64,000 bases of DNA. Origin: Lutjanus erythropterus. Taxonomy: Eukaryota; Chordata; Actinopteri; Lutjaniformes; Lutjanidae. Shown one piece after another: positions 1 to 64,000 of the stretch; the stretch's first letter is position 1; every line of letters starts with the position of its first letter. The translations under genes were made by a program, and so were the position numbers. The notes under the pieces are model-generated. The model was not told where the DNA came from. It saw nothing but the letters and a program-made list of their open reading frames with translations, and did not search any database. Location: assembly GCA_020091685.1 (NCBI GenBank), contig CM034607.1:35628429-35692428 (forward strand). Direction: 5' to 3'.

Positions 1-2590
1 GACCAGTTTAAGCAGCCTCAGGAGCAACACAGTTTTTTGACGATGAGCCTAGTTGAGCCAAAAGAGAATTTTGTAACTTTGTTTTTACCTTTTCAAGTAA
101 AGTTTTTGAACGAAGTTACTGCCTCAGAAGATTCTTTTTATGTCAAGCTTATTGCCAAGGGACTGCTTAATAGTGGTGGTAATTACAAGAACACTGAATG
201 GAAGAAAGGTTGCCACTACAGGGGATACGAGCGGCCCCTCCCAATTTGAACTGATCCATGCGTCAAAAAATGCGACAAAACAAACGTGTGTGAATATATA
301 AAACGGAGCTGATGGCAATAAAACAAGGCAGCTATTGCAATTCTAATCACTGTCATGGTCTATTCCTGGCTTACTTATTCCTTACTTTTTTGGCTTTTTT
401 CTGTCCTCTATTCGAGTGTGCAATGTCAGGCCCCTTTGACCTCAAAACCCATGTGGAATACAGCCCAGTTACGCCACTGTGTACACATCTTTGATGAACA
501 TAAAACTTGGAGTATATGCAGCAAAATATCATCTTCACATTCTGGATGGTTCACCCAGAAATGAAAATTAAGTCATTATTTTCTCACCTAGACTATGTTG
601 AGTCTAAACCCAGGATTTTCAGTGTTCACAAAGGTGGCTCTCTTTTAACCTGGCTAGATCACCATGGTAACTGATGCTAAACTCATAACCTGGTCGGGAG
701 CAGGTTATGTTCAGAGTTTATGATTAAATCGTCTGTAAAACGCGCTGTTGTTTAACTAATTATTGTCCTAAACAAGGTTGTTTATGAGCAATATAGCTTT
801 TAAACTGAGGGAGGACGTTAACATTGAAAATTTGAAAAATTATATTCGTAATATCACCGAACGAATCCGTATAATGTGAAAATGTAACATAATGTAATGT
901 AACAGCAGCACAAACTGTATACATCGCGCTGTCATGGTAACTTCTGTTTGGTGATGCAGTCAGTTTTCCTGTTTGCTCCAGATCATATTAACACTTTAAA
1001 TTGACATGGTATATAATCCACACACTAAAATAATGATGAAGCAACTACAGACACTTTGAATACTTTTTACTGTTATCTGTTTTGTCTCGGTGATTTTGCA
1101 GCTCAGATCACTGATTAGAAAATTCATCATTTATCACAGACAATCTTAAATCAGTTCCACTCATTTTACGTTGGTTTGGTCAAAAACTTCAGTGATGTCC
1201 ACGTCTCTGTCATCATAGGACAGAGTCAGACAGACTTCATCATGTTTAAATCTGCTGTGTGGAGTTTTATTGTTTAATGTGCAGTTTTCATGTTAGAATA
1301 AATGGCAGCATTAAGGACACATTTAGTCCATCAGTAATTTTCTGACAGCATTCTTCTTCTTCTGCTTTATATGCAGCAACAGTGTTGCTTTTTGCCGTAA
1401 TGTATTTTGTATGTTTTCCACAGCTCATAAATACAACAACTTAATGATTTTGACTTAAGTAAGTGGCTCGCGATCGTTTCATTTCATGCGGAAGAAGAGT
1501 CAAATGACGCAACAAACGCCCGTTTTATGTGAGCGCGCACAGAGTCTGAAGACGAAAGCCTGGATTAACAAAGCAAGTTGATAACCACCATTGTGATACC
1601 CGTTATCTCTGATTGCAGTTTTAGGCTTTGTCGATCCCGATCATGTAAAGAAAGCCTGGCTGTGTTGAGCTTGCTTCGTAGTACACCCCTCTGGTGTAAT
1701 ACATGTCTCCTGCATCCAATCAGCAGCATCACCACAGCCTGTAGGGACAGCTACATAAGCAGCATGCTAGCATTATATTCAACAGGATAAATTACAGTAA
1801 ATGCTAGAGCAACATAAAACATAGCAAAACTAAATATTTTCATGTTTGAAGTCAAGTCACAGTCAATTGGTATCTATCCATAATTGATCTTGAAATGTTA
1901 CTGGCAGGTTCTTATTGAGAAAGCTGTCAGGTGGAGTAAAATCTGCATGTTGACATCAAAAACAAACTCCTCTGAGGCTGGGGGCTAAGGTAGTGATTTG
2001 TGCTGCTACTCCTCTGACATGATGTCAATTAATTTGGTACCAGTAAATGTTCAGTAAATAGCCTTTCACTAAAAATAAATAAATAAAATGCATGAGATCT
2101 ACATATGTCCTGGCCCCAACAATAATGGAGTAAGAAGTGCTTGTCTTCTTACAACCAACTGACCACATGGTGTCAGTCATGTGATATGATTTGTGAAGTT
2201 GTTATTCTCATTTCGATTATTTTTAAAAAAAAAATGATTATGGTGTGAAAATTTAATTTTTTTTGCAGGGACATGTACCAAACAAAGATGTTTTCTTAAG
2301 TCTGTAGAATGTGGCGTATAGGGCAGGTTATCTCTGCAGCATTACAACATGGGGACCTGTTATGCTTTTCCTTACTTTTCAATAACATTACAATGTTGAG
2401 TGTTCATATCAAACATGGCCAAAGTGTAAAATAATGAGGTAAATGTATGTAGAAGAAATTGCTTTTTTTCAGGCTGCTCTAAATACAGTTTTTTCTACTT
2501 TCAACAATGGCTGATGTTGCCACGTGAATATCTTTACATGGTCATCTCCTTCAGGCACAGCACATGGAGAATCCATGGCTCATGAGCAGA
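1..2590. other. Gene-free left flank of gene 1
   Basis: No open frame here resembles a known protein, and no copy of the family's first exon (MSK...) was found, so gene 1's start is not visible. One dispersed repeat sits at 631-945. The rest is AT-rich unique-looking sequence with no feature I can support. A short GC-richer patch near 1465-1560 does not match the leader blocks of genes 2-5. Confidence 0.6.
631..945 (+). repeat. Dispersed repeat, copy 1 (partner at 43641-43890)
   Basis: This stretch aligns by eye over about 250 bp with 43641-43890 in the same orientation. Shared landmarks in order are a CTCTTTTA block, CATAACCTG, TTTAACTAATT, TTTATGAGCAATATAG, CTGAGGGA and ATGTAATGTAA. This copy carries a palindromic core, CATAACCTG and CAGGTTATG around an 8-base loop, near 690-715. 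The shape suggests a non-autonomous DNA transposon, but I could not fix ends or a family. Confidence 0.6.
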
Positions 2591-2599
2591 AGGAAGTGG

Positions 2600-2815
2600 G
2601 TTTTAAAGGAATAAGTCACCCAGAAAATTCAGTCATTATCTACTCACCCTTATGCTGAAGGTCAGGTTTAGTTTTTTAGTTCACGAAACACTGCTGGAGT
2701 TTCACAGGAAAACAGCATCACAAAATCTGCCAAACAATGGAAGCAAATGTTGACCATTTTTCACATGGAAAAAAAAACAGCAGTATAAAAGCATATAGTG
2801 CCTCCACACTAGTGG
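2600..2815. repeat. Unclassified dispersed fish repeat
   Basis: The text 'AATTCAGTCATTATCTACTC', then 'TTCACGAAACACTG' and 'GGAGTTTCACAGG', matches from memory a short repeat common in spiny-rayed fish genomes. A weaker echo ('GGTTCACCCAGAAATGAAAA') occurs at 550-575. No coding capacity or clear termini are visible. Family assignment needs a repeat library. Confidence 0.35.
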
Positions 2816-3132
2816 TATTGTTGTGGAACCTCAGAATGAAAATATAGAGCTGGAAAATAGCATAATAGGTCCCCTTTCATTTTCAACTGTTATACAGTTG
2901 TATATATTTTGACTGTAACAAACATGCATCCTGGGATTTAAAACTTGCCGTAGGCCATATTGCAATTTTGCTAAAATTTTGATTGAGTGTTTAGCCTGAC
3001 TTGCAAACATGTTAAACAAAATATGCAACATTTCTCCACACATCTAAGAAAGTAGTAGTGTCACTATTTTAAAGTTTAACAGGAAATTACAGTTTTCTAA
3101 AACACATGTATGTATTTCATTCGTATCCACAG

Positions 3133-3606
3133 ATGTCCAGCAGCTGTTGGTGAGTAAAGAAGAGGTTCCACCCAAGCAGCAGGAGTGGAGCTCCAGTCTG
3201 AATCAAGAGCACCCACCAGAGCTGGCACACATTAAAGTGGAACAGGAGAAACTCTGGACCAGACAGGAGGGTGAGCAGCTTGGAGGGCTGGAGGAAGCTG
3301 ATATAACCAAGTTCACATCCATGCCTGTTCCTGTGAAGAGAGAAGAAGATGATGAAGAGAAACCTCAGTCATCACAGCTTCATCAAAGTCAAACTGAACA
3401 GATAAAAATAGAAGCTCATGGAGAGGATGGTGGAAGATCAGAACCAGCCAAAAACTTCAATCCAGATAGAAATTTACAACCAGCTACTCATGACAAGACT
3501 TCACACTGCTCAGAACCTGAGACTAAGGAGGGCTGTGAATGGGAAGAGACACAAATACAAACTACTGGACACTGTTTTCTCCCGGAAGTTCGATTACACA
3601 GAACAG
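3133..3606 (+). CDS. Zinc-finger gene 1, acidic cassette exon (no fingers)
   Basis: This is an internal exon of a fish C2H2 zinc-finger gene. It begins after a TCCACAG acceptor with VQQLLVSKEEVPPKQQEW. It continues through the acidic block with IKVE, the EGEQL...EEADITKF segment and VKREEDDEE. It ends LPEVRLHRT at an AACAG|GTTTGT donor. Length is 474 bp (158 codons), phase 1 at both ends, so joining to the next exon at 5347 restores a GAT codon. The last ~50 bp match the 3' end of the family's first exon at nucleotide level, showing the exon is a fusion. Two of the usual SUMO-type sites differ here (IKVE still fits the motif; VKRE replaces VKSE). The upstream first exon is not visible in the window. 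Alternatively this exon could be a leftover that is skipped. Confidence 0.8.
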
Positions 3607-4089
3607 GTTTGTAGAAGCCAGCCACCACTCAAAGAGTTTAAATTCTTTATTGTGGTATGTAAAACAGTTACAGTGAAGCAGTCATTGGCAATGAAATTCT
3701 TAGTTCTTGGCTCCCTTCAGCAGTGTTCATACAATTTGTAAGGCCTTGGTGGAGGGTTTGTCAGCAGCTGTCTTAGCTGCTTAGCAAGCAACATGCTGTT
3801 GGCTCTTGGTATGGCATTTCAGCCAAAATGTATATGTTATTCCAACATATACTGTACATAGGACAGACAACAGAAGAGTTTAAAAAAACGCACATGCCAT
3901 CTCAAGGAAGTACAAGATAAGGGTAGAGCACAGCAATAATAAAAAGAAGTGTAAACATCAGTGTGACTGAATTGGTAAATGTTAGGTTATGTTGGTTGAA
4001 TTTGTGCATAGGAAAATAATTGTATACTTGTAGCCATGATGTAAATACATTTTTTTATATAATTTAACAAATTACAAGTCAACAATCTT

Positions 4090-4310
4090 GCAGAGTCATG
4101 CACAGAGAACAACCTGCTGTTCAGTTTCAACAAACCAAGGGGGCTGATTGTTTAGTTTAGAAAAAAAAAGAGGCAAAGACACACCTGTATCTACACACTG
4201 GAGCTGAGGTGGAGCAAGTCAACAGTTTTAGGTTCCTGGGAATCAGTATCACAGAAAACCTGTCTTGGACATCAGACATCTCCACCATCATAAAGACAGT
4301 TCAGAAAATC
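4090..4310 (+). mobile_element. Decayed LINE reverse-transcriptase fragment
   Basis: Conceptual reading gives a broken series close to LINE ORF2 sequence: ENNLLFSFNK, then a GLIV segment, then words equivalent to VNSFRFLGI, and ITENLSWTSD. These are typical of the region downstream of the RT catalytic core in CR1/L2-like LINEs. Frame is lost more than once. It lies in the intron between the two gene 1 exons, in sense orientation. Confidence 0.6.
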
Positions 4311-5346
4311 TTTGTGCAGAATTTAGCAGTAGAAAGTACCCTAAATGAAAACATCACAAATTGGTGACCCTGACTGAAGATTTTCTTGGTCAACCAGTAG
4401 TCATTAGTTAGCTCCACTAGTTGATTCATTGTTGCATGTTTGCCAATAATTATATTGTCTAAACATATGTTTTTGAGGTATGACACGAGCCCCTGATTAA
4501 ATGCTAATGCGGAATAAGAATAATGACTCTGGATCTTTCGGAACAACCAGCAGGCAGACTGAACATATACCCTTGTGGTTCAAAACACGGGAGTAAATAA
4601 CTTCAAACTTAACAAAAACACTTTCTAAAAGTCTACAAACTTGCTCCTCAAACACTTCATACCCGCTGTGTTTGGAGGTGCCATTCCTGGAGTCAGAGTC
4701 CAGTTAGAGCCACTGTAACTCACCTCAGGTGCTTTATTACCAATTGTCAAATCTGTCTATCTGTATGTCAGTCTAATAGGACCACTAACTAGCTAATGGC
4801 AGCTACAGCACAGTTAACATCAGTGTATAGCAGCAGGCAGTGACACAACTGAATATATACTTTGCACTCAACCATAAATAATTTATTCTGATTTATGACA
4901 TTTTTTCATCCATTTATCTAATTCTTGTTTTGTGAGTTTTATAAAGGAACTGCAACTAGCACTTTGTTATACAACCCTGTGTTGTGGAATGATAAATAAA
5001 CAAACCTTGTACCTTGTGTTTTTTGTTTGTTTGTTTGTTTTTTAAGATTAGAATTGGGGGCTTTTGGCTTTATTTTGATGGGGACAGCTGAAGATCAGAC
5101 AGGAAAGTGGGTAGAGAGAGGGGATGAGATGCAGCAAAGGGCCACAAGCCTGTCTCGGAACTACGCCTAAATCTGCGTGGAATTCCAGCTGCCTGGATCT
5201 GTTCTGATGGACTGTGAAGTGCATATAGGCTGTCCAAATGTAAAATGTGCAACATTTGTCCACACATCTAAGAAAGTAGTCAGAGGTTTAAGTATTAACA
5301 GGAAATTACAATTTTCTAAAACATATTATTTCATTACTCTCTGCAG

Positions 5347-6977
5347 ATGTCCAGCAGCTGTTAGTGTGTAAAGAAGAGGTCCCCCCTGAACAGCAGGAAT
5401 GGAGCCACCATTTGAACCAGGAGGATCAATCAAAACTGCCACACATTAAAGAGGAACAAGAGGAACTCCTGACCAGTCAGGAGGGAGAGCAGCTTCAACA
5501 GCTGGAGGTGGCTTATATCAACAAGTTTAAATTTATTCCTGTCCCTGTGAAAAGTGAAGAGAAACTTCAGGCCTTATTCGGGCCTGTCCTTGTGAAAAGT
5601 GAAGATCATGAAAAGAAGCCTCAATCTTCACAGCTTCATCAAAGACAAAGTGAAGAGAAGAGAGATGCAGAACATTTGAAAACAAAGGCTGGTGGAGAGG
5701 ACTGTAGAGGATCAGAACCAGCCAGGACATTTAATTCAGATAGTCATTTACAACCAGCTGCTCATGACAAGACATCAGACTCCTCTGAATCTGAGACTGA
5801 TGACAGTTGTGATTGGAAAGAGAACAGGGAGACTCGGTCAGAGTTATGTGATACTGGAAAAACATCAGTTAGCTTATCTGAATGCACTGGAACCTCTGGT
5901 GAAAAGGGACATCTGCAGAAACAGAAAGAAATCCAAACAGGAAGGAAATCGTTTAGTTGTTCAGTTTGTGGTAAAAGGTTCACACAAAGTATAATTCTGA
6001 AGCGACACTTGACTGTTCACACAGGGGAGAAACCATTCAGTTGTTCAGTTTGTGGTAAGAAATTTGCACAACAGGGAAGTTTGAAAAGACATTCCACGGT
6101 CCACACCGGGGAGAAACCATTTAGTTGTTCGATTTGTGGTAAGAGATTTGGAGAAAGGGGAGATTTGAGACGACATATGACTGTTCATACAGGAGACAAA
6201 CCATTTAGTTGTTCAGTGTGTGGTAAATTCTTTACACAACGGGGAGCTCTGAATCGACACTTGACTATTCACTCAAGGGAAAAACCATTTAGCTGTAGTG
6301 TTTGTGGTGAAAAATTTGCACATAAGGAACGTCTGAGACAACACTTGACTGTTCACACAGGGGTGAAACCTTTAAGTTGTTCAGTTTGTAGTAAAACCTT
6401 TACACATCGTGGAAATCTAAATCGACACTTGATTGGTCACACAGGGGAGAAACCATTTAGCTGTTCATTTTGTCATAAAGGATTTGTAGACAAAGGAAAT
6501 CTGAAAAAACATCTGACTGTACATACAGGGGAGAAACCATTCAGTTGTTCCATTTGTGATCAAAAATTTGCACACCATGCAAGTATGAAAGTACACTTGC
6601 TTGTCCATACAGGTGAGAAACCATTTAGCTGTTCAATTTGTGGTAAATGGTTTCTACAACGTGGAGCTCTGAATCGGCACTTACCTCTTCACACAGGGGA
6701 AAAACCATTCAGTTGTTCAGTTTGTAGTAAAGGATTTGCAGAAAAAGGATATCTGAGACGGCATTTAAAAATCCATACCAGGGAAAAACCATTTAATTGT
6801 TCAATGTGTGGTAAATGGTTTACACAACGTGGAGCTCTGGATCGACACTTGATTGTTCACACTGGGAAGAAACCGTTCAATTGTTCAGTTTGTGGTAAAA
6901 ACTTTGGGGAAAAGGGCAATCTGAGACGACACATGAGAATCCACACAGGGGAGAAATCAGCCATGCAGCATTTGTGA
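5347..6977 (+). CDS. Zinc-finger gene 1, terminal exon with 12 C2H2 fingers
   Basis: Predicted nuclear DNA-binding protein exon. It opens after a CTCTGCAG acceptor as VQQLLVCKEEVPPEQQEW. An acidic region follows with IKEE and a duplicated VKSE motif, then a serine/glutamate spacer ending in KGHLQKQKEIQTG. Twelve fingers of the CSVCGK-F-X5-L-X2-H-X3-H form run to the end, most joined by TGEKPF linkers. Helix residues -1/2/3/6 read QIIR, QGSR, EGDR, QGAR, HERQ, HGNR, DGNK, HASV, QGAR, EGYR, QGAR, EGNR. It ends GEKSAMQHL and TGA. The array is largely colinear with gene 2 but one finger has been gained or lost on each side. An AATAAA lies at 7156. Target DNA and function are unknown. Confidence 0.93.
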
Positions 6978-7155
6978 TCATAGTTTCACTCAAATCACTC
7001 CTATAACAAAACACAACAGTGCCAGTTTCTTTCAGCAGGATTGAAGTACTGATGGCAAGACTTGGCTCACCACTGTTTATTTATTTACTCTAGAATTTAG
7101 TTAATTAAAATCAGAATAGTATGTTATGATAATACAGTATCATGAAATTAGGTGC

Positions 7156-7161
7156 AATAAA
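7156..7161 (+). promoter_or_regulatory. Candidate poly(A) signal, gene 1
   Basis: AATAAA lies about 180 bp after the gene 1 stop codon and is the first canonical hexamer I found there. No transcript end is known. Confidence 0.45.
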
Positions 7162-7319
7162 TTAACTGCAAACATGGTTTGGTTTAGGATAAACTTTCTG
7201 GCTAAAAAAAACAACAAAAAACATTGACTAGCTCACATTGATATGATGTAATTTGACTGTACGGATCTTTTCTTATGGCAGTGGAAAAGTGATGTATTCC
7301 CTCAGGATTGTGCTCCACC

Positions 7320-7660
7320 GTGACTGTCCAAGTATGTTTGTTGAAGGATACTGTTATATGAATAGTGTAGTTCCTTTAAGAAATAGGGCAGTACAGAATG
7401 TATGTGTATAGCCTGTGTGATTGAGCTAGTGAAGGAGAGCAGTCGACAGACTGAGAGTGATGGTGCTGCCACCAGTCTGGCAGTAAATGTACAGCTCAGA
7501 TTACAGTGTCAGTTAATAAACACTGCTGCCTTTCATGACCAAGAAAAGTCTCATCTGTTGTTTCCAAAGCTCTGTAATTCAGAACTGAACTGCGGTGTCT
7601 TTTTTGCAGAGATGGTAAAAACAAATCCACAATAACAAATACAACACTAAATGTGTCATC
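7320..7660 (+). repeat. Gene 1 3' flank block, paralogous to 16665-17010
   Basis: The stretch GAAGGATACTGTTAT, then TAGTGTAG, GGGCAG, TGTGTGATTGAG, GAGAGTGA and later AGCTCTGTAATTC and GTGTCTTTT recurs in the same order downstream of gene 2. This shows the tandem duplication carried the 3' flank as well as the gene. The block contains no convincing reading frame. It might itself be an old mobile element, but I could not identify termini. Confidence 0.6.
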
Positions 7661-8715
7661 TTATTATGTGTTATTATGTGATATGCTTAGTTATCCTTTT
7701 TTCCATGTTAAAAGGTATTTTTGTATGGGCAGCAGAGCAAGCAATACAGCTGCAGCTGACAAAAGCAGGAGGGACATCTGGCAAAAAAAAATCCCTGTGT
7801 GTGAATAATAATAATATATATTTATTTTATAGAGCACTATTCAGGATACTCAAAGACACTTTACAAAAGTTAACATGGTCTAGAAACACACTAAAATAAT
7901 ATAACACAATCTCAAATTACATGCAGTTCAATACTTCAGTTAAATTAATTGTCCTATGATATCACTTCCCCTTTACTAGGGCATAAGTACATCTAACTAT
8001 ATATACATGCGAATATTCTATGAAATTAAATGTGTTTCTTAGATATATTCTTCTGGTGTGTATGACAATTTAAGCCTTGTTCTTTCAGCTGCAACCCCAG
8101 CCGTGTCAAACATTATTGGGAGAGGGGGTCACACTCAGAAATCTATAATTTAATATATTTACTTGATCAACTGTCCAGTCATCTTGGGCCAGTATTTCAA
8201 AAAATTTATCTAGATCAGAATTATTCAGATTTTGTAATCCCTGTTTTTTTTTTGTTTTTTTATTGTTTTGTTTTTTTGCTTCCCCTGGTGAAATTGATCT
8301 TGGAGGTTTTGTACTTTTTCAAAGAATTTTCAGATAGCACATGTCTGTGTTAATGAAATGTTACTTTGACCAACAGATGGAGTACTAGCCAAAGACTGCA
8401 AATCCAGATTCTGTAATCTTGTGGTATCAGGATCATAATGATGTGATTCTAAAAGTTTTGAAATACTGGCCCCTGATCTGCCTGACAGATGATCAAACGT
8501 ATTAAATGATATATTTCAACACTCCCTTCTTTATTTGGATGCATGCATTTAGGATAACACACCAGTCATTAAGAGTGCAGACATACTGAGGTCTGAGAAC
8601 AAGTTAAGTGTAAGTATGAAACACTTATGCACATTTAATACAGGTAGAAATCAACATTTTAAAACATATTTATCCTCCACAGTATGGTAAATATAACTTA
8701 GCAAAATACATAAGT

Positions 8716-9010
8716 ACTGCTGCACCCACAGTGCAAGAGGGAGCGCTACCACAGGTCCTTCATCCCATCAGCTGTCAGACTCTTCAACAACAGACTCTTA
8801 ATGCAGCACTATTAGTTCTGCTGCATAATTCCCTTCCTCGTGCAATACTGTATGTTCACTTTGTTAAATCTTTTTGCTGCTAATATTTAATATTTTGTGC
8901 AATCCATCATACCCCTTTGTGCAATGTGCCTCTTCAAGGCAACAAAGTTTACAGTGAAAGGTGCATATATTGTAAATAGTCTTGTGTGTACAGCCCTGTA
9001 CTTAGTACTT
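8716..9010 (+). mobile_element. LINE 3'-end fragment
   Basis: An open stretch at 8732-8815 reads CKRERYHRSFIPSAVRLFNN and ends at TAG. This is the usual C-terminus of fish CR1/L2-like LINE ORF2 proteins. The following ~190 bp look like the LINE 3' untranslated region. It is heavily 5'-truncated and may belong to the same family as the fragment at 4090-4310. Confidence 0.65.
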
Positions 9011-9057
9011 TACATTTTATATTTCTTAGATTTTATATTTTTAATCTGATAGGATAT

Positions 9058-9074
9058 CCACTAGATGGCAGCAG
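9058..9074 (+). promoter_or_regulatory. Candidate CTCF site, spacer between genes 1 and 2
   Basis: CCACTAGATGGCAGCAG fits the vertebrate CTCF core consensus CCASYAGRKGGCRS at every position. The same 17-mer occurs in the same orientation at 18607, in the paralogous spacer after gene 2. CTCF marks insulators and loop anchors, so each duplicated gene unit may carry its own boundary. Binding is not shown. Confidence 0.55.
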
Positions 9075-9510
9075 TGTCTCACAGAACTACATTCAGAAAT
9101 CCAACTTTTCCACTTGTTTTATGAACATTTCTGTTGATTTTTGTGCAATGAGTTTGTGTTGAGAGAACAATGCCAAAAAAAATCAGAACTTATTAACAAA
9201 GTCCTCTAACCAATTTGAATGTGCCATATTGAGATTGACAGTTCAATGAAAATTACAAAAACTGTCAACATGTTATTGTTATTTGTGGGTTATTTGGCTA
9301 TTAATCTAATTATTGTCTGGTTCTGTTTTGTGATTGTAAGTAAAAGTTCTAACACTAGAAATATTTCAATTGCACTGAAGCCCTGCATTAAAAGTTAAAT
9401 TAGATAAATACATTTTATCAGCCAAATGTAAACAATGTATGAAAAGTAAAAGTTTGCATACAGCAGATAAACACGATTCTTTGTGATGTTACATAAACAA
9501 TATTCTTGTA

Positions 9511-9559
9511 TCATCATTATTATCATTATTATTATTATTATTATAGCAGTAATAATAAC

Positions 9560-9606
<47 letters not shown>
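9511..9606. repeat. (ATT)n/(AAT)n microsatellite
   Basis: An ATT run switches to an AAT run around 9545-9560, so the two halves are nearly self-complementary and could form a hairpin. Open frames through it (poly-isoleucine on both strands) are artefacts. Confidence 0.9.
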
Positions 9607-9608
<2 letters not shown>

Positions 9609-9759
9609 CTTATATATGCGTTTAAATTTTTACTCCCACTGACTGCTCCTTCGTCAGTAAAGTGATTTGGATATTTTAGTAACATTGATTAAATTCAGCC
9701 TCAATAGACTGCGTCGAATCTGGCCTTCAGTCAGCTGTCATCCCTCCACTCTAGAGGGA

Positions 9760-9827
9760 CCTGGCTGCAGACCTCCAACCTCCACGGTTGACAGGAAACA
9801 CATGACCTCCCCCGTGTGAAGGCCACA
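9760..9827 (+). repeat. Inverted repeat, left arm
   Basis: The arm reads GCAGACCTCCAACCTCCAC, then TTGACAGGAAACACATGACC, and ends at GAAGGCCACA. Its reverse complement occurs at 10648-10744, about 0.8 kb downstream. The shared segments differ at only a few bases. Confidence 0.8.
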
Positions 9828-10647
9828 TTCTGCGTAATCACTATTTCATTCTTAAAACTGGCACATTAAAAAATAAGCACATACATTAAAAAAAATATAG
9901 ACAAAGTTTATTCATGAAATATTTTAAAAGTCTATTGACTCTAAATGCTTCATACAATAGTTTACATTAAGGATATGAAGTTAATTAAGTCTTTAAAATG
10001 TCACCTATTCTTTACAATGCTGCAATGTTTACATAAAATGTATTTATGAAACATGAAGAATACACCAATTAAAGTAAAAAATAAAAACAGACAACATGAC
10101 GGACCTCCACAAGAGAGCAGCTCCTCAGTTAACGGGTCACTGAGGTATAGAGAGGTGAATGCACAGCACCTGTCAGCGTCCTGTCTGCGTGTTCCACAAA
10201 CGCCTAAACTAACGTTAGCGCTGGATTTAGTTTAGCTCACAAACTGTGATTCACAAATCCCATAGCCCAGTCTGAAGGTTGACGTTTGGCCATGCATTGC
10301 GTTGACTCGTCAGATCGTGGTGTGTTTTTAATGGACTGTTGTTGAACACAGAAGTTATTAATAGACTCGCGAGATCGTTCACGGGTCTGGGGTTACCTTT
10401 AAGACTCGATTATCAGTTTCTCCCTCCTCTGTTTGTCTCGTTTCATTTCCATTCATGAATAAAAATAACAGTAAATTGTAGTGGTGTCTTAATGATGGAA
10501 GTGGGATGGGGCAAATGTGCAATTTAAAATATTGTGTGAAGCATTTAGCCTTTTAAAATAGATAATAAATTAATTTTGTGGATATATGCTTTTTTTTATT
10601 CATGTGCAAATTGCAAATTTTAAGAACCAAACCGTGAAAACACATAC

Positions 10648-10744
10648 TGTGGCCTTCACGTGAGAAAAAACAGACAAGAACATCTTCTGCTGTGGAGGTC
10701 ACGTGTTTCCTGTCAAATGTGGAGGTTGGAGGTCTGCACCAGGT
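10648..10744 (-). repeat. Inverted repeat, right arm
   Basis: The reverse complement matches 9760-9827, with an additional ~30 bases between the GACCTCC and GTGAAGGCCACA segments. Together the arms frame about 1 kb just upstream of the gene 2 leader. The interior has no recognisable gene. It could be a foldback element or two copies of a short repeat in opposite orientation. Confidence 0.8.
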
Positions 10745-10929
10745 ACTGTTGGAGGGGCTCCACTCCCACACACTTATCCCAAAGACTAAAGCATATCTCA
10801 CTTTACTGCTAGTATTTCATATCGAAATGTATTGTACAAATTCATACTACTGCTGCACAGTCGAGTAACGCTTCAGATTTAATGTAATACAATGATTGTA
10901 AACAACCGTTTTGCTTTTATTTTGAAAAT

Positions 10930-11443
10930 CAACACGGAAGTAGGACATGGTAACGGTGGCGATTGCATACCGCGGCTAATAACGTCTGTAGGGGCGAACA
11001 TGTTCACCTTAATCTTTATGTGTTACCATAAGATCCCATGGGAGTGAAGCAGCGGAGCCCCTGTGTGTGGTTAAACGTGTTGAAGTGGACTTTGTGAAAA
11101 CGTTCGCTATGTTGCAGCTCAGACTCCTGTTAGCCAAGAGTGGTAAAGGAAGTTAGCCTAGCCTGCTGCAGGAAATAGACGGAGCTCAGCCTCACAGCGC
11201 AGCGCACAGCGGAGCAGCTTCATCGCAGACCGAACTGTATTTTTAACACGTAGAGCTGTCTGAACAGACTTTGTGTTGTTCACTTTATTTGAACATGTTT
11301 AACATCTGAATTATCTCCTGGTGCCCTACGAACCTAGTTTGCAGCTGGCTATAGACGGAGCTGAATGGGATCTAATTTATGAACGCAGCACACATCAGAG
11401 AGACCAGAATGTTTTAACGGAGTGAGTCTACAGAAAACTAAAT
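10930..11443 (+). promoter_or_regulatory. Gene 2 promoter and 5' leader block
   Basis: This GC-richer block is shared with the regions before exon 1 of genes 3, 4 and 5. Landmarks are AAAATCAA-CACGGAAGT, a GGTAACGG/GCGGCTAA segment, GGAGTGAAGCAGCGGAG, GTTGAAGTGGACTTTGTG, TTAGCCTAGCCTGCTGCAGG and AGACGGAGCTC. It probably holds the transcription start and 5' untranslated exon. I see no TATA box. Confidence 0.6.
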
Positions 11444-11525
11444 ATGTCTAAAGCAGAGAACGAGGAGGAACAACACAAAATACTGGACGCTGTTTTCAAC
11501 CCTCAAGTCCAGTTACACAGAGCAG
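11444..11525 (+). CDS. Zinc-finger gene 2, exon 1 (short form)
   Basis: The first coding exon starts ATGTCTAAAGCAGAG and encodes MSKAENEEEQHKILDAV, then FNPQVQLHRA, ending GCAG|GTTTGC in phase 1. Compared with the full exon 1 of gene 5 (57 codons), it keeps the MSK start and the KLLDAVFNPEVRLHRA end but lacks the whole middle (VQTLRAFVNQRL...AEYEE). The ATG is chosen because the same start occurs in four paralogs and lies just after the shared leader. Confidence 0.85.
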
Positions 11526-11587
11526 GTTTGCACAATTTCTAAAGCATTAATACATTGCTTTTTTACATACTCAATGCTAATTGATCA

Positions 11588-11588
<1 letters not shown>

Positions 11589-11639
<51 letters not shown>
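11589..11639. repeat. (ATT)n microsatellite in gene 2 intron 1
   Basis: About 17 perfect ATT/TTA units. It lies 60 bp after the exon 1 splice donor. Confidence 0.95.
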
Positions 11640-11640
<1 letters not shown>

Positions 11641-12283
11641 ACAACAACAATATACGAGGTATAACAAACTTGTTATGAATAACAGCCTATTGCTATGGAC
11701 GCAATTCTGATTAAAACTTTGTACCACATTATGGATTTTTAATAATTTATAATTAATAATTTAATAAACGGGGAAAAGTACACTGGGTGGGTCATTATTG
11801 CTAAATATATCCCAACAGGGTGGTGCAGGACAGGTCTTGAAGCACACTGATGACCTGCTCACTGTACATTATCTCCTACATAAACAGTTTAAAATATGTT
11901 TAGGGCTACAACTAATGTTTATTTTCACCATCCATTAATCTGTAGATTATTTTCTTGATTAATTGATTATTAGTTGGTCCATAAAATGCCAGAAACAAAA
12001 ACAATGTCAAAATGTCATAAAAAAATATCCGTGAATACATTTTTAATTGGTCAAAGTCTTAACAGCAATTAATCGATTAATGATTAATCATTAACATCCT
12101 TACATCCAAGTGTGTTACCGTAGTGCTTTGTTTTTTAGTTGTATGTCATGTTTTCATTGGCCTGTTTGTGATCAGATCACCTGATTGGCTACTACAATGC
12201 AGACGAAAGGCTATTATATTGGATATTAATTAAAACTGTGCTCATTTCTCAACTATGAGTTTAGAAGTAACTTAGTAGATTAC

Positions 12284-12410
12284 ATCTTGTAATGAATACT
12301 TAAGTACAAGTAAAAGTACATACCTGGAAATTTACTCATAAAAGTATAAATACCTAAAAAAAAGACTTAATTACAGTAATTTGAGTATTTGTAAATAATT
12401 ACTTTCACTC
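12284..12410. mobile_element. hAT-type MITE remnant in gene 2 intron 1
   Basis: The words AATACTTAAGTACAAGTAAA, TTTACTCATAAAAGTA and TTTGAGTATTTGTAAA belong to a fish hAT family rich in 'TACTTAAGTA'. Related pieces occur near 44157-44984, 45485-45600, 51830-51915 and 55200-55340. Ends are too eroded to place. Confidence 0.5.
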
Positions 12411-12944
12411 CTGGTGTCTACAGTGGTGGTCTGCCACTCATGTTCCACTAACACAAGTCATTTCCTAACAGCAGGTTGACAACCAGTTACACATTCAGTG
12501 TATTTTGGAAAATGATAAATAATATGCTATGCATATGCTTTGTTAATGAGTTTAATGTGTTTTAATATTGTGTGATTGAGTTCTACTCATAAATTAAACA
12601 TAGTCAGGCTAGCTGCGGTGGCTAGGCTAACGACAAGCTCCAGTATTAGCTTTGGATACATTGCCTATCACATAGGAAATTAATTTGTATGCGCATTGGG
12701 GTGACAATCTGATAATGGCCTAACTTTTGAATGGTACTTGCTGTCTGGAGATGACGTGCCAGTTAGGGCTGGGTATTGTTTATAAAATTATGACACCTGT
12801 ATCCATACCAATTACCGTAATGTCATACAGATACCAGTAGAGTACTTCATTTGATATCCACCATGTAAATATTAATTTTAATAAGTAAAATTTGAATAAG
12901 TATAGGAAATTAAAGTTTTCTATGATGTATATTATTCTCCATAG

Positions 12945-13406
12945 ATGTCCAGCAGCTGTTGGTGAGTAAAGAAGAGGTTCGCCCTGTGCAGCAGGATTGG
13001 AGCCCCAGTCTGGACCAGGAGGATCCACCAGAGCTGCCACACATTAAAGAAGAAGAGGAGGAACTCTGGACCAGTCAGGAGGGACAGCAGCTTCGAGGGT
13101 TGGAAGATGCTGACATCACCAAGTTCACAATCACTGCTGTAACTGTGAAGAGTGAAGAGGATGATGATGAAGAGAAACCTCAGTTCTTACAGCTTCATCC
13201 AAGACAAACTGAAGATATTGGCGATCCAGAACATGTGAAATCAGAGTCTGATGGAGAGGACTGTGGGGGATCTGAAGCAGCCATGAACTTTAATCCAGAT
13301 AGTTGTTTACAAATGGCTATTCGTGACAAGACATCACACTCCTCCGAACCTGAAACACAAACTACTGGACACTTTTCTCAGCCAGAAGACCAATTACACA
13401 GAGCAG
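12945..13406 (+). CDS. Zinc-finger gene 2, acidic cassette exon
   Basis: This internal exon runs 462 bp (154 codons), phase 1 at both ends. The acceptor is CTCCATAG and the donor GCAG|GTTTGT. It encodes VQQLLVSKEEVRPVQQDW, IKEEEEELWTSQEG, VKSEEDDDEEK, VKSESDGEDCGG, a serine-rich stretch, then QTTGHFSQPEDQLHRA. No fingers are present. SUMO-type sites (IKEE, VKSE twice) are followed by acidic residues. The last ~50 bp derive from exon 1 sequence read in another frame. Because the exon is symmetrical it can be skipped: with it the protein is 727 residues, without it 573. Confidence 0.85.
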
Positions 13407-14431
13407 GTTTGTACAGTTTCATTGTTATTCTCACTTTAAACTGCTGAGAAACCACCTGCCACTAAAATAGTTCAATTTCTTAATTGTTATATGCACAGCA
13501 ATTACAATGAGCCATTGCAACGAAATTCTTAGTTTTCAGCTCCCTCCAATAATGCTCATACAAATTGTGTATAAAGACAAAAACATAAGTAAAAATGAGA
13601 ATCTCAGACATAAATAGAAAGAAGGAGAGATCCACACACCAAAAGTGATGTTTTGAGCTGCATGCTCTTCCTCAGACTGCTTCTAAGACATAGCAGATAT
13701 CTGAAAATGCGTGTGGGAATTTCCAGATGTGTGTGGAGTCTTTTTTTTACCACTTGTTACTGACATGAACACAGTAAAAGGGGTCAATACAACAAACTGA
13801 TTTCAAGCCAACAGTTGACTAGTCAGTGCACATTTTGATATTTTGTTAATTATTAAAATGTATGTTTTCGGGGCACAAAGCACGCCACCTGTTAAAAGCT
13901 ACCGGAAAAAGGGTGATAACTTTGTTGGTCCAATCAGCAAGCAGACTGAACATATTATTAATTTATTTCAACTGAGTGTAACCTTGTTCTTCAATAAATA
14001 ACTTCCAACTTAAGAAGAATGCTCAACAAATACTTGCAGACTTATCAAAATGATGGATGATGTATCCTTGCAAACTGACTCGCCAAGTTACAAACTTGCT
14101 CCTGAACAGCTTCATGCCTCCTGTCTCCACCTGTTTTGATTGTCCCCAGTGTGAGAATCCTGTGGGAACTGCTGTAATGTTGTAGATTGAATAAAGAAAC
14201 AAACCTTGTTATTTGAACTCAGAAATAGACTAAAATGAGCATGGAATCCCAGCTGCCTTGATCACAGTCATTTTATGGTATTACTGTTCTGATGAAATGC
14301 AAAGTGCATGTAATTTGTTAAAATATGTTATTGAAAATGCAACATTTACCCACACAATCAAGAAAGTAGTGATGTCAGTAATTTAAATTACAGTTTTCTA
14401 AAATGTATATGCATTTCATTTTTCTCCACAG

Positions 14432-16071
14432 ACACCCAGGATCTGTTGATGAGTAAAGAAGAGTTTCCCCTTGAGAAGCAGGAGAGAAGTCCACATCTGA
14501 TCCAGAAGGACCAATCAAAGCTGCCACACATTAAAGAGGAACAAGAGGAACTCTGGACCAGTCAGGAGGGAGAGCAGCTTCAAAGGCTGGAGGAGGCTGA
14601 TATCTCCAAGTTCAAATTCATTCATGTCCCTGTAAAGAGTGAAGAAGATGATGATGAAGAGAAATCTCAGTCCTCATTCAGACCTGTCCCTGTGAAGAGT
14701 GAAGATGATGAAGAGAAACCTCAATTTTCACAGCTTCATCAAAGACAAAGTGAAGAGAACAGGGATGCAGAACACATAAAAACAGAAGCCAATGAAGAGG
14801 GCTGTAGAGGACCAGAACCAGCCAGGAACTGTAATTCACATTTACAACCAGCTTCTTATGATGAGACATCAGACTCCTCTGAACCTGAGACTGATGACAG
14901 TTGTAATTGGGAGGAGAACAGGGAGACTCAGTCAGTGTTGTGTAATACCAGAAAAACATCAGTTCGCTCATCTGAATGCACTGCAGCCTCTGGTGAAAAG
15001 GGACATCTACAGAAACAGAAAGGAATCAAAACAAGAAGCAAATCATTTAGTTGCTCGGTTTGTGGTAAAAGGTTCACACAGCGTGGAAGTCTGGATAGAC
15101 ACTTGACTGTTCACACAGGGGAGAAACCATTCAGTTGTTCAGTTTGTGGTAAAAAGTTCACACAACGTGGAACTCTGAATCGACACTTGACTGGTCACAC
15201 AGGGGAGAAACCATTTAGTTGTTCAGTTTGTAGTAAGACATTCGCACAACAGGGAACGCTGAAACGCCACTTGACAAGTCACACAGGAGAAAAACCATTT
15301 AGTTGTTCAGTTTGTGGTAAGAGATTTGGAGAAAAGGGGCATCTGAGGCGGCACCTTATCATACACACAGGAGAGAAACCATTTAGTTGTGATGTTTGTG
15401 AAGAAAGATTTGCACAAAAGGAACACATGAGACAACACTTGACTGTCCACACAGGGGAGAAACCATTAAGTTGTTCAGTTTGTGGCAAAATGTTTACACA
15501 TCGTGGAACTCTTAATCGACATATGATTGGTCACTCAGAGGAGAAACCATTCAGTTGTTCATTTTGTCATAAAGGATTTATTGACAAAGGAAACCTGAAA
15601 AAACATATGACCATCCACACAGGGGAGAAACCATTCAGTTGTTCAGTTTGTGGTAAAAAGTTTGCACACCATGCAAGTATGAAAATACACTTATTAATCC
15701 ACACAGGTGAGAAACCATTTAGCTGTTCAGTTTGTGGTAAATGGTTTCCACAACGTGGAGCTTTGAATCGACATGTGCCTCTTCACACAGGGGAAAAACC
15801 ATTCAGTTGTTCAGTTTGTGATAAAGTATTTGCAGAAAGGGGATATCTGAGACGACACATGAGAATCCATACAGGTGAGAAACCATTTAGTTGTTCAGTG
15901 TGTGGTAAATGGTTTACACAACGTGGAGCTCTGAATCGACACTTGTCTGTTCACTCAGGGGAGAAACCATTCAGTTGTTCTGTTTGTGGCAAAGATTTTG
16001 GAGAAAAGGGATGTCTAAGACGACACATGAGAATCCACACAAGGGAGAAACCTAAGATACAGCACTCATGA
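14432..16071 (+). CDS. Zinc-finger gene 2, terminal exon with 12 C2H2 fingers
   Basis: The acceptor CTCCACAG precedes TQDLLMSKEEFPLEKQER, the acidic region (IKEE, two VKSE copies, IKTE) and the pre-array spacer ending KGHLQKQKGIKTR. Twelve fingers follow with mostly TGEKPF linkers. Helix residues -1/2/3/6 are QGSR, QGTR, QGTR, EGHR, QEHQ, HGTR, DGNK, HASI, QGAR, EGYR, QGAR, EGCR. Fingers 7, 9, 10 and 11 match gene 1 at all four positions, while others differ, so the two proteins should prefer related but not identical DNA. The protein is predicted nuclear. It ends TREKPKIQHS and TGA; AATAAA occurs at 16106. Confidence 0.94.
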
Positions 16072-16664
16072 TAAAAGTTTCACTTGGACTGATGAGAGCT
16101 CCAGAAATAAATGAACCAGCACAGATGATTGTTGAGCCAATTTCTTCCAGCAGGATTAACATTCCGATGGCAAGAGTTGGTTTGACTTCGAAAATTGTAC
16201 AAAATAAGTCGTACTGAAGCTTGTCAGCAAAATGTGAAGCCACATGATCAGTTAAATTTTGTTTTTATTTTTGTATGCATGTTTGTTTCCCTAGCTTTTT
16301 ATTTGCGCAATATGAGTAATTATGGCAAAAATATGATCTTGATGGTTTTTCCAATATTTATCAGTAGCAATATTTATCACAATATATAGTTTAATAATAT
16401 TGGAAGTTTGATGATTATTCAGATAATGACTGAAGCATGAAAAAAATACAAGGTTCATTGGTTAAATTTAGAATGTGGTTTGTTAACATAACAAATAATG
16501 CATTAACTTAAAACAGAATAATACACAAGAGTTAAAAAGATACATTGAATAACACATTGATACTAGGTCTGTGACAGTATGGATATTATCTTATCCCAAC
16601 AGAAAGGCAATGTGTTCTACTGGATGGTGGTTTACGATGACTGCTCGAATATTCACATACTACT

Positions 16665-17010
16665 GGACTTCCTTGAAGGATACTGTTATAAGAGTAGTGT
16701 AGCTTCTTTAGGGCAGAGCATAATGTAGGTGCATTGATTGTGTGATTGAGATAGTAAGGGAGGGTGATCGGAAGACCGAGAGTGACAGTGCTGTTAGCAG
16801 AGCATGTCTTGTATTTCCAAACTGCTGGAAAAGTGAAGGGACTTGGCCCCAAAATAAACTGAGCAGGGAAGATCAACAATAATGTTACTTTTGTACATGC
16901 AATGTTAGTTACGATGCACTTGTGTTCCTTTCAGAAGCTTTGTAATCAAGCCTTGAACTGCAGTGTCTTTTGATGGAGATGTGATAAAATAAATCAATCA
17001 TGGTAAGTCC
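16665..17010 (+). repeat. Gene 2 3' flank block, paralogous to 7320-7660
   Basis: The block starts TTGAAGGATACTGTTATAAG and follows the same landmark order as the gene 1 flank, including TGTGTGATTGAG and the closing AAGCTTTGTAAT and GTGTCTTTT words. It supports a duplication unit extending at least 0.9 kb past the stop codon. Confidence 0.6.
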
Positions 17011-18606
17011 AACACTGAATGTCCTCTGTGGTTACTTATCCTTCTGTGTTGAAAGATGTTGTTATTAGCATGTTGTTAGCCATCCTCTGCCAATCCCAAG
17101 ATGCCTTGGGTTGAATCTGTCCACCAATCAGGGGCTGTGTTCCATACTTGTTGTGTTTGACAGCACTCATCTTAATGTGTGGTTCAGTGGAATAACATGG
17201 GACTGACTGGTCACAGGAAAAAAAAGAAAAACACTTTCTGTTGTGTTACCCTCTAAATATCAATAATGTCAAGTTAATGTGTTAATGAAGTCTCTAACTT
17301 TTGTCTGTGTTGCTGAACTATGGAAACTGGACAGCCACCTCTCAGTCTGTCTGTGCCTTTCTCTGTGTTCTATGACTTTGTGGCCAACAAAAGTGAGACT
17401 GAAATACAACTATTTATTATGTTTGATAAATGCCAACGTGAGACAATGTTCACCATAAAGCTTGTGAACATGCATTCATAGGCACATGCATGAAATGAAA
17501 CTTTCATACTGTCTCTCTGCCCATAATAGATATTTACAGACTGTGTGACTGTCCAAAAATTAATTGCATGTTTATGATTGGGTAGACAAGCTCATAGCGC
17601 CATTTGAATGGGCCAGAGACATCAAATTTCAGCTTTTATGGACAAAATATTTGTCATGGGTGGGCGTGTTCCTGGACCCACCTAGCTGGCTACTTTTGCC
17701 CACCAGCTGGCTGCTCAAGCCATGTACATCCAAACTGTGTTGTTGGAAATACTCAGACTCTGGAATCTCCTATTGTAAAATAAAGTTAGAACTGAAGTGA
17801 CAAAGAGTAAAGTGAGACAGTGACTGATTTAGTAACCATGACAGGTCAGACTGTATTTATACCGTTTCTACACCAAAAGTAGCTTGTATATGCAGGGTTT
17901 TTTTTTTAATGCAGGTCATGTATTTATGCATTTGCCATTCTTCTGATGAAATCCCAATATTTATTGCTTTATTGCTTTATTTATTGCTCCAGCTGGCTGT
18001 AAGATAGCTGCAGTAATTTGACAACAACAAACAAGTCCTCCACTGTAAGTTGATCAAGTGTTTATAATTCTGTCAGTCTACTGCTAAAAGATTATTTATG
18101 TTTACTTATACAACTTATAAGCAGACACTTACTCATTTAACATTCAGCATTAACTTGAACTCTAATTAATGTGACACAGGCAAACAAATTATTCTGTTAA
18201 TTCTTATGAAGGCTCAGAATAGAAATTTCAAAGGACACTGTGGCTGTAGCATTGTTAGAGGAGCCAGTATTTGAAGTGAGCCTGTTTACTTAATTTCTGA
18301 TGAATGTTGTGGTAATTTTGTGATTTATTTCACTAAATATTTTTTTTTTCTTTAATGCTTTAATCTGTCTCTTTTGTATGACAATATAAGTTCACAAAAT
18401 TACAATGAAATGGCTTTGCTGGCTGGGCTCTGCTGTGTCTTTTGCAGGACACTTACACAAATAGAATACAGGTAGAAATCAGTACTTTAAAATGTAATTA
18501 TTCTCTACAGTGTGAGAGACATAATTTAGCAGAATTCTCAAGTACTGCAGGAATATCTCCTTAATGACAGGTATGATGATCTTTTGATCTTTTTGATCCC
18601 TGTTGT
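17011..18606. other. Gene-free spacer after gene 2
   Basis: I see no gene. Short open frames lack family motifs or coding bias. The last ~150 bp, around the CTCF-type motif, align with 9040-9180 after gene 1, so this spacer is paralogous to the gene 1 spacer with large indels. Confidence 0.55.
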
Positions 18607-18623
18607 CCACTAGATGGCAGCAG
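18607..18623 (+). promoter_or_regulatory. Candidate CTCF site, spacer between genes 2 and 3
   Basis: CCACTAGATGGCAGCAG is identical to the 17-mer at 9058 and in the same orientation. Flanking sequence such as AGTGTCTCAC, CTACA-TCAGAAA and CATTTCTG-TGATTTTTGTG is also shared, so the site was copied with the gene unit and its core stayed intact while the surroundings drifted. Confidence 0.55.
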
Positions 18624-19519
18624 TGTCTCACTGTGCTACACTCAGAAACAGGTAAATACAACTTTTTCACTTTTTCTTCTTAACATTTCTGCTGATTTTT
18701 GTGTCATTTATTAATTTGTGTTCAAGGACCAGCTCAGAATTCAGGACTTAATAACATTTTTCTGTTATTAAATGAATAATATTCTTGGGTTATCATTATG
18801 ATACATTCACACACGCATTGTATTTTGAGGGGGCAGGATTAACCCTCTGTGGAGACTTTGGCAAAATGTGCATTTAATAACTGCAACTGCATTTTATTTG
18901 AAAATGCTTTGGTGAAATTTAAAATCATTTATACCACATTAAACAGCTGGAACCCCTTCAATCATGCAATCACAGAAATGTTGGAATGATTCATAAACAT
19001 AAACTGCTCCTACCATGTAAATTGCATATTTGTATGAAATACACATTTATATGCTCAGAATTGGACAAATTTCTGGTTCATTTTTGCTCCTCTTCAGGAA
19101 ATAGTTGTCCTTTCCTGCAGGGCTCATTGTCTGATCCTACTTTGCACAGCCTTAAAGGCTGTTGCACAAAGATCAGCCTTTTCTGTTCTGTTTCAAACAT
19201 ACAAAGCTACAAAGCTGACATATCTGTCAAACAGTGTGCATCCATTTATTTTCATCGTAAATTAGAAAATGGGCCACTCAGAACCCTACTGAGGACAAGA
19301 TTTGGCACCAGGGCTGAGTATCACTGTTTTACACACTTATCCCAAAGACTAAAACACATTTGGTTTTAGTATGTCACATCTAAATACAGAACAAATTCAT
19401 ACTGATGCAGCACAGCTGATTAACACTAAAGCTATATATTTAATTTATTGATTTATATTTATATTTAATGTTTTGATTTATTTTAACAAAATAATTATAA
19501 TCAGAGGGTTGGCCACTTT

Positions 19520-20057
19520 TATTTTGAAAATCAAGAAGGAAGCGTTACCTGGTAACGGAGGCGGTCGCTCATACAGCGGCTAACAACGTATCTGTGGGCT
19601 AACGTGTTAACTTTTTCCGTTAAATATCGTGTGAGTTATTATCAGACCAGATGAAAGTGGAGCAGCAGAGTCTGTATTAGTGGATAAACTTGTTGAGGAG
19701 GACTTTGTGTAAACTTTCAGGACTCTTCTCCTGTTAGGAAAGAATGCTAAAGGAACTTAGCTTAGCCTGCTGCATGAACTAGACGGAGACGGAGTTCGGC
19801 CTCGTAGGGCTGGTTGGAGCAGCTTTAACAGAGACCAAACTGTGTTTCTCACAGATAAAGCTCTCTGAATAGACTCTGTGATGTTCCCCGTATTTGAAAT
19901 GTTTCTATCTGAATGATCTCCGGGTGTCCGGCGAAGCTAAGGAAGCTAATTTAGCTTGGAAATAGATGGAGCCGAATGGGGTCTAATTTATGAACACAGC
20001 GCACACCAGAGAGGCCAAACTGATTTTAACGGCTTGTGTCTGGAGGATAAAGTCAAA
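19520..20057 (+). promoter_or_regulatory. Gene 3 promoter and 5' leader block
   Basis: The block is paralogous to the gene 2 leader: AAAATCAAGAAGGAAG, TGGTAACGGAGGCGG, CAGCGGCTAACAACG, GTTGAGGAGGACTTTGTG, CTTAGCCTGCTGCATG and AATGGGGTCTAATTTATGAA. A longer in-frame extension upstream of the MSK start exists (from 19956), but the paralogs do not share it as an open frame, so I treat it as untranslated. Confidence 0.6.
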
Positions 20058-20139
20058 ATGTCCAAAGCAGAGAACGAGGAGGAACAACACAAACTACTGA
20101 CTGCTGTTTACAACCCTGATGTCCAGTCACACAGCGCAG
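20058..20139 (+). CDS. Zinc-finger gene 3, exon 1 (short form)
   Basis: Encodes MSKAENEEEQHKLLTAV, then YNPDVQSHSA, ending GCAG|GTTTGT in phase 1. It has the same internal deletion relative to full exon 1 as gene 2, so genes 2 and 3 share that derived state. The join to 21399 is in frame. Confidence 0.83.
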
Positions 20140-21398
20140 GTTTGTATAGCTTCTTAAGTATTATCACATGGCTGGATTCTGACTGGTCGGTTATAGCACT
20201 GTAAGGTCTCTATAGCAGGACAGACCGTTGCTATGGACGCAGTTCTGATCGTAGACTTTGGATGAGTTATAAAAATTCTTTTAAAAATAATATTTTATGC
20301 CAAATTATTATTTTATTACGCAAGTAGACATGTAATAAGCTGGATAATTTACCTTCTTATTGCAAAATATGTCCTGACAGCGTGGTGCAGGACAGGACAT
20401 GAAGCACCCTGATGACCTGCTTGCTGTGCATTATCCCTTTTATGAACTCTTTTGTATCTTCATAGGAATGTAAGAATAATGGTTTTACATGTGCATGGAA
20501 CATGAGCATGGAATCTGTTTACGGCATTTCTGCTCAGACGAAATAGAAAGCTGATGATATGCTTGTTTGTTGTTGTTGTTGTTGTTGTTGATTTCCTAAT
20601 ATATCAGGCTTCATTCAGACTGCCAGCAAATCAGATTTGTTTGTGAAATTAGATCTTCAAGACAGACTGTTCCACTTCAAGTGATGCAGATCTGATTTGT
20701 AATTCCAGACATCTAGTTAATAGGATCAGACCCTAAATGTAACATGTTGGTACCATTTGATTGGGCAAATCCTAGTTGTGATTTTTTAATTCATATACAT
20801 CCGTGGGTATCCATTTTAAACCACCTCCAATTGTGGCTTGGATCAGATTTACCAGAAATCAGTCCCTCCAGGATTTCATGGGCTGATTTTGCTGTTCTCA
20901 AAAACTGCAATGCATGTTTAGGCATTTTGCAATGCAGTTGTTTGAACAAATTTTTTTATTTGATTTTTTTCAATGTATATTTCATTAAAGAACAAAAGCA
21001 GCATGTTCCGTCATTGACATTACATGACATTTGCATGGGGGACTGTGATTGGTTACAATTGAATTTGCGGTGATTTGACAAAACTCTAAGGTCATGCAGA
21101 ATGCACAGATTTGTTGATATTTTTTTTTGTTGTTGTAACTGACTGGAGGGACTGAAAAATTGCATTGTGTGTTTGTTTGTTTGTTTGTGTGTTTGTTTTT
21201 TGCTGTTAAGACTTCATAAAATCAATCAGGATAAAATCTTGACTTGCCAGTAAACAGATTTGGTCTGACCATCTAAACAAGGCATAAAATGTGCAACATT
21301 TCTTCACACATTGAAGGAAGTAACAGTGTCAGAGGTTGAAATGTTGATAGGAAATGGCACTTTTCTAAAACATGTATGTGTTTCATTATTCTCCACAG

Positions 21399-21884
21399 AC
21401 ATCCAGCAGCTGTTGGTGAGTAAAGAAGAGGTTCCCCCTGAGCAGCAGGAGTGGAGCCCCAGTCTGGACCAGAAGGACCCACCAGAGCTGCCACACATTA
21501 AAGAGGAACAGGAGGAACTCTTGGCCAGTCAGGAGGGAGAGCAGCTTCGAAGGCTGGAGGAGGGTGATATCTACAAGTTCACCTTCACTCCTGTCACTGT
21601 AAAGAGTGAAGATGATTATGAAGAGAAATCTTACCCCTCACAGCTTCATCAGAGTCAAACAGAAAAGAACAGAGATGCAGAACATCTGAAAACAGAAGCT
21701 GATGGAAAGGACTGTGGAGGATCAGAGCCAGACAGGAATTTTTATCCCGACAATCGTTTACATCCAGATACTCATGATGAGATGTTAGACTCCTCTGAAC
21801 CTGAGACTGATGACAGTTGTGATTGGGAGGAAACACAGACTACTAGACGCTGTTGTCAACAGGGAGTCCGATTACACAGAGCAG
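21399..21884 (+). CDS. Zinc-finger gene 3, acidic cassette exon
   Basis: This 486 bp exon (162 codons) is phase 1 at both ends. The acceptor is CTCCACAG and the donor GCAG|GTTTGT. It encodes IQQLLVSKEEVPPEQQEW, IKEEQEELLASQEG, VKSEDDYEEK, LKTEADGKDCGG and ETDDSCDWEE, then TTRRCCQQGVRLHRA. The end again matches exon 1 nucleotides out of frame. It has no fingers. The next plus-strand acceptor of the family is at 33660, across an 11.8 kb intron full of transposons. If that splice fails, this exon would be followed by intron sequence and a short truncated acidic protein would result. Confidence 0.83.
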
Positions 21885-22225
21885 GTTTGTACAGTTTCAT
21901 TGTTATCCACACTTTAAATTGCTATTCTCTGCCTCACAACCAATATACATGCATGTTTAAACAGCTGGCAAACAGGTAAATTTGGTAGAGGAGATTAATG
22001 GGACCTGTCATGACCGCAGCACAGTTAGTAACAGTGTGTTGTAAATTGCTTGAGTGTTACAAGAGAAAAGGTCCGTCTAGCAACAAACCAAACACTTATG
22101 TCCCGGGCCTAAAAGCAAGGCACAGTCGCAGAAGTTTGAGTGTTTTTAATTCCAGCATCTAATGTCCTAATGAAAACTGTCAATGAAGACTCTTGTCACC
22201 GACTAAGATTTAACCCTTTGACTTC

Positions 22226-24690
22226 AATCAATCAATCAGACTTTATTTATAAAGCACTTTTCATGCAAATATGCGACACAACATGCTTTACACAATAAAA
22301 ACAACACACACACACACACACACTCAAAACAAAGGTTTTGTGATGGTAAAGACTAAAATAAGAACAGCACTCGTTTAAGAAAAAGACGGGAACTGAGTAA
22401 ATGTTATCATAAGTCAATACCAGAGGCAGAATAAAAACTCAAATTAGAAAACAATTTTAAATCAATCATTAAATAAGTTAAAACAAAATCAAATAAATAA
22501 GTAACAAAATAGAAGAATATGCCAGCTAGTAAACAGATTAATAAAAGTAAATCAACAGATAAATACACAATAATTAGAATAAATACAAAATAAATAAAGA
22601 GATAAAGTTCAATTAAAAGCCAGGCTAAAAAGGTCAGTCGTGAGTTTGCTTTTAAAAACATCATCTCTCTCTGCAGCCCTCAGGTCTTCAGGTTGTTCCA
22701 CAGACATGGTACAGATCAATGAAATGATGCCTCACCGTGGGCTTTTGTTCTAACTTTGGAGATGATCAAAATGCCCTACCTGAAGACCTGAGGGTTCTAG
22801 AGGGTTCATACCATAAAAGCAAATCTGATTAATAGGTAAGACTATGACCATTAAGAGCTTTATAAACCAATAATAGGATCTTAAAATCAATTCTGAAGCT
22901 CACAGGAAACCAATGAAGAGACTTTAAAATTGGTGTAATGTGTCTGTCTTTGTGTTCCTCGCCAGAACACGAGCAGCTGAGTTTTGTAATAACTGTAGCT
23001 GAGCAGTGTTTTTCTTAGGAACACCAGAAAGTAGAGCATTACAGTAGTTAACTCAATAAAAGCATCAGTGTCTCTGTGTCAGCTTCAGAGAGAAACACTC
23101 ACACTCTGGTGATGCTCTTAAGATGCTAAAATCCACTTTTTGTTATACTTCTAATATGTGGTTCAAAACTAAGATTAGAATCAAAGCTAAGGTTTTTTAC
23201 TTGTTGACAGGGTTTTAGTGCCAGTTCTTGCATTTTTACATTAAGTTTCTCTCTCTGAGCTTCAGGACCAATAATTAAGACTTAGACAAGTTACAAACAG
23301 TACCAGAGAGGCCAACCAGATTGTGAAGTCTAGCTCAAAGAGTTGAGTGGTCGACTGTATCAAAGGCTGCAGTAAGATGGAGTACTACTAAAACAGAGAG
23401 TTTTTTTCATGCCCATATTTGATCTCAAGTCATTAACAACCCTGACCAGTGCCTTATTTGTGCTGTGATTGACTCGAAAGCCAGACTGGTATTTTTCAAA
23501 AATATTGTGGGAGACCATACAATCATTTAACTGTTAAAAAACAAGCTTCTCTAAAATTTTACTTAAAAGTGGCAGATTGGACACTGGTCTGTAGTTGCTA
23601 AGTACCGAGGCATCTAAATTATTTCTCTTCAGAAGAGACTTAACCATGGCAGTCTTAAAAGCAGCAGGGGAAATACCCATCTGAAGCGAATAATTTACAA
23701 TGTTAAGAACGTTCTCAACTAAAAAGCTATAAACTGTTTTAAAAAAGGATGTGGGAATGGGGTTTGACATAAATTAGATCTAATATTTTATATTTTACTA
23801 ATAAAGTGAACTGTGAATTCTTCACATTTTGAGTTGGTAGACATACTGCTAGACTTCATAAGAACAGGATGATCAATTTAGAGAAATGTGTCAGTCTTGC
23901 ATGTTTAACTGCTTTATTGTAGATAGTGGGATGCTCTCGGAAATTTGGTAGTTGATCATTAACTTGTTCTTTCTCCATTTTCTTTCTGCTATCCAACAGT
24001 TTCTCTTTAATTGTTTAATTTTTTCCTTTCTCCAGCGGGGTGTCGGATTGGTAACAGTCTTTTTCAGTTTAAGGGGAGCCACTTTATTGAGAGTCGAGCT
24101 GAGTTTACGGTTAAAACTACAATAAAATCACAAGATGAGGCTAAAAAGTCTGCAGGAATGTCACTTAAAAGCTCAATAAAATTTGCAGCCACTTCAGTAG
24201 TTAAATGGCGTTTCCTGACGGTGCGTTCTGGAGTATCCTCTTGTATAAAACCATTTACTTTAAAAAAGACACAGAAATGATCAAAGATGCCTTCATCCAC
24301 AAATGAAAAAACGTGCAGAGAGGCCATGGATTATCACCAGGTCTAAGGTGGGGCCTCTGTTGTGTGTTGGCTGGTTCACATGTTGGATAAAACTCATACA
24401 GTTAAGTAAATTTAAAAATTCTAATGCAGAAGAGTCAGATTTTATGTCTATTTGCAAATTAAAATCACCTAAAATAATTACTTTGTTGTAAATAGTGTGG
24501 ATGATTGAGAGCATTTTTGAAAAGTCTGAGATAAAAGAGGAGCATTGTTTGGGTGGCCGATAAACACTTACATCGTAACTGCGCAGTATTTTTTTCGCTG
24601 CCATACTGCTGTAGTAAAAACTCTGAAAACCTATCCTTGGCTGTTTATCCTCATTCACCTCATTGAGTAGTGTATGTAACACCAATTATA
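22226..24690 (-). mobile_element. CR1/L2-like LINE, 5'-truncated, nested in the piggyBac
   Basis: On the minus strand, 24685-24300 encodes an endonuclease-like segment (YRPPKQCSSFISDF, ILGDFNLQID, PTHNRGPTLDLVI). Next come a CVFFKVNGF region and a WRKEKIKQLKRNCWIAERKW linker. An RT segment follows at 23770-23534 (AAFKTAMVKSLLKRNNLD, LSNYRPVSNLPLLSKILEK). RT motif A is still recognisable as LTAAFDTVDH near 23360. Several frame breaks are present. The 3' end (on the left) closes with a TGATTGATTGATT-type tail. A second copy of this tail lies at 33393-33590. Confidence 0.85.
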
Positions 24691-25430
24691 TCCACTGGGT
24701 GGCACTGCTGTACAGAAATATTATTGTCTAAAAGCTGTTGAAAAAACCAGAAGCGACTCGGTGCTGCGCAGCTCCTCAGAAATGACAAGGAGTACGTGTG
24801 AAAGTTGAGGTAAGAAAAAAATCTTTTCAGATGTAATTTCTAGACACCCTAACAATAATATTTTAGTTGAAGGGTACAAATCAGACAATAAAATGTATAT
24901 TTATGATTCCTCATAAAGTGTGGTTGACCACTCGGTTGAGTTGCCAGTGTAAGCAGTTAGTGTAAACAGCCTAGCTCAAGTTGCTAATTTCTCATTTTGT
25001 ACCCGTTTTCTAACTGAATCAGGATTCATATGTGTAAATATCTGAGCTGTGGCTTTTATACTTTCTGAGATGGAGATGGAGTCTGAATCCACCCATTCAG
25101 ATCTGGATGGCAGATTAGCGCCTTTCATTTGATTGGTGAGCACTGTTGTTGAACAATGGTCATTGCTCAAAAAATATACATAATTCAGCTTCAATATTCA
25201 TATTGTATGAATGTGTATAATTGTGTGAACATTTTGATAACGATATGTCAAAATACTCAGTTCACAATACGCAGTTTGACTCACACACACACACAACTAC
25301 TCAAAGCTAGCTAGATAGGTAACTTAAAGTAACTCATATGAACATCTGTAAAGAGATGTATTATTGTTGTATTTGCTGCAGTAATGTAAAAGTAACCGTA
25401 ATGTTTGTTTCTTGTTATCTTTCAGGAATA

Positions 25431-27051
25431 ATGGACTGTTGCACATTTTATGGGTGTAGTAGCAGGCACACAACTGTTGCCCTTGTGCCTGCAGACCCAA
25501 GTGAGTCTGAGGGTGAGGATATCAGTGATCCTGAGGAGGGTGATGATGCTGTTTGGGTCCCTCCATGCAACGAAAATGTTCTGAAACCGCCAAAGAAACA
25601 AGAGAACCAAAACCAGGCTCATAGAGCTCCCTTCAGACAGCATTGAAAATTCAAAATGTCTGCAAAGCCGAAACAAAGAAAGCGGGCCAAGAGGGACATT
25701 CCTACATTCACTGTGCCTGAGCCTGTCTTCACGGTTCCAGAGTCAGTCCAGGAGCTTTTTGAGTATTTCATGAGGCTCTTCACTGACCAGGTGATTGAGT
25801 ACATAGCTGAGCATACTAACCTGTACTCAGTTCAACAGACACGGGCATCGGTCAAAACCACAGCTGCTGAAATCGAAGATTTCTTGTCAGTGTTGCTGTA
25901 TATGGGTGTGTTCCAGTTCCCCGCTATCGAAGATTACTGGGCCACTGAGTCACACTTCCCTCCAGTGGCAGACACCATGTCAGTGAAGCGTTTCCAGGTT
26001 CTCAGAAGACATGTCCACTTCAACGACAACTTCCAGACAGAGGGCAGCACCGACCGCTACGTCAAGATCCGTTCTCTCTTTGGCATGTTCAGACAACAAT
26101 GCCTCCTGATTCCCGCCACCAACAGGCATAGTATTGATGAAGTGATGGTGGCGTACAAAGGTACCTAAGCTGGCAACCTCTGTCAGTACATCCAGAGAAA
26201 GCCTGATAAGTGGGGGTTCAAGATCTTCTGTCGGTGCAGCTCGTCTGGAATCATCCACGACTTCATACTCTACCAAGGGGCCACAACTTTCTGCAACATT
26301 CAAGAGAAAGAAGTTGCACATCTAGGCTTGGAAGACCTCCTCCTAGGCGGCAAGATCGTCTCGATACAGTCACCAACAAAGAGGCAACTGTGGTGTTCTA
26401 CGATAACTTCTTTACCAGCTTCAACTTGGTGAAGATGCTGCACACCAACTTAAGAGTCCAAAGTGTTGGTACCGTCAGAGCAAACCGCACAGGTAATGCA
26501 CTTTCACATGCACATGCCATACACACACCATGCACCACACACACACACACACTCAATATGCATGCACACTGGCATGCACCATGCAGGTGTGCTCACACAC
26601 ACACACATACACACCTTGTAAATATTGTAAATTTTCTCTTTGGATGTAGATATATTCCACATTCTTGTGTTTTTTTTAAACAGTTTTAATGTACTGTATG
26701 TAGTGCTAACTGGAGACATACACAAACAAATGAGCTTACACTGTATTTCCACTTCTTTCAGGGTGTACAATATTGCTGAGTGACAAGGAGTTGGTGAGGC
26801 AAGAGAGAGGTGCTGTCGATTTCTGTTCACCCAAGGGAGTCATTGCAGTGGAGTGGTATGACAGCAAGTGTGTCAACTTGCTGAGTAATGCATGTGGGGT
26901 AGAATCGCTGTCTTCAGTGAAAAGATTCTTACAGAAGCAACAAAAGGTTGACGTGCCATGTCCATCCAAGTGTGGAGATGGCAAGTTGTTCCTTTGTTTG
27001 AACAACAAAAAGCAGTGCTTTGTTACATACCACAGTGCAGGTGTTCGATAG
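25431..27051 (+). pseudogene. piggyBac transposase remnant
   Basis: The N-terminal part starts MDCCTFYGCSSRH with an acidic SEGEDISDPEEGDDAVW stretch after a TTTCAG acceptor-like site. After a frame change, KQRKRAKRDIPTFTVPEPVF and LFTDQVIEYIAEHTNLYS follow. The DDE core shows SIDEVMVAYKGT, then a TAA at 26166, then AGNLCQYIQRKPDKWGFKIF. Another frame change leads to VVFYDNFFTSFNLVKML. After a (CA)n-rich insert comes VIAVEWYDSKCVNLLS. The segment carrying the third catalytic Asp is deleted, and the text resumes in the C-terminal Cys/His region (LCLNNKKQCFVTYH). It is not functional. Confidence 0.85.
26517..26612. repeat. (CA)n-rich tract in piggyBac transposase
   Basis: Imperfect CACACA and CATGCA repeats interrupt the transposase sequence between the VRANRTG and CTILLSDKELV segments. 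A GT follows VRANRTG, and a TTTCAG precedes CTILL, so this may be an intron of the element that has expanded. Confidence 0.7.
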
Positions 27052-28035
27052 GGTCATAATGTCACACTTTGTGGTCTAGTAAGCAGCTTAGACAAGTGTG
27101 ATGTGGAAATATAAAGCCTGTTTTCATCATAGTTCACGAATGTTTGAAGAATGTCTGTTTACAGTTAATTTCTATTTTATTTTAATGATATTTTGAGCAG
27201 TGTTGGTTGATATTATGATAATATATTACATTGTTGGTTTTTAAATTATTCACAGATAAGTTATGAAAAATATCTGTTAAATAAATGAAAGGCTATTTTA
27301 ACCATTTCTACTCTCTGTGATGGTTTTTATATGAAAAAAAATTGTTGCAGAAATGATAGAATTCAATTCATGCCCAGGATAACGCTAACAGAGCAGCTTG
27401 ACTTGCACATAATGCCCAAAATTACCCTAAATTTGCAGGTCGACCGGCTGGTTGACTTGTATATATGCTTCCTGATTGGGTAATCTGACAAATAAAACCT
27501 GAAATGTTGCTAAATGAAGAGGCAGCAACACATTTTTTTGCAAATGTATTTCTTAGTGTGGAAGTCAAAGGGTTAAATTGACTGTTAGGTGTTAGCTCCA
27601 GTAGACAAATCCATAAATGTGTACATAAATATTAACACCAGAACCACTGTAACTTTTCTGAAAATTGTTTTTTTTTTAAATCATTCAATGGATTTTGAGG
27701 GGTTTGGGATAAATTGTTTAGATTTTTTAAACGAAACGTTACGCTAATACATTTTCATACAGGTGCTCTTTGGGTGTGCTGATCCTGCATTTTTTCTCTT
27801 TTTACACATTAAATTTTTAAATAATATTTTTATTGAGATTTGAATAATATCAAAACAACATATCAATATACAAACAAATATATGCCCCCTCATACAGTCA
27901 CAAATTCTCACAAAGAAAGGAAGAAGAATAAAATACTATTAATAAATTAAAAATAAATGGTTGTAAATAAATTGAATTACATCAGTAACTAAAATATAAA
28001 TATATAATAAAATAAAATAACAGATTAGAATAGTA

Positions 28036-28245
28036 AGGGGCACCCCTGTGGCTCAGTTGGTGGGGCGTGCGCACCATGTATTAGGGCTGTCAGTCCTCTG
28101 CAGCGGCTGCCGGTTCGGTTCCCGCCTGCGGCCTATTTGCTGCATCATCCCCTCTCTCTCTACCCCCTTTCCTGTCATACCTTCAGCTGTCCTGTCTCAA
28201 TAAAGGCAAACAAAGACCAAAAAATAATCTTTAAAAATAAATAAA
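28036..28245 (+). mobile_element. tRNA-derived SINE
   Basis: The head GGCACCCCTGTGGCTCAGTT carries a box A-like sequence (TGGCTCAGTTGG). GGTTCGGTTCCCGCC about 55 bp later is a box B. The body CATCATCCCCTCTCTCTCTA, CTTTCCTGTCATACC and the AATAAAGGCAAACAAAGACC tail are typical of a SINE widespread in spiny-rayed fishes. It interrupts an AT-rich unclassified repeat (about 27800-28560). Confidence 0.8.
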
Positions 28246-28659
28246 TTTAAAAAAAAAATAACAAAGAAAAAATAAAAAGGCAGGATGTGTACTTTCATGT
28301 TATCCATATAACATTTTCTGTTTAACTATCTAACTATCTGTTTTTTTTCCAAGGACATAAATGAGTTCCGAAGACAAACAAACATTTTCTGTTTACCTTT
28401 AACAATATAAGTCAACCTCCCCAGCCCAAGACACGTCAGTAACTCCCCTTTCCACATTTTAAGTGATGTGGTTCTACATTTCTCCATCATAGTGCCTTCA
28501 TTCTTGCACAAAGTCCAAAACCAGTCATTTTCTGTTGTGTAGATTTGATACATTTGATGAGCAAGTTATCCTGTCATATCATGAGCTAGAGCTAGACAGA
28601 TTTGACAGATTTGATAGATTTTACAGCCTGATAAATAGCTAGGTAGCTACAGGACATGA

Positions 28660-28879
28660 GTGAGGCAGAGGGATGAGGGAGAGATATCAGCGGAGATGAG
28701 GGAGGGAGAAGATGTGGAAGAGATCAGTGACCCGTCATTTTCACCAGATGATGAATCAGCATCTGAAGACGAGGAGCCAGCTTCCAGAAAGAGGCCCAGG
28801 CGTATGGTGACATTAGAGGGACCCCGCACCATGCTCCTGTCATCACAGCAGCCTTCAGATGGTGCGAGAGCATATACAG
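28660..28879 (+). CDS. piggyBac 2, N-terminal acidic exon
   Basis: Encodes MRQRDEGEISAEMREGEDVE, then SDPSFSPDDESASEDEEPA and a basic patch RKRPRR. This acidic then basic N-terminus is usual for piggyBac transposases of the PGBD4-like type. ACAG|GTATAC at 28879 looks like a splice donor. I could not fix the matching acceptor. Confidence 0.55.
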
Positions 28880-28934
28880 GTATACAGTCTAGTGACACGC
28901 ATTTTACTTATTTACAAATTAACTTCATTTCACT

Positions 28935-30461
28935 ATGATTGTACCCTATATTACATGTGACAAAACTGATTGGTATTTATATTCTTTAATGTCAACTCAA
29001 GCAAATCAGAGTGGGCTGAATGAAGCTGGCAAGGGTGGAGCTGTTTGGAGTGTGATACAGCTGGGACCACAAACATGGAGATTGCAGTCCCAAAATATCC
29101 TGATTGAAGGAGCTGGCCCAACACCACACGCACGACGCAACATTGACAGCCCTGTGAGTGCGTTTATGTGTCTCATGGATCCTGTGATGCTGCAGCACAT
29201 CTGTGAGTGTACAGTCATGGAGGCACACCAGAGTGGAGCTGAAGGCTGGGAGCTGAGCCTGGCTGAGCTGAAGGCCTTCATTGCACTCCTCCTCGCCAGG
29301 GGAGTGCATAAGGGTAGGAACACTTTTGTTGAGGACCTGTGGTCTAAAGAATGGGGTCTTCCCTTCTTCAACACCACCATGTCAAGAAACCGATATAGGG
29401 AAATAATGCGCTACCTGAGGTTTGACAGAAAAGAAACATCGCATCCAACAATTGATCGGCGCACCCGAATGGCGAGTGACAGGTTTGCGCTGATAAGTGA
29501 AGTGTGGGACAGGCTTTTCCAGAATAGTATTGCGTGTTATAAACCAGGTCCAGAAATTACAGTTGATGAACAATTATTAACTGTAAAGACACGCTGCCCC
29601 TTCACCCAGTACATGCCAAATAAGCCCGATAAATTTGGCATCAAGTTCTGGCTTGTTGCTGATGTGGAAACAAACTACATGTTGAATGGGTATCCTTATT
29701 TGGGAAAGGATCTGAGCCATCCCACTACAGAGAGCCCAGAGGAAAGTGTCATCTTCAAACTCATGGAGCCTCTTCTGGGAAATGAAATAACTGACAACTT
29801 TTTCACATCACTCCCCCTTGTCCACGAACTCCTGGTGAAAAACACCAGCCCAGTGGCCACCACCAACAGAAACAAGTGCTCACTGCCTCCATCTGTGCAC
29901 CACAGAGCCGGACTGCATGAAACTAAGGTGATGCAGAGTGACAGAGCCACCCTCACCATCTACCAGGGAAAGGAAGAAAATAATGCATGCATCCTCAACA
30001 CTATGCACACATCGGTGGAGACAGGGGATGACCTGAAAAAGAAGCCAGAGACAGTCTGCTACTACAGCAGGACGGAGGTGGGTGTCCTGGACAAGATGCT
30101 GAGGCAGTACTCCGCCCAAGCCGCAAGCAGAAGATGGCCAGTCACGTTTTTTTACAACATGCTGGATATAGCTGCACTGAATGCCTGGGTCCTGCACCAG
30201 AACTGCATGGATACAAACATGAGCCGGCGCATGTTCATCCTGGAGCTCTGCAAGGAGTTGCGCAGTGAGTACATCACTGTGGCAACAGAACCACTAAAGC
30301 CCTTCTTGCTTTCTCCTATGCCTGAGGGCAAGAGGAAGAACTGCACTGTAAAACGCCAGTGCAAAAAAAATAAGACAACCAAGGTGTGTGTGATGTGCCG
30401 ACGTCCAGTGTGTGGACAATGCACTGTAAAAGTTTACAGTGTGTGTCGTGACTGTGAGTAG
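28935..30461 (+). CDS. piggyBac 2 transposase (PGBD4-like), uninterrupted 508-codon frame
   Basis: The frame covers nearly the whole transposase: ELSLAELKAFIALLLARGVH, FFNTTMSRNRYREIMRYLRF, ITVDEQLLTVKTRCPFTQY (first catalytic Asp), MPNKPDKFGIKFWLVADVE, EITDNFFTSLPLV (second Asp), TLTIYQGKEENNACILNTMH, a C-terminal RRWPVTFFYNMLDIAALNAW and a Cys-rich end (CVMCRRPVCGQC, VCRDC). Where relatives have GVDVLDQM, this copy reads VGVLDKM, a two-residue loss that appears to remove the third catalytic Asp. The first ~25 codons are probably intron sequence, since the true start is likely upstream. Flanking TTAA and terminal repeats were not found. Probably a recent but inactive or domesticating copy. 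Confidence 0.85.
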   Translation: MIVPYITCDKTDWYLYSLMSTQANQSGLNEAGKGGAVWSVIQLGPQTWRLQSQNILIEGAGPTPHARRNIDSPVSAFMCLMDPVMLQHICECTVMEAHQSGAEGWELSLAELKAFIALLLARGVHKGRNTFVEDLWSKEWGLPFFNTTMSRNRYREIMRYLRFDRKETSHPTIDRRTRMASDRFALISEVWDRLFQNSIACYKPGPEITVDEQLLTVKTRCPFTQYMPNKPDKFGIKFWLVADVETNYMLNGYPYLGKDLSHPTTESPEESVIFKLMEPLLGNEITDNFFTSLPLVHELLVKNTSPVATTNRNKCSLPPSVHHRAGLHETKVMQSDRATLTIYQGKEENNACILNTMHTSVETGDDLKKKPETVCYYSRTEVGVLDKMLRQYSAQAASRRWPVTFFYNMLDIAALNAWVLHQNCMDTNMSRRMFILELCKELRSEYITVATEPLKPFLLSPMPEGKRKNCTVKRQCKKNKTTKVCVMCRRPVCGQCTVKVYSVCRDCE

Positions 30462-33392
30462 GGATGTCACAATACCAGAAATTCAGTAGTTGGTACCAGT
30501 GCTAGTGAATTTCCTAGATTTTCTATACCTCATTCAGTGCTACAAGAAAAAAAATTAGAATGAAAATATAAAAAACTGTGGACTTGTTGTTAGTGTGTGT
30601 GTGTTTTTATGTATGAATGTGTATGCGTGAGAGAGATAGCACTCTGTTCCTTTCTAAATACCTTATCCAAAATTCATTGTCTTGTTCTCCAATAATTGAT
30701 TGAATTTGTTTTTGTTTGTTGTAGCCTACAGTTTTTTTTAATTAAATTTAAAATCTATTTGACCTTTGATGAAATAAAGTAACTATAAAATGAATAAGCC
30801 ATGAGCACTCCGTTTCTTTATTACCAGCCCAAAGCCATTGTTAAAGTAACAAACCCCATAAACTGAACTTGGAAAAACTAGTTATGTCAAGTTTTCTTAT
30901 TATTGTAAAACGGCTGAAAATGAATGACATTACTGCTTCAAGAAATTAGATCTTTGGGATTGCTGCCACTGCTGCAGCAGGGTTTAAAATTGTTATTTGG
31001 TTTTCACTGCATCCTTAGATAACAGCTGACAACAGAGACTGAAGTAGCAGATGTAACAACAAGGAAAGAATAAAGTCAATGAATAAAAAATGCATAATCA
31101 TAGCTTACTGACCTTAAGTTTTCTCCCTGGTGACTTTGATAGACATTGCCATGGAGATGACCAGTGACAGAGCTGTGGCTGGGTTGGACAGAAGCCAAAT
31201 TCTGAAGTTAATTGACTACCAAGATAAACCTGCCAGTTACAACAGTAACAACAGTAGTAGGGAAGAGCAAATACATTACTAACACTTCACTATTGAAGTA
31301 GAAAAATTATAGGAGTTATGTGACCCAAGTGACACAAACTTTGAAGACAACCTAAGAAAACATGCATGGTGAAGACAGATTTCATCAGCAGTTAGAGCCT
31401 CAGGTGAGTGTTGATTTACAAAGGCTGACATTTTATGTGAGAGCTTTTTTTTAAAAAAAACAAAACAAAAACTTTTTATGCCTGATTAACTCATGTCTTT
31501 GTAAAAATCTGACAGAGTTGACGGAAATCTGGGACTCAACTTTAAAGTGCCAACACTGTCATAAAAAATATATTTTAAAATATAAATGATTATAATAGAA
31601 CATTCTTACAGTTATTTTATCCATAGTTATTATTTATTTTGTATTTTCAGTGCTTTCAACACATTTTCTGATTGAAGTTGTGAATTTTTATCTGGGATAT
31701 GGGTGATCTTTGGCAAGTTCAAAAATGCGAAAAAATGAAAGAAAGCCAAAACATTTTATAAATTACATATTTCATGTATATAGATTCTATATGCATAGAA
31801 AGAATACATTTTAATCAAAATAATTGGTTGGATGGAATGTAATTAGGAAGTAGATTGTTAGAATGTGGAATGTTATTAGAATGCCAGTAGATGTTGCCCC
31901 AGAGATAGCTAAGCATTTGTAGAGGACTTGTAAATTAAGGTTTCATATTTGCACAAAGAGATATCCTTGTTTTGATTCATTTACTTAGATTTTTTTTTCT
32001 TTTTTTTAAATATCAAACTGGGAAACAAACTGAAAAATTTCTGTTTACAATTCTGCGCTGGGTCATTAAAGTGAAGAAATAATCCACACAATCCCAAAAC
32101 AAGACCTCATAGTCTTTTGCCTTACACTATATGGGCACTGCAGGTGTAGGCAGTTAAAATATGCATTTCGCATAAGTTCTTTTTTTTTCTTTCATTTTTG
32201 CGGTGAAGCAATTACAGAACAAGTGAAGACAAGAACATAAATAACCAAACAAGATTATCATGATGATAAAGCAACCATATATACAGCTAAACAGTTTAAG
32301 TTTGATAATAAGGAGTTGTCATAACAAAGACATTTTTGTCTTGGTTAATGTTGAGTTGATGTAACATGGATCTTGAAGAGTTGCAGTAATTATTCACCAA
32401 CAGATAGCCTTAACTGTACAGAGCTTGCACTTCGCTATGTTCACTGTCCCTCTGTATCTCGACTACAGACTCACACAGCTATGTTAGCTGGAGGGAATGC
32501 CCCCACATACCCCCCACACCACTGCACAGCCCTATGGCTAAATGCCACAATGCCTGATTCTGAATGTGGCCTTGAGAGTGAATTAATGTTGTATAAATAC
32601 CAGTAGCAGCACCATTTGTCCAGGAGCTCATCAATACTTAAGAACTGATCAATCAAGAAATATGACCAATTTAGCACCGGTCTTAATACCCATCCCTTGT
32701 CATGGCATGATTATGACAGTTTTATGCACACCCCTTCATAAGAGGCGTCACCTACATCTGACTGTAAATACAATACAAAATACTACATTAACTGAAACTG
32801 AATACCACCATGGGACAGACAACAGGACTGTTACAAAAAGGACATGCGCATCTGAAGTAGGGGTATAAATCACAACTTTCATCACAATGCGATATATCGA
32901 TTCTTTGGACAACAATACTTTATTTTCTGATATCACAGTCTAGCATGATGCTATTTGAATTTGATTCAATTCAGGAGCAATCAATATCAGATGATACAGT
33001 ATATCCATTTAACACATTCAGTTGCATTTACGTCACCTCACAAAAAGCTACTAAATTATGATTCAATAGTTTCAAGATGGGAATCTCAAAATAAATGCAT
33101 ATTTTAAAGACAATACAGATCAATATTTTAAATTTTCATCGGTCATATTGGATCATTGAACAGGGGTTACAGTTAGCATTTTGTTATACAACCCTGAGTT
33201 GTAATATGATAAATGAACAAACTTTGTACCTTGTTGTTTTAACTCAGGACTAGACTAAAACAAGCATAAAATCACAGCTGCCTTTTAGGGCACCTCTGCT
33301 CCGATGGAATGCAAATTGCATGTAGTTTGTTTGTTCAAATGACATCTGACTATGCCATACAAAATGTTGAACATTTCTCCACACATTTAAGA
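30462..33392. other. Gene-free, repeat-rich part of gene 3 intron 2
   Basis: No gene is seen. At 30463-30545 the words GGGATGTCACAATACCAGAA and TTGGTACCAG match a common fish repeat, and a related 'AATACCAGTAGCAGC' to 'CTTAATACCCATCCC' piece lies at about 32590-32700. At 32855-32930 a GTATAAATCACAACTTTCAT repeat, also common in fish, is present. The stretch 33150-33370 aligns with the 3' intron ends of genes 1 and 2 (4950-5250 and 14150-14340), marking the return to ancestral gene sequence. Confidence 0.5.
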
Positions 33393-33590
33393 ATCAATCA
33401 ATCAAATTTTATGTATATAGCTTTTTTCATACAAACAAAATGCAATGCAAAGTGGTTCACACAATAAAACAAAAAACAAATTGCCCACCCCCGCCCACCC
33501 ACACACAACCACAGCAATGACATTCTAAATGATAAAGCATTACAATAAGAACAGCACTCCTTGAAAACAGGAATTGAGGAAAGTAGTGTG
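33393..33590 (-). mobile_element. LINE 3' tail inserted just upstream of gene 3 finger exon
   Basis: AATCAATCAATCAAATTTTA, then CTTTTTTCATACAAAC, GTTCACACAATAAAA and AAGAACAGCACTCCTTG align with the 3' end of the LINE at 22226-22400. Paralogs read ACACATCTAAGAAAGTAGT without a break here; this copy splits it after ACACATTTAAGAA. The insertion ends about 70 bp before the splice acceptor at 33660. Confidence 0.8.
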
Positions 33591-33659
33591 ATCAGTGGTT
33601 TAAGGTTAACAGGAAATTACAGTTTTCTGAAACATGTTTGTATTTCATTATTACCACAG

Positions 33660-35644
33660 ATGCCCAGAAGCTATTGGTGAGTAAAGAAGAGGATACCCCT
33701 GAGCAGCAGGAGTGGAGTTCCAGTCTGGACCAGGAGGACCCACCAGAGGTGCTACACATTAAGGAGGAACAGGAGGAACTCTTAACCAGCCAGGAGGGAG
33801 AGCAGCTTCAAGGGCTGGAGAAGGCTGATATCATTAAGTTCACATTCACTCCTGTAACTGTGAAGAGTGAAGAAGATCATGAAGAGAAACCTCAGTTTCA
33901 TCAAAGCCAAAGTGAGGAAAATGATGCAGAACATTTGAAAACAGAGTCTGGTGGAGATGACTGTGAAGGATCAGAACCAGCCAGGAACTTAAATACAGAT
34001 AGTCATTTACAACCAGCTAATCATGACAAGACTTCACACTGCTCTGAGCCTGAAACTACTGACGGTAGTTGTAATTGGGAAACGAGGGAACTTCAGTCAG
34101 ATTTGTGTAGTACTAAAGGAACATCAGTTAGGTCCTCTCAATGTGCGACAAGTTTTGGCCAGAAGGGACATCTGCAGAAACATAAAGTAATCCAAACAGG
34201 AGAGAAACCATTTAGTTGTTCAGTTTGTGGTAAAAGGTTTACACAGCGCGGAACACTGAATAGACATTTGACAGGGCACACAGGGGAGAAACCATTTAGT
34301 TGTTCATTTTGTGGTAAAGGATTTGTAGAAAAGGGAAATCTGAGAAAGCACATGACTGTCCACACAGGGGAGAAACCATTCAGTTGTTCAGTTTGTGGTA
34401 AGAAATTTGCACAACATGGGACTCTCAAACACCATTTGACTGTCCACACACGGGAGAAACCATTTAGTTGTTCAGTTTGTGGTCTGAAATTCGCAAAAAT
34501 TGGAAACCTGAAACTACATGTGACTGTCCACACAGGAGACAAACCATTTGGTTGTTCAGTTTGTGGTAAGAATTTTGCACAGCATGGGACTCTTAAACAA
34601 CACCTAACTGTCCATACACAGGAAAAACCATTCAGTTGTACAGTTTGTGGTATGAAGTTCACAAAGCATGGTAATCTGAAACTACACTTGATTGTCCATA
34701 CAGGGAAGAAACCATTTTGTTGTTCAATTTGTGGTGAAAGTTTCACACAACGTGGAACTCTGAATCGACATATGACTGGGCATACAGGGGAGAAACCATT
34801 CACTTGTTCATTTTGTGGAAAAGGATTTGTTGAAAAGGGAAATCTGAAAAAACACTTGACTATCCACACAGGGGAGAAACCATTCAGTTGTTCAGTTTGT
34901 GGTAAAGAATTTGCGCACCATACAAGTCTGAAAATACATTTGATCGTCCACACAGGGGAGAAACCATTTAGTTGTTCAATTTGTGGCAAAAAATTTGGAT
35001 CAAGGGGAAATCTGAGACGACACTTGACTGTCCACACAGAAGTGAAACAATTTAGTTGCAGTGTGTGTGATGAAAAATTCACACAAAAAGAACATCTGAA
35101 ACAACATTTGACTGCCCATGCAGGGGAGAAACTATTTAGTTGCTCTGTTTGTGATGTAAAATTTGCACGAAAGTCAAATTTGAGACGGCATATGACTGTC
35201 CACACAGGGGAGAAACCATTCAGTTGTTCAGTTTGTGGTAAAAAATTTGCACATCATGGAACTCTGAAACTACACTTGACTGTCCACACAGGGGAGAAAC
35301 CATTTGGTTGTTCAGTTTGTGGCAAAAGATTCATACAAAAGGGACATCTGAGGCAACACGCCACTGTCCACACAGGGGAGAAATTATTTAGTTGTTCAGT
35401 TTGTGGTGAAAGATTTGTAGAAAGGGGACATCTGAGACAACACTTGATTGTCCACACAGCAGAGTACCCATTTAGTTGCAGTGTATGTGATGGAAGATTT
35501 TCACGGAAGGCAAATCTAAGACGACACATGAGAATCCACACAGGGGAGAAACCATTCACTTGCAGTGTTTGTAATAAGAAATTCACTCAGCACATTCATA
35601 TAAAAAAACACAAGTGTGTTGGTAAGAGCAGTGAACATGAATAA
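33660..35644 (+). CDS. Zinc-finger gene 3, terminal exon with 17 fingers
   Basis: The acceptor ATTACCACAG precedes AQKLLVSKEEDTPEQQEW. IKEE, VKSEEDHEEK and LKTESGGDDCEG follow, then the spacer ending KGHLQKHKVIQTG. Sixteen standard C2H2 fingers follow, plus a terminal variant ending KKHKCVG in which Cys replaces the last His. Fingers 1-2 resemble 7-8 (TQRGTL, VEKGNL), and 3-4 resemble 5-6 (AQHGTL, then K-GNLKLH), so the array grew by duplicating two-finger blocks. It is the longest single array in the window. With exons at 20058 and 21399 the protein would be 850 residues. It ends GKSSEHE. Function is inferred only from the family: nuclear sequence-specific DNA binding. Confidence 0.93.
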
Positions 35645-38260
35645 TGCTACAGACATGCTTGTTGAGACAATTTCTTTCATCAGAATCGAAGTATGGAGAG
35701 CTCAATACTGATCACTTATTCTTGATATTGTACATATACAGACCACTGTTATTAGTGGAGCCAGTGTGTTTCTGTTCCCCTTTGGTTGGTTGAATAACAC
35801 TCACTAAGTACTTTCTATAGCTGCAGTTTCCCCAACAGCTGCTTCAAAATGGACTTTTATCTTGACGTCACTGCAGGAAATGTTTGCCACCAAGAGCCCA
35901 TTGTATTGTCAAGGATTTACTGTTGCTTTGATTCACTGCATTCATATCCATTTGACTATAAGTTATTAGATACTTATACTTTGTATTAGAGTGGTTCTGG
36001 CCACTATTGTTATTTTTACTTTACAAAATAACTTGTAACTGTTGTCTGCAGTGCTCTGTACATAATTACAATCTGTCTCTCCTTGTTTTCAAAAGATTAG
36101 CATGCCTCTTGAATAACTTAACAGTTGGTTTGAGACTAATTTTGTTCTTGTAATGACTTGAGTGTATTTGCTGACATTATGGTGATATACAGGTTACTTT
36201 CACTTACCTTTACATTTATTTATGTGAAGAACCTAGATATTTGTACCACTGTTAACTCTTAACAAAGAGATATGGGCCTGTAAATAAAATTACTGTAAGT
36301 ACTTTAATTTTGGAGATCAGAAAACAGTGGTACTGTAAACAGCACATGAGTGTAATGAGTCCTGTACTAATCTGTTATGATATAGGACATTTTTGGAAAA
36401 GCATGACATACATTACATACATGGGAAGATCATTATTTGTGGATGATGAGGCTTTGTGGAGATCAGGGAAAAATTTGAGTCATATAGTAAAAAAAAAAAA
36501 AAAAGCAAGAATGAGTAACTGCAAACTAGTTCCCTGTCAGTGAAATTGTCATGCAGATGCAATGATAACTGTAGGTCAAAACAACTTCCACAAATACAGT
36601 GGAGCATGAATATACGATGCTGTGGATGCACACGTGGACTGGCAACAAAAGGTAGCAAGAAATCAAGCCAATCAATTCGCTAGTCATTGGACAATGCAAG
36701 CTCAAACCTGTCAGTTGTGAGCAAAACTGTTTTCCACAAAGGTCCCAAATAGACACTTAGGTGTTATGCAAGACCTCTAAAAGCACAGGATATAGCTTCC
36801 TTATTTGGTCATTTTCCCGTTTGTTCACTGTGCTTTGTTTGACATAGTTCTAACCAATTAAGAGATGGTTGAGGCTAGAAAAAGTAATCTCCTCCTTTTG
36901 CCAGAGCCATATAAAAAGTGTTGCAATTTATCTTTAACTTTTATATGTTAAATTTTTTCTTATATTTTCAATTCAATTATACATTTGTTTTTTGTTTTTT
37001 ATATATATATATATGTTTTATAAGACACTGTTTCACTTCCTTTTCTGAATAAAAACTAAGTCGATCATCTTGATCTGCTGAAAAAAAGCATCTTCATCTT
37101 TTCAGTTCCTGTCACTGCACTGATCACAGGGGTCTTTTACCAAAAAGAAACGCAACCTGGCCTCTCCCAGCTGTCAACCTCACATGGTTTGTTTCATGTT
37201 CTCAGCTTTGATGCCTGTATCTTTGTGCAGTTCATGCTGCAAAAGAGTGATACCAAGTAGCTTCCTTTGGTTTGTGTCCAAGTGTTTGAGAGATACAGAA
37301 AGGGAGAGAAAGTGCAGATTGTGCTTGGTAGAGAATGAATGGGGTAAGAGACCACTGTTTGTGAGAAAGATGGATCAGTGAATAAGAGAAATAACACCTT
37401 GTTTCCTGATGGTTTCACACTTGTTATGTTTTAAGCACAAATAGACGCCCCCTCCCTGTTTACCATAACATATTTAGCCTAGGACAACAAAGAAATAGAA
37501 ATTCATTGTCATGGGTCAGAGCCACCAACTGACCACAACAAAGAAAGGAAAACATGGCTCAGAAATTGTGGTGCTAACATTGTTATGGAGAGAGCAATGA
37601 TTTTTTTTTTTTTTTTTTATCATAGTTTTATTCATGTAACTGTTGAATTCCTCAAAAGACACACAATTTCTTCTGGAGTAAACAGAGCTGAGTGGTTGGG
37701 ATTAATTTAGTTCAATGCGTCATAGTCCTACTTAAGATAGTCAAGAAATAAACTCCTTTGTGCAACAGATGAATTTAGACATCTATTTGAAGTCTGACTC
37801 TCTGTTATATGTAAGCCATAGTCAAAGTCTATCTTTGTGAGACCCTGGTTGCATCCCGTGAAAATTATGAACAGTGACTGAGGAATGACCTTTGAGGAAT
37901 AACAAAAGTAATAGGGATAGAATAAGGAAAGAAAGACATAAAGAAATAAAAAATTGTAAAATCACAAATATACAGAAAAATATGGTAAAACATGTGGGTG
38001 GGTGTATTTTTCTATTTATCTATGTATCTATCTATCTATATGTATGTATATATACACACGCACACACACAGACACACACACGTACATACATAAATTATTG
38101 AAAGTTATTAAACATAAATGAAAATGAAATGCTTATAATTAGTCTTACATGCTATGTCTTAATATTTCTACATTTATGTATTCTTTATTTATCTTTATAG
38201 TTAAACATTTATTTTCTTATTCTTTAACATAGTTATTCTTTTTCTGGCACTCCTATGACT
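35645..38260. other. Gene 3 3' flank and spacer
   Basis: Beyond the stop, AATAAA at 36283 is a plausible transcript end. No further gene is seen. The rest holds poly(A) at 36488-36505, TA repeats near 37000, poly(T) at 37600-37618, and a GATA/CA microsatellite at about 38010-38090. Short open frames lack family motifs. Confidence 0.55.
36283..36288 (+). promoter_or_regulatory. Candidate poly(A) signal, gene 3
   Basis: AATAAA in a TGTAAATAAAATTAC context, about 640 bp after the stop codon. It is the first canonical hexamer I noticed in this flank. Confidence 0.4.
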
Positions 38261-38264
38261 CCAT

Positions 38265-38283
38265 ACAGTAGGTGGCGGTATGC
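38265..38283 (+). promoter_or_regulatory. CTCF-like motif upstream of gene 4
   Basis: ACAGTAGGTGGCGGTATGC differs from the CTCF core CCASYAGRKGGCRSY only at the first base. The following text (CTGCAAACCGTCATGAA, AAAACAAGAAAAAG) matches a repeat seen near many fish promoters. The same 19-mer recurs at 42233, on the other side of gene 4 and in the same orientation. Confidence 0.4.
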
Positions 38284-38329
38284 TCCTTGTATGTAACGGC
38301 TGCAAACCGTCATGAATCCAAAACAAGAA

Positions 38330-38879
38330 AAAGCGGAAGTGGTAATGGAACTGACCGTGGCTAACATGCTAACGTTAACTTTTCCGTAACGTATTACGAT
38401 CGTTACCATATGATTCAGTGGGAGTGAGGCAGCAGAGTCTGTATGTGTGGATAAACTTGTTGAGGTGGACTTTGTATAAACTTTGTGACGTTTCAGCTTA
38501 AACTGTTCTTCTGTTAGTCAGGAATGCTAAAGAAAGTTAGCTTAGCCTGCTGCAGGAAATAGACGGAGACGGAGCTCGGCCTCACAGCGCTGTTTGGAGC
38601 AGCTTCAATGGAGACTAAAAAGTATTTTTCACGGAGCCGCAATGACCACGTAGAGCTGTCTGAATAGACTGTGTGGTTCCCTTTTTTTGTAAACGTTTAA
38701 CATCTGCATCAACTCCTGGTGTCCTACGAAGTTAATGAAGCTAACCTAGCTTGCTAGCTGGAAGCAGACGGGGTTGAAGGTGAACTTCTTCATCAGAACA
38801 GCGTACATCAAAGTGACCGAACTGTTCAACTGACCAAACGGAGTGTCTCTGGAGGAAAAGTTGCTGTGAGTTTGTCAGA
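38330..38879 (+). promoter_or_regulatory. Gene 4 promoter and 5' leader block
   Basis: It shares the family leader landmarks: AAGCGGAAGTGGTAATGG, CGTGGCTAACATGCTAACG, GGAGTGAGGCAGCAGAGTCT, GTTGAGGTGGACTTTGT, TTAGCTTAGCCTGCTGCAGG and ATAGACGGAGACGGAGCTCG. The sequence is richer in CpG than its surroundings. No TATA box is seen. Confidence 0.6.
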
Positions 38880-39018
38880 ATGTCCAAAGTCCAAACTCTG
38901 AGAGCTTTTGTCAACCAGCGACTGACTGCGGCAGCTGAGGAGATATTTGAGCTGTTTGAAAGAACGATAGCAGAGTACGAGGAGACATTTTGTCGACAAC
39001 ATAGTCTACACATAACAG
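38880..39018 (+). CDS. Zinc-finger gene 4, exon 1 (3'-shortened form)
   Basis: Encodes MSKVQTLRAFVNQRLTAA, EEIFELFERTIAEYEETF and CRQHSLHIT, ending ACAG|GTTTGT in phase 1. The N-terminal ~40 residues form a predicted amphipathic, possibly coiled, segment typical of this fish family. It lacks the KLLDAVFNPEVRLHRA end present in gene 5, so it is the reciprocal deletion to genes 2 and 3. The join to 40612 is in frame. Confidence 0.9.
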
Positions 39019-40611
39019 GTTTGTACAGTTTCATTTCATCTCACTTTAAACTGCAGAGAAACCAGCTGCCCCTACAAGAGTACAAAATCTCTCTTGTCAT
39101 ATGCAAAACAGTCAATTATGGCTGCACTGAACAATTTTTAAATGGTTAATTTATTGATTAATCCAACCATTTTTTTAAAAAATATTCAGTGACTGCTTTG
39201 CCCAAATTTTCCTTAAAATACATTCAAAATTTAAAGTTAGTAATTTCTACTCTATTTATTTTACACCTTGTCAGATGCCTTTTAAGGAAAATACTGGACC
39301 TGTGATGCATATATGATTTTATTTATTTATTTTGATATGTATATAGGTAGAAAAAGCTAAACAAAACAAACAGAAAAAAAACTAAAAAAGAAACAATCAA
39401 TAAACAATCAGCAGATTTACAATTAGAAACAAATAAACACACATTCAATTTCAATAACTAATTGCTGTCAACCTTACACTGAACTGGACAGTATTTTGAT
39501 TTAAAACTTAAACTGGTTATGACATTTAGTTATTTCATCACTGGAGTTGTATGTACGTAAAACAAATTACAGACAGTCTGTAACGCCATTTCTGTCTCAG
39601 ACCTGACTGATGAAGTGTACAGAATGTACAAAACAGCAGAATAACTCTGTTAAATGACTTATTATATAAAGTTAACAGCAGTGGTGCACACTTTTAACAC
39701 AGGTGATGAAATTACTCCAGAGGTGGAACTGGCAAAGGTAGTTTAGTGTTAAAGGTGATTATTGTTAAATTAATCCTAAAATGCACTTGGACTCTGATGT
39801 AGCCGCATCTCTCTATCAGTAGTCACCACCGTAGTAGTAATAATAATAATAATATTAACAACAATAATGCACTATGTAATAGTATATACAGTTATAGTAT
39901 ACTATAATACATATAATAGAGTCTCACTCAATGACCTGCCCACAGAACTATCTCATTACTTAAACATTAAGAGTAACAATCAGTAAACACTGAGAGAATA
40001 GAAAAAGCAGTTCAGTGATGTTTGAAACTCAGATGTCATCAGTCGTGATATTCTTAATTCAACAGTGCACTTTGCAGGAGTGAGACAAGCTTTGAAACTT
40101 AGGTATCATCCGTCCATCTCTACATTTAAGTGAAACTATCAAACATTTTATGGAACTACTTTCTTTTTGCTATTTATGATGTCTTTTGCTGATATATAGT
40201 TTGTTTTATCACCCAGGCCTAATCTGTAGTTCTGTGTGAAATGGCCATAGGTCTGTGTTTTTTCTTGTCTTTTTTCAAGAAAAAAAATGCACATTTTAGA
40301 GTGACCTCTGTGGGTCCACCTGTGAAACAGTTCTGCTGTTTAATTTGTATCATAATATGCCACACATGTCAGGCGGATGGATTGTCTTGGCAAAGGGGAA
40401 GTGCTCTGTAATAAATAATCTTAAATCCTTTACTTCAACATATGAAAATGGGAGTGAAACAAAAGTGTTGTGTTCCAAGTTTTGGTAAATGTATTACACA
40501 AACTGTGCAACATTTGTCCTCAGTTTGGTGGTGGTGGTGTCAGTGGATTACATGATAAGTGGAAATTAAAATTTTCTAAAACGTGTGTATGTATTTCACT
40601 ATTCTCTACAG

Positions 40612-41630
40612 ACGTCCAGCAGCTGTTGGTGAGCAAAGAAGAGGATACCCCTGAGCAGCAGGAGTGGAGCCCCAGTCTGGACCAGGAGGACCCACTAGAG
40701 CTGCCACACATTAAAGAGGAACAGGAGGAACTCTTGACCAGTCAGGAGGGAGAGCAGCTTCGAGTGCTGGAAGAGGCTGCTATTACTAAGCTCACATTCA
40801 CTCCTGTCCATGTGAAGAGTGAAGATGATGAAGAAGAGAAACCTCAGTCTTCGCAGCTTCATCAAAGACACACTGAGGAGAACAGACATGCAGAGCATTT
40901 GAAAACAGAAGCTGATGGAGAGGACTGTGGAGCATCAGAACCAGCCAGGACCTTAAATCCAGATAGCCATTTACAAGCAGGTACTCATGAGACATCACAC
41001 TCCTCTGAATCTGAGACTGATGATAGTAGTTGTGATTGGCAGCCCCAGTCAGGTTTAAAACCTCTACAAAACAGTGAAGTACCTGCAAGTGATATGGATT
41101 GTAATTATGGGAAAACATCAATCAGCTCCTCTGAATGTGCTTCAAGCTGTGGCCATAAGGAAGATCTACACAAACACGATGGAAACCAAACAGGAGTTAA
41201 ATCATTCAGTTGCTCATTTTGTAGTAAAATATACCACCGGAAGAAGTCCTTAACCACTCATATGAGACTTCATTCAGAGGGAAAACGTTTCAGCTGCTCA
41301 GTTTGTGAAAAAACTTTTCAATGGAGAGGACAGGTTGTGGACCACATGAGAATCCACACTGGGGAGAAACCCTTCAGTTGTTCTTTCTGTGGTACAAGAT
41401 TTACACAAAAGACAAATTTGACACAACACTTGCTTATCCACACCGGGGAGAAACCATTCAGTTGTTCAGTTTGTGGTAAAAGATTCGCACAACATGTAAC
41501 TCTTAGACGACACTTGACTGTCCACACAGGGGAGAAACCATTCAGTTGTAGCATTTGTGATAAAAGGTTCAGTCGGCTTGACATTTTCAAAAAACACAAG
41601 TGTGTTGGTGAGAGCAGCGGAAGTAAATGA
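40612..41630 (+). CDS. Zinc-finger gene 4, terminal exon with 5 fingers
   Basis: The acceptor CTCTACAG precedes [42 protein letters not shown] and [11 protein letters not shown] follow. A long spacer (NSEVPASDMDCNYGKTSISS) leads to five fingers: YHRKKSLTTH, FQWRGQVVDH, FTQKTNLTQH, FAQHVTLRRH and a terminal FSRLDIFKKHKC variant. The whole protein would be 385 residues, the shortest in the cluster. The spacer and first three fingers are closest to gene 5. The unusual second finger (FQW) and SEGKRF linker set this pair apart from genes 1-3. It ends ESSGSK. Confidence 0.94.
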
Positions 41631-42232
41631 AGCTACAGAGATAATCATTAAGCCATTTTTTTCCTTAGGATTGTAATACTGAGGGCTCAGCACTGATCAG
41701 TTCAAGACTGTGATACATCTTTTCAGCTAAGATGAAGCCACGTGATAATTTTAACAGCTTTTATTTATTATGTTTTTGCTTTTTTGTATTACATGTATTC
41801 ATTTTTCAAATTAATTTATATTGTCTTATTTAATGTGTTTTATGCCGCCGACACAGCACTATGGGCAATATTTTTGTTTTAAAATGAGAAATACAAAGGA
41901 AATGACATGACTTACCCCAAAATAACACATATTTTTAATTTAATGGGCTCTCCTGGTCTTAAATTGATCATGAAGATTTGAAGATTTTATTTCAGTCAAA
42001 TCACTAGTCTTTAGACAAACTTTGTTTTCACATGTTTGTTTTTACACAGCTGATGTGTTGCATTAAGCAGTTGTCTTTAAAGGATGGATTCAGATTAGGT
42101 ATCCGGGATAGCTGCTAATATTTTCAAGCACTGACCCCACAGGGCACCAAGCCCCTACATTTGGTGGCCAAATTACTTGTTTGTGGCTCACATGTAAACT
42201 TATTGAAAAACAGTCCAGAATAAGCTACAAAT

Positions 42233-42251
42233 ACAGTAGGTGGCGGTATGC
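42233..42251 (+). promoter_or_regulatory. CTCF-like motif downstream of gene 4
   Basis: ACAGTAGGTGGCGGTATGC is identical to the 19-mer at 38265 and in the same orientation, one mismatch from the CTCF core. The two copies bracket gene 4, 4.0 kb apart. Confidence 0.4.
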
Positions 42252-43640
42252 ACTGTTTTCATAGAATGTTGAACTAAAATAAGGGAAAGAATTGGAATGT
42301 TTGTGGAACTGTATCATTGTGTTGTTGAAGACTCATAGTCTGGGGATAAAACTTAGTGGCCACAGGGGGCCATCAACATGGAATATTTAGTGGCTAAAAG
42401 AATAATTTTGTGTCATGGGCCCTTGAACCATGGCTAATGTTGAACCTTGGATATCTTCATCCTGACACTTGTGTGTAAATTTATTGCAGTTGTTTTGTCG
42501 TGGCAACAAACCGTAAAGCAACAACCAAGATATATCCCCTCACCCCCACCCTGGCTCAACAAGAAAACACAGTTTGTAAAAACATAAAGAGATAGTTTTG
42601 TTCAAAAACAGCTGTAACATTGGAATATCCCCATTTGATTTGTTTAACCCAGACTGTTAAAGTTTCAGAATAACTTCCCCTAAAGCATTTTTTTTAGTAC
42701 TGTGGATTTTGACTCCCATCTCTTACATTGTATTCGTGTTAGAAAGGGACCAACATATTCTTAAAAAGGTATTTATCATTTTAATTAGCAGTAGATTTCA
42801 GGAATAATATTGTGGGCAGTGTTTTTGCCTGATACGAACAGTTATAAAGTTTTCTTAATTCAATTGAAATCATGTTTATACATGGTACAAATACGATGTG
42901 ACAGACAGTGTATGTGGTGGAAATTCCATATTACTGCTTACATTATTCCTAAGTTTACTTCATATATTTTATATTATGTCAATAATATGTTAAAATGGGA
43001 TCCGTGTCTCATCTCCTCTGCATACAGGTCAGTCTGTGTGACCGTCTGTGTGCAGAGATCATAAAATCAAAACAGCCTCCTATCCATGTGACTTTTCACT
43101 CTCAAACAGGTGAATTGGAAATGAAGAAAGATGAGGCTTGTTAGAAGTGCTTGTTTTCTTGAGGGAACGAGAGATGGATCTATCTGTAAAAGTGGAGTGT
43201 AATTTTAATATTTGGTCTTTTGTCTTTGGAAGGCATGAGCCCTACATGCATACAAACAGCTGTAATAAAGCTCTGAAAGAACTAATGTCTTTGAATTCAC
43301 TTTATTACAGGTAATTTCCACAACAATTTGGCAACGAGGATGGGATGCCTTACTCACACTTTGGTCAATCTGCCTTCTGCACAGGTTGAATCTACATCCA
43401 GCTGGTGAGGGGATTCAAAATCATCCAAGACCCAGGAAATCTACCTCCCCTGAAGATGGATGGTAGTCAACTCCCAGGGTGAGAAGAGGCTGCCTGGGAT
43501 TTGTGGGGATGGATGGTGTGATACGGCATCAAATTAAGAGGGTACAAACAAATTCAGGCAGGATTACAATTTTGGGTCTGGAAAAGGCCTGAGGGGTGTT
43601 TTGTGAAGTAAGATTAGTGCGTTAGCATAGTCATAGTGTC

Positions 43641-43890
43641 ATGACGGTGGTTCTCTTTTATCCTGGCCAGATGGCCATGATAATTTATGCTGAACACATA
43701 ACCTGATCTTGAGCAGATTCTGAATTTCAGATTAAATCAGCTGTAAAAAGTACTGCTCTTTAACTAATTCTTTTCCTGTTGATGTTCTTTATGAGCAATA
43801 TAGATTCTCAGCTGAGGGAAGACGCCATGAAGCCATGTAATGTAATTACAGCTGCACAGACTATATGCATCATGTTGTCACGGGAACTTG
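43641..43890 (+). repeat. Dispersed repeat, copy 2 (partner at 631-945)
   Basis: The landmarks are CATAACCTGATCTTGAGCAG, TTTAACTAATTC, TTTATGAGCAATATAGATTC, CTGAGGGAAGACG and ATGTAATGTAATTACAGC. The palindromic core seen in copy 1 is eroded here. Confidence 0.6.
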
Positions 43891-43934
43891 GGTAAATTTT
43901 TTCTCTTTCCTTCACAAACATGTTAGATAGATCC

Positions 43935-45115
43935 ATTGTCTGTAACCACTCATCCTGACAGGTCATGGGGGAGCCTATCCTAACTGATAGTGGGTGAGAG
44001 GCTGGGTACACCCTGGATAAATTGCCAATTTATTGTAGGGCTGGCACATAGAGACAAACAACCAGTCATGCTCACATTCACACCTACGAACAATTGCATT
44101 ATAAATTAACCTGCTTGTTTTTGAGAGGAAGCTGGAGTACCTGGAAAGCTGCGGTACTTGAGTCAAAGTATGGATACTCCTGGTCAAATATTACTCAACT
44201 ACAAGTGAAAGTTGCTCAGGCAAAATTTTACTTGAGTTAAAGTACTAGAGTACTTGCTTTTAAAAATTATTACAAAGTACATTTTCTAATAACACTACAG
44301 TGCTGTGTTGTTTGCACAGTGCATTTACAGAACCTTATAACTCTGAAACCACCTAATGATGCACGGACTTGCTTGTAGAACCACTCTGCTACACAAAGCC
44401 TATAGAAACACCTATAAAAACTTAAGCATAGAAATGCAATCAAAAACAAAAAGGTCAGCTATTGTCATTTTCTGATGTAACTGAATTAAAATCACTGCAT
44501 AAAATTAGATTGAAGCCAACTGTAAGGAGTTCTCCAAGGCTTCATTTAATTTTGTCTTTCTCCTGCTGTCGCCATTACTGAGTTTTGTTTGAATGAAAGA
44601 GGATGAGATTCCTTTTGCCTGTTACAGAGCACACCTGGATGATGCATTTCCACTTGTACATCAGTCCTAGTTGAGAGTGGGTATTATGATTGGTTTCTTT
44701 CTGTGAGGTATACAGTGTGTAACCAATTGCATTTTAGAAAAGAGAAAATAGGAACAAATGACTTCAAAGCTATGCTTAACCTAAAAATAACAAGTAACAA
44801 CAACCTTCCTAGAAATCTAGTGGAGTCAAAAGTAAAATATTTGTCTTTGAAATGTAGTGGTGTGAAAGTCATACGTTTCCAAAAACAACAAATACTCTAG
44901 CAAAGTACAGATAATCAAAATGTACTTAAGTAAATGTACTTTCTTACTGTCCCCCACTGCCAGAGAGAACCCCCACACAAACCATGCTAACTCTGCACAG
45001 AAAGGTCCTGGCCTTGCCACCAACTCCCGAGCCTCCTAGGCCAGCTGGGGGATTTGAACTCAGAACCTCCTTGCAGTGGGGTGACAGTGCTCACCACTAT
45101 GCTGCCCTGCAAATC
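43935..45115 (+). mobile_element. Common fish dispersed element, split by a hAT insertion
   Basis: The left part (43935-44156) carries ATTCACACCTACGAACAATT and GAGAGGAAGCTGGAGTACC. The right part (44985-45115) resumes with AGAGAACCCCCACACAAACC, CTCTGCACAGAAAGG, GATTTGAACTCAGAACCTCC and ACAGTGCTCACCACTATGC. In intact copies these halves are continuous. The element is a non-coding retroposon-like repeat; I do not assign a family. Confidence 0.7.
44157..44984. mobile_element. hAT-type non-autonomous transposon, nested
   Basis: The left part has TTACTCAACTACAAGTGAAA, TTTACTTGAGTTAAAGTAC and TAGAGTACTTGC. The right part has GTACTTAAGTAAATGTACTT and ends CCCCCACTGCCAG. These are the inverted 'TACTTAAGTA' ends of a hAT family abundant in fish. 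The ~0.8 kb interior has no transposase. The insertion is younger than the host repeat it interrupts. Confidence 0.65.
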
Positions 45116-47226
45116 CAGCCATCATAATGATCTTTTCCACCCAACATGTCAGCCAAGAACCACAGCCACTGCATTTTTTTTTATCTGAACATGCCAGTGG
45201 CTGTGGTTTTTGATTGACTTTTTGAACGGAAGTAACAAAGATTTCTTGTTGTAATTGATAGTTAATCATCAGCAGGTGTTGTATATGAGGAATGGTAGAC
45301 AGCAACACAATGCAGCTGATTATAAATGTCAGTAAAGTTAATCAAATCAATTTTTCAATTCACATCCATCCATCATCACTTCCATAATTAATTCATAAGC
45401 ATCTTCATTACTTTCATTTTTCAACTATTTGAGGCCATTTCCCTTAAATGAGAAATTTTGTGTTGTGAATGATGAATATAAGCAGAGGTGGGAAATTCTT
45501 TGTTACTGTACTTAGATTAGGTAGATTTGTCAGGTATCTGTACTTTACTTGAGTATTTATTTTTCTTTCAACATTTTACTTTTACTTGCTAAATTTTAAC
45601 AAAACTACTTTTTTTTCCATTTTCAAAACAGGCTTGTTGCTTTAGTTTTACTGCAAAATGAAAACAACTTAAGAGGACAAAACAAGATGAAAATGACATA
45701 AAAGCTATAACTAGACGAAAAAAACATAAAACTATAAAAAGAAGTAAACCACTTAAAAAGACATAACAAGACAAAAATCACATAAGACAAAAATGACAGC
45801 AAGAAGAGTGGAAGAGACAGAGTCAAAATTAACAGTACACAAAAAAACTGTTATGAAGTCCAGCCTCAGCAGTCTGAGTTAGACAAATCAAGTCAGGATC
45901 TTCCAAAATTACAGTCTGTTTTGTACAAAACTCTTTCTTTATGTTTTACGAGCCGGGTTGGAGAGATACATCTTAAGAATCACTTTAGAGGGTTGCTACA
46001 ACAAAACAATTGTAATAATATCTTCTAGGATGAAGATATGCACTTGAAGAATGATTCTGGCAACCAACCACTCTCTCAACATACATATGGCATCTTAGAA
46101 CTGTATGGAGACAGACTTGAAATATCTGAACTTATGCTTTAAAGGCAACTGGGTTAATCCAACATACCACCTGTTGAACTGTTTAGACTTATGATTTGAC
46201 CCAAATAACACAAATACAGTTTAAGCAATTTAAGAATCAGCTGTTGATGTTTTACACATAATGCAAGCTCAAAATCAAAACCAGAACTCAAATTAAATTA
46301 GGAATCAGTTGTTTTATTAGGAGGTTCGTCATTCATTTAATTTATAATTCACATTTACAAACATCAAATGTTGACCATAGTGCTGTGGAAGCAAGTGTAA
46401 ACCCACTGTGATGGTGTGTTTGAAGTTGTTTTGAAGTCTTGAGTCATCTAAACATGTTACTATCTTGGGGGGTTTTTTTGGAAACAGAAGTTCCCATATT
46501 TGGAGAGCATAGGGCTAGTGGGAGACGTACTATGAGTTAGGTACTTGGTTATGATTGATAAATTTATCATTAATTTAGCCACTCCTGTCATGAAACATAA
46601 CAATTTCAAGTTTAATGTTGATTACCATGTTCAAGTCTTTGGAATAAGTTTGAGCATGGGTTCTATCTGTATGCCTAATTGCACCAATTTATTTGTTTTG
46701 AAACCTGAGAAAAATAAATATTTGCACAAAATTGAAATTGTGTAGATATATTGATGATGTATTGTTTGTATCCAGGTGACACTGAAGAATGACATCTATA
46801 CTCCCAAAAAATGTAATTAAAAAAATCTTCATTAGGGTTGGACGATACATTGATTATATTAAAGTATGAACTAGTGTAAGATTTAACAGATAACAATATC
46901 ATCATATTTGAGTTTTGATTGTTTCCACTCTTCTCTGCTGAGAAGCAATAACTTTACTTCAGTCAGCCATAAAGTATGTAGATCAGCTAAGATCACAATA
47001 TAATAGTTACTGAAAGGCTGTGTGTGTTAAATCAATGAATATGTGTACTAATGTAAATACAAACGGAATTAAACTAATAATGCAACTAACGCCACTCTTG
47101 GTTGAAAAGACAAAATGACATGACTTATCAAATGTGTATCACAGTTTAGAACTGAACATGGTTGATAAGTCTTGCCCTCATTCATTCCTGTAGGGAAAAA
47201 GTGGCTCAACAAGCTTCTCTGCAGCC
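45116..47226. other. Gene-free spacer between genes 4 and 5
   Basis: No gene is seen. A further hAT-family fragment lies at about 45485-45600 (TACTTTACTTGAGTATTTAT). A minus-strand AATAAA (46693-46688) is a possible transcript end for gene 5, about 530 bp past its stop. Remaining open frames are short and AT-biased. Confidence 0.5.
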
Positions 47227-48704
47227 TCATTTATGTCTGTTGCTCTCACCAGCACACTTGTGTTTTTTGATTTGAGCACGCCGAGTGAATCTTTTATTAC
47301 AAACACTGCAACTAAATTGTTTCTCCCCTCTGTGGACAGTTGCGTGTTGTCTCAAATGTACCTTTTGTGCAAATCTTTTTTCACATACACCACAACTAAA
47401 TGGTTTCTCCCCTGTGTGGACAGTCAAGTGTCGATTCAGAGTTCCACATTGTGTGAATCTTTTACCACAAACTGAACAACTAAATGGTTTTTCCCCTGTA
47501 TGGACAATCAAGTGTCGCCTCAAAGTTCGATTATCTCCAAATCTTTTACCACAAGCTGAGCAACTAAATGGTTTCACTCCTGTTTGGATTTCATTGTGGT
47601 TATGCAAATGTCCCTTGCTGTCAAACATTGCAGTGTATTCAGAGGAGCTAACTGATGTTTTTTCATAATTACATAAATTTGACTGAGTCTCCCCCCAACT
47701 GAATGGTTTCTCCCCTGTGTGGACAGTCAAATGCTGTTTCAGACGTGCATGTCGTGCAAATGTTTTACCACAAAAAGAACAACTGTTATGCATTCTCCTG
47801 TGTTTGGACCAAGTTTTGTTGTCACTGAAACTTTTTTTACAAACCGAGCAGGTGAAAGGTTTTTCTCCCGTATGGGCTCTTAAGTGTGAGGTCAAATGGG
47901 AGCTTTGTGTGAATCTTGTGCCACAGAAAGAGCAACTGAAGGGTTTTTCCCCTGTGTGGATTCTCATGTGTGTCACAAGATTTGCCTTCCATTGAAAAGT
48001 TCTTTTACAAACTGAGCAACTGAAACATTTTGCTCCTGAATGAAGTCTCATATGAGCCCTTAAAGAGTGCTTCCCATGGTAGCTTTTACCACAAACTGAG
48101 CAACTAAATGGTTTCAGTCCTGTTTGGAATCCATCATGTTGTTGCGGATGTCCCTTGTGGCCAAAGCTTGTAGGACATTCAGAGGAGCTGATTTGTGCTT
48201 TTCCAGTATTACATTCCATATCACTTACAGGTACTTCATTGATTTGCAGTGGGTTTAAACCTGGCGGAGGTTCCCAATCACAACTACTGTCATTAGTCTC
48301 AGGTTCAGAGGAGTCTAACATCTCATCATCAGTAACTGGTTGCAAATTACTACCTGGATTGAAATTCCGGGCTAGCTCTGATACTCCACAGTCCTCTCCA
48401 TCAGCTTCTGTTTTGAAATGCTCTGCATCTGTGTTCTCTTCTGTTTGTGTTTGATGAAACTGTGATGATTGATGTTTCTCTTCTTCATCTTCTTCACTCT
48501 TCACAGGGACAGGAGTGAATGTGAACTTGGTGATATCAGCCTCTTCCAACCCTCGAAGCTGCTCGCCCTCCTGATTGGTCCAGAGTTCCTCCTGTTCCTC
48601 TTTAATGTGTGGCAGCTCTGGTGGGTCCTCCTGGTCTAGACTGGGGTACCACTCCTGCTGCTCAGGGAGAACCTCTTCTTTACTCACCAAGAGCAGCTGG
48701 ATAT
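47227..48704 (-). CDS. Zinc-finger gene 5, terminal exon, 9 fingers in two blocks
   Basis: The acceptor CTCCACAG precedes [53 protein letters not shown] and a NEVPVSDMECN spacer follow. Block one has five fingers (YHGKHSLRAH, FQWKANLVTH, FTQSSHLTSH, FSDNKTWSKH, FARHARLKQH). Between fingers 4 and 5 the TGEKPF linker is missing (MHNSCSFC). Mid-finger, the sequence jumps from KPFS to WGETQSNLCNYEKTSVSSSE, a second copy of the pre-array spacer. Block two then adds four more fingers, the last ending KKHKCAG. With exon 1 at 50641-50470 the protein is 549 residues. The structure indicates fusion of two paralogous arrays by unequal exchange near 47697. Confidence 0.93.
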
Positions 48705-49579
48705 CTGTGGAGAATAATGACATGCATAAAGATGTTTTGGAAAACTGTAATTAAACCACTGACACCACTACATTCTTAAATATGTAGAGAAATGCTGCAC
48801 GATGTATAAAAGTCAAACTGATTCATACTACAAGCATATCGTAGACTTTGAATTTTGTCAGAGCAGAAATGCAAAAAAAAAAAGAAAGAAAAAAGACTGC
48901 AATCAAGACAGCTGTGATTCGATGCTCATGTTATGTACACATGTAAACCCTATTCATATCAGATCAGACTTTAATGTGCTTGGCCCTCAGAAGTGCTGCC
49001 TGCAGCATTCTCGAGGACTGCTCATCCAATCAACTCCACACTCGACAGGGCACTCCCTCGGGTCCTCAGCAATACAGCAAGTGTGAAAAAGATCAGGTGA
49101 GCAGTTCTTGAGATATGTGAAGGACAGTCAAACAAAGATGCCCTTCTTTTACAGGGATAACTAATATTTTTAAGCACTGGCTCTACAGGCCACTGGTGAA
49201 ATGCAGGTACATTTCAGCAGTGGCAGGTAATACAGTCACGCTTAATACTCTCATTGTACAGAACATACACCACTCTTAGAAACTGTACTTTAAACATGGT
49301 AAATACTCCAGCTTCTTTGTATTTATAACTACCTCAATTCTATTTTCAAACTGTGATTCTATTTATTTTATGCAGGCAATTTTCAACTTCCACGTTAAAT
49401 GTGTATTAGTGATTTTGTAATGTTTGTATTTTAACATTAGCATATCTTGGGTGTGGTTTTAATATAAGCCTTTATAGGTCTCTAGCCACAGCTCACATGT
49501 ACTTTTGTATTCCTTCACATGTTGGTATTCTTGTATTTTATGTGTGAAACAATAAATAAAAAAATAAAGATTATAAAAT

Positions 49580-50233
49580 CAGTGTTTCCTCTACATTCAT
49601 TTAGGAGTGGCGGCCCGCCACTTCTAAATCCCAGCCGCCACTCCTTCAAATTTCTTTTTTTTTTTTTTTTTGTTGACGCAAATACACCACCGCCGCATCT
49701 CTTCACCTTCAAAACAGACTCCTGTCGGGTACTTGCGAGCACTAAGGTAAACTGCAGATAACTATCTTGCTCAGTATGGAAATATACTTGCGCGTGCTCA
49801 TTTGCATGATGCTAGCGTTGTTTGGGGGGCGCGGTCGTCAAGCACCTAGGCGACAGGGCAGCGTCAGAGGAGCGAATTCCCAAATTACAAATAAACAATA
49901 AAGCAGCGAATTACCGGCCGGAGAAGAGGTAGACGTAAGTTATTAGCTTGAGATAACTCGACATAGATTTTACAAGTTAAACAGACGTTCACAATATGTT
50001 GATGACCAGCTAACGTTACGTAACTTATCGGTAGTTTAAGTTAATTTGGCCCGGTGCCAACTCAGTGTCGCTAACGTGAGTAAACTAATTGATAGTATTA
50101 GGCTAACGTTAATATCTACACACCATTATGTAACAACTGACTGATTTTTCTGATGAGTTTATTGAAATATTTATCTAAGAAGAGAATCGGAACGCTGCCC
50201 CCGCTGCTGAAAAAAATCCTAGAGGAAACACTG
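49580..50233. mobile_element. hAT-type MITE in gene 5 intron 1
   Basis: Perfect 14 bp terminal inverted repeats CAGTGTTTCCTCTA (49580-49593) and TAGAGGAAACACTG (50220-50233) bound a 654 bp element without a transposase. Flanks TATAAAAT and TAAAATTT share TAAAAT, fitting an imperfect hAT-type 8 bp target duplication. It contains a GGCGGCCCGCC palindrome and a poly(T) tract. Confidence 0.82.
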
Positions 50234-50469
50234 TAAAATTTATAATGTACTATTTATTATTAAAGATTGGAGAGGAAGGAGAGAACTGTGGCTTGGTTGA
50301 CTGTGATTTTCTGATATGATGAACTTAGTACACAGATTTATTTTTCACCTGCACATTATTTCATTCCAGTACAACGGTTACCATGGTCCAAACGCATGAA
50401 ACAGTTATTATCCTCTTTTTTATTCCACTGAATATTTTACTGACGTATTGGCCATTGAACTGTACAAAC

Positions 50470-50641
50470 CTGCTCTGTGTAACCGGACTTCAGGGTTGAA
50501 TATAGCGTCCAGTAGTTTGTTCTGTCGACAAAGTGTCTCCTCGTACTCTGCTACCGTTCTCTCAAAGAGCTCAAATATCTCATCAGCAGCCGCAGTCAGT
50601 CGTTGGTTGACAAAAGCTCTCAGAGTTTGGACTTTAGACAT
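50470..50641 (-). CDS. Zinc-finger gene 5, exon 1 (full-length form)
   Basis: Encodes MSKVQTLRAFVNQRLTAA, DEIFELFERTVAEYEETL and CRQNKLLDAIFNPEVRLHRA, ending GCAG|GTTTGT in phase 1. This is the only exon 1 in the window with both the MSK...EYEE helix-like half and the KLLDAVFNPEVRLHRA half. It serves as the reference from which the exon 1 forms of genes 2-4 and the cassette-exon ends can be derived. It splices in frame to 48704. Confidence 0.92.
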
Positions 50642-51020
50642 TTTGACAAAGTTGCTCTAACTTTTCCACCAGACACACCTCTTTAAAACGGTCTGGGGAG
50701 TCTATTCACACAGCTCTGTCTGTGAAAAATAGTTTGGTCTTCAATGAAGCTGCTCTGATCGGCGCTGTGAGGCCGAGTTCCGTCTCCGTCTATTTCCTGC
50801 AGCCAGCTAAGCTAAATTCCTTTAGCATTCTTGGCTAACGGGAGAGCTGAGCTGAAACTGTACACAAAATCCACTTCAGCATGTTTATCCACATGTACAA
50901 GCTCTGCTGCTTCACTCCATTTGATCTGATGGTTACGACCATCATACATAACAGGAAATATTAGCCCATAGTGAGTAACCACCTGTTTGTGAGTTACTTC
51001 CGATTATGTGCTGATTTTCA
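50642..51020 (-). promoter_or_regulatory. Gene 5 promoter and 5' leader block
   Basis: Read on the minus strand, it shares the family leader landmarks: GAAAATCAGCACATAATCGG, GGAGTGAAGCAGCAGAG, GCTGAAGTGGATTTTGTG, TTAGCTTAGCTGGCTGCAGG and ATAGACGGAGACGGAACTCG. It lies directly before the MSK start. Confidence 0.6.
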
Positions 51021-51589
51021 AAATAAAAGCGAAATCTTAATTATTGCCTTAAATCAGAGGTCTCCAACAGGCGAGTCCGGACCCAGACCTATAACCAATA
51101 AATTATTAATAGATTTTAAATTTTGACGGGGCGCTACTGTTTTAACTGACGCAACTTTTCTAGTCTTTCCGCCGCTGGTTTATCTGATCAGGAAACGCAC
51201 AGACCAACTGCAGAGAAGCTGCGTGTGGAGGAGACTGTTGTTAATGACGGAGTTTATTACAACAGAAACTAACGTGATGGTTAATGACATCGACACCAAC
51301 CAGATGCACTTATAAAATTAAACAACTGTATAAGGAGGCCTATACGTAAAACAGAAAAGTCTGCGTTTCTCTGTGAGAAACTTACAGACCTTCTCACAGC
51401 AGACTGATCACTAATCAATCACTGATACCGTCGTCCTCTCGGACTGAGTAAAAAATAAAAATGCCAAAATTGGTGACAAACCAAACCTGTGTGTCCACAC
51501 AAATAGTCTTTATGTGAAACACTGCAGAGTGAAACATCGTGCTGTTTACTGACAGTCTGCTGTCTGTAGTTTGACAGAGAGGCAGAGAG

Positions 51590-51691
51590 GGTCGTGTCTA
51601 GAAGGGAACCCTAGACCCGCGAAAGATCGCGCGAGTTTGATTATTTTGTACAAGAGGTTTACAAATAAAGAGTTACCTTCTAGACACGACC
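51590..51691. repeat. Perfect 16 bp inverted repeat, possible mini-MITE
   Basis: GGTCGTGTCTAGAAGG (51590-51605) and CCTTCTAGACACGACC (51676-51691) are exact reverse complements separated by 70 bp containing GATCGCGCGAG. No clear target duplication is visible. It could be a very short DNA element or a chance-preserved hairpin upstream of the gene 5 leader. Confidence 0.6.
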
Positions 51692-53271
51692 GAAAAAGGT
51701 TCGCAACTCAAAAAAAAGACAATCATGTCGTGGTGTCGATGTTTTTAATGTGGCTGGCCGCCATAAATAAAACACTATTCACTGATCCACAGAGAGTCAC
51801 TGAAACACTGATCACAGACCTGCTGTGATGGAAAAAATACTCACATTCTTTACTTAGGTATTTTTACATTGTGGTATTAGTGTTTTTACTTAAAAATCTT
51901 GCATGTTATTTTTCCTTTTATGAAAAGTCAACATTTTTTATTGCTTTTGTTGTACTTTAATGGTATTCTTCTTATTATTATTTTTTTTAATTACTAAACA
52001 TAGACCTGCAAACTCATAAGAGGAGAAAAAGGTGGCATGTTGGTAAACCAGTCCTCTGTACTCTGGGGGTCTGGGAGCATCCTGCTCCAGAAGAAAAATG
52101 TTGTGAATTTAACATGCTAACAAAGCATTCTGGTGACTGTTTCAGTTAAAAGAGTCAGTTCTGTGATAGAAATTCCCATTTGTCATGTAATCCTGTATCT
52201 GCATATTGTAAGTATCTAAATACAGGACAGAGAGGAAGGCCTGATATACTTGTATGATGCACAAGACAACATGAGATAGAACAACTCACCCTTTCCTGAC
52301 CTTGCATTTATCTGTGTATAAAACATTAACACATTGTCTGTTCGGGGCTCATTCCACCCAGCTCATTCTTTGACTGTGCTGTGAGTCCATCTGCAGATGC
52401 CTGAGTAAACCTTACAGAAAGACAAGTTTCTGACTCCGTGCTTTATTCAACAGAAATTGCCACCACAGTTCCATCTTCTCTTTGTGGTTTCTGCAGACAT
52501 TACTATCTTTACTTTTACCTTTGTGCTTGAAAAGAAAAGTAAAAAGTAAAGTAAGAATAAGAATGTTTGTGCAAGATCATCCAAAAAAGGTGCAGCCCCA
52601 AATAGAGAATAACAACTACTATAGACCATTTTTCTTGCACGAGGATTTAATGAAAGAATCAAATCTACAGAATTCAAGATGCTGTCTTGTCCAACTGGAA
52701 TTAATATTATGCTAGGAGTAAACAGTATACTATTATATGAAATTATATGAATATACTATAACATTATAGACTTACTACACTACTTCAGTTATTGTTAGGT
52801 TACAGGGAAAATTGTTGTCATTGATGTCCAGTCAATGTTGATGGTTAATGTTGTCAGTTGAAGTAATAAATTCCTCAGTGCTGCTTTATTGACCAATTAA
52901 GATGTTTTGCAGTGCCTACGTGTACCAGGATGCATTCCGTGTGACCTTGTAACACCCATGCCCACATTGCCATTTATTACTACCGATAGCTATTATTCTG
53001 TTGGCCAAAACACAGTGGTATGTGACAAAAATACAAATGGAGCACTTAACTTTCTTTTTTACAGAATTGCTTACCTAATCTTGAGCAAGCATAAACGTGT
53101 AAAATAAACATATATTCAGTAAATAAGTGATTAACTTCATGTACAATTTAATTTTGGTTACCAGTGCTCTCAAGTATCCAGGCCAAATAAATAAGGGACA
53201 GGTATACACGGGTAAACTCAATTAAGCTTTATTCACATGGGGCATTAGCAAATGTAACTTCAAGTGCTTAA

Positions 53272-54430
53272 CCCTCTATGGTACCATGTTGCCCTCAGGC
53301 AACAAACCCATTTTTGCCCTGTCACATCTCCACAATGCATCCCTTTAAATGATGCGATACTTTAAAAAAGAGGTAAAACCATAGGGAACCATTAACAATG
53401 CTTTAAGTTGTCACATGACCTCCAGGAAGCGATTTTGAAACCCTTCTTGGCAGGCTTTTTCTAAGGAGACAGCTCTGCTATCTTGCTGCCAAAAAAAGAC
53501 TCTCAAAAAGTTATTTTTTGTCCCTTTTCCACCTGGAAAAAATGTCTTCACACTAATAGGTGAGTAAACTTTAAGTTTTGATAGTTTCATGCAACTTATT
53601 TACTAATTTAATAGTGGATACGTGTTAAAATGCAGCTGTTGCCCTGAGGCAACAACGTGCCATCATGGAAAGTTGCAATGTTGCCTGCAACAGTGAACCA
53701 TTATGGAATCACTATAGCAAACACAACACTGACCACTGGCCTATTTGGGTGGAGAAAAAGGGCAGATGCAGATACCCTGGATGTAAGGGTAGAGTGAAAC
53801 CACAGTGCACAAAAAGTGTCACCTGCCTGTGCTTCACTCCTGAAAAAAACTGCTTCATGGAGTTCCATAAGCACTGAGCAGCAACACCACAAGTGATGGC
53901 AACACATGTCAGGAAAGACACGGGGGACTGACAGAAAACATGCACTGAAATGAAGCAGTGATGATCAAACACTGGAATTTGTTGTTTTTGTTTTTCAAAT
54001 GGTTATGGTAATGGTTATCTTTGTTGATTTAAGTAGTTTAAAGTTTTATACTTTACACATTTATTTCAATGGGTTGTTCCTAAATGGTACAATGTTGCCT
54101 ACAGGCAACATTTAGCCAAGAAACTTTTTAAATTCTTTTTAAAATTCTTTTTAATTTAAAATTCAAAATGAATTGTGACTTCTTGATGTTATTGAATATT
54201 TTTGCATATGTTTATGAAATAAACAATGTTCAAATTGGAAAAGGAACGTTCTTTTTCACTTATGCACCATTATGGTACAATGTTGCCTACAGGCAACGAA
54301 CCCCAAAAACTTCCAAAAATAAACATAAAAATAAAATTTCTTCAGATTATGTTTATTTAGTCTATTTTGAGACATAAAAACATTGCAACCATTTTTCCCT
54401 CACTGGCATCATAATGTGTACCATAGAGGG
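53272..54430 (+). mobile_element. piggyBac-derived element (1.16 kb) with subterminal palindromes
   Basis: Terminal inverted repeats CCCTCTATGGTAC (53272-53284) and its complement (54418-54430) match over 13 bp. The left flank is TTAA and the right flank ATAA, one change from the piggyBac target. Four near-identical palindromes GTTGCC-NNNN-GGCAAC lie inside at 53288, 53638, 54094 and 54282, three of them preceded by TGGTACNATG. Only the transposase C-terminus survives (53665-53877). It is an internally deleted, non-autonomous copy. Confidence 0.83.
53665..53877 (+). pseudogene. piggyBac transposase C-terminal Cys/His domain remnant
   Basis: Encodes 70 residues including HSKHNTDHWPIWVEK-like text, then RCRYPGCKGRVKPQCTKS, VTCLCFTPEKNCF and MEFHKH. 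This is the C-terminal zinc-binding region that follows the catalytic core in piggyBac transposases. In the usual C-X2-C...C-X2-C order, the fourth Cys is replaced by Ser (CTKS). The catalytic core is absent, so it cannot transpose by itself. Whether the small protein is made is unknown. Confidence 0.7.
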
Positions 54431-56737
54431 ATAATTGTGATTTTTTAAGGGAAAGAAAATTGAAAAATGGCACAACACACACCTAATAAAAAGAAAATAT
54501 TACAAAAGTCAATATGGTACAATTACATAAAAAATGTTTGTTCTAAGAAGTGTAAAAATAGTATATTTTTACAGAACTACAATAATAAAATGTACTAAGT
54601 GTACTAATAAAATAAGTAATTACCTTGTTTTTGTTAAGTCTCCTTACAACTTTCAGGGTCTGTTATTTTTAAATGTTTGAAGAGGTTACTCGTGTCGCTG
54701 CTATGTGGCACTTTCTTTCACAAATAGGTCATATTTCTGTTGAGGTGAAAAGTGTTCTATTCTCTTGGTGGCAAAAACTGTACACTTCCAAGTGGTGTCT
54801 AAGTAGATGCTACAGAAACTGCTGCCACAGAAAATACTGTGTGAGTGTTCTTCAGTCAGAGAGGATCAGAAACAGACAGCCTCCTCTGAATAACAAGAGC
54901 CTATTCAAAAAAGCAGGTTTACTATACAGATATTTTGCTGAGTTGAGAACAGGCCCTGTGGCAGGTTTTAGGAGGGTTTCAACAAAATTTACCCAAATTT
55001 ATTCAATTTATCACAACATAATTGCGAACTATCACATACACAGTAGACAGAGCAGGAGAAACAGAGAGGTCAAAGCATGCCTTATTTTTGCCAGTAAGGC
55101 CCCAAGAGGGTAAATCCTGCCCTGATCAAATGGCTGCATATGTACAATAATAATCCAAGAATATATTAATTATGTAATGACACAAATACAGCTCTCATTC
55201 TACACTCAAATACTTTTACTTTCAATACTCTTGATAAAATGTGTTTGCACTGAGTTCAACTTTTAATGTAGGAATTTTCAAGTGGAGTATTTCTCCATAA
55301 TGGTTTTTAGTACTTTTACTCAAGTAAAAGGGGTTAGGGGTTAGGGTAGTTCTGAAATATTATATAACTGCTATTGTGAAACCACAGAATGAAAGAAATA
55401 ACATATTAAAGTATAACATAAAATATAGCATTAAAATATGAATAAAATATAGTGGGAATTTCTCGTTGTTCAACTCTCCATAGTTTTACAAAAAATATCA
55501 TGGATTCAAACAGGCTACACCAAGGTAACACAGAAACAGGGCCAAAATGACCCGAAAACAAGAAGTAGAAAAAGATAAAAGTAAAATCCCAGGTCAATCT
55601 GTTTTTAAATGACAATACAGATACCTGAGAGCAGAAACAGAAGCCAAGAGAATGTGACCATCACAGACCATTCAAATAATAAAAAAATAATCTCTACTTA
55701 CTAACAGCCCAACAACCCATAAAACATGCAAACAACACATCAAACATTATTTAGTAACTATAGTAATTATGAATCAACCCCTGAATAACCCCATTAAAAA
55801 CATGATAGTCTTTTATGCATCTTTATTGAACTGTCACATTTAAAGCAGTTAGTAGTGTCTTTTATTAATTTCCTGGTATTATTACCAAAATGCAAAATAT
55901 ATTCTTGAATGACTTTAACATACTGTTGAATTTGATTGAATGATTTTTCTTTTCAAATGTTTCTTGAACACAAAAAAGCAGAAGAAATGTTTTTCTTTTT
56001 CGATACTGCTGCCATCCAGTTGACATCAGGGACAACATCATCATACCAGTTAAACTGGAGATGTTCCTGCAGTATATTGTGCTAAATTCCATTTCTCTCA
56101 CAATGTAGAGAATAAATATATTTAAAATATGCATACTGACAGGTATTATATGTGCGTAAGTGACACTATAGTAGAAATAACACATTTTGAGATATATATT
56201 GTGTGCATTGGCATGTGTTATTCAAGATGTTATTTTATCACAAAATATAGTCTAAGCAAAGCCATGTTTTCATGGTTAAGTGTTTGACATCAATCTAGTT
56301 TTTATGTTAACAAATGTCATTCCAAACTAAATTATGACTAATCAACCTCTGGATGTGTAATGAAGTCCGTCAGTATTAAACAGGACACGGGGTGTGACTA
56401 TTTTAGGACAATGAGTATTGAAAAGCTCTGACATGATTGGTTCTTTTCAATGTTTTGGTTGAATTTACCATCACACTGTACAAAGAGAAATCAGCAAACA
56501 CCAGAGCAGAGAGGCCGCTAGTGGACACAGAAAAGTCAATCAGTTCAAATAACCCAAAGATTACTTGATTCAATCACAAGTATGGCATTACTGAAAGTGC
56601 TATGACTGCACCTAATTAATAGTTTTGATTAATCAAACCATTATTTATAATGATTAATTTATCAATTATTCTGAGGATTTGTTTTTACTTGATTAATATG
56701 TAACAGTTTACCCAGAACAAACATAAAAAACTTATAT
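54431..56737. other. Gene-free spacer downstream of gene 6
   Basis: A 146-codon open frame at 54673-55113 resembles nothing I recognise and is not supported by flanking signals. A hAT-family fragment with TACTTTTACTCAAGTAAAAG is near 55200-55340. I see nothing else. Confidence 0.5.
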
Positions 56738-56743
56738 TTTATT
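56738..56743 (-). promoter_or_regulatory. Candidate poly(A) signal, gene 6
   Basis: AATAAA on the minus strand, about 105 bp after the gene 6 stop codon, in a GAATAAAATATAAG context. Confidence 0.45.
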
Positions 56744-56846
56744 CAATCATCATCCTAAAAAGGAGACACATTAAGCACTTGTGTTTTTGGCTAAGCGCAG
56801 TCTTGTCTCAAATCTTCCTTTTGAGTATATTTTCAAATACTGCAAG

Positions 56847-59365
56847 TTAAGTGGTGTGGATTCTCATGTGTCGTGTCAGATATCCCCTCTCTACAAATCC
56901 TTTGCCACAAACTGAACAACTGAATGGTTTATCATCTGTGTGGATTCCCATATGTCGTTTCAGATATATCCTTTCTCCAAATACTTTACCACAAACTGAA
57001 CAACTAAATGGTTTCTCACCTGTGTGGATTCTCATGTGTCGTTGCAGATTTCTCCTGTCTACAAATCCTCTACCACAAACTGAACAACTAAATGGTTTAT
57101 CATTTGTGTGGATTCCCATGTGCTGTGTCAGATATACCCTTTCTGCAAATCTTTTACCACAGACTGAACAACTGAATGGCTTCTGCCCTGTGTGGATTCT
57201 CATATGTCGTCTTAGATTTCTCCCATCTCCGAATCCTCTGCCACAAACTGAACAACTGAATGGTTTATCATTTGTGTGGACTCCCATGTGTTGTGTAAGA
57301 TATATCTTTTCCCCAAATACTTTACCACAAACTGTACAACTGAATGGTTTCTCCCCTGTGTGGATTCTCACATGTCGCCTTAGATTTCCCCAATCTCGAA
57401 ATCCTTTACCACAAACTGAACAGCTTAATGGTTTAGTATCTGTGTGGATTTTCATGTGACGCCTCAGATATCGCCCTTCTCCAAATCCTTTACCACAAAC
57501 TGAACAACTGAATGGTTTATCATCTGTGTGGATTTTCATGTGTTGTCTCAGATATCCCCTGTCTACAAATACTTTACCACAAACTGAACAATTGAATGGT
57601 TTCTCCCCTGTATGGATTTTCATGTGTCGTCTCATTATCCCCCCATTTCCAAATCTTTTACCACAAACTGAACAACTGAATGGTTTGTCATCTCTGTGGA
57701 CAGAGGAGTGTTCAGTCAGTTGTCCCTTTTGTGCAAATCCTTTACCACAAACTGAACAACTGAATGGTTTATCATCTGTGTGGATTAACATGTGTTGTCT
57801 CAGATATCCCCTTTCTACAAATGTTTTACCACAAACTGAACATCTGAATGGTTTCTCCCCTGTGTGGATTCTCATATGTCGTTTCAGACTTGACTTTAGT
57901 GTAAATCCTTTACCACAACCTGAGCAACTAAATGGTTTCCTTCCTGTCTGGATTTCTTTGTGTCTCTGTAGATGTACTTTGTCACCAGAGGTTGCAGTGC
58001 ATTCAGATGAGCTAACTGATGTTTTTCCAGTATTACAGAAACCTGTCTGAGTCTCCCTCTTCTCCCAATCAAAACTGTCATCAGTCTCAGGTTCAGAGGA
58101 GTCTGAGGTTTTGTCATTTGTAGCTGGTAAAACAATGCTGGGTTCTGATCCTCCATCAGCTGCTGTTTTCAAATGTTTTGTATCTCTATTCTCTTCTGTT
58201 TGGCTTTGATGAAGCTGTGAGGATTGAGGTTTCTCTTCATCATCCTCTTCACTCTTTACAGTTACAGGAATTAATGTGAACTTTGTGATATAAACCTCCT
58301 TCAGCCCTGGAAGCTGCTCTCCCTTCTGTCTGGTGTGGATTTTCATGTGTCGTCTCAGATATCGCCCTTCTGCAAATCCTCTGCCACAAACTGAACAACT
58401 AAATGGTTTATCATCTGTGTGGATTACCATGTGTTGTCTCAGATATCCCCTGTCCACAAATACTTTACCACAAACTGAACAACTGAATGGTTTCTCCCCT
58501 GTGTGGATTTTCATGTGTCGTCTCAGAATTCCCCCATTTCCAAATCTTTTACCACAAACTGAACAACTGAATGGTTTATCATCTCTGTGGACAGAGGAGT
58601 GTTCAGTCAGTTGTCCCTTTTGTGCAAATCCTTTGCCACAAACTGAACAACTGAATGGTTTATCATCTGTGTGGATTGCCATGTGTTGTCTCAGATATGC
58701 CCTTTCTACAAATGCTTTACCACAAACTGAACAACTGAATGGTTTCTCCCCTGTGTGGATTTTCATGTGTCGTTTCAGACTTGACTTAAGTGTAAATTCT
58801 TTACCACAACCCAAGCAACTAAATGGTTTCCTTCCTGTCTGGATTTCTTTGTGTTTCTGCCAATGTACTTTGTCACAAGAGGTTGCAGTGCATTCAAATG
58901 AGCTAACTGATGTTTTTCCAGTATTACATAAACCTGTGCAAGTCTCCCTTTTCTTCTCCCAATCACAACTGTCATCAGTCTCAGGTTCAGAGGAGTCTGA
59001 AGTCTTGTCATTTGTAGCTGGTAAAGCAATGTCTGGTTCTGATTCTCCACAGTCTTGTTCATCAGCTGCTGTTTTCAAATGTTTTGTATCTTTGTTCTCT
59101 TGTGTTTGGCTTTGATGAAGCTGTAAGGACTGATGTTTCTCTTCATCACCCTCTTCACTCTTTACAGTTACAGGAGTGAATGTGAACTTTGTGATATCAG
59201 CCTCCTCCAGCTCTCCAAGCTGCTCGCCCTCCTGTCTGGTCTGGAGTTCCTCCTGTTCCTCCTTAATGTGTGGCAGCTCTGGTGGGTCCTCCTGGTCCAG
59301 ACCGGGGCTCCACTCCTGCTGCTCAGGGGAAACGTCTTCTTTATTCTCCAACAGCTGCTGGACGT
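56847..59365 (-). CDS. Composite zinc-finger gene 6, terminal exon, 19 fingers in two arrays
   Basis: The acceptor CTCAACAG precedes VQQLLENKEDVSPEQQEW. Order: acidic region with IKEE and VKSEEGDEEK; a spacer; six fingers (first FTLKSSLKRH); then, straight after MKIHT, a second acidic region starting RQKGEQLPGL with VKSEEDDEEK; a second spacer; thirteen fingers. The second half repeats the first, about 905 bp per unit. In fingers 7-13 of the second array, NL-RHMRIH-TGEK fingers alternate with YLTQHMGIH-TNDK fingers, a two-finger period. Linkers TDDKPF, TNDKPF and RDDKPF are unlike the canonical TGEKPF. The LKTE site is lost (LKTA). It ends MRIHTT. It probably splices from 60515. Confidence 0.92.
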
Positions 59366-60514
59366 CTGTTGAGACTAGTGAAATACATACACAAGTTTTA
59401 GAAAACTGTAAACTTCCAGTTAACATTTAATCTAACAATACCATCACCAAGCATTGCTTTTTAACTTTATGATCACTTATTAGAATTACTAAATCTAATA
59501 TGCTGCATGCACACTGCGAGCTCTCAGCTGCAACATAACAGTAATCCCTGAGCATGAACAGAATGTGGGATTGATCTCAGCTTAATCTAATGATTTTGAA
59601 AACACCAAATGAGTTACACCAACAAATGTGGTTAGTTTATAGTATGAACAGTTGCGAAATATCACTTACATGAGGCTGTTCAGTCAGACAGCAACAGATC
59701 ACCGGCAGTAAACTTGGCATTTCATCATTGCAGCTATCAAATATTACCAGTGCATTTTGACTGTAGCTGAGGCTTTACCTTAAGAGGTGCTTCTGTGTCA
59801 GGGTTAGAAAATGTCTAATTTCTAAATGTCTAATTCCTAGTGTGTAGACCTCTACCTCCATGCCACAGTAAAGCATGTTAATTTTAATATGCTAAAACCT
59901 TTATCAAGATAATGACAGTATAGCAAAATCTGTGCTGTGGGCATGCGTGGCACCAGTGATGGTGATGTCAGCAGTATTCCGTCCACTCCTACTGGAACTT
60001 GAACCATTTTCTGATGCCCCCGAAATATTTAAATAATTAAATTAAAATCATAAACATGCAACGACTGGTCCAGTAATGGCTTAAAAGAGCGACTAGTAGC
60101 TTAAGGTTTTGATTGGGGGTAGCTGTATAGGCTACACATTGACATACCAATATATACATTTATAGATCAGCAGTTGCATATTTAAAAATAGATTCTGAGT
60201 TTTATTCTTACAAATCAGAGTATGAATACACATTTTCAGAGAGCGTTACACAGTAATGGAGTGGGTGGAGTATACAGTAATGGTCCTATGTCATTTATCT
60301 CTTATTTTTATTTTTTTCAATTAGTTATTTTATTTATTTTTATTTGCATGATTATGTATAAGTATTGCTGGACAGAGCTGAGAACTAAGAATTCACTGAC
60401 AGTGACTGTTTCACTGTTATTGTTGATCATGTGACAGTAAAGACCTTGAGCTCTTTTAGTGGCAGCTGGTTTCCCAGCAGTCAAAAGTAAGAATAAAAAT
60501 GATATTGTACAAAC

Positions 60515-61792
60515 CGGCTTTGTGTAACTGAACTTCAGGGTTGAAAACAGGTTCTGATCCTCCACAGTCCTCTCCATCAGCCTCTATTTTCAAGTGTTCT
60601 GCAGCTGTGTTTTCTTCAGTTTGACTCTGATGAAGCTGTGAGGACTGAGGTTTCTCTTCATCATCTTCACTCTTCACAGGGACAGGAGTGAATGTGAACT
60701 TGGTGATATCAGCCTCCTCCGGCCTTGGAAGCTGCTCTCCCTCCTGAATGGTCCAGAGTTTAAGCTGCTGTCCATCCTGGCTGCTCCAGGCGTCCTCCTG
60801 TTCCTCTTTAATGTGTTGGGTCTCTGGGTCCTCTGGCTCCTGACTGGTCGAGAGTTCATGAAGCCGTGGCAACTCACCACCACACTTATGTCTTTTGAGT
60901 TGACAACGCCAAGTGAATCTTGCATCGCAAACATTACAGCTGAATGGTTTCTCTCCTGTGTGGGACCTCATATGTATCTGTAAACTGTCACGCCGTGAAA
61001 AACATTTACCGCAAAGTGAACAGCTGGGAGCTTTTGCTCCTGTATGGGATCTGATGTGATCCTGCAGAGTTACCTTCTGGGCAAATCTTTTACTGCAAAC
61101 TGAGCAGCTGAATGTTTTTTCTCCTGTATGGCATCTAAAATGATCCTGCAGACAAGCTGTCCGAGCATATGTCTTACCACAAACTGAGCAGCTGAAAGGG
61201 TTTTCACCTGTATGGAACCTAAAATGATCCTGCAGATCTGCATTCCGGGCATATCTTTTACCACAAACTGAGCAGCTGAATAGTTTTTCTTCTGTGTGTG
61301 TCCTCATGTGTCTCTTCAGATTTGAGTTTTGGTTAAATTGTTTACCACACTCACAGCAGCTGAATAGCTTCTCACAAGAACTATATCTGGCATTATTCAG
61401 AAAGCTTAAACCTAAATGAGCTTCCCTGGTATTTTCATCATCATTACTGACTTGAATCTCTAGTTCAAAACAGTCTTCAGTCTTGTCTTCAGTATCAAGT
61501 GTTAAATGTATATCTGGATCTGAGTTCTTGGCTGGTTCTGGTCCTCCATAGTCCTCCCCATAAACTTCCATTTCCATCTGTTCAGTCCGTCTTTGATGAA
61601 ACTGTGAGGACTGAGGTTTTGAATCATCATCTTCACTCTTCACATTGACAGGAATCAATGTGAACTTAGTCCACACTTCCTCCTGTTCCTCTTTAATGTG
61701 TGAAGGCTCTGGGTCCTTCTGGTCCAGAATAGGGCTCCACTCCTGTGGCTCAGGGGCAACTTCTTCTTTATTCACCCACAGCTGCTGGATGT
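60515..61792 (-). CDS. Composite zinc-finger gene 6, internal exon with 6 fingers and a second acidic module
   Basis: The acceptor CCTGCAG precedes [27 protein letters not shown] and VKSEDDDSK. Six fingers follow ([62 protein letters not shown]). Instead of stopping, the frame continues into a fresh acidic module: [40 protein letters not shown], then [11 protein letters not shown]. It ends at a GCCG|GTTTGT donor. Length is 1278 bp (426 codons), phase 1 at both ends. The next family acceptor downstream is 59365, so the two exons likely form one 25-finger protein. The first exon was not found up to 64000. The alternative, two separate genes, would leave this exon without a stop codon in its own array. 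Confidence 0.88.
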
Positions 61793-62812
61793 CTGCAGGA
61801 ACCACTGAAATACAAACACACACATTTAAATGTTTGTGTTAATGCCTTGATTTTTATTTGCTTGTTTTTTGCAGGTAAATGTGCTGTAGCATGATATCAC
61901 AGTATAATTATAATTAAATCTCCTAAGACATATAAAAGATGACTGCATAACCTGTGGCTTTGCATCATGACAGCAGTCATTGCCGTGGCTTGAATGGTAA
62001 AAAAAAAAAAAAAGGTGAGTAGGCAATAAATGTCTTCAGCAGCTGTCTCATGCCACTTTTTTTTATATTAAAGCATTGTCAATGACATAGTGTTCTTTGT
62101 CTCTCTTTCCCATCATATTTAAAATGTCCATTTCTGTCTGAAGACGGTGGTTGGACACACTAACAGCAGGCTAACTAAAGCTAGCAGGTAACATATAGAA
62201 GTAATCTTTAAAACAATGGTGCATCAAAATGATTCCATTATCGACACACACACACACACACACATTTATGACTGAAACAACTTGTCGAGATGGGGGGTAT
62301 TCCCTTGTCACTCAGGGAACACAGCAAACATGCTAACTAACTTTGTAAATAAGTGTTAGTTCTATTAGCCATGTTGTGCCAGAATCAGACCCAGTAACTC
62401 ACAGCGTGATGCCGAACTGTAGGTTGGTATTCGCCTTCACCATAGAATGGATGAATGTCTCTTTTCTCAGTAAAACACCAGCAGTGGTATGATTAGCTAT
62501 AATGCACACTGGCTTTCATGGCTGGTGACTCGGCTGACGGTAAAGTCCAGTATGGATATCGAGGCACAGATTAAAAGACAGATGAAGATCAGACATCCAG
62601 AGACACCGAGCCCAATCTTAAAGCGATCTAAAGTGCATGGTTTAAAGATCAAGGGTTTTAATTTATTCAAGGCGTGTCCAAATTCACCTTTGCCATCTTG
62701 TGCTAGAGGTGCACAGGGGTGTCCCCTGCATGCGTTATCAACTGCACCCAAATGCCTTGGTTAATTTCTGGATGTGTTTGGGGCATAACATGGAATAAAC
62801 CAATCAGAGAGT

Positions 62813-62911
62813 CAGCTATCATCACCTCTAAGAAGCTTGGGTGCCCACAGTCAGAGGGTGTTTCTGAAGTTTGTGGGAAGTGATATGCAGTTGCACACAA
62901 CCACCATCAGG
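62813..62911 (+). repeat. Local repeat, copy 1
   Basis: GCTATCATCACCTCTAAGAA, GTGCCCA, GTTTCTGAAGT, GGAAGTGAT and CAACCACCATCAGGCT recur in the same order at 63680-63876. This copy is shorter by two internal blocks. Confidence 0.75.
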
Positions 62912-63679
62912 CTGAATAGAACAGAAGTAGAGGTCAGGCCAGACGAACGATCAGACATAACCTCTTGTTCATTTTGTATGTTATAGATAATAATTGTTTA
63001 ATCTTGTTTTTCTGGATCCCAATGAACATACTGGCACAAACACTATGGTTGCGCCAGTAGTCATGTGACTGATCTAGCGAGGACTATTTGAGAGCTTGCA
63101 TAACCCACGTCATCTGGTGTGTGCTGGGTGTAAAATAGGGCCCGTTAACTTTTAAAGAGCATTAAAACTAAATAAAAGAGTGAAAGAGTGACGTGTTCAA
63201 GTGACAGCCAGGCTCACAGCATCTGTAAGCTCTTGTTGTGATGAATCAGGGAATGACACACAGTCACTGACAGACCCAATCAAGAAGTTTCTATTATCTA
63301 TTGTTTCCAAAGGTCTCCATTTCTGCCAGTCCAGACTAAAGTGCAACCCAGGAGTTTTAAACTGAAACGGGTCCAGCAGCGTTTTCAAGCATCTCCATTT
63401 TAAGTGTCCTTAAAGGCTGGGGTAGTGTGGACACTAGGTGGGAATTTAGCAAAACATACGTATTTTAAAACAAAAACATAGTAGTGAGAAAGACTTGCCC
63501 AAGGGTGACACAGGCATTAATGAAATTAGCATAGCAGCTCATTTGGCAGGACATTTGGCATAAGATATCCGTTTCTCATCTTTGATTCAGTTCTATTAAC
63601 TTCAACTTTTGAGTGACAGATTTTATCCACTAGATAAAGCCATTAGTTGATTGTTGAAGATTTTGTGCTTTATGTTGTA

Positions 63680-63876
63680 AGCTATCATCACCTCTAAGAA
63701 GCATGTGTGCCCAGAGTGCAAGTGTTCGCAGAATTATGTTGGAATTACCATGAGGAAAAAAGAGAAGCTTTTGAAGTGAGGAGGAACCAGAGTCAGAAAG
63801 GGTTTCTGAAGTCTGCAGGAAGTGATGCACAATTACACACAGGTTATCCAGTGGGTATGAACAACCACCATTAGGC
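63680..63876 (+). repeat. Local repeat, copy 2
   Basis: Longer partner of 62813-62911 in the same orientation, about 0.85 kb downstream. It includes about 65 and 25 extra bases. It could be two copies of a dispersed element or a local duplication. Confidence 0.75.
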
Positions 63877-64000
63877 TATGACTGTTTTGTGTTTCATGGA
63901 GACATGGCTCTGTGGATTGACATGGGATTTGGATAGTTTAGCTAAAGTTAGTTTATAGGGGTGTGTATCTCACTGACTGAGACGATTGGATACACATCTC

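Follow-up and report, generated by a model that had tools for sequence, protein, structure and literature searches.

A candidate C2H2 zinc-finger gene with three finger arrays and four acidic modules, probably derived from an alpha-type gene fused to a beta-type neighbour

The analysed window, a stretch of 64,000 nucleotides from Lutjanus erythropterus, carries on its minus strand two long zinc-finger exons that can be joined in frame. Coordinates are window positions, with extended window coordinates for features outside the 64 kb. Exon A (61792-60515, minus strand, 1278 nt) is open through acidic module A1, a finger array and a further acidic module, A2, and ends in a captured first-exon tail with a splice donor at 60515/60514 (GCCG/GTTTGT). 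Exon B (59365-56847, minus strand, 2519 nt) encodes an acidic module, six fingers, another acidic module and 13 fingers, and is open down to a stop at 56849-56847; an AATAAA poly(A) signal follows at 56738-56743 (minus strand). Exon A is bounded by a phase-1 intron on either side, and when A and B are joined the frame contains a single stop, at its end. These features agree with the initial annotation, which had exon A running without a stop into a new acidic module and a donor, the acceptor at 59365 opening an exon with two acidic-plus-finger units, and the joined frame containing four acidic modules and three arrays. Two exons, both helix-rich by eye, are predicted upstream of exon A on the minus strand, outside the window: E1 at about 67002-66822 and E2 at about 65128-64895 (extended coordinates). 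With these, the model comprises 1,403 codons, and its predicted product, including A and B, could be an unusually long protein in which four acidic stretches are combined with three finger blocks. The donor of exon A reads CCG/GT whereas CAG/GT is found in all 12 of the other listed family donors, and judging from these bases it is probably the weaker site.

The finger arrays of exons A and B are not chance resemblances; the Pfam zf-C2H2 matches have E values of 2.6e-25 (exon A) and 2.1e-105 (exon B). Array A (60882-61358, minus strand) consists of five canonical C2H2 fingers and a last finger ending in H-K-C, with contact residues (-1, 2, 3, 6) QSNR, RADD, RACD, QVTD, RDSI and WCQR. All 19 fingers of exon B are canonical, six in array B1 (58335-58817, minus strand) and 13 in array B2 (56856-57926, minus strand), the first six of which repeat array B1. 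The tandem C-x2-C-x12-H-x3-5-H pattern of C2H2 proteins is thus present in 24 fingers, and both PF00096 and PF13465 score above cut-off. The earlier count of 25 holds for 24 canonical fingers plus the H-K-C finger, and it needs a footnote since H-K-C is a common, not the sole, array end in this family. Between array B1 and the first six fingers of array B2, all 18 residues at -1, 3 and 6 are identical. We do not ascribe this to selection on the contacts, because so few changes could have missed them by chance.

The full-length acidic modules are about 110-150 residues long, share an exon with fingers and are repeated. Two are in exon A (A1, 61365-61792; A2, 60551-60880; both minus strand) and two in exon B (B1 and B2, the latter without about the first 40 profile positions). 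SUMO-acceptor-like psi-K-x-E motifs occur in each of the four, eight in total, including IKEE and VKSE in module A1, and one more is found in E2. Among 52 modules of over 60 residues, the mean was 2.1 motifs compared with 0.30 in shuffled sequences, and 34 had at least two, a count that shared descent alone raises. The V-K-x-E motif is invariant in the modules of the window (12 of 12). The predicted fold of module A2, computed from only 12 input sequences, had a mean pLDDT of 56.9, a pTM of 0.15 and no secondary structure listed, which is consistent with disorder. Exons with several modules are common: at least two acidic modules were found in 7 of 18 finger exons in a 162-kb piece (exons A and B included; the piece holds 4,946 N bases, of which 4,780 lie immediately to the left of the window), and in all five further loci, which were chosen for strong multiple matches.

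The zinc-finger genes fall into two subfamilies, which we named alpha (first exon MSSRLQERTDSFKQQLL..., HKC-ended array, alpha-like module) and beta (complete MSKVQ-type first exon, beta-like terminal exon). The upstream exons E1 and E2 (about 67.0 and 65.1 kb) are of alpha type, most windows along exon A are alpha-like, and so is module A1 over most of its length. Exon B qualifies as a beta terminal exon, having its best in-window matches in beta genes, in a window that holds little alpha; the alpha-minus-beta score of module B1 was -19.7 in its first half (beta-like) and +4.2 in its second (mixed). A complete MSKVQ-type first exon is absent from the model, and just a tail of about 39 nt with its donor is left, fused to the end of A2 (60515-60553, minus strand; junction J2). 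In this region, 60501-60550 matches 11539-11490 (88%, E 1.7e-10); for 60506-60545 the match is to 50461-50500 in the intact first exon (90%, E 8.7e-8). By these matches, the beta first exon is truncated and captured, not simply lost, which modifies the initial proposal of a lost intervening first exon: most of it is indeed missing, but its end survives as the end of exon A. In a genome search with 110 candidates, 37 of 40 scored matches extended no further than query base 113 (about 60550 in the window), and among these 40 only the locus itself (G1) and two others, G6 and L024, continued beyond this base.

Two further features of exon A bear on its origin. At junction J1 (60830-60890, minus strand), the array end HKCGGE continues without a stop into module A2, and the same kind of junction is present in neighbouring alpha genes. 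Since such stop-less junctions are common in the alpha genes seen here, J1 probably predates the fusion, which modifies the initial proposal of a lost stop. Within A2, similarity shifts from alpha to beta, with alpha-minus-beta means of +13.0 bits in the first half and -8.0 in the second, whereas the alpha controls G2, G7, L019 and L020 had positive means in both halves. The counterpart in G6 is already slightly beta-like early (-7.8, then -21.7). The split is noisy, as one late window of the G1 module scores as alpha (+18), module 3 of G3 also shifts and module 2 of L021 is ambiguous (-0.4). Scoring used 15 segments minus G3 module 2, with L020 and L021 excluded jointly when either was scored; neither reference set contained L022, L023 or G6, and the alpha set included G3 and L021, which are partly beta-like. 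A shift of this kind is the pattern expected from recombination between acidic modules. The proposed fusion of neighbouring genes is supported to this extent: exon A starts as alpha, with an alpha-type first exon, and its end and exon B are beta.

The double unit in exon B has a different history. Both units are present as first described, but they arose by a separate, later tandem duplication and not in the same fusion. At its junction J3 (58320-58345, minus strand), the finger linker CCACACAG and the acidic module CCAGACAG are alike at 7 of 8 bases. The double unit is absent from G6 and its dS of 0.13 is lower than the 0.28 found for exon A between G1 and G6, so that an origin of all three arrays in one event was rejected. 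In the duplicated finger part dN/dS was 0.27, and in the acidic part (B1 vs B2) it was 0.80 (CI 0.36-2.33, not below 1).

Locus G6, about 41 kb away, has the same A-B structure and junction, with donor, phase and acceptor at the same places. Its E1 shares 178 of 181 bases with that of G1, and its E2 shares 221 of 234. For exon A, dN/dS between the two loci was 0.38 (CI 0.26-0.57, Fisher 1.6e-6, 335 codons), with values of 0.20 (CI 0.10-0.40) for array A, in which several contact residues differ, 0.41 (CI 0.18-1.02, p 0.029) for module A2 and 0.77 (CI 0.41-1.83, not below 1) for module A1. The exon B comparison was restricted to the acidic part because the arrays align ambiguously, and gave 0.83 (CI 0.51-1.54, not below 1). 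The introns between A and B could not serve as a neutral yardstick since they cannot be aligned (identity at 366 of 807 positions); those between E2 and A align in patches only. Given the unalignable introns, gene conversion of the exons is possible and dS may understate their age. A third locus, G3, has alpha and beta parts in one stop-to-stop frame of 1,356 codons, a single exon with no intron between the parts. Its first 260 residues are alpha-like (63% identity to G2, 62% to exon A) and its last 300 beta-like (70% to exon B of G6, 64% to exon B). The recurrence of junction J2 at G6 and, shortened, at L024 makes an assembly error an unlikely cause of the fusion, and neighbouring relatives with the same kind of fusion make it look like a working design and not an accident.

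We consider it likely that the locus is one gene, formed from an alpha-type C2H2 gene fused to a beta-type neighbour and encoding a predicted DNA-binding repressor. It is rather unlikely that two products are made instead, with exon A transcripts ending in the intron to give an acidic-ZF6-acidic protein and exon B expressed from an intronic start or not at all. The intron (59366-60514, minus strand) is homologous in its 5' part to introns after the beta first exon and beta middle exons, and in its 3' part to beta acceptor regions. It contains five AATAAA, 170-308 nt beyond the donor, and the exon A frame stays open beyond the donor until a stop at about 60458, which makes an A-only transcript possible; the deviating donor and an in-frame ATG at 59426, ahead of exon B, also favour two products. 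On the other hand, G6 keeps the splice sites and phase, G3 joins both parts without an intron, and the first exon or promoter that the initial annotation had suggested looking for was not seen: searches of 59366-60514 at E up to 10 and up to 1e-3 yielded the tail at 60554-60513 as the only piece of a first exon, a complete one between A and B being thereby discarded, and there was no clear CpG promoter signal. The CpG comparison is weak evidence, as observed/expected ratios were 0.18 and 0.45 in intron windows and 0.57-0.70 at first-exon starts with a regional 75th percentile of 0.38, and the window at 0.45, which exceeds that percentile, would fit a second start. A minus-strand search (E up to 1e-3) detected no MSKVQ-type first exon from exon B to about 117.9 kb. 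On the same strand, an MSKVQ-like exon with a weaker match (57% identity) lies at 99608-99498, ahead of G5.

Somewhat less improbable, though still doubtful, is that the alpha gene duplicated its own acidic module, in which case capture of the beta first-exon tail would be the sole gene-gene event and a single deletion between neighbours the wrong account of J1. The frequency of multi-module exons, the recurrence of J1-type peptides and the clear internal duplication in exon B favour this. However, the second half of A2 leans towards beta in both G1 and G6, and this calls for an exchange with a beta gene that went further than the tail. Decay of the locus to a relic without product would accommodate the dN/dS of module A1, indistinguishable from 1, but appears very improbable in view of 1,403 open codons, the intact fingers of exon B and the low dN/dS of array A and the duplicated finger part.

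For the favoured fusion, the following course is proposed. Neighbouring genes would have recombined through their homologous acidic modules, with deletion of the beta gene's start and joining of the two frames. The predicted protein may act in the nucleus as a DNA-binding repressor, like KRAB-ZNF or FiNZ-ZNF proteins, with three arrays reading several sites at once, with two identical six-finger readers in exon B, and with flexible acidic modules whose psi-K-x-E motifs might recruit silencing factors. A symmetrical phase-1 exon left by such recombination would make neighbouring zinc-finger genes joinable in frame. Tentatively, this could be a repeatable rule, in which an acidic exon, on its acceptor side, is joined by recombination to the donor side of the first exon of an adjacent gene, yielding multi-array, multi-module proteins that bind multiple sites and are rich in SUMO-acceptor-like sites. 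Such concatenation would accommodate three types of internal exon in this cluster: beta middle exons, alpha E2 and exon A.

The KRAB zinc-finger genes of tetrapods are clustered, tandemly duplicated and probably repressors, with N-terminal exons followed by a long C2H2-array exon. The present gene resembles them in all these respects, the repressor role being a probable one. It does not belong to them by its N-terminus: no KRAB match was found at E up to 1 in E1 plus E2 or in the four acidic modules, each scanned apart, nor was there one among 12 families for exon A. A further difference is that it has repeated acidic modules placed between arrays within one exon, and that its exons A and B trace to separate subfamilies. 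The FiNZ genes of cyprinid fish are likewise clustered and have a glutamate-rich N-terminal module, and their knock-down derepresses transposons (PMC10547256). FiNZ is described as a 28-residue sequence unique to cyprinids and encoded by a single exon upstream of the array (PMC10547256), unlike the much longer, repeated modules in the finger exons here. The gene also resembles other beta genes of the window (e.g., first exon 50641-50471 with 48705-47230), with which it has the acidic module, the fingers, the phase-1 introns and the first-exon tail in common. Beta middle acidic exons at 3132, 12944 and 21398 also end in a first-exon tail like exon A, but have no finger array, and all three share a different, frame-shifted junction. 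A literature search by title and abstract opening, with little coverage of subscription journals, gave no description of this architecture among the matches listed. Zinc-finger clusters are known to diversify through duplication of genes and through changes inside arrays. In the present case, entire units of a regulatory and a DNA-binding part appear to have been strung together over the limits between genes; the breakpoints can be seen and a sister copy exists. Provided that the protein is produced, it would offer a natural test of how multiple arrays and repeated effector modules affect target choice and silencing strength, for instance toward transposons.

Exon A (61792-60515, minus strand) and exon B (59365-56847, minus strand) of the gene under study, G1, are open throughout, and when they are joined the sole stop is at the frame end. 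Both introns flanking exon A are phase 1. Exon A encodes acidic module A1, five canonical C2H2 fingers, a last finger ending in H-K-C, and acidic module A2, followed by the donor; exon B encodes module B1, six fingers, module B2, and 13 fingers. The module and array counts of the initial annotation, which described a candidate fused 25-finger protein, were thereby confirmed, with the qualification that the canonical fingers number 24 rather than 25. The predicted gene extends beyond the window (C17:35628429-35692428) in this 937.6-Mb genome, which by its sequences appears to be that of a ray-finned fish, with two exons upstream of exon A in the flanking sequence, i.e., E1 (~67002-66822, minus strand, extended window coordinates), which has an ATG, and E2 (65128-64895, same numbering and strand). 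The whole model (E1, E2, A, B) has 1,403 codons. E2 is a chimera of an acidic-exon start and a first-exon-like stretch with donor. No match to KRAB or another Pfam family above cut-off was found in E1+E2 or in any of the four acidic modules. The intron upstream of exon A contains short direct repeats (62811-62851 and 63677-63717; 90% over 41 bases), perhaps mobile-element derived.

Two subfamilies were named here, alpha for genes with a MSSRLQERTDSFKQQLL first exon and beta for genes with an MSKVQ first exon. Beta first exons occur in the window at 38880 and 50641, and two more, short or partial, at ~11435 and ~20043; the alpha ones are located in the flanking sequence on its right side. A third first-exon-like type (VSRLQSLKVVVEQRLTAAVDDIFGHFERTIREFEEEL), with 57% identity to the MSKVQ type, precedes finger genes G4 (79046-79156, plus strand) and G5 (99498-99608, minus strand; extended window coordinates). 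On the minus strand, no MSKVQ-type first exon was found from exon B to ~117.9 kb at E up to 1e-3, and the nearest one past exon B, at ~117.9 kb, has an in-frame stop inside.

The best in-window matches of exon B are beta genes, and apart from exon A the window has little alpha sequence. When exon A was scanned in 90-base windows for alpha versus beta similarity, the majority were alpha-like. Up to ~base 960 most were alpha (the first was beta and the second a tie), and from ~base 990 most were beta, with one alpha window at 1080. Half-module scores (mean alpha-minus-beta bits, first then second half; 14 of 15 segments scored) changed from +13.0 to -8.0 in module A2. Module 3 of G3, a relative of similar design, switches too (+15.6 to -28.3), and values for A2 of another relative, G6, were -7.8 and -21.7. 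Both halves were positive on average in the alpha controls G2, G7, L019 and L020, and negative on average in the beta controls b21, b40, b48 and L024; L021 was ambiguous in the second half (-0.4). Module B1 gave -19.7 and +4.2, and the acidic module of G6 exon B -19.4 and -6.8. The A2 pattern, a noisy split, fits putative recombination between the homologous acidic modules of adjacent genes.

The fusion had tentatively been attributed to loss of an intervening first exon and stop. Part of that first exon persists in exon A, whose final ~39 nt and donor match beta first-exon ends (88% over 50 nt, E 1.7e-10; 90% over 40 nt, E 8.7e-8). A query made up of the final acidic stretch, the tail and the beginning of the intron was run against the genome, and 40 matches among 110 candidates were scored. 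Of these, 37 end at or before query base 113 (~window 60550), the three that continue past it being the locus itself, G6 (90%) and a locus at 35592436 (71%). This last one, L024, a middle acidic exon of beta type, carries a shortened version of the junction, for which reason capture of the tail may predate the alpha-beta fusion. Three other beta middle acidic exons without fingers (3132-3608, 12944-13408 and 21398-21886, plus strand) end in a first-exon tail via a different junction, one base shifted; the tail is in a shifted frame and a one-base gap restores phase 1 at the donor. Between the 21398 exon and the 33659 terminal exon of one beta gene sit two transposase frames (25647-26168 and 28923-30461, plus strand; Pfam DDE_Tnp_1_7, E 1.5e-26 and 2.2e-60), presumably piggyBac-like.

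Exons A and B could instead give separate products. The exon A frame continues beyond the donor and five AATAAA occur within the A-B intron, yet this intron, when checked, contained no complete first exon, and donor, phase and acceptor coincide in G1 and G6. An ATG at 59426 precedes exon B, and the exon A donor has C at -2, where the 12 other donors listed have A. On the other hand, G3 joins alpha and beta parts in a single frame, and CpG argues weakly against a start in the intron (0.18 and 0.45 in intron windows versus 0.57-0.70 at four first-exon starts; regional median 0.25, 75th percentile 0.38). A single spliced A-B transcript is predicted. Because the A-B intron of G1 fails to align with that of G6, and alignment of the E2-A introns partly fails, gene conversion of exons may have occurred.

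G6 (102749-103871 and 104736 on, extended coordinates, plus strand; ~41 kb from exon A) comprises E1, E2, an exon A with the same tail junction, and an exon B in which 12 fingers accompany a single acidic module. Identity with G1 is 178/181 bases in E1 and 221/234 in E2. For exon A, dN/dS was 0.38 (CI 0.26-0.57; 335 codons), with 0.20 (0.10-0.40) for the array, 0.41 (0.18-1.02) for A2 and 0.77 (0.41-1.83) for A1. In G1 exon B, the acidic-ZF6 unit is tandemly duplicated, finger linker and acidic module being alike at 7/8 bases at the breakpoint. This duplication, absent from G6, is a later change. The copies share 825/888 bases (dS 0.128; dN/dS 0.48, CI 0.27-0.87), with dN/dS of 0.27 in the fingers and 0.80 (CI 0.36-2.33) in the acidic part, and positions -1, 3 and 6 of the six repeated fingers are unchanged.

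G3 (84764-88831, minus strand) consists of one stop-to-stop frame, 1,356 codons long, that encodes four acidic modules plus 21 canonical fingers. The first 260 residues resemble alpha and the last 300 are nearest to exon B of G6 (70%) and of G1 (64%), the fourth module alone being indecisive. The predicted G3 protein shows the alpha-beta design without a splice between the two parts. An acidic module is present in all 18 finger-bearing frames found in 162 kb, and at least two in 7 of these frames, among them exons A and B. A second composite exon (47230-48750, minus strand), in which five fingers lead into an acidic-module tail (WGETQSNLCNYEKTSVSSSEY...) and more fingers, was not scored as multi-module by the profile. 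At least two modules also occur in 5/5 further loci elsewhere, a biased sample picked for strong multiple hits. L022 (2-3250; C17:36966500-36969900) has a 1,083-codon frame that exceeds the fetched stretch, and in which the profile detects four acidic modules and as many arrays; its array-to-module junctions are unlike the stop-less passage into A2. The finger exons L020 499-2265 and L021 530-2692 end not in fingers but in a further acidic module and a common C-terminal peptide (FIGQFW).

The G1 product would be a putative multivalent repressor, in which three finger arrays would select sites and four flexible acidic modules would bring in silencing factors, perhaps through SUMO. A low-confidence structure prediction suggests that A2 is unstructured. 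Psi-K-x-E motifs, which we take to be SUMO-acceptor-like, are enriched in acidic modules (mean 2.1 versus 0.30 shuffled), with at least two in 34/52 modules over 60 aa, and V-K-x-E is invariant in 12/12 window modules. Of the nine psi-K-x-E motifs in the whole G1 model, eight fall within the four acidic modules. Shared descent alone could explain the conservation of such motifs across modules.

A paper on a human KRAB cluster (PMC2865497) uses none of the terms fusion, read-through, chimeric or recombination. The part of the FiNZ literature drawn on here describes FiNZ as a glutamate-rich 28-residue sequence found in cyprinids only, with transposons derepressed upon FiNZ gene knock-down (PMC10547256); in the cited portion of another study, TRIM33 is suggested as the partner of KRAB-like and FiNZ proteins, and FiNZ gene and transposon expression are not significantly correlated (PMC11603059). 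These KRAB- and FiNZ-type repressors appear to be the nearest working analogues of the G1 protein.
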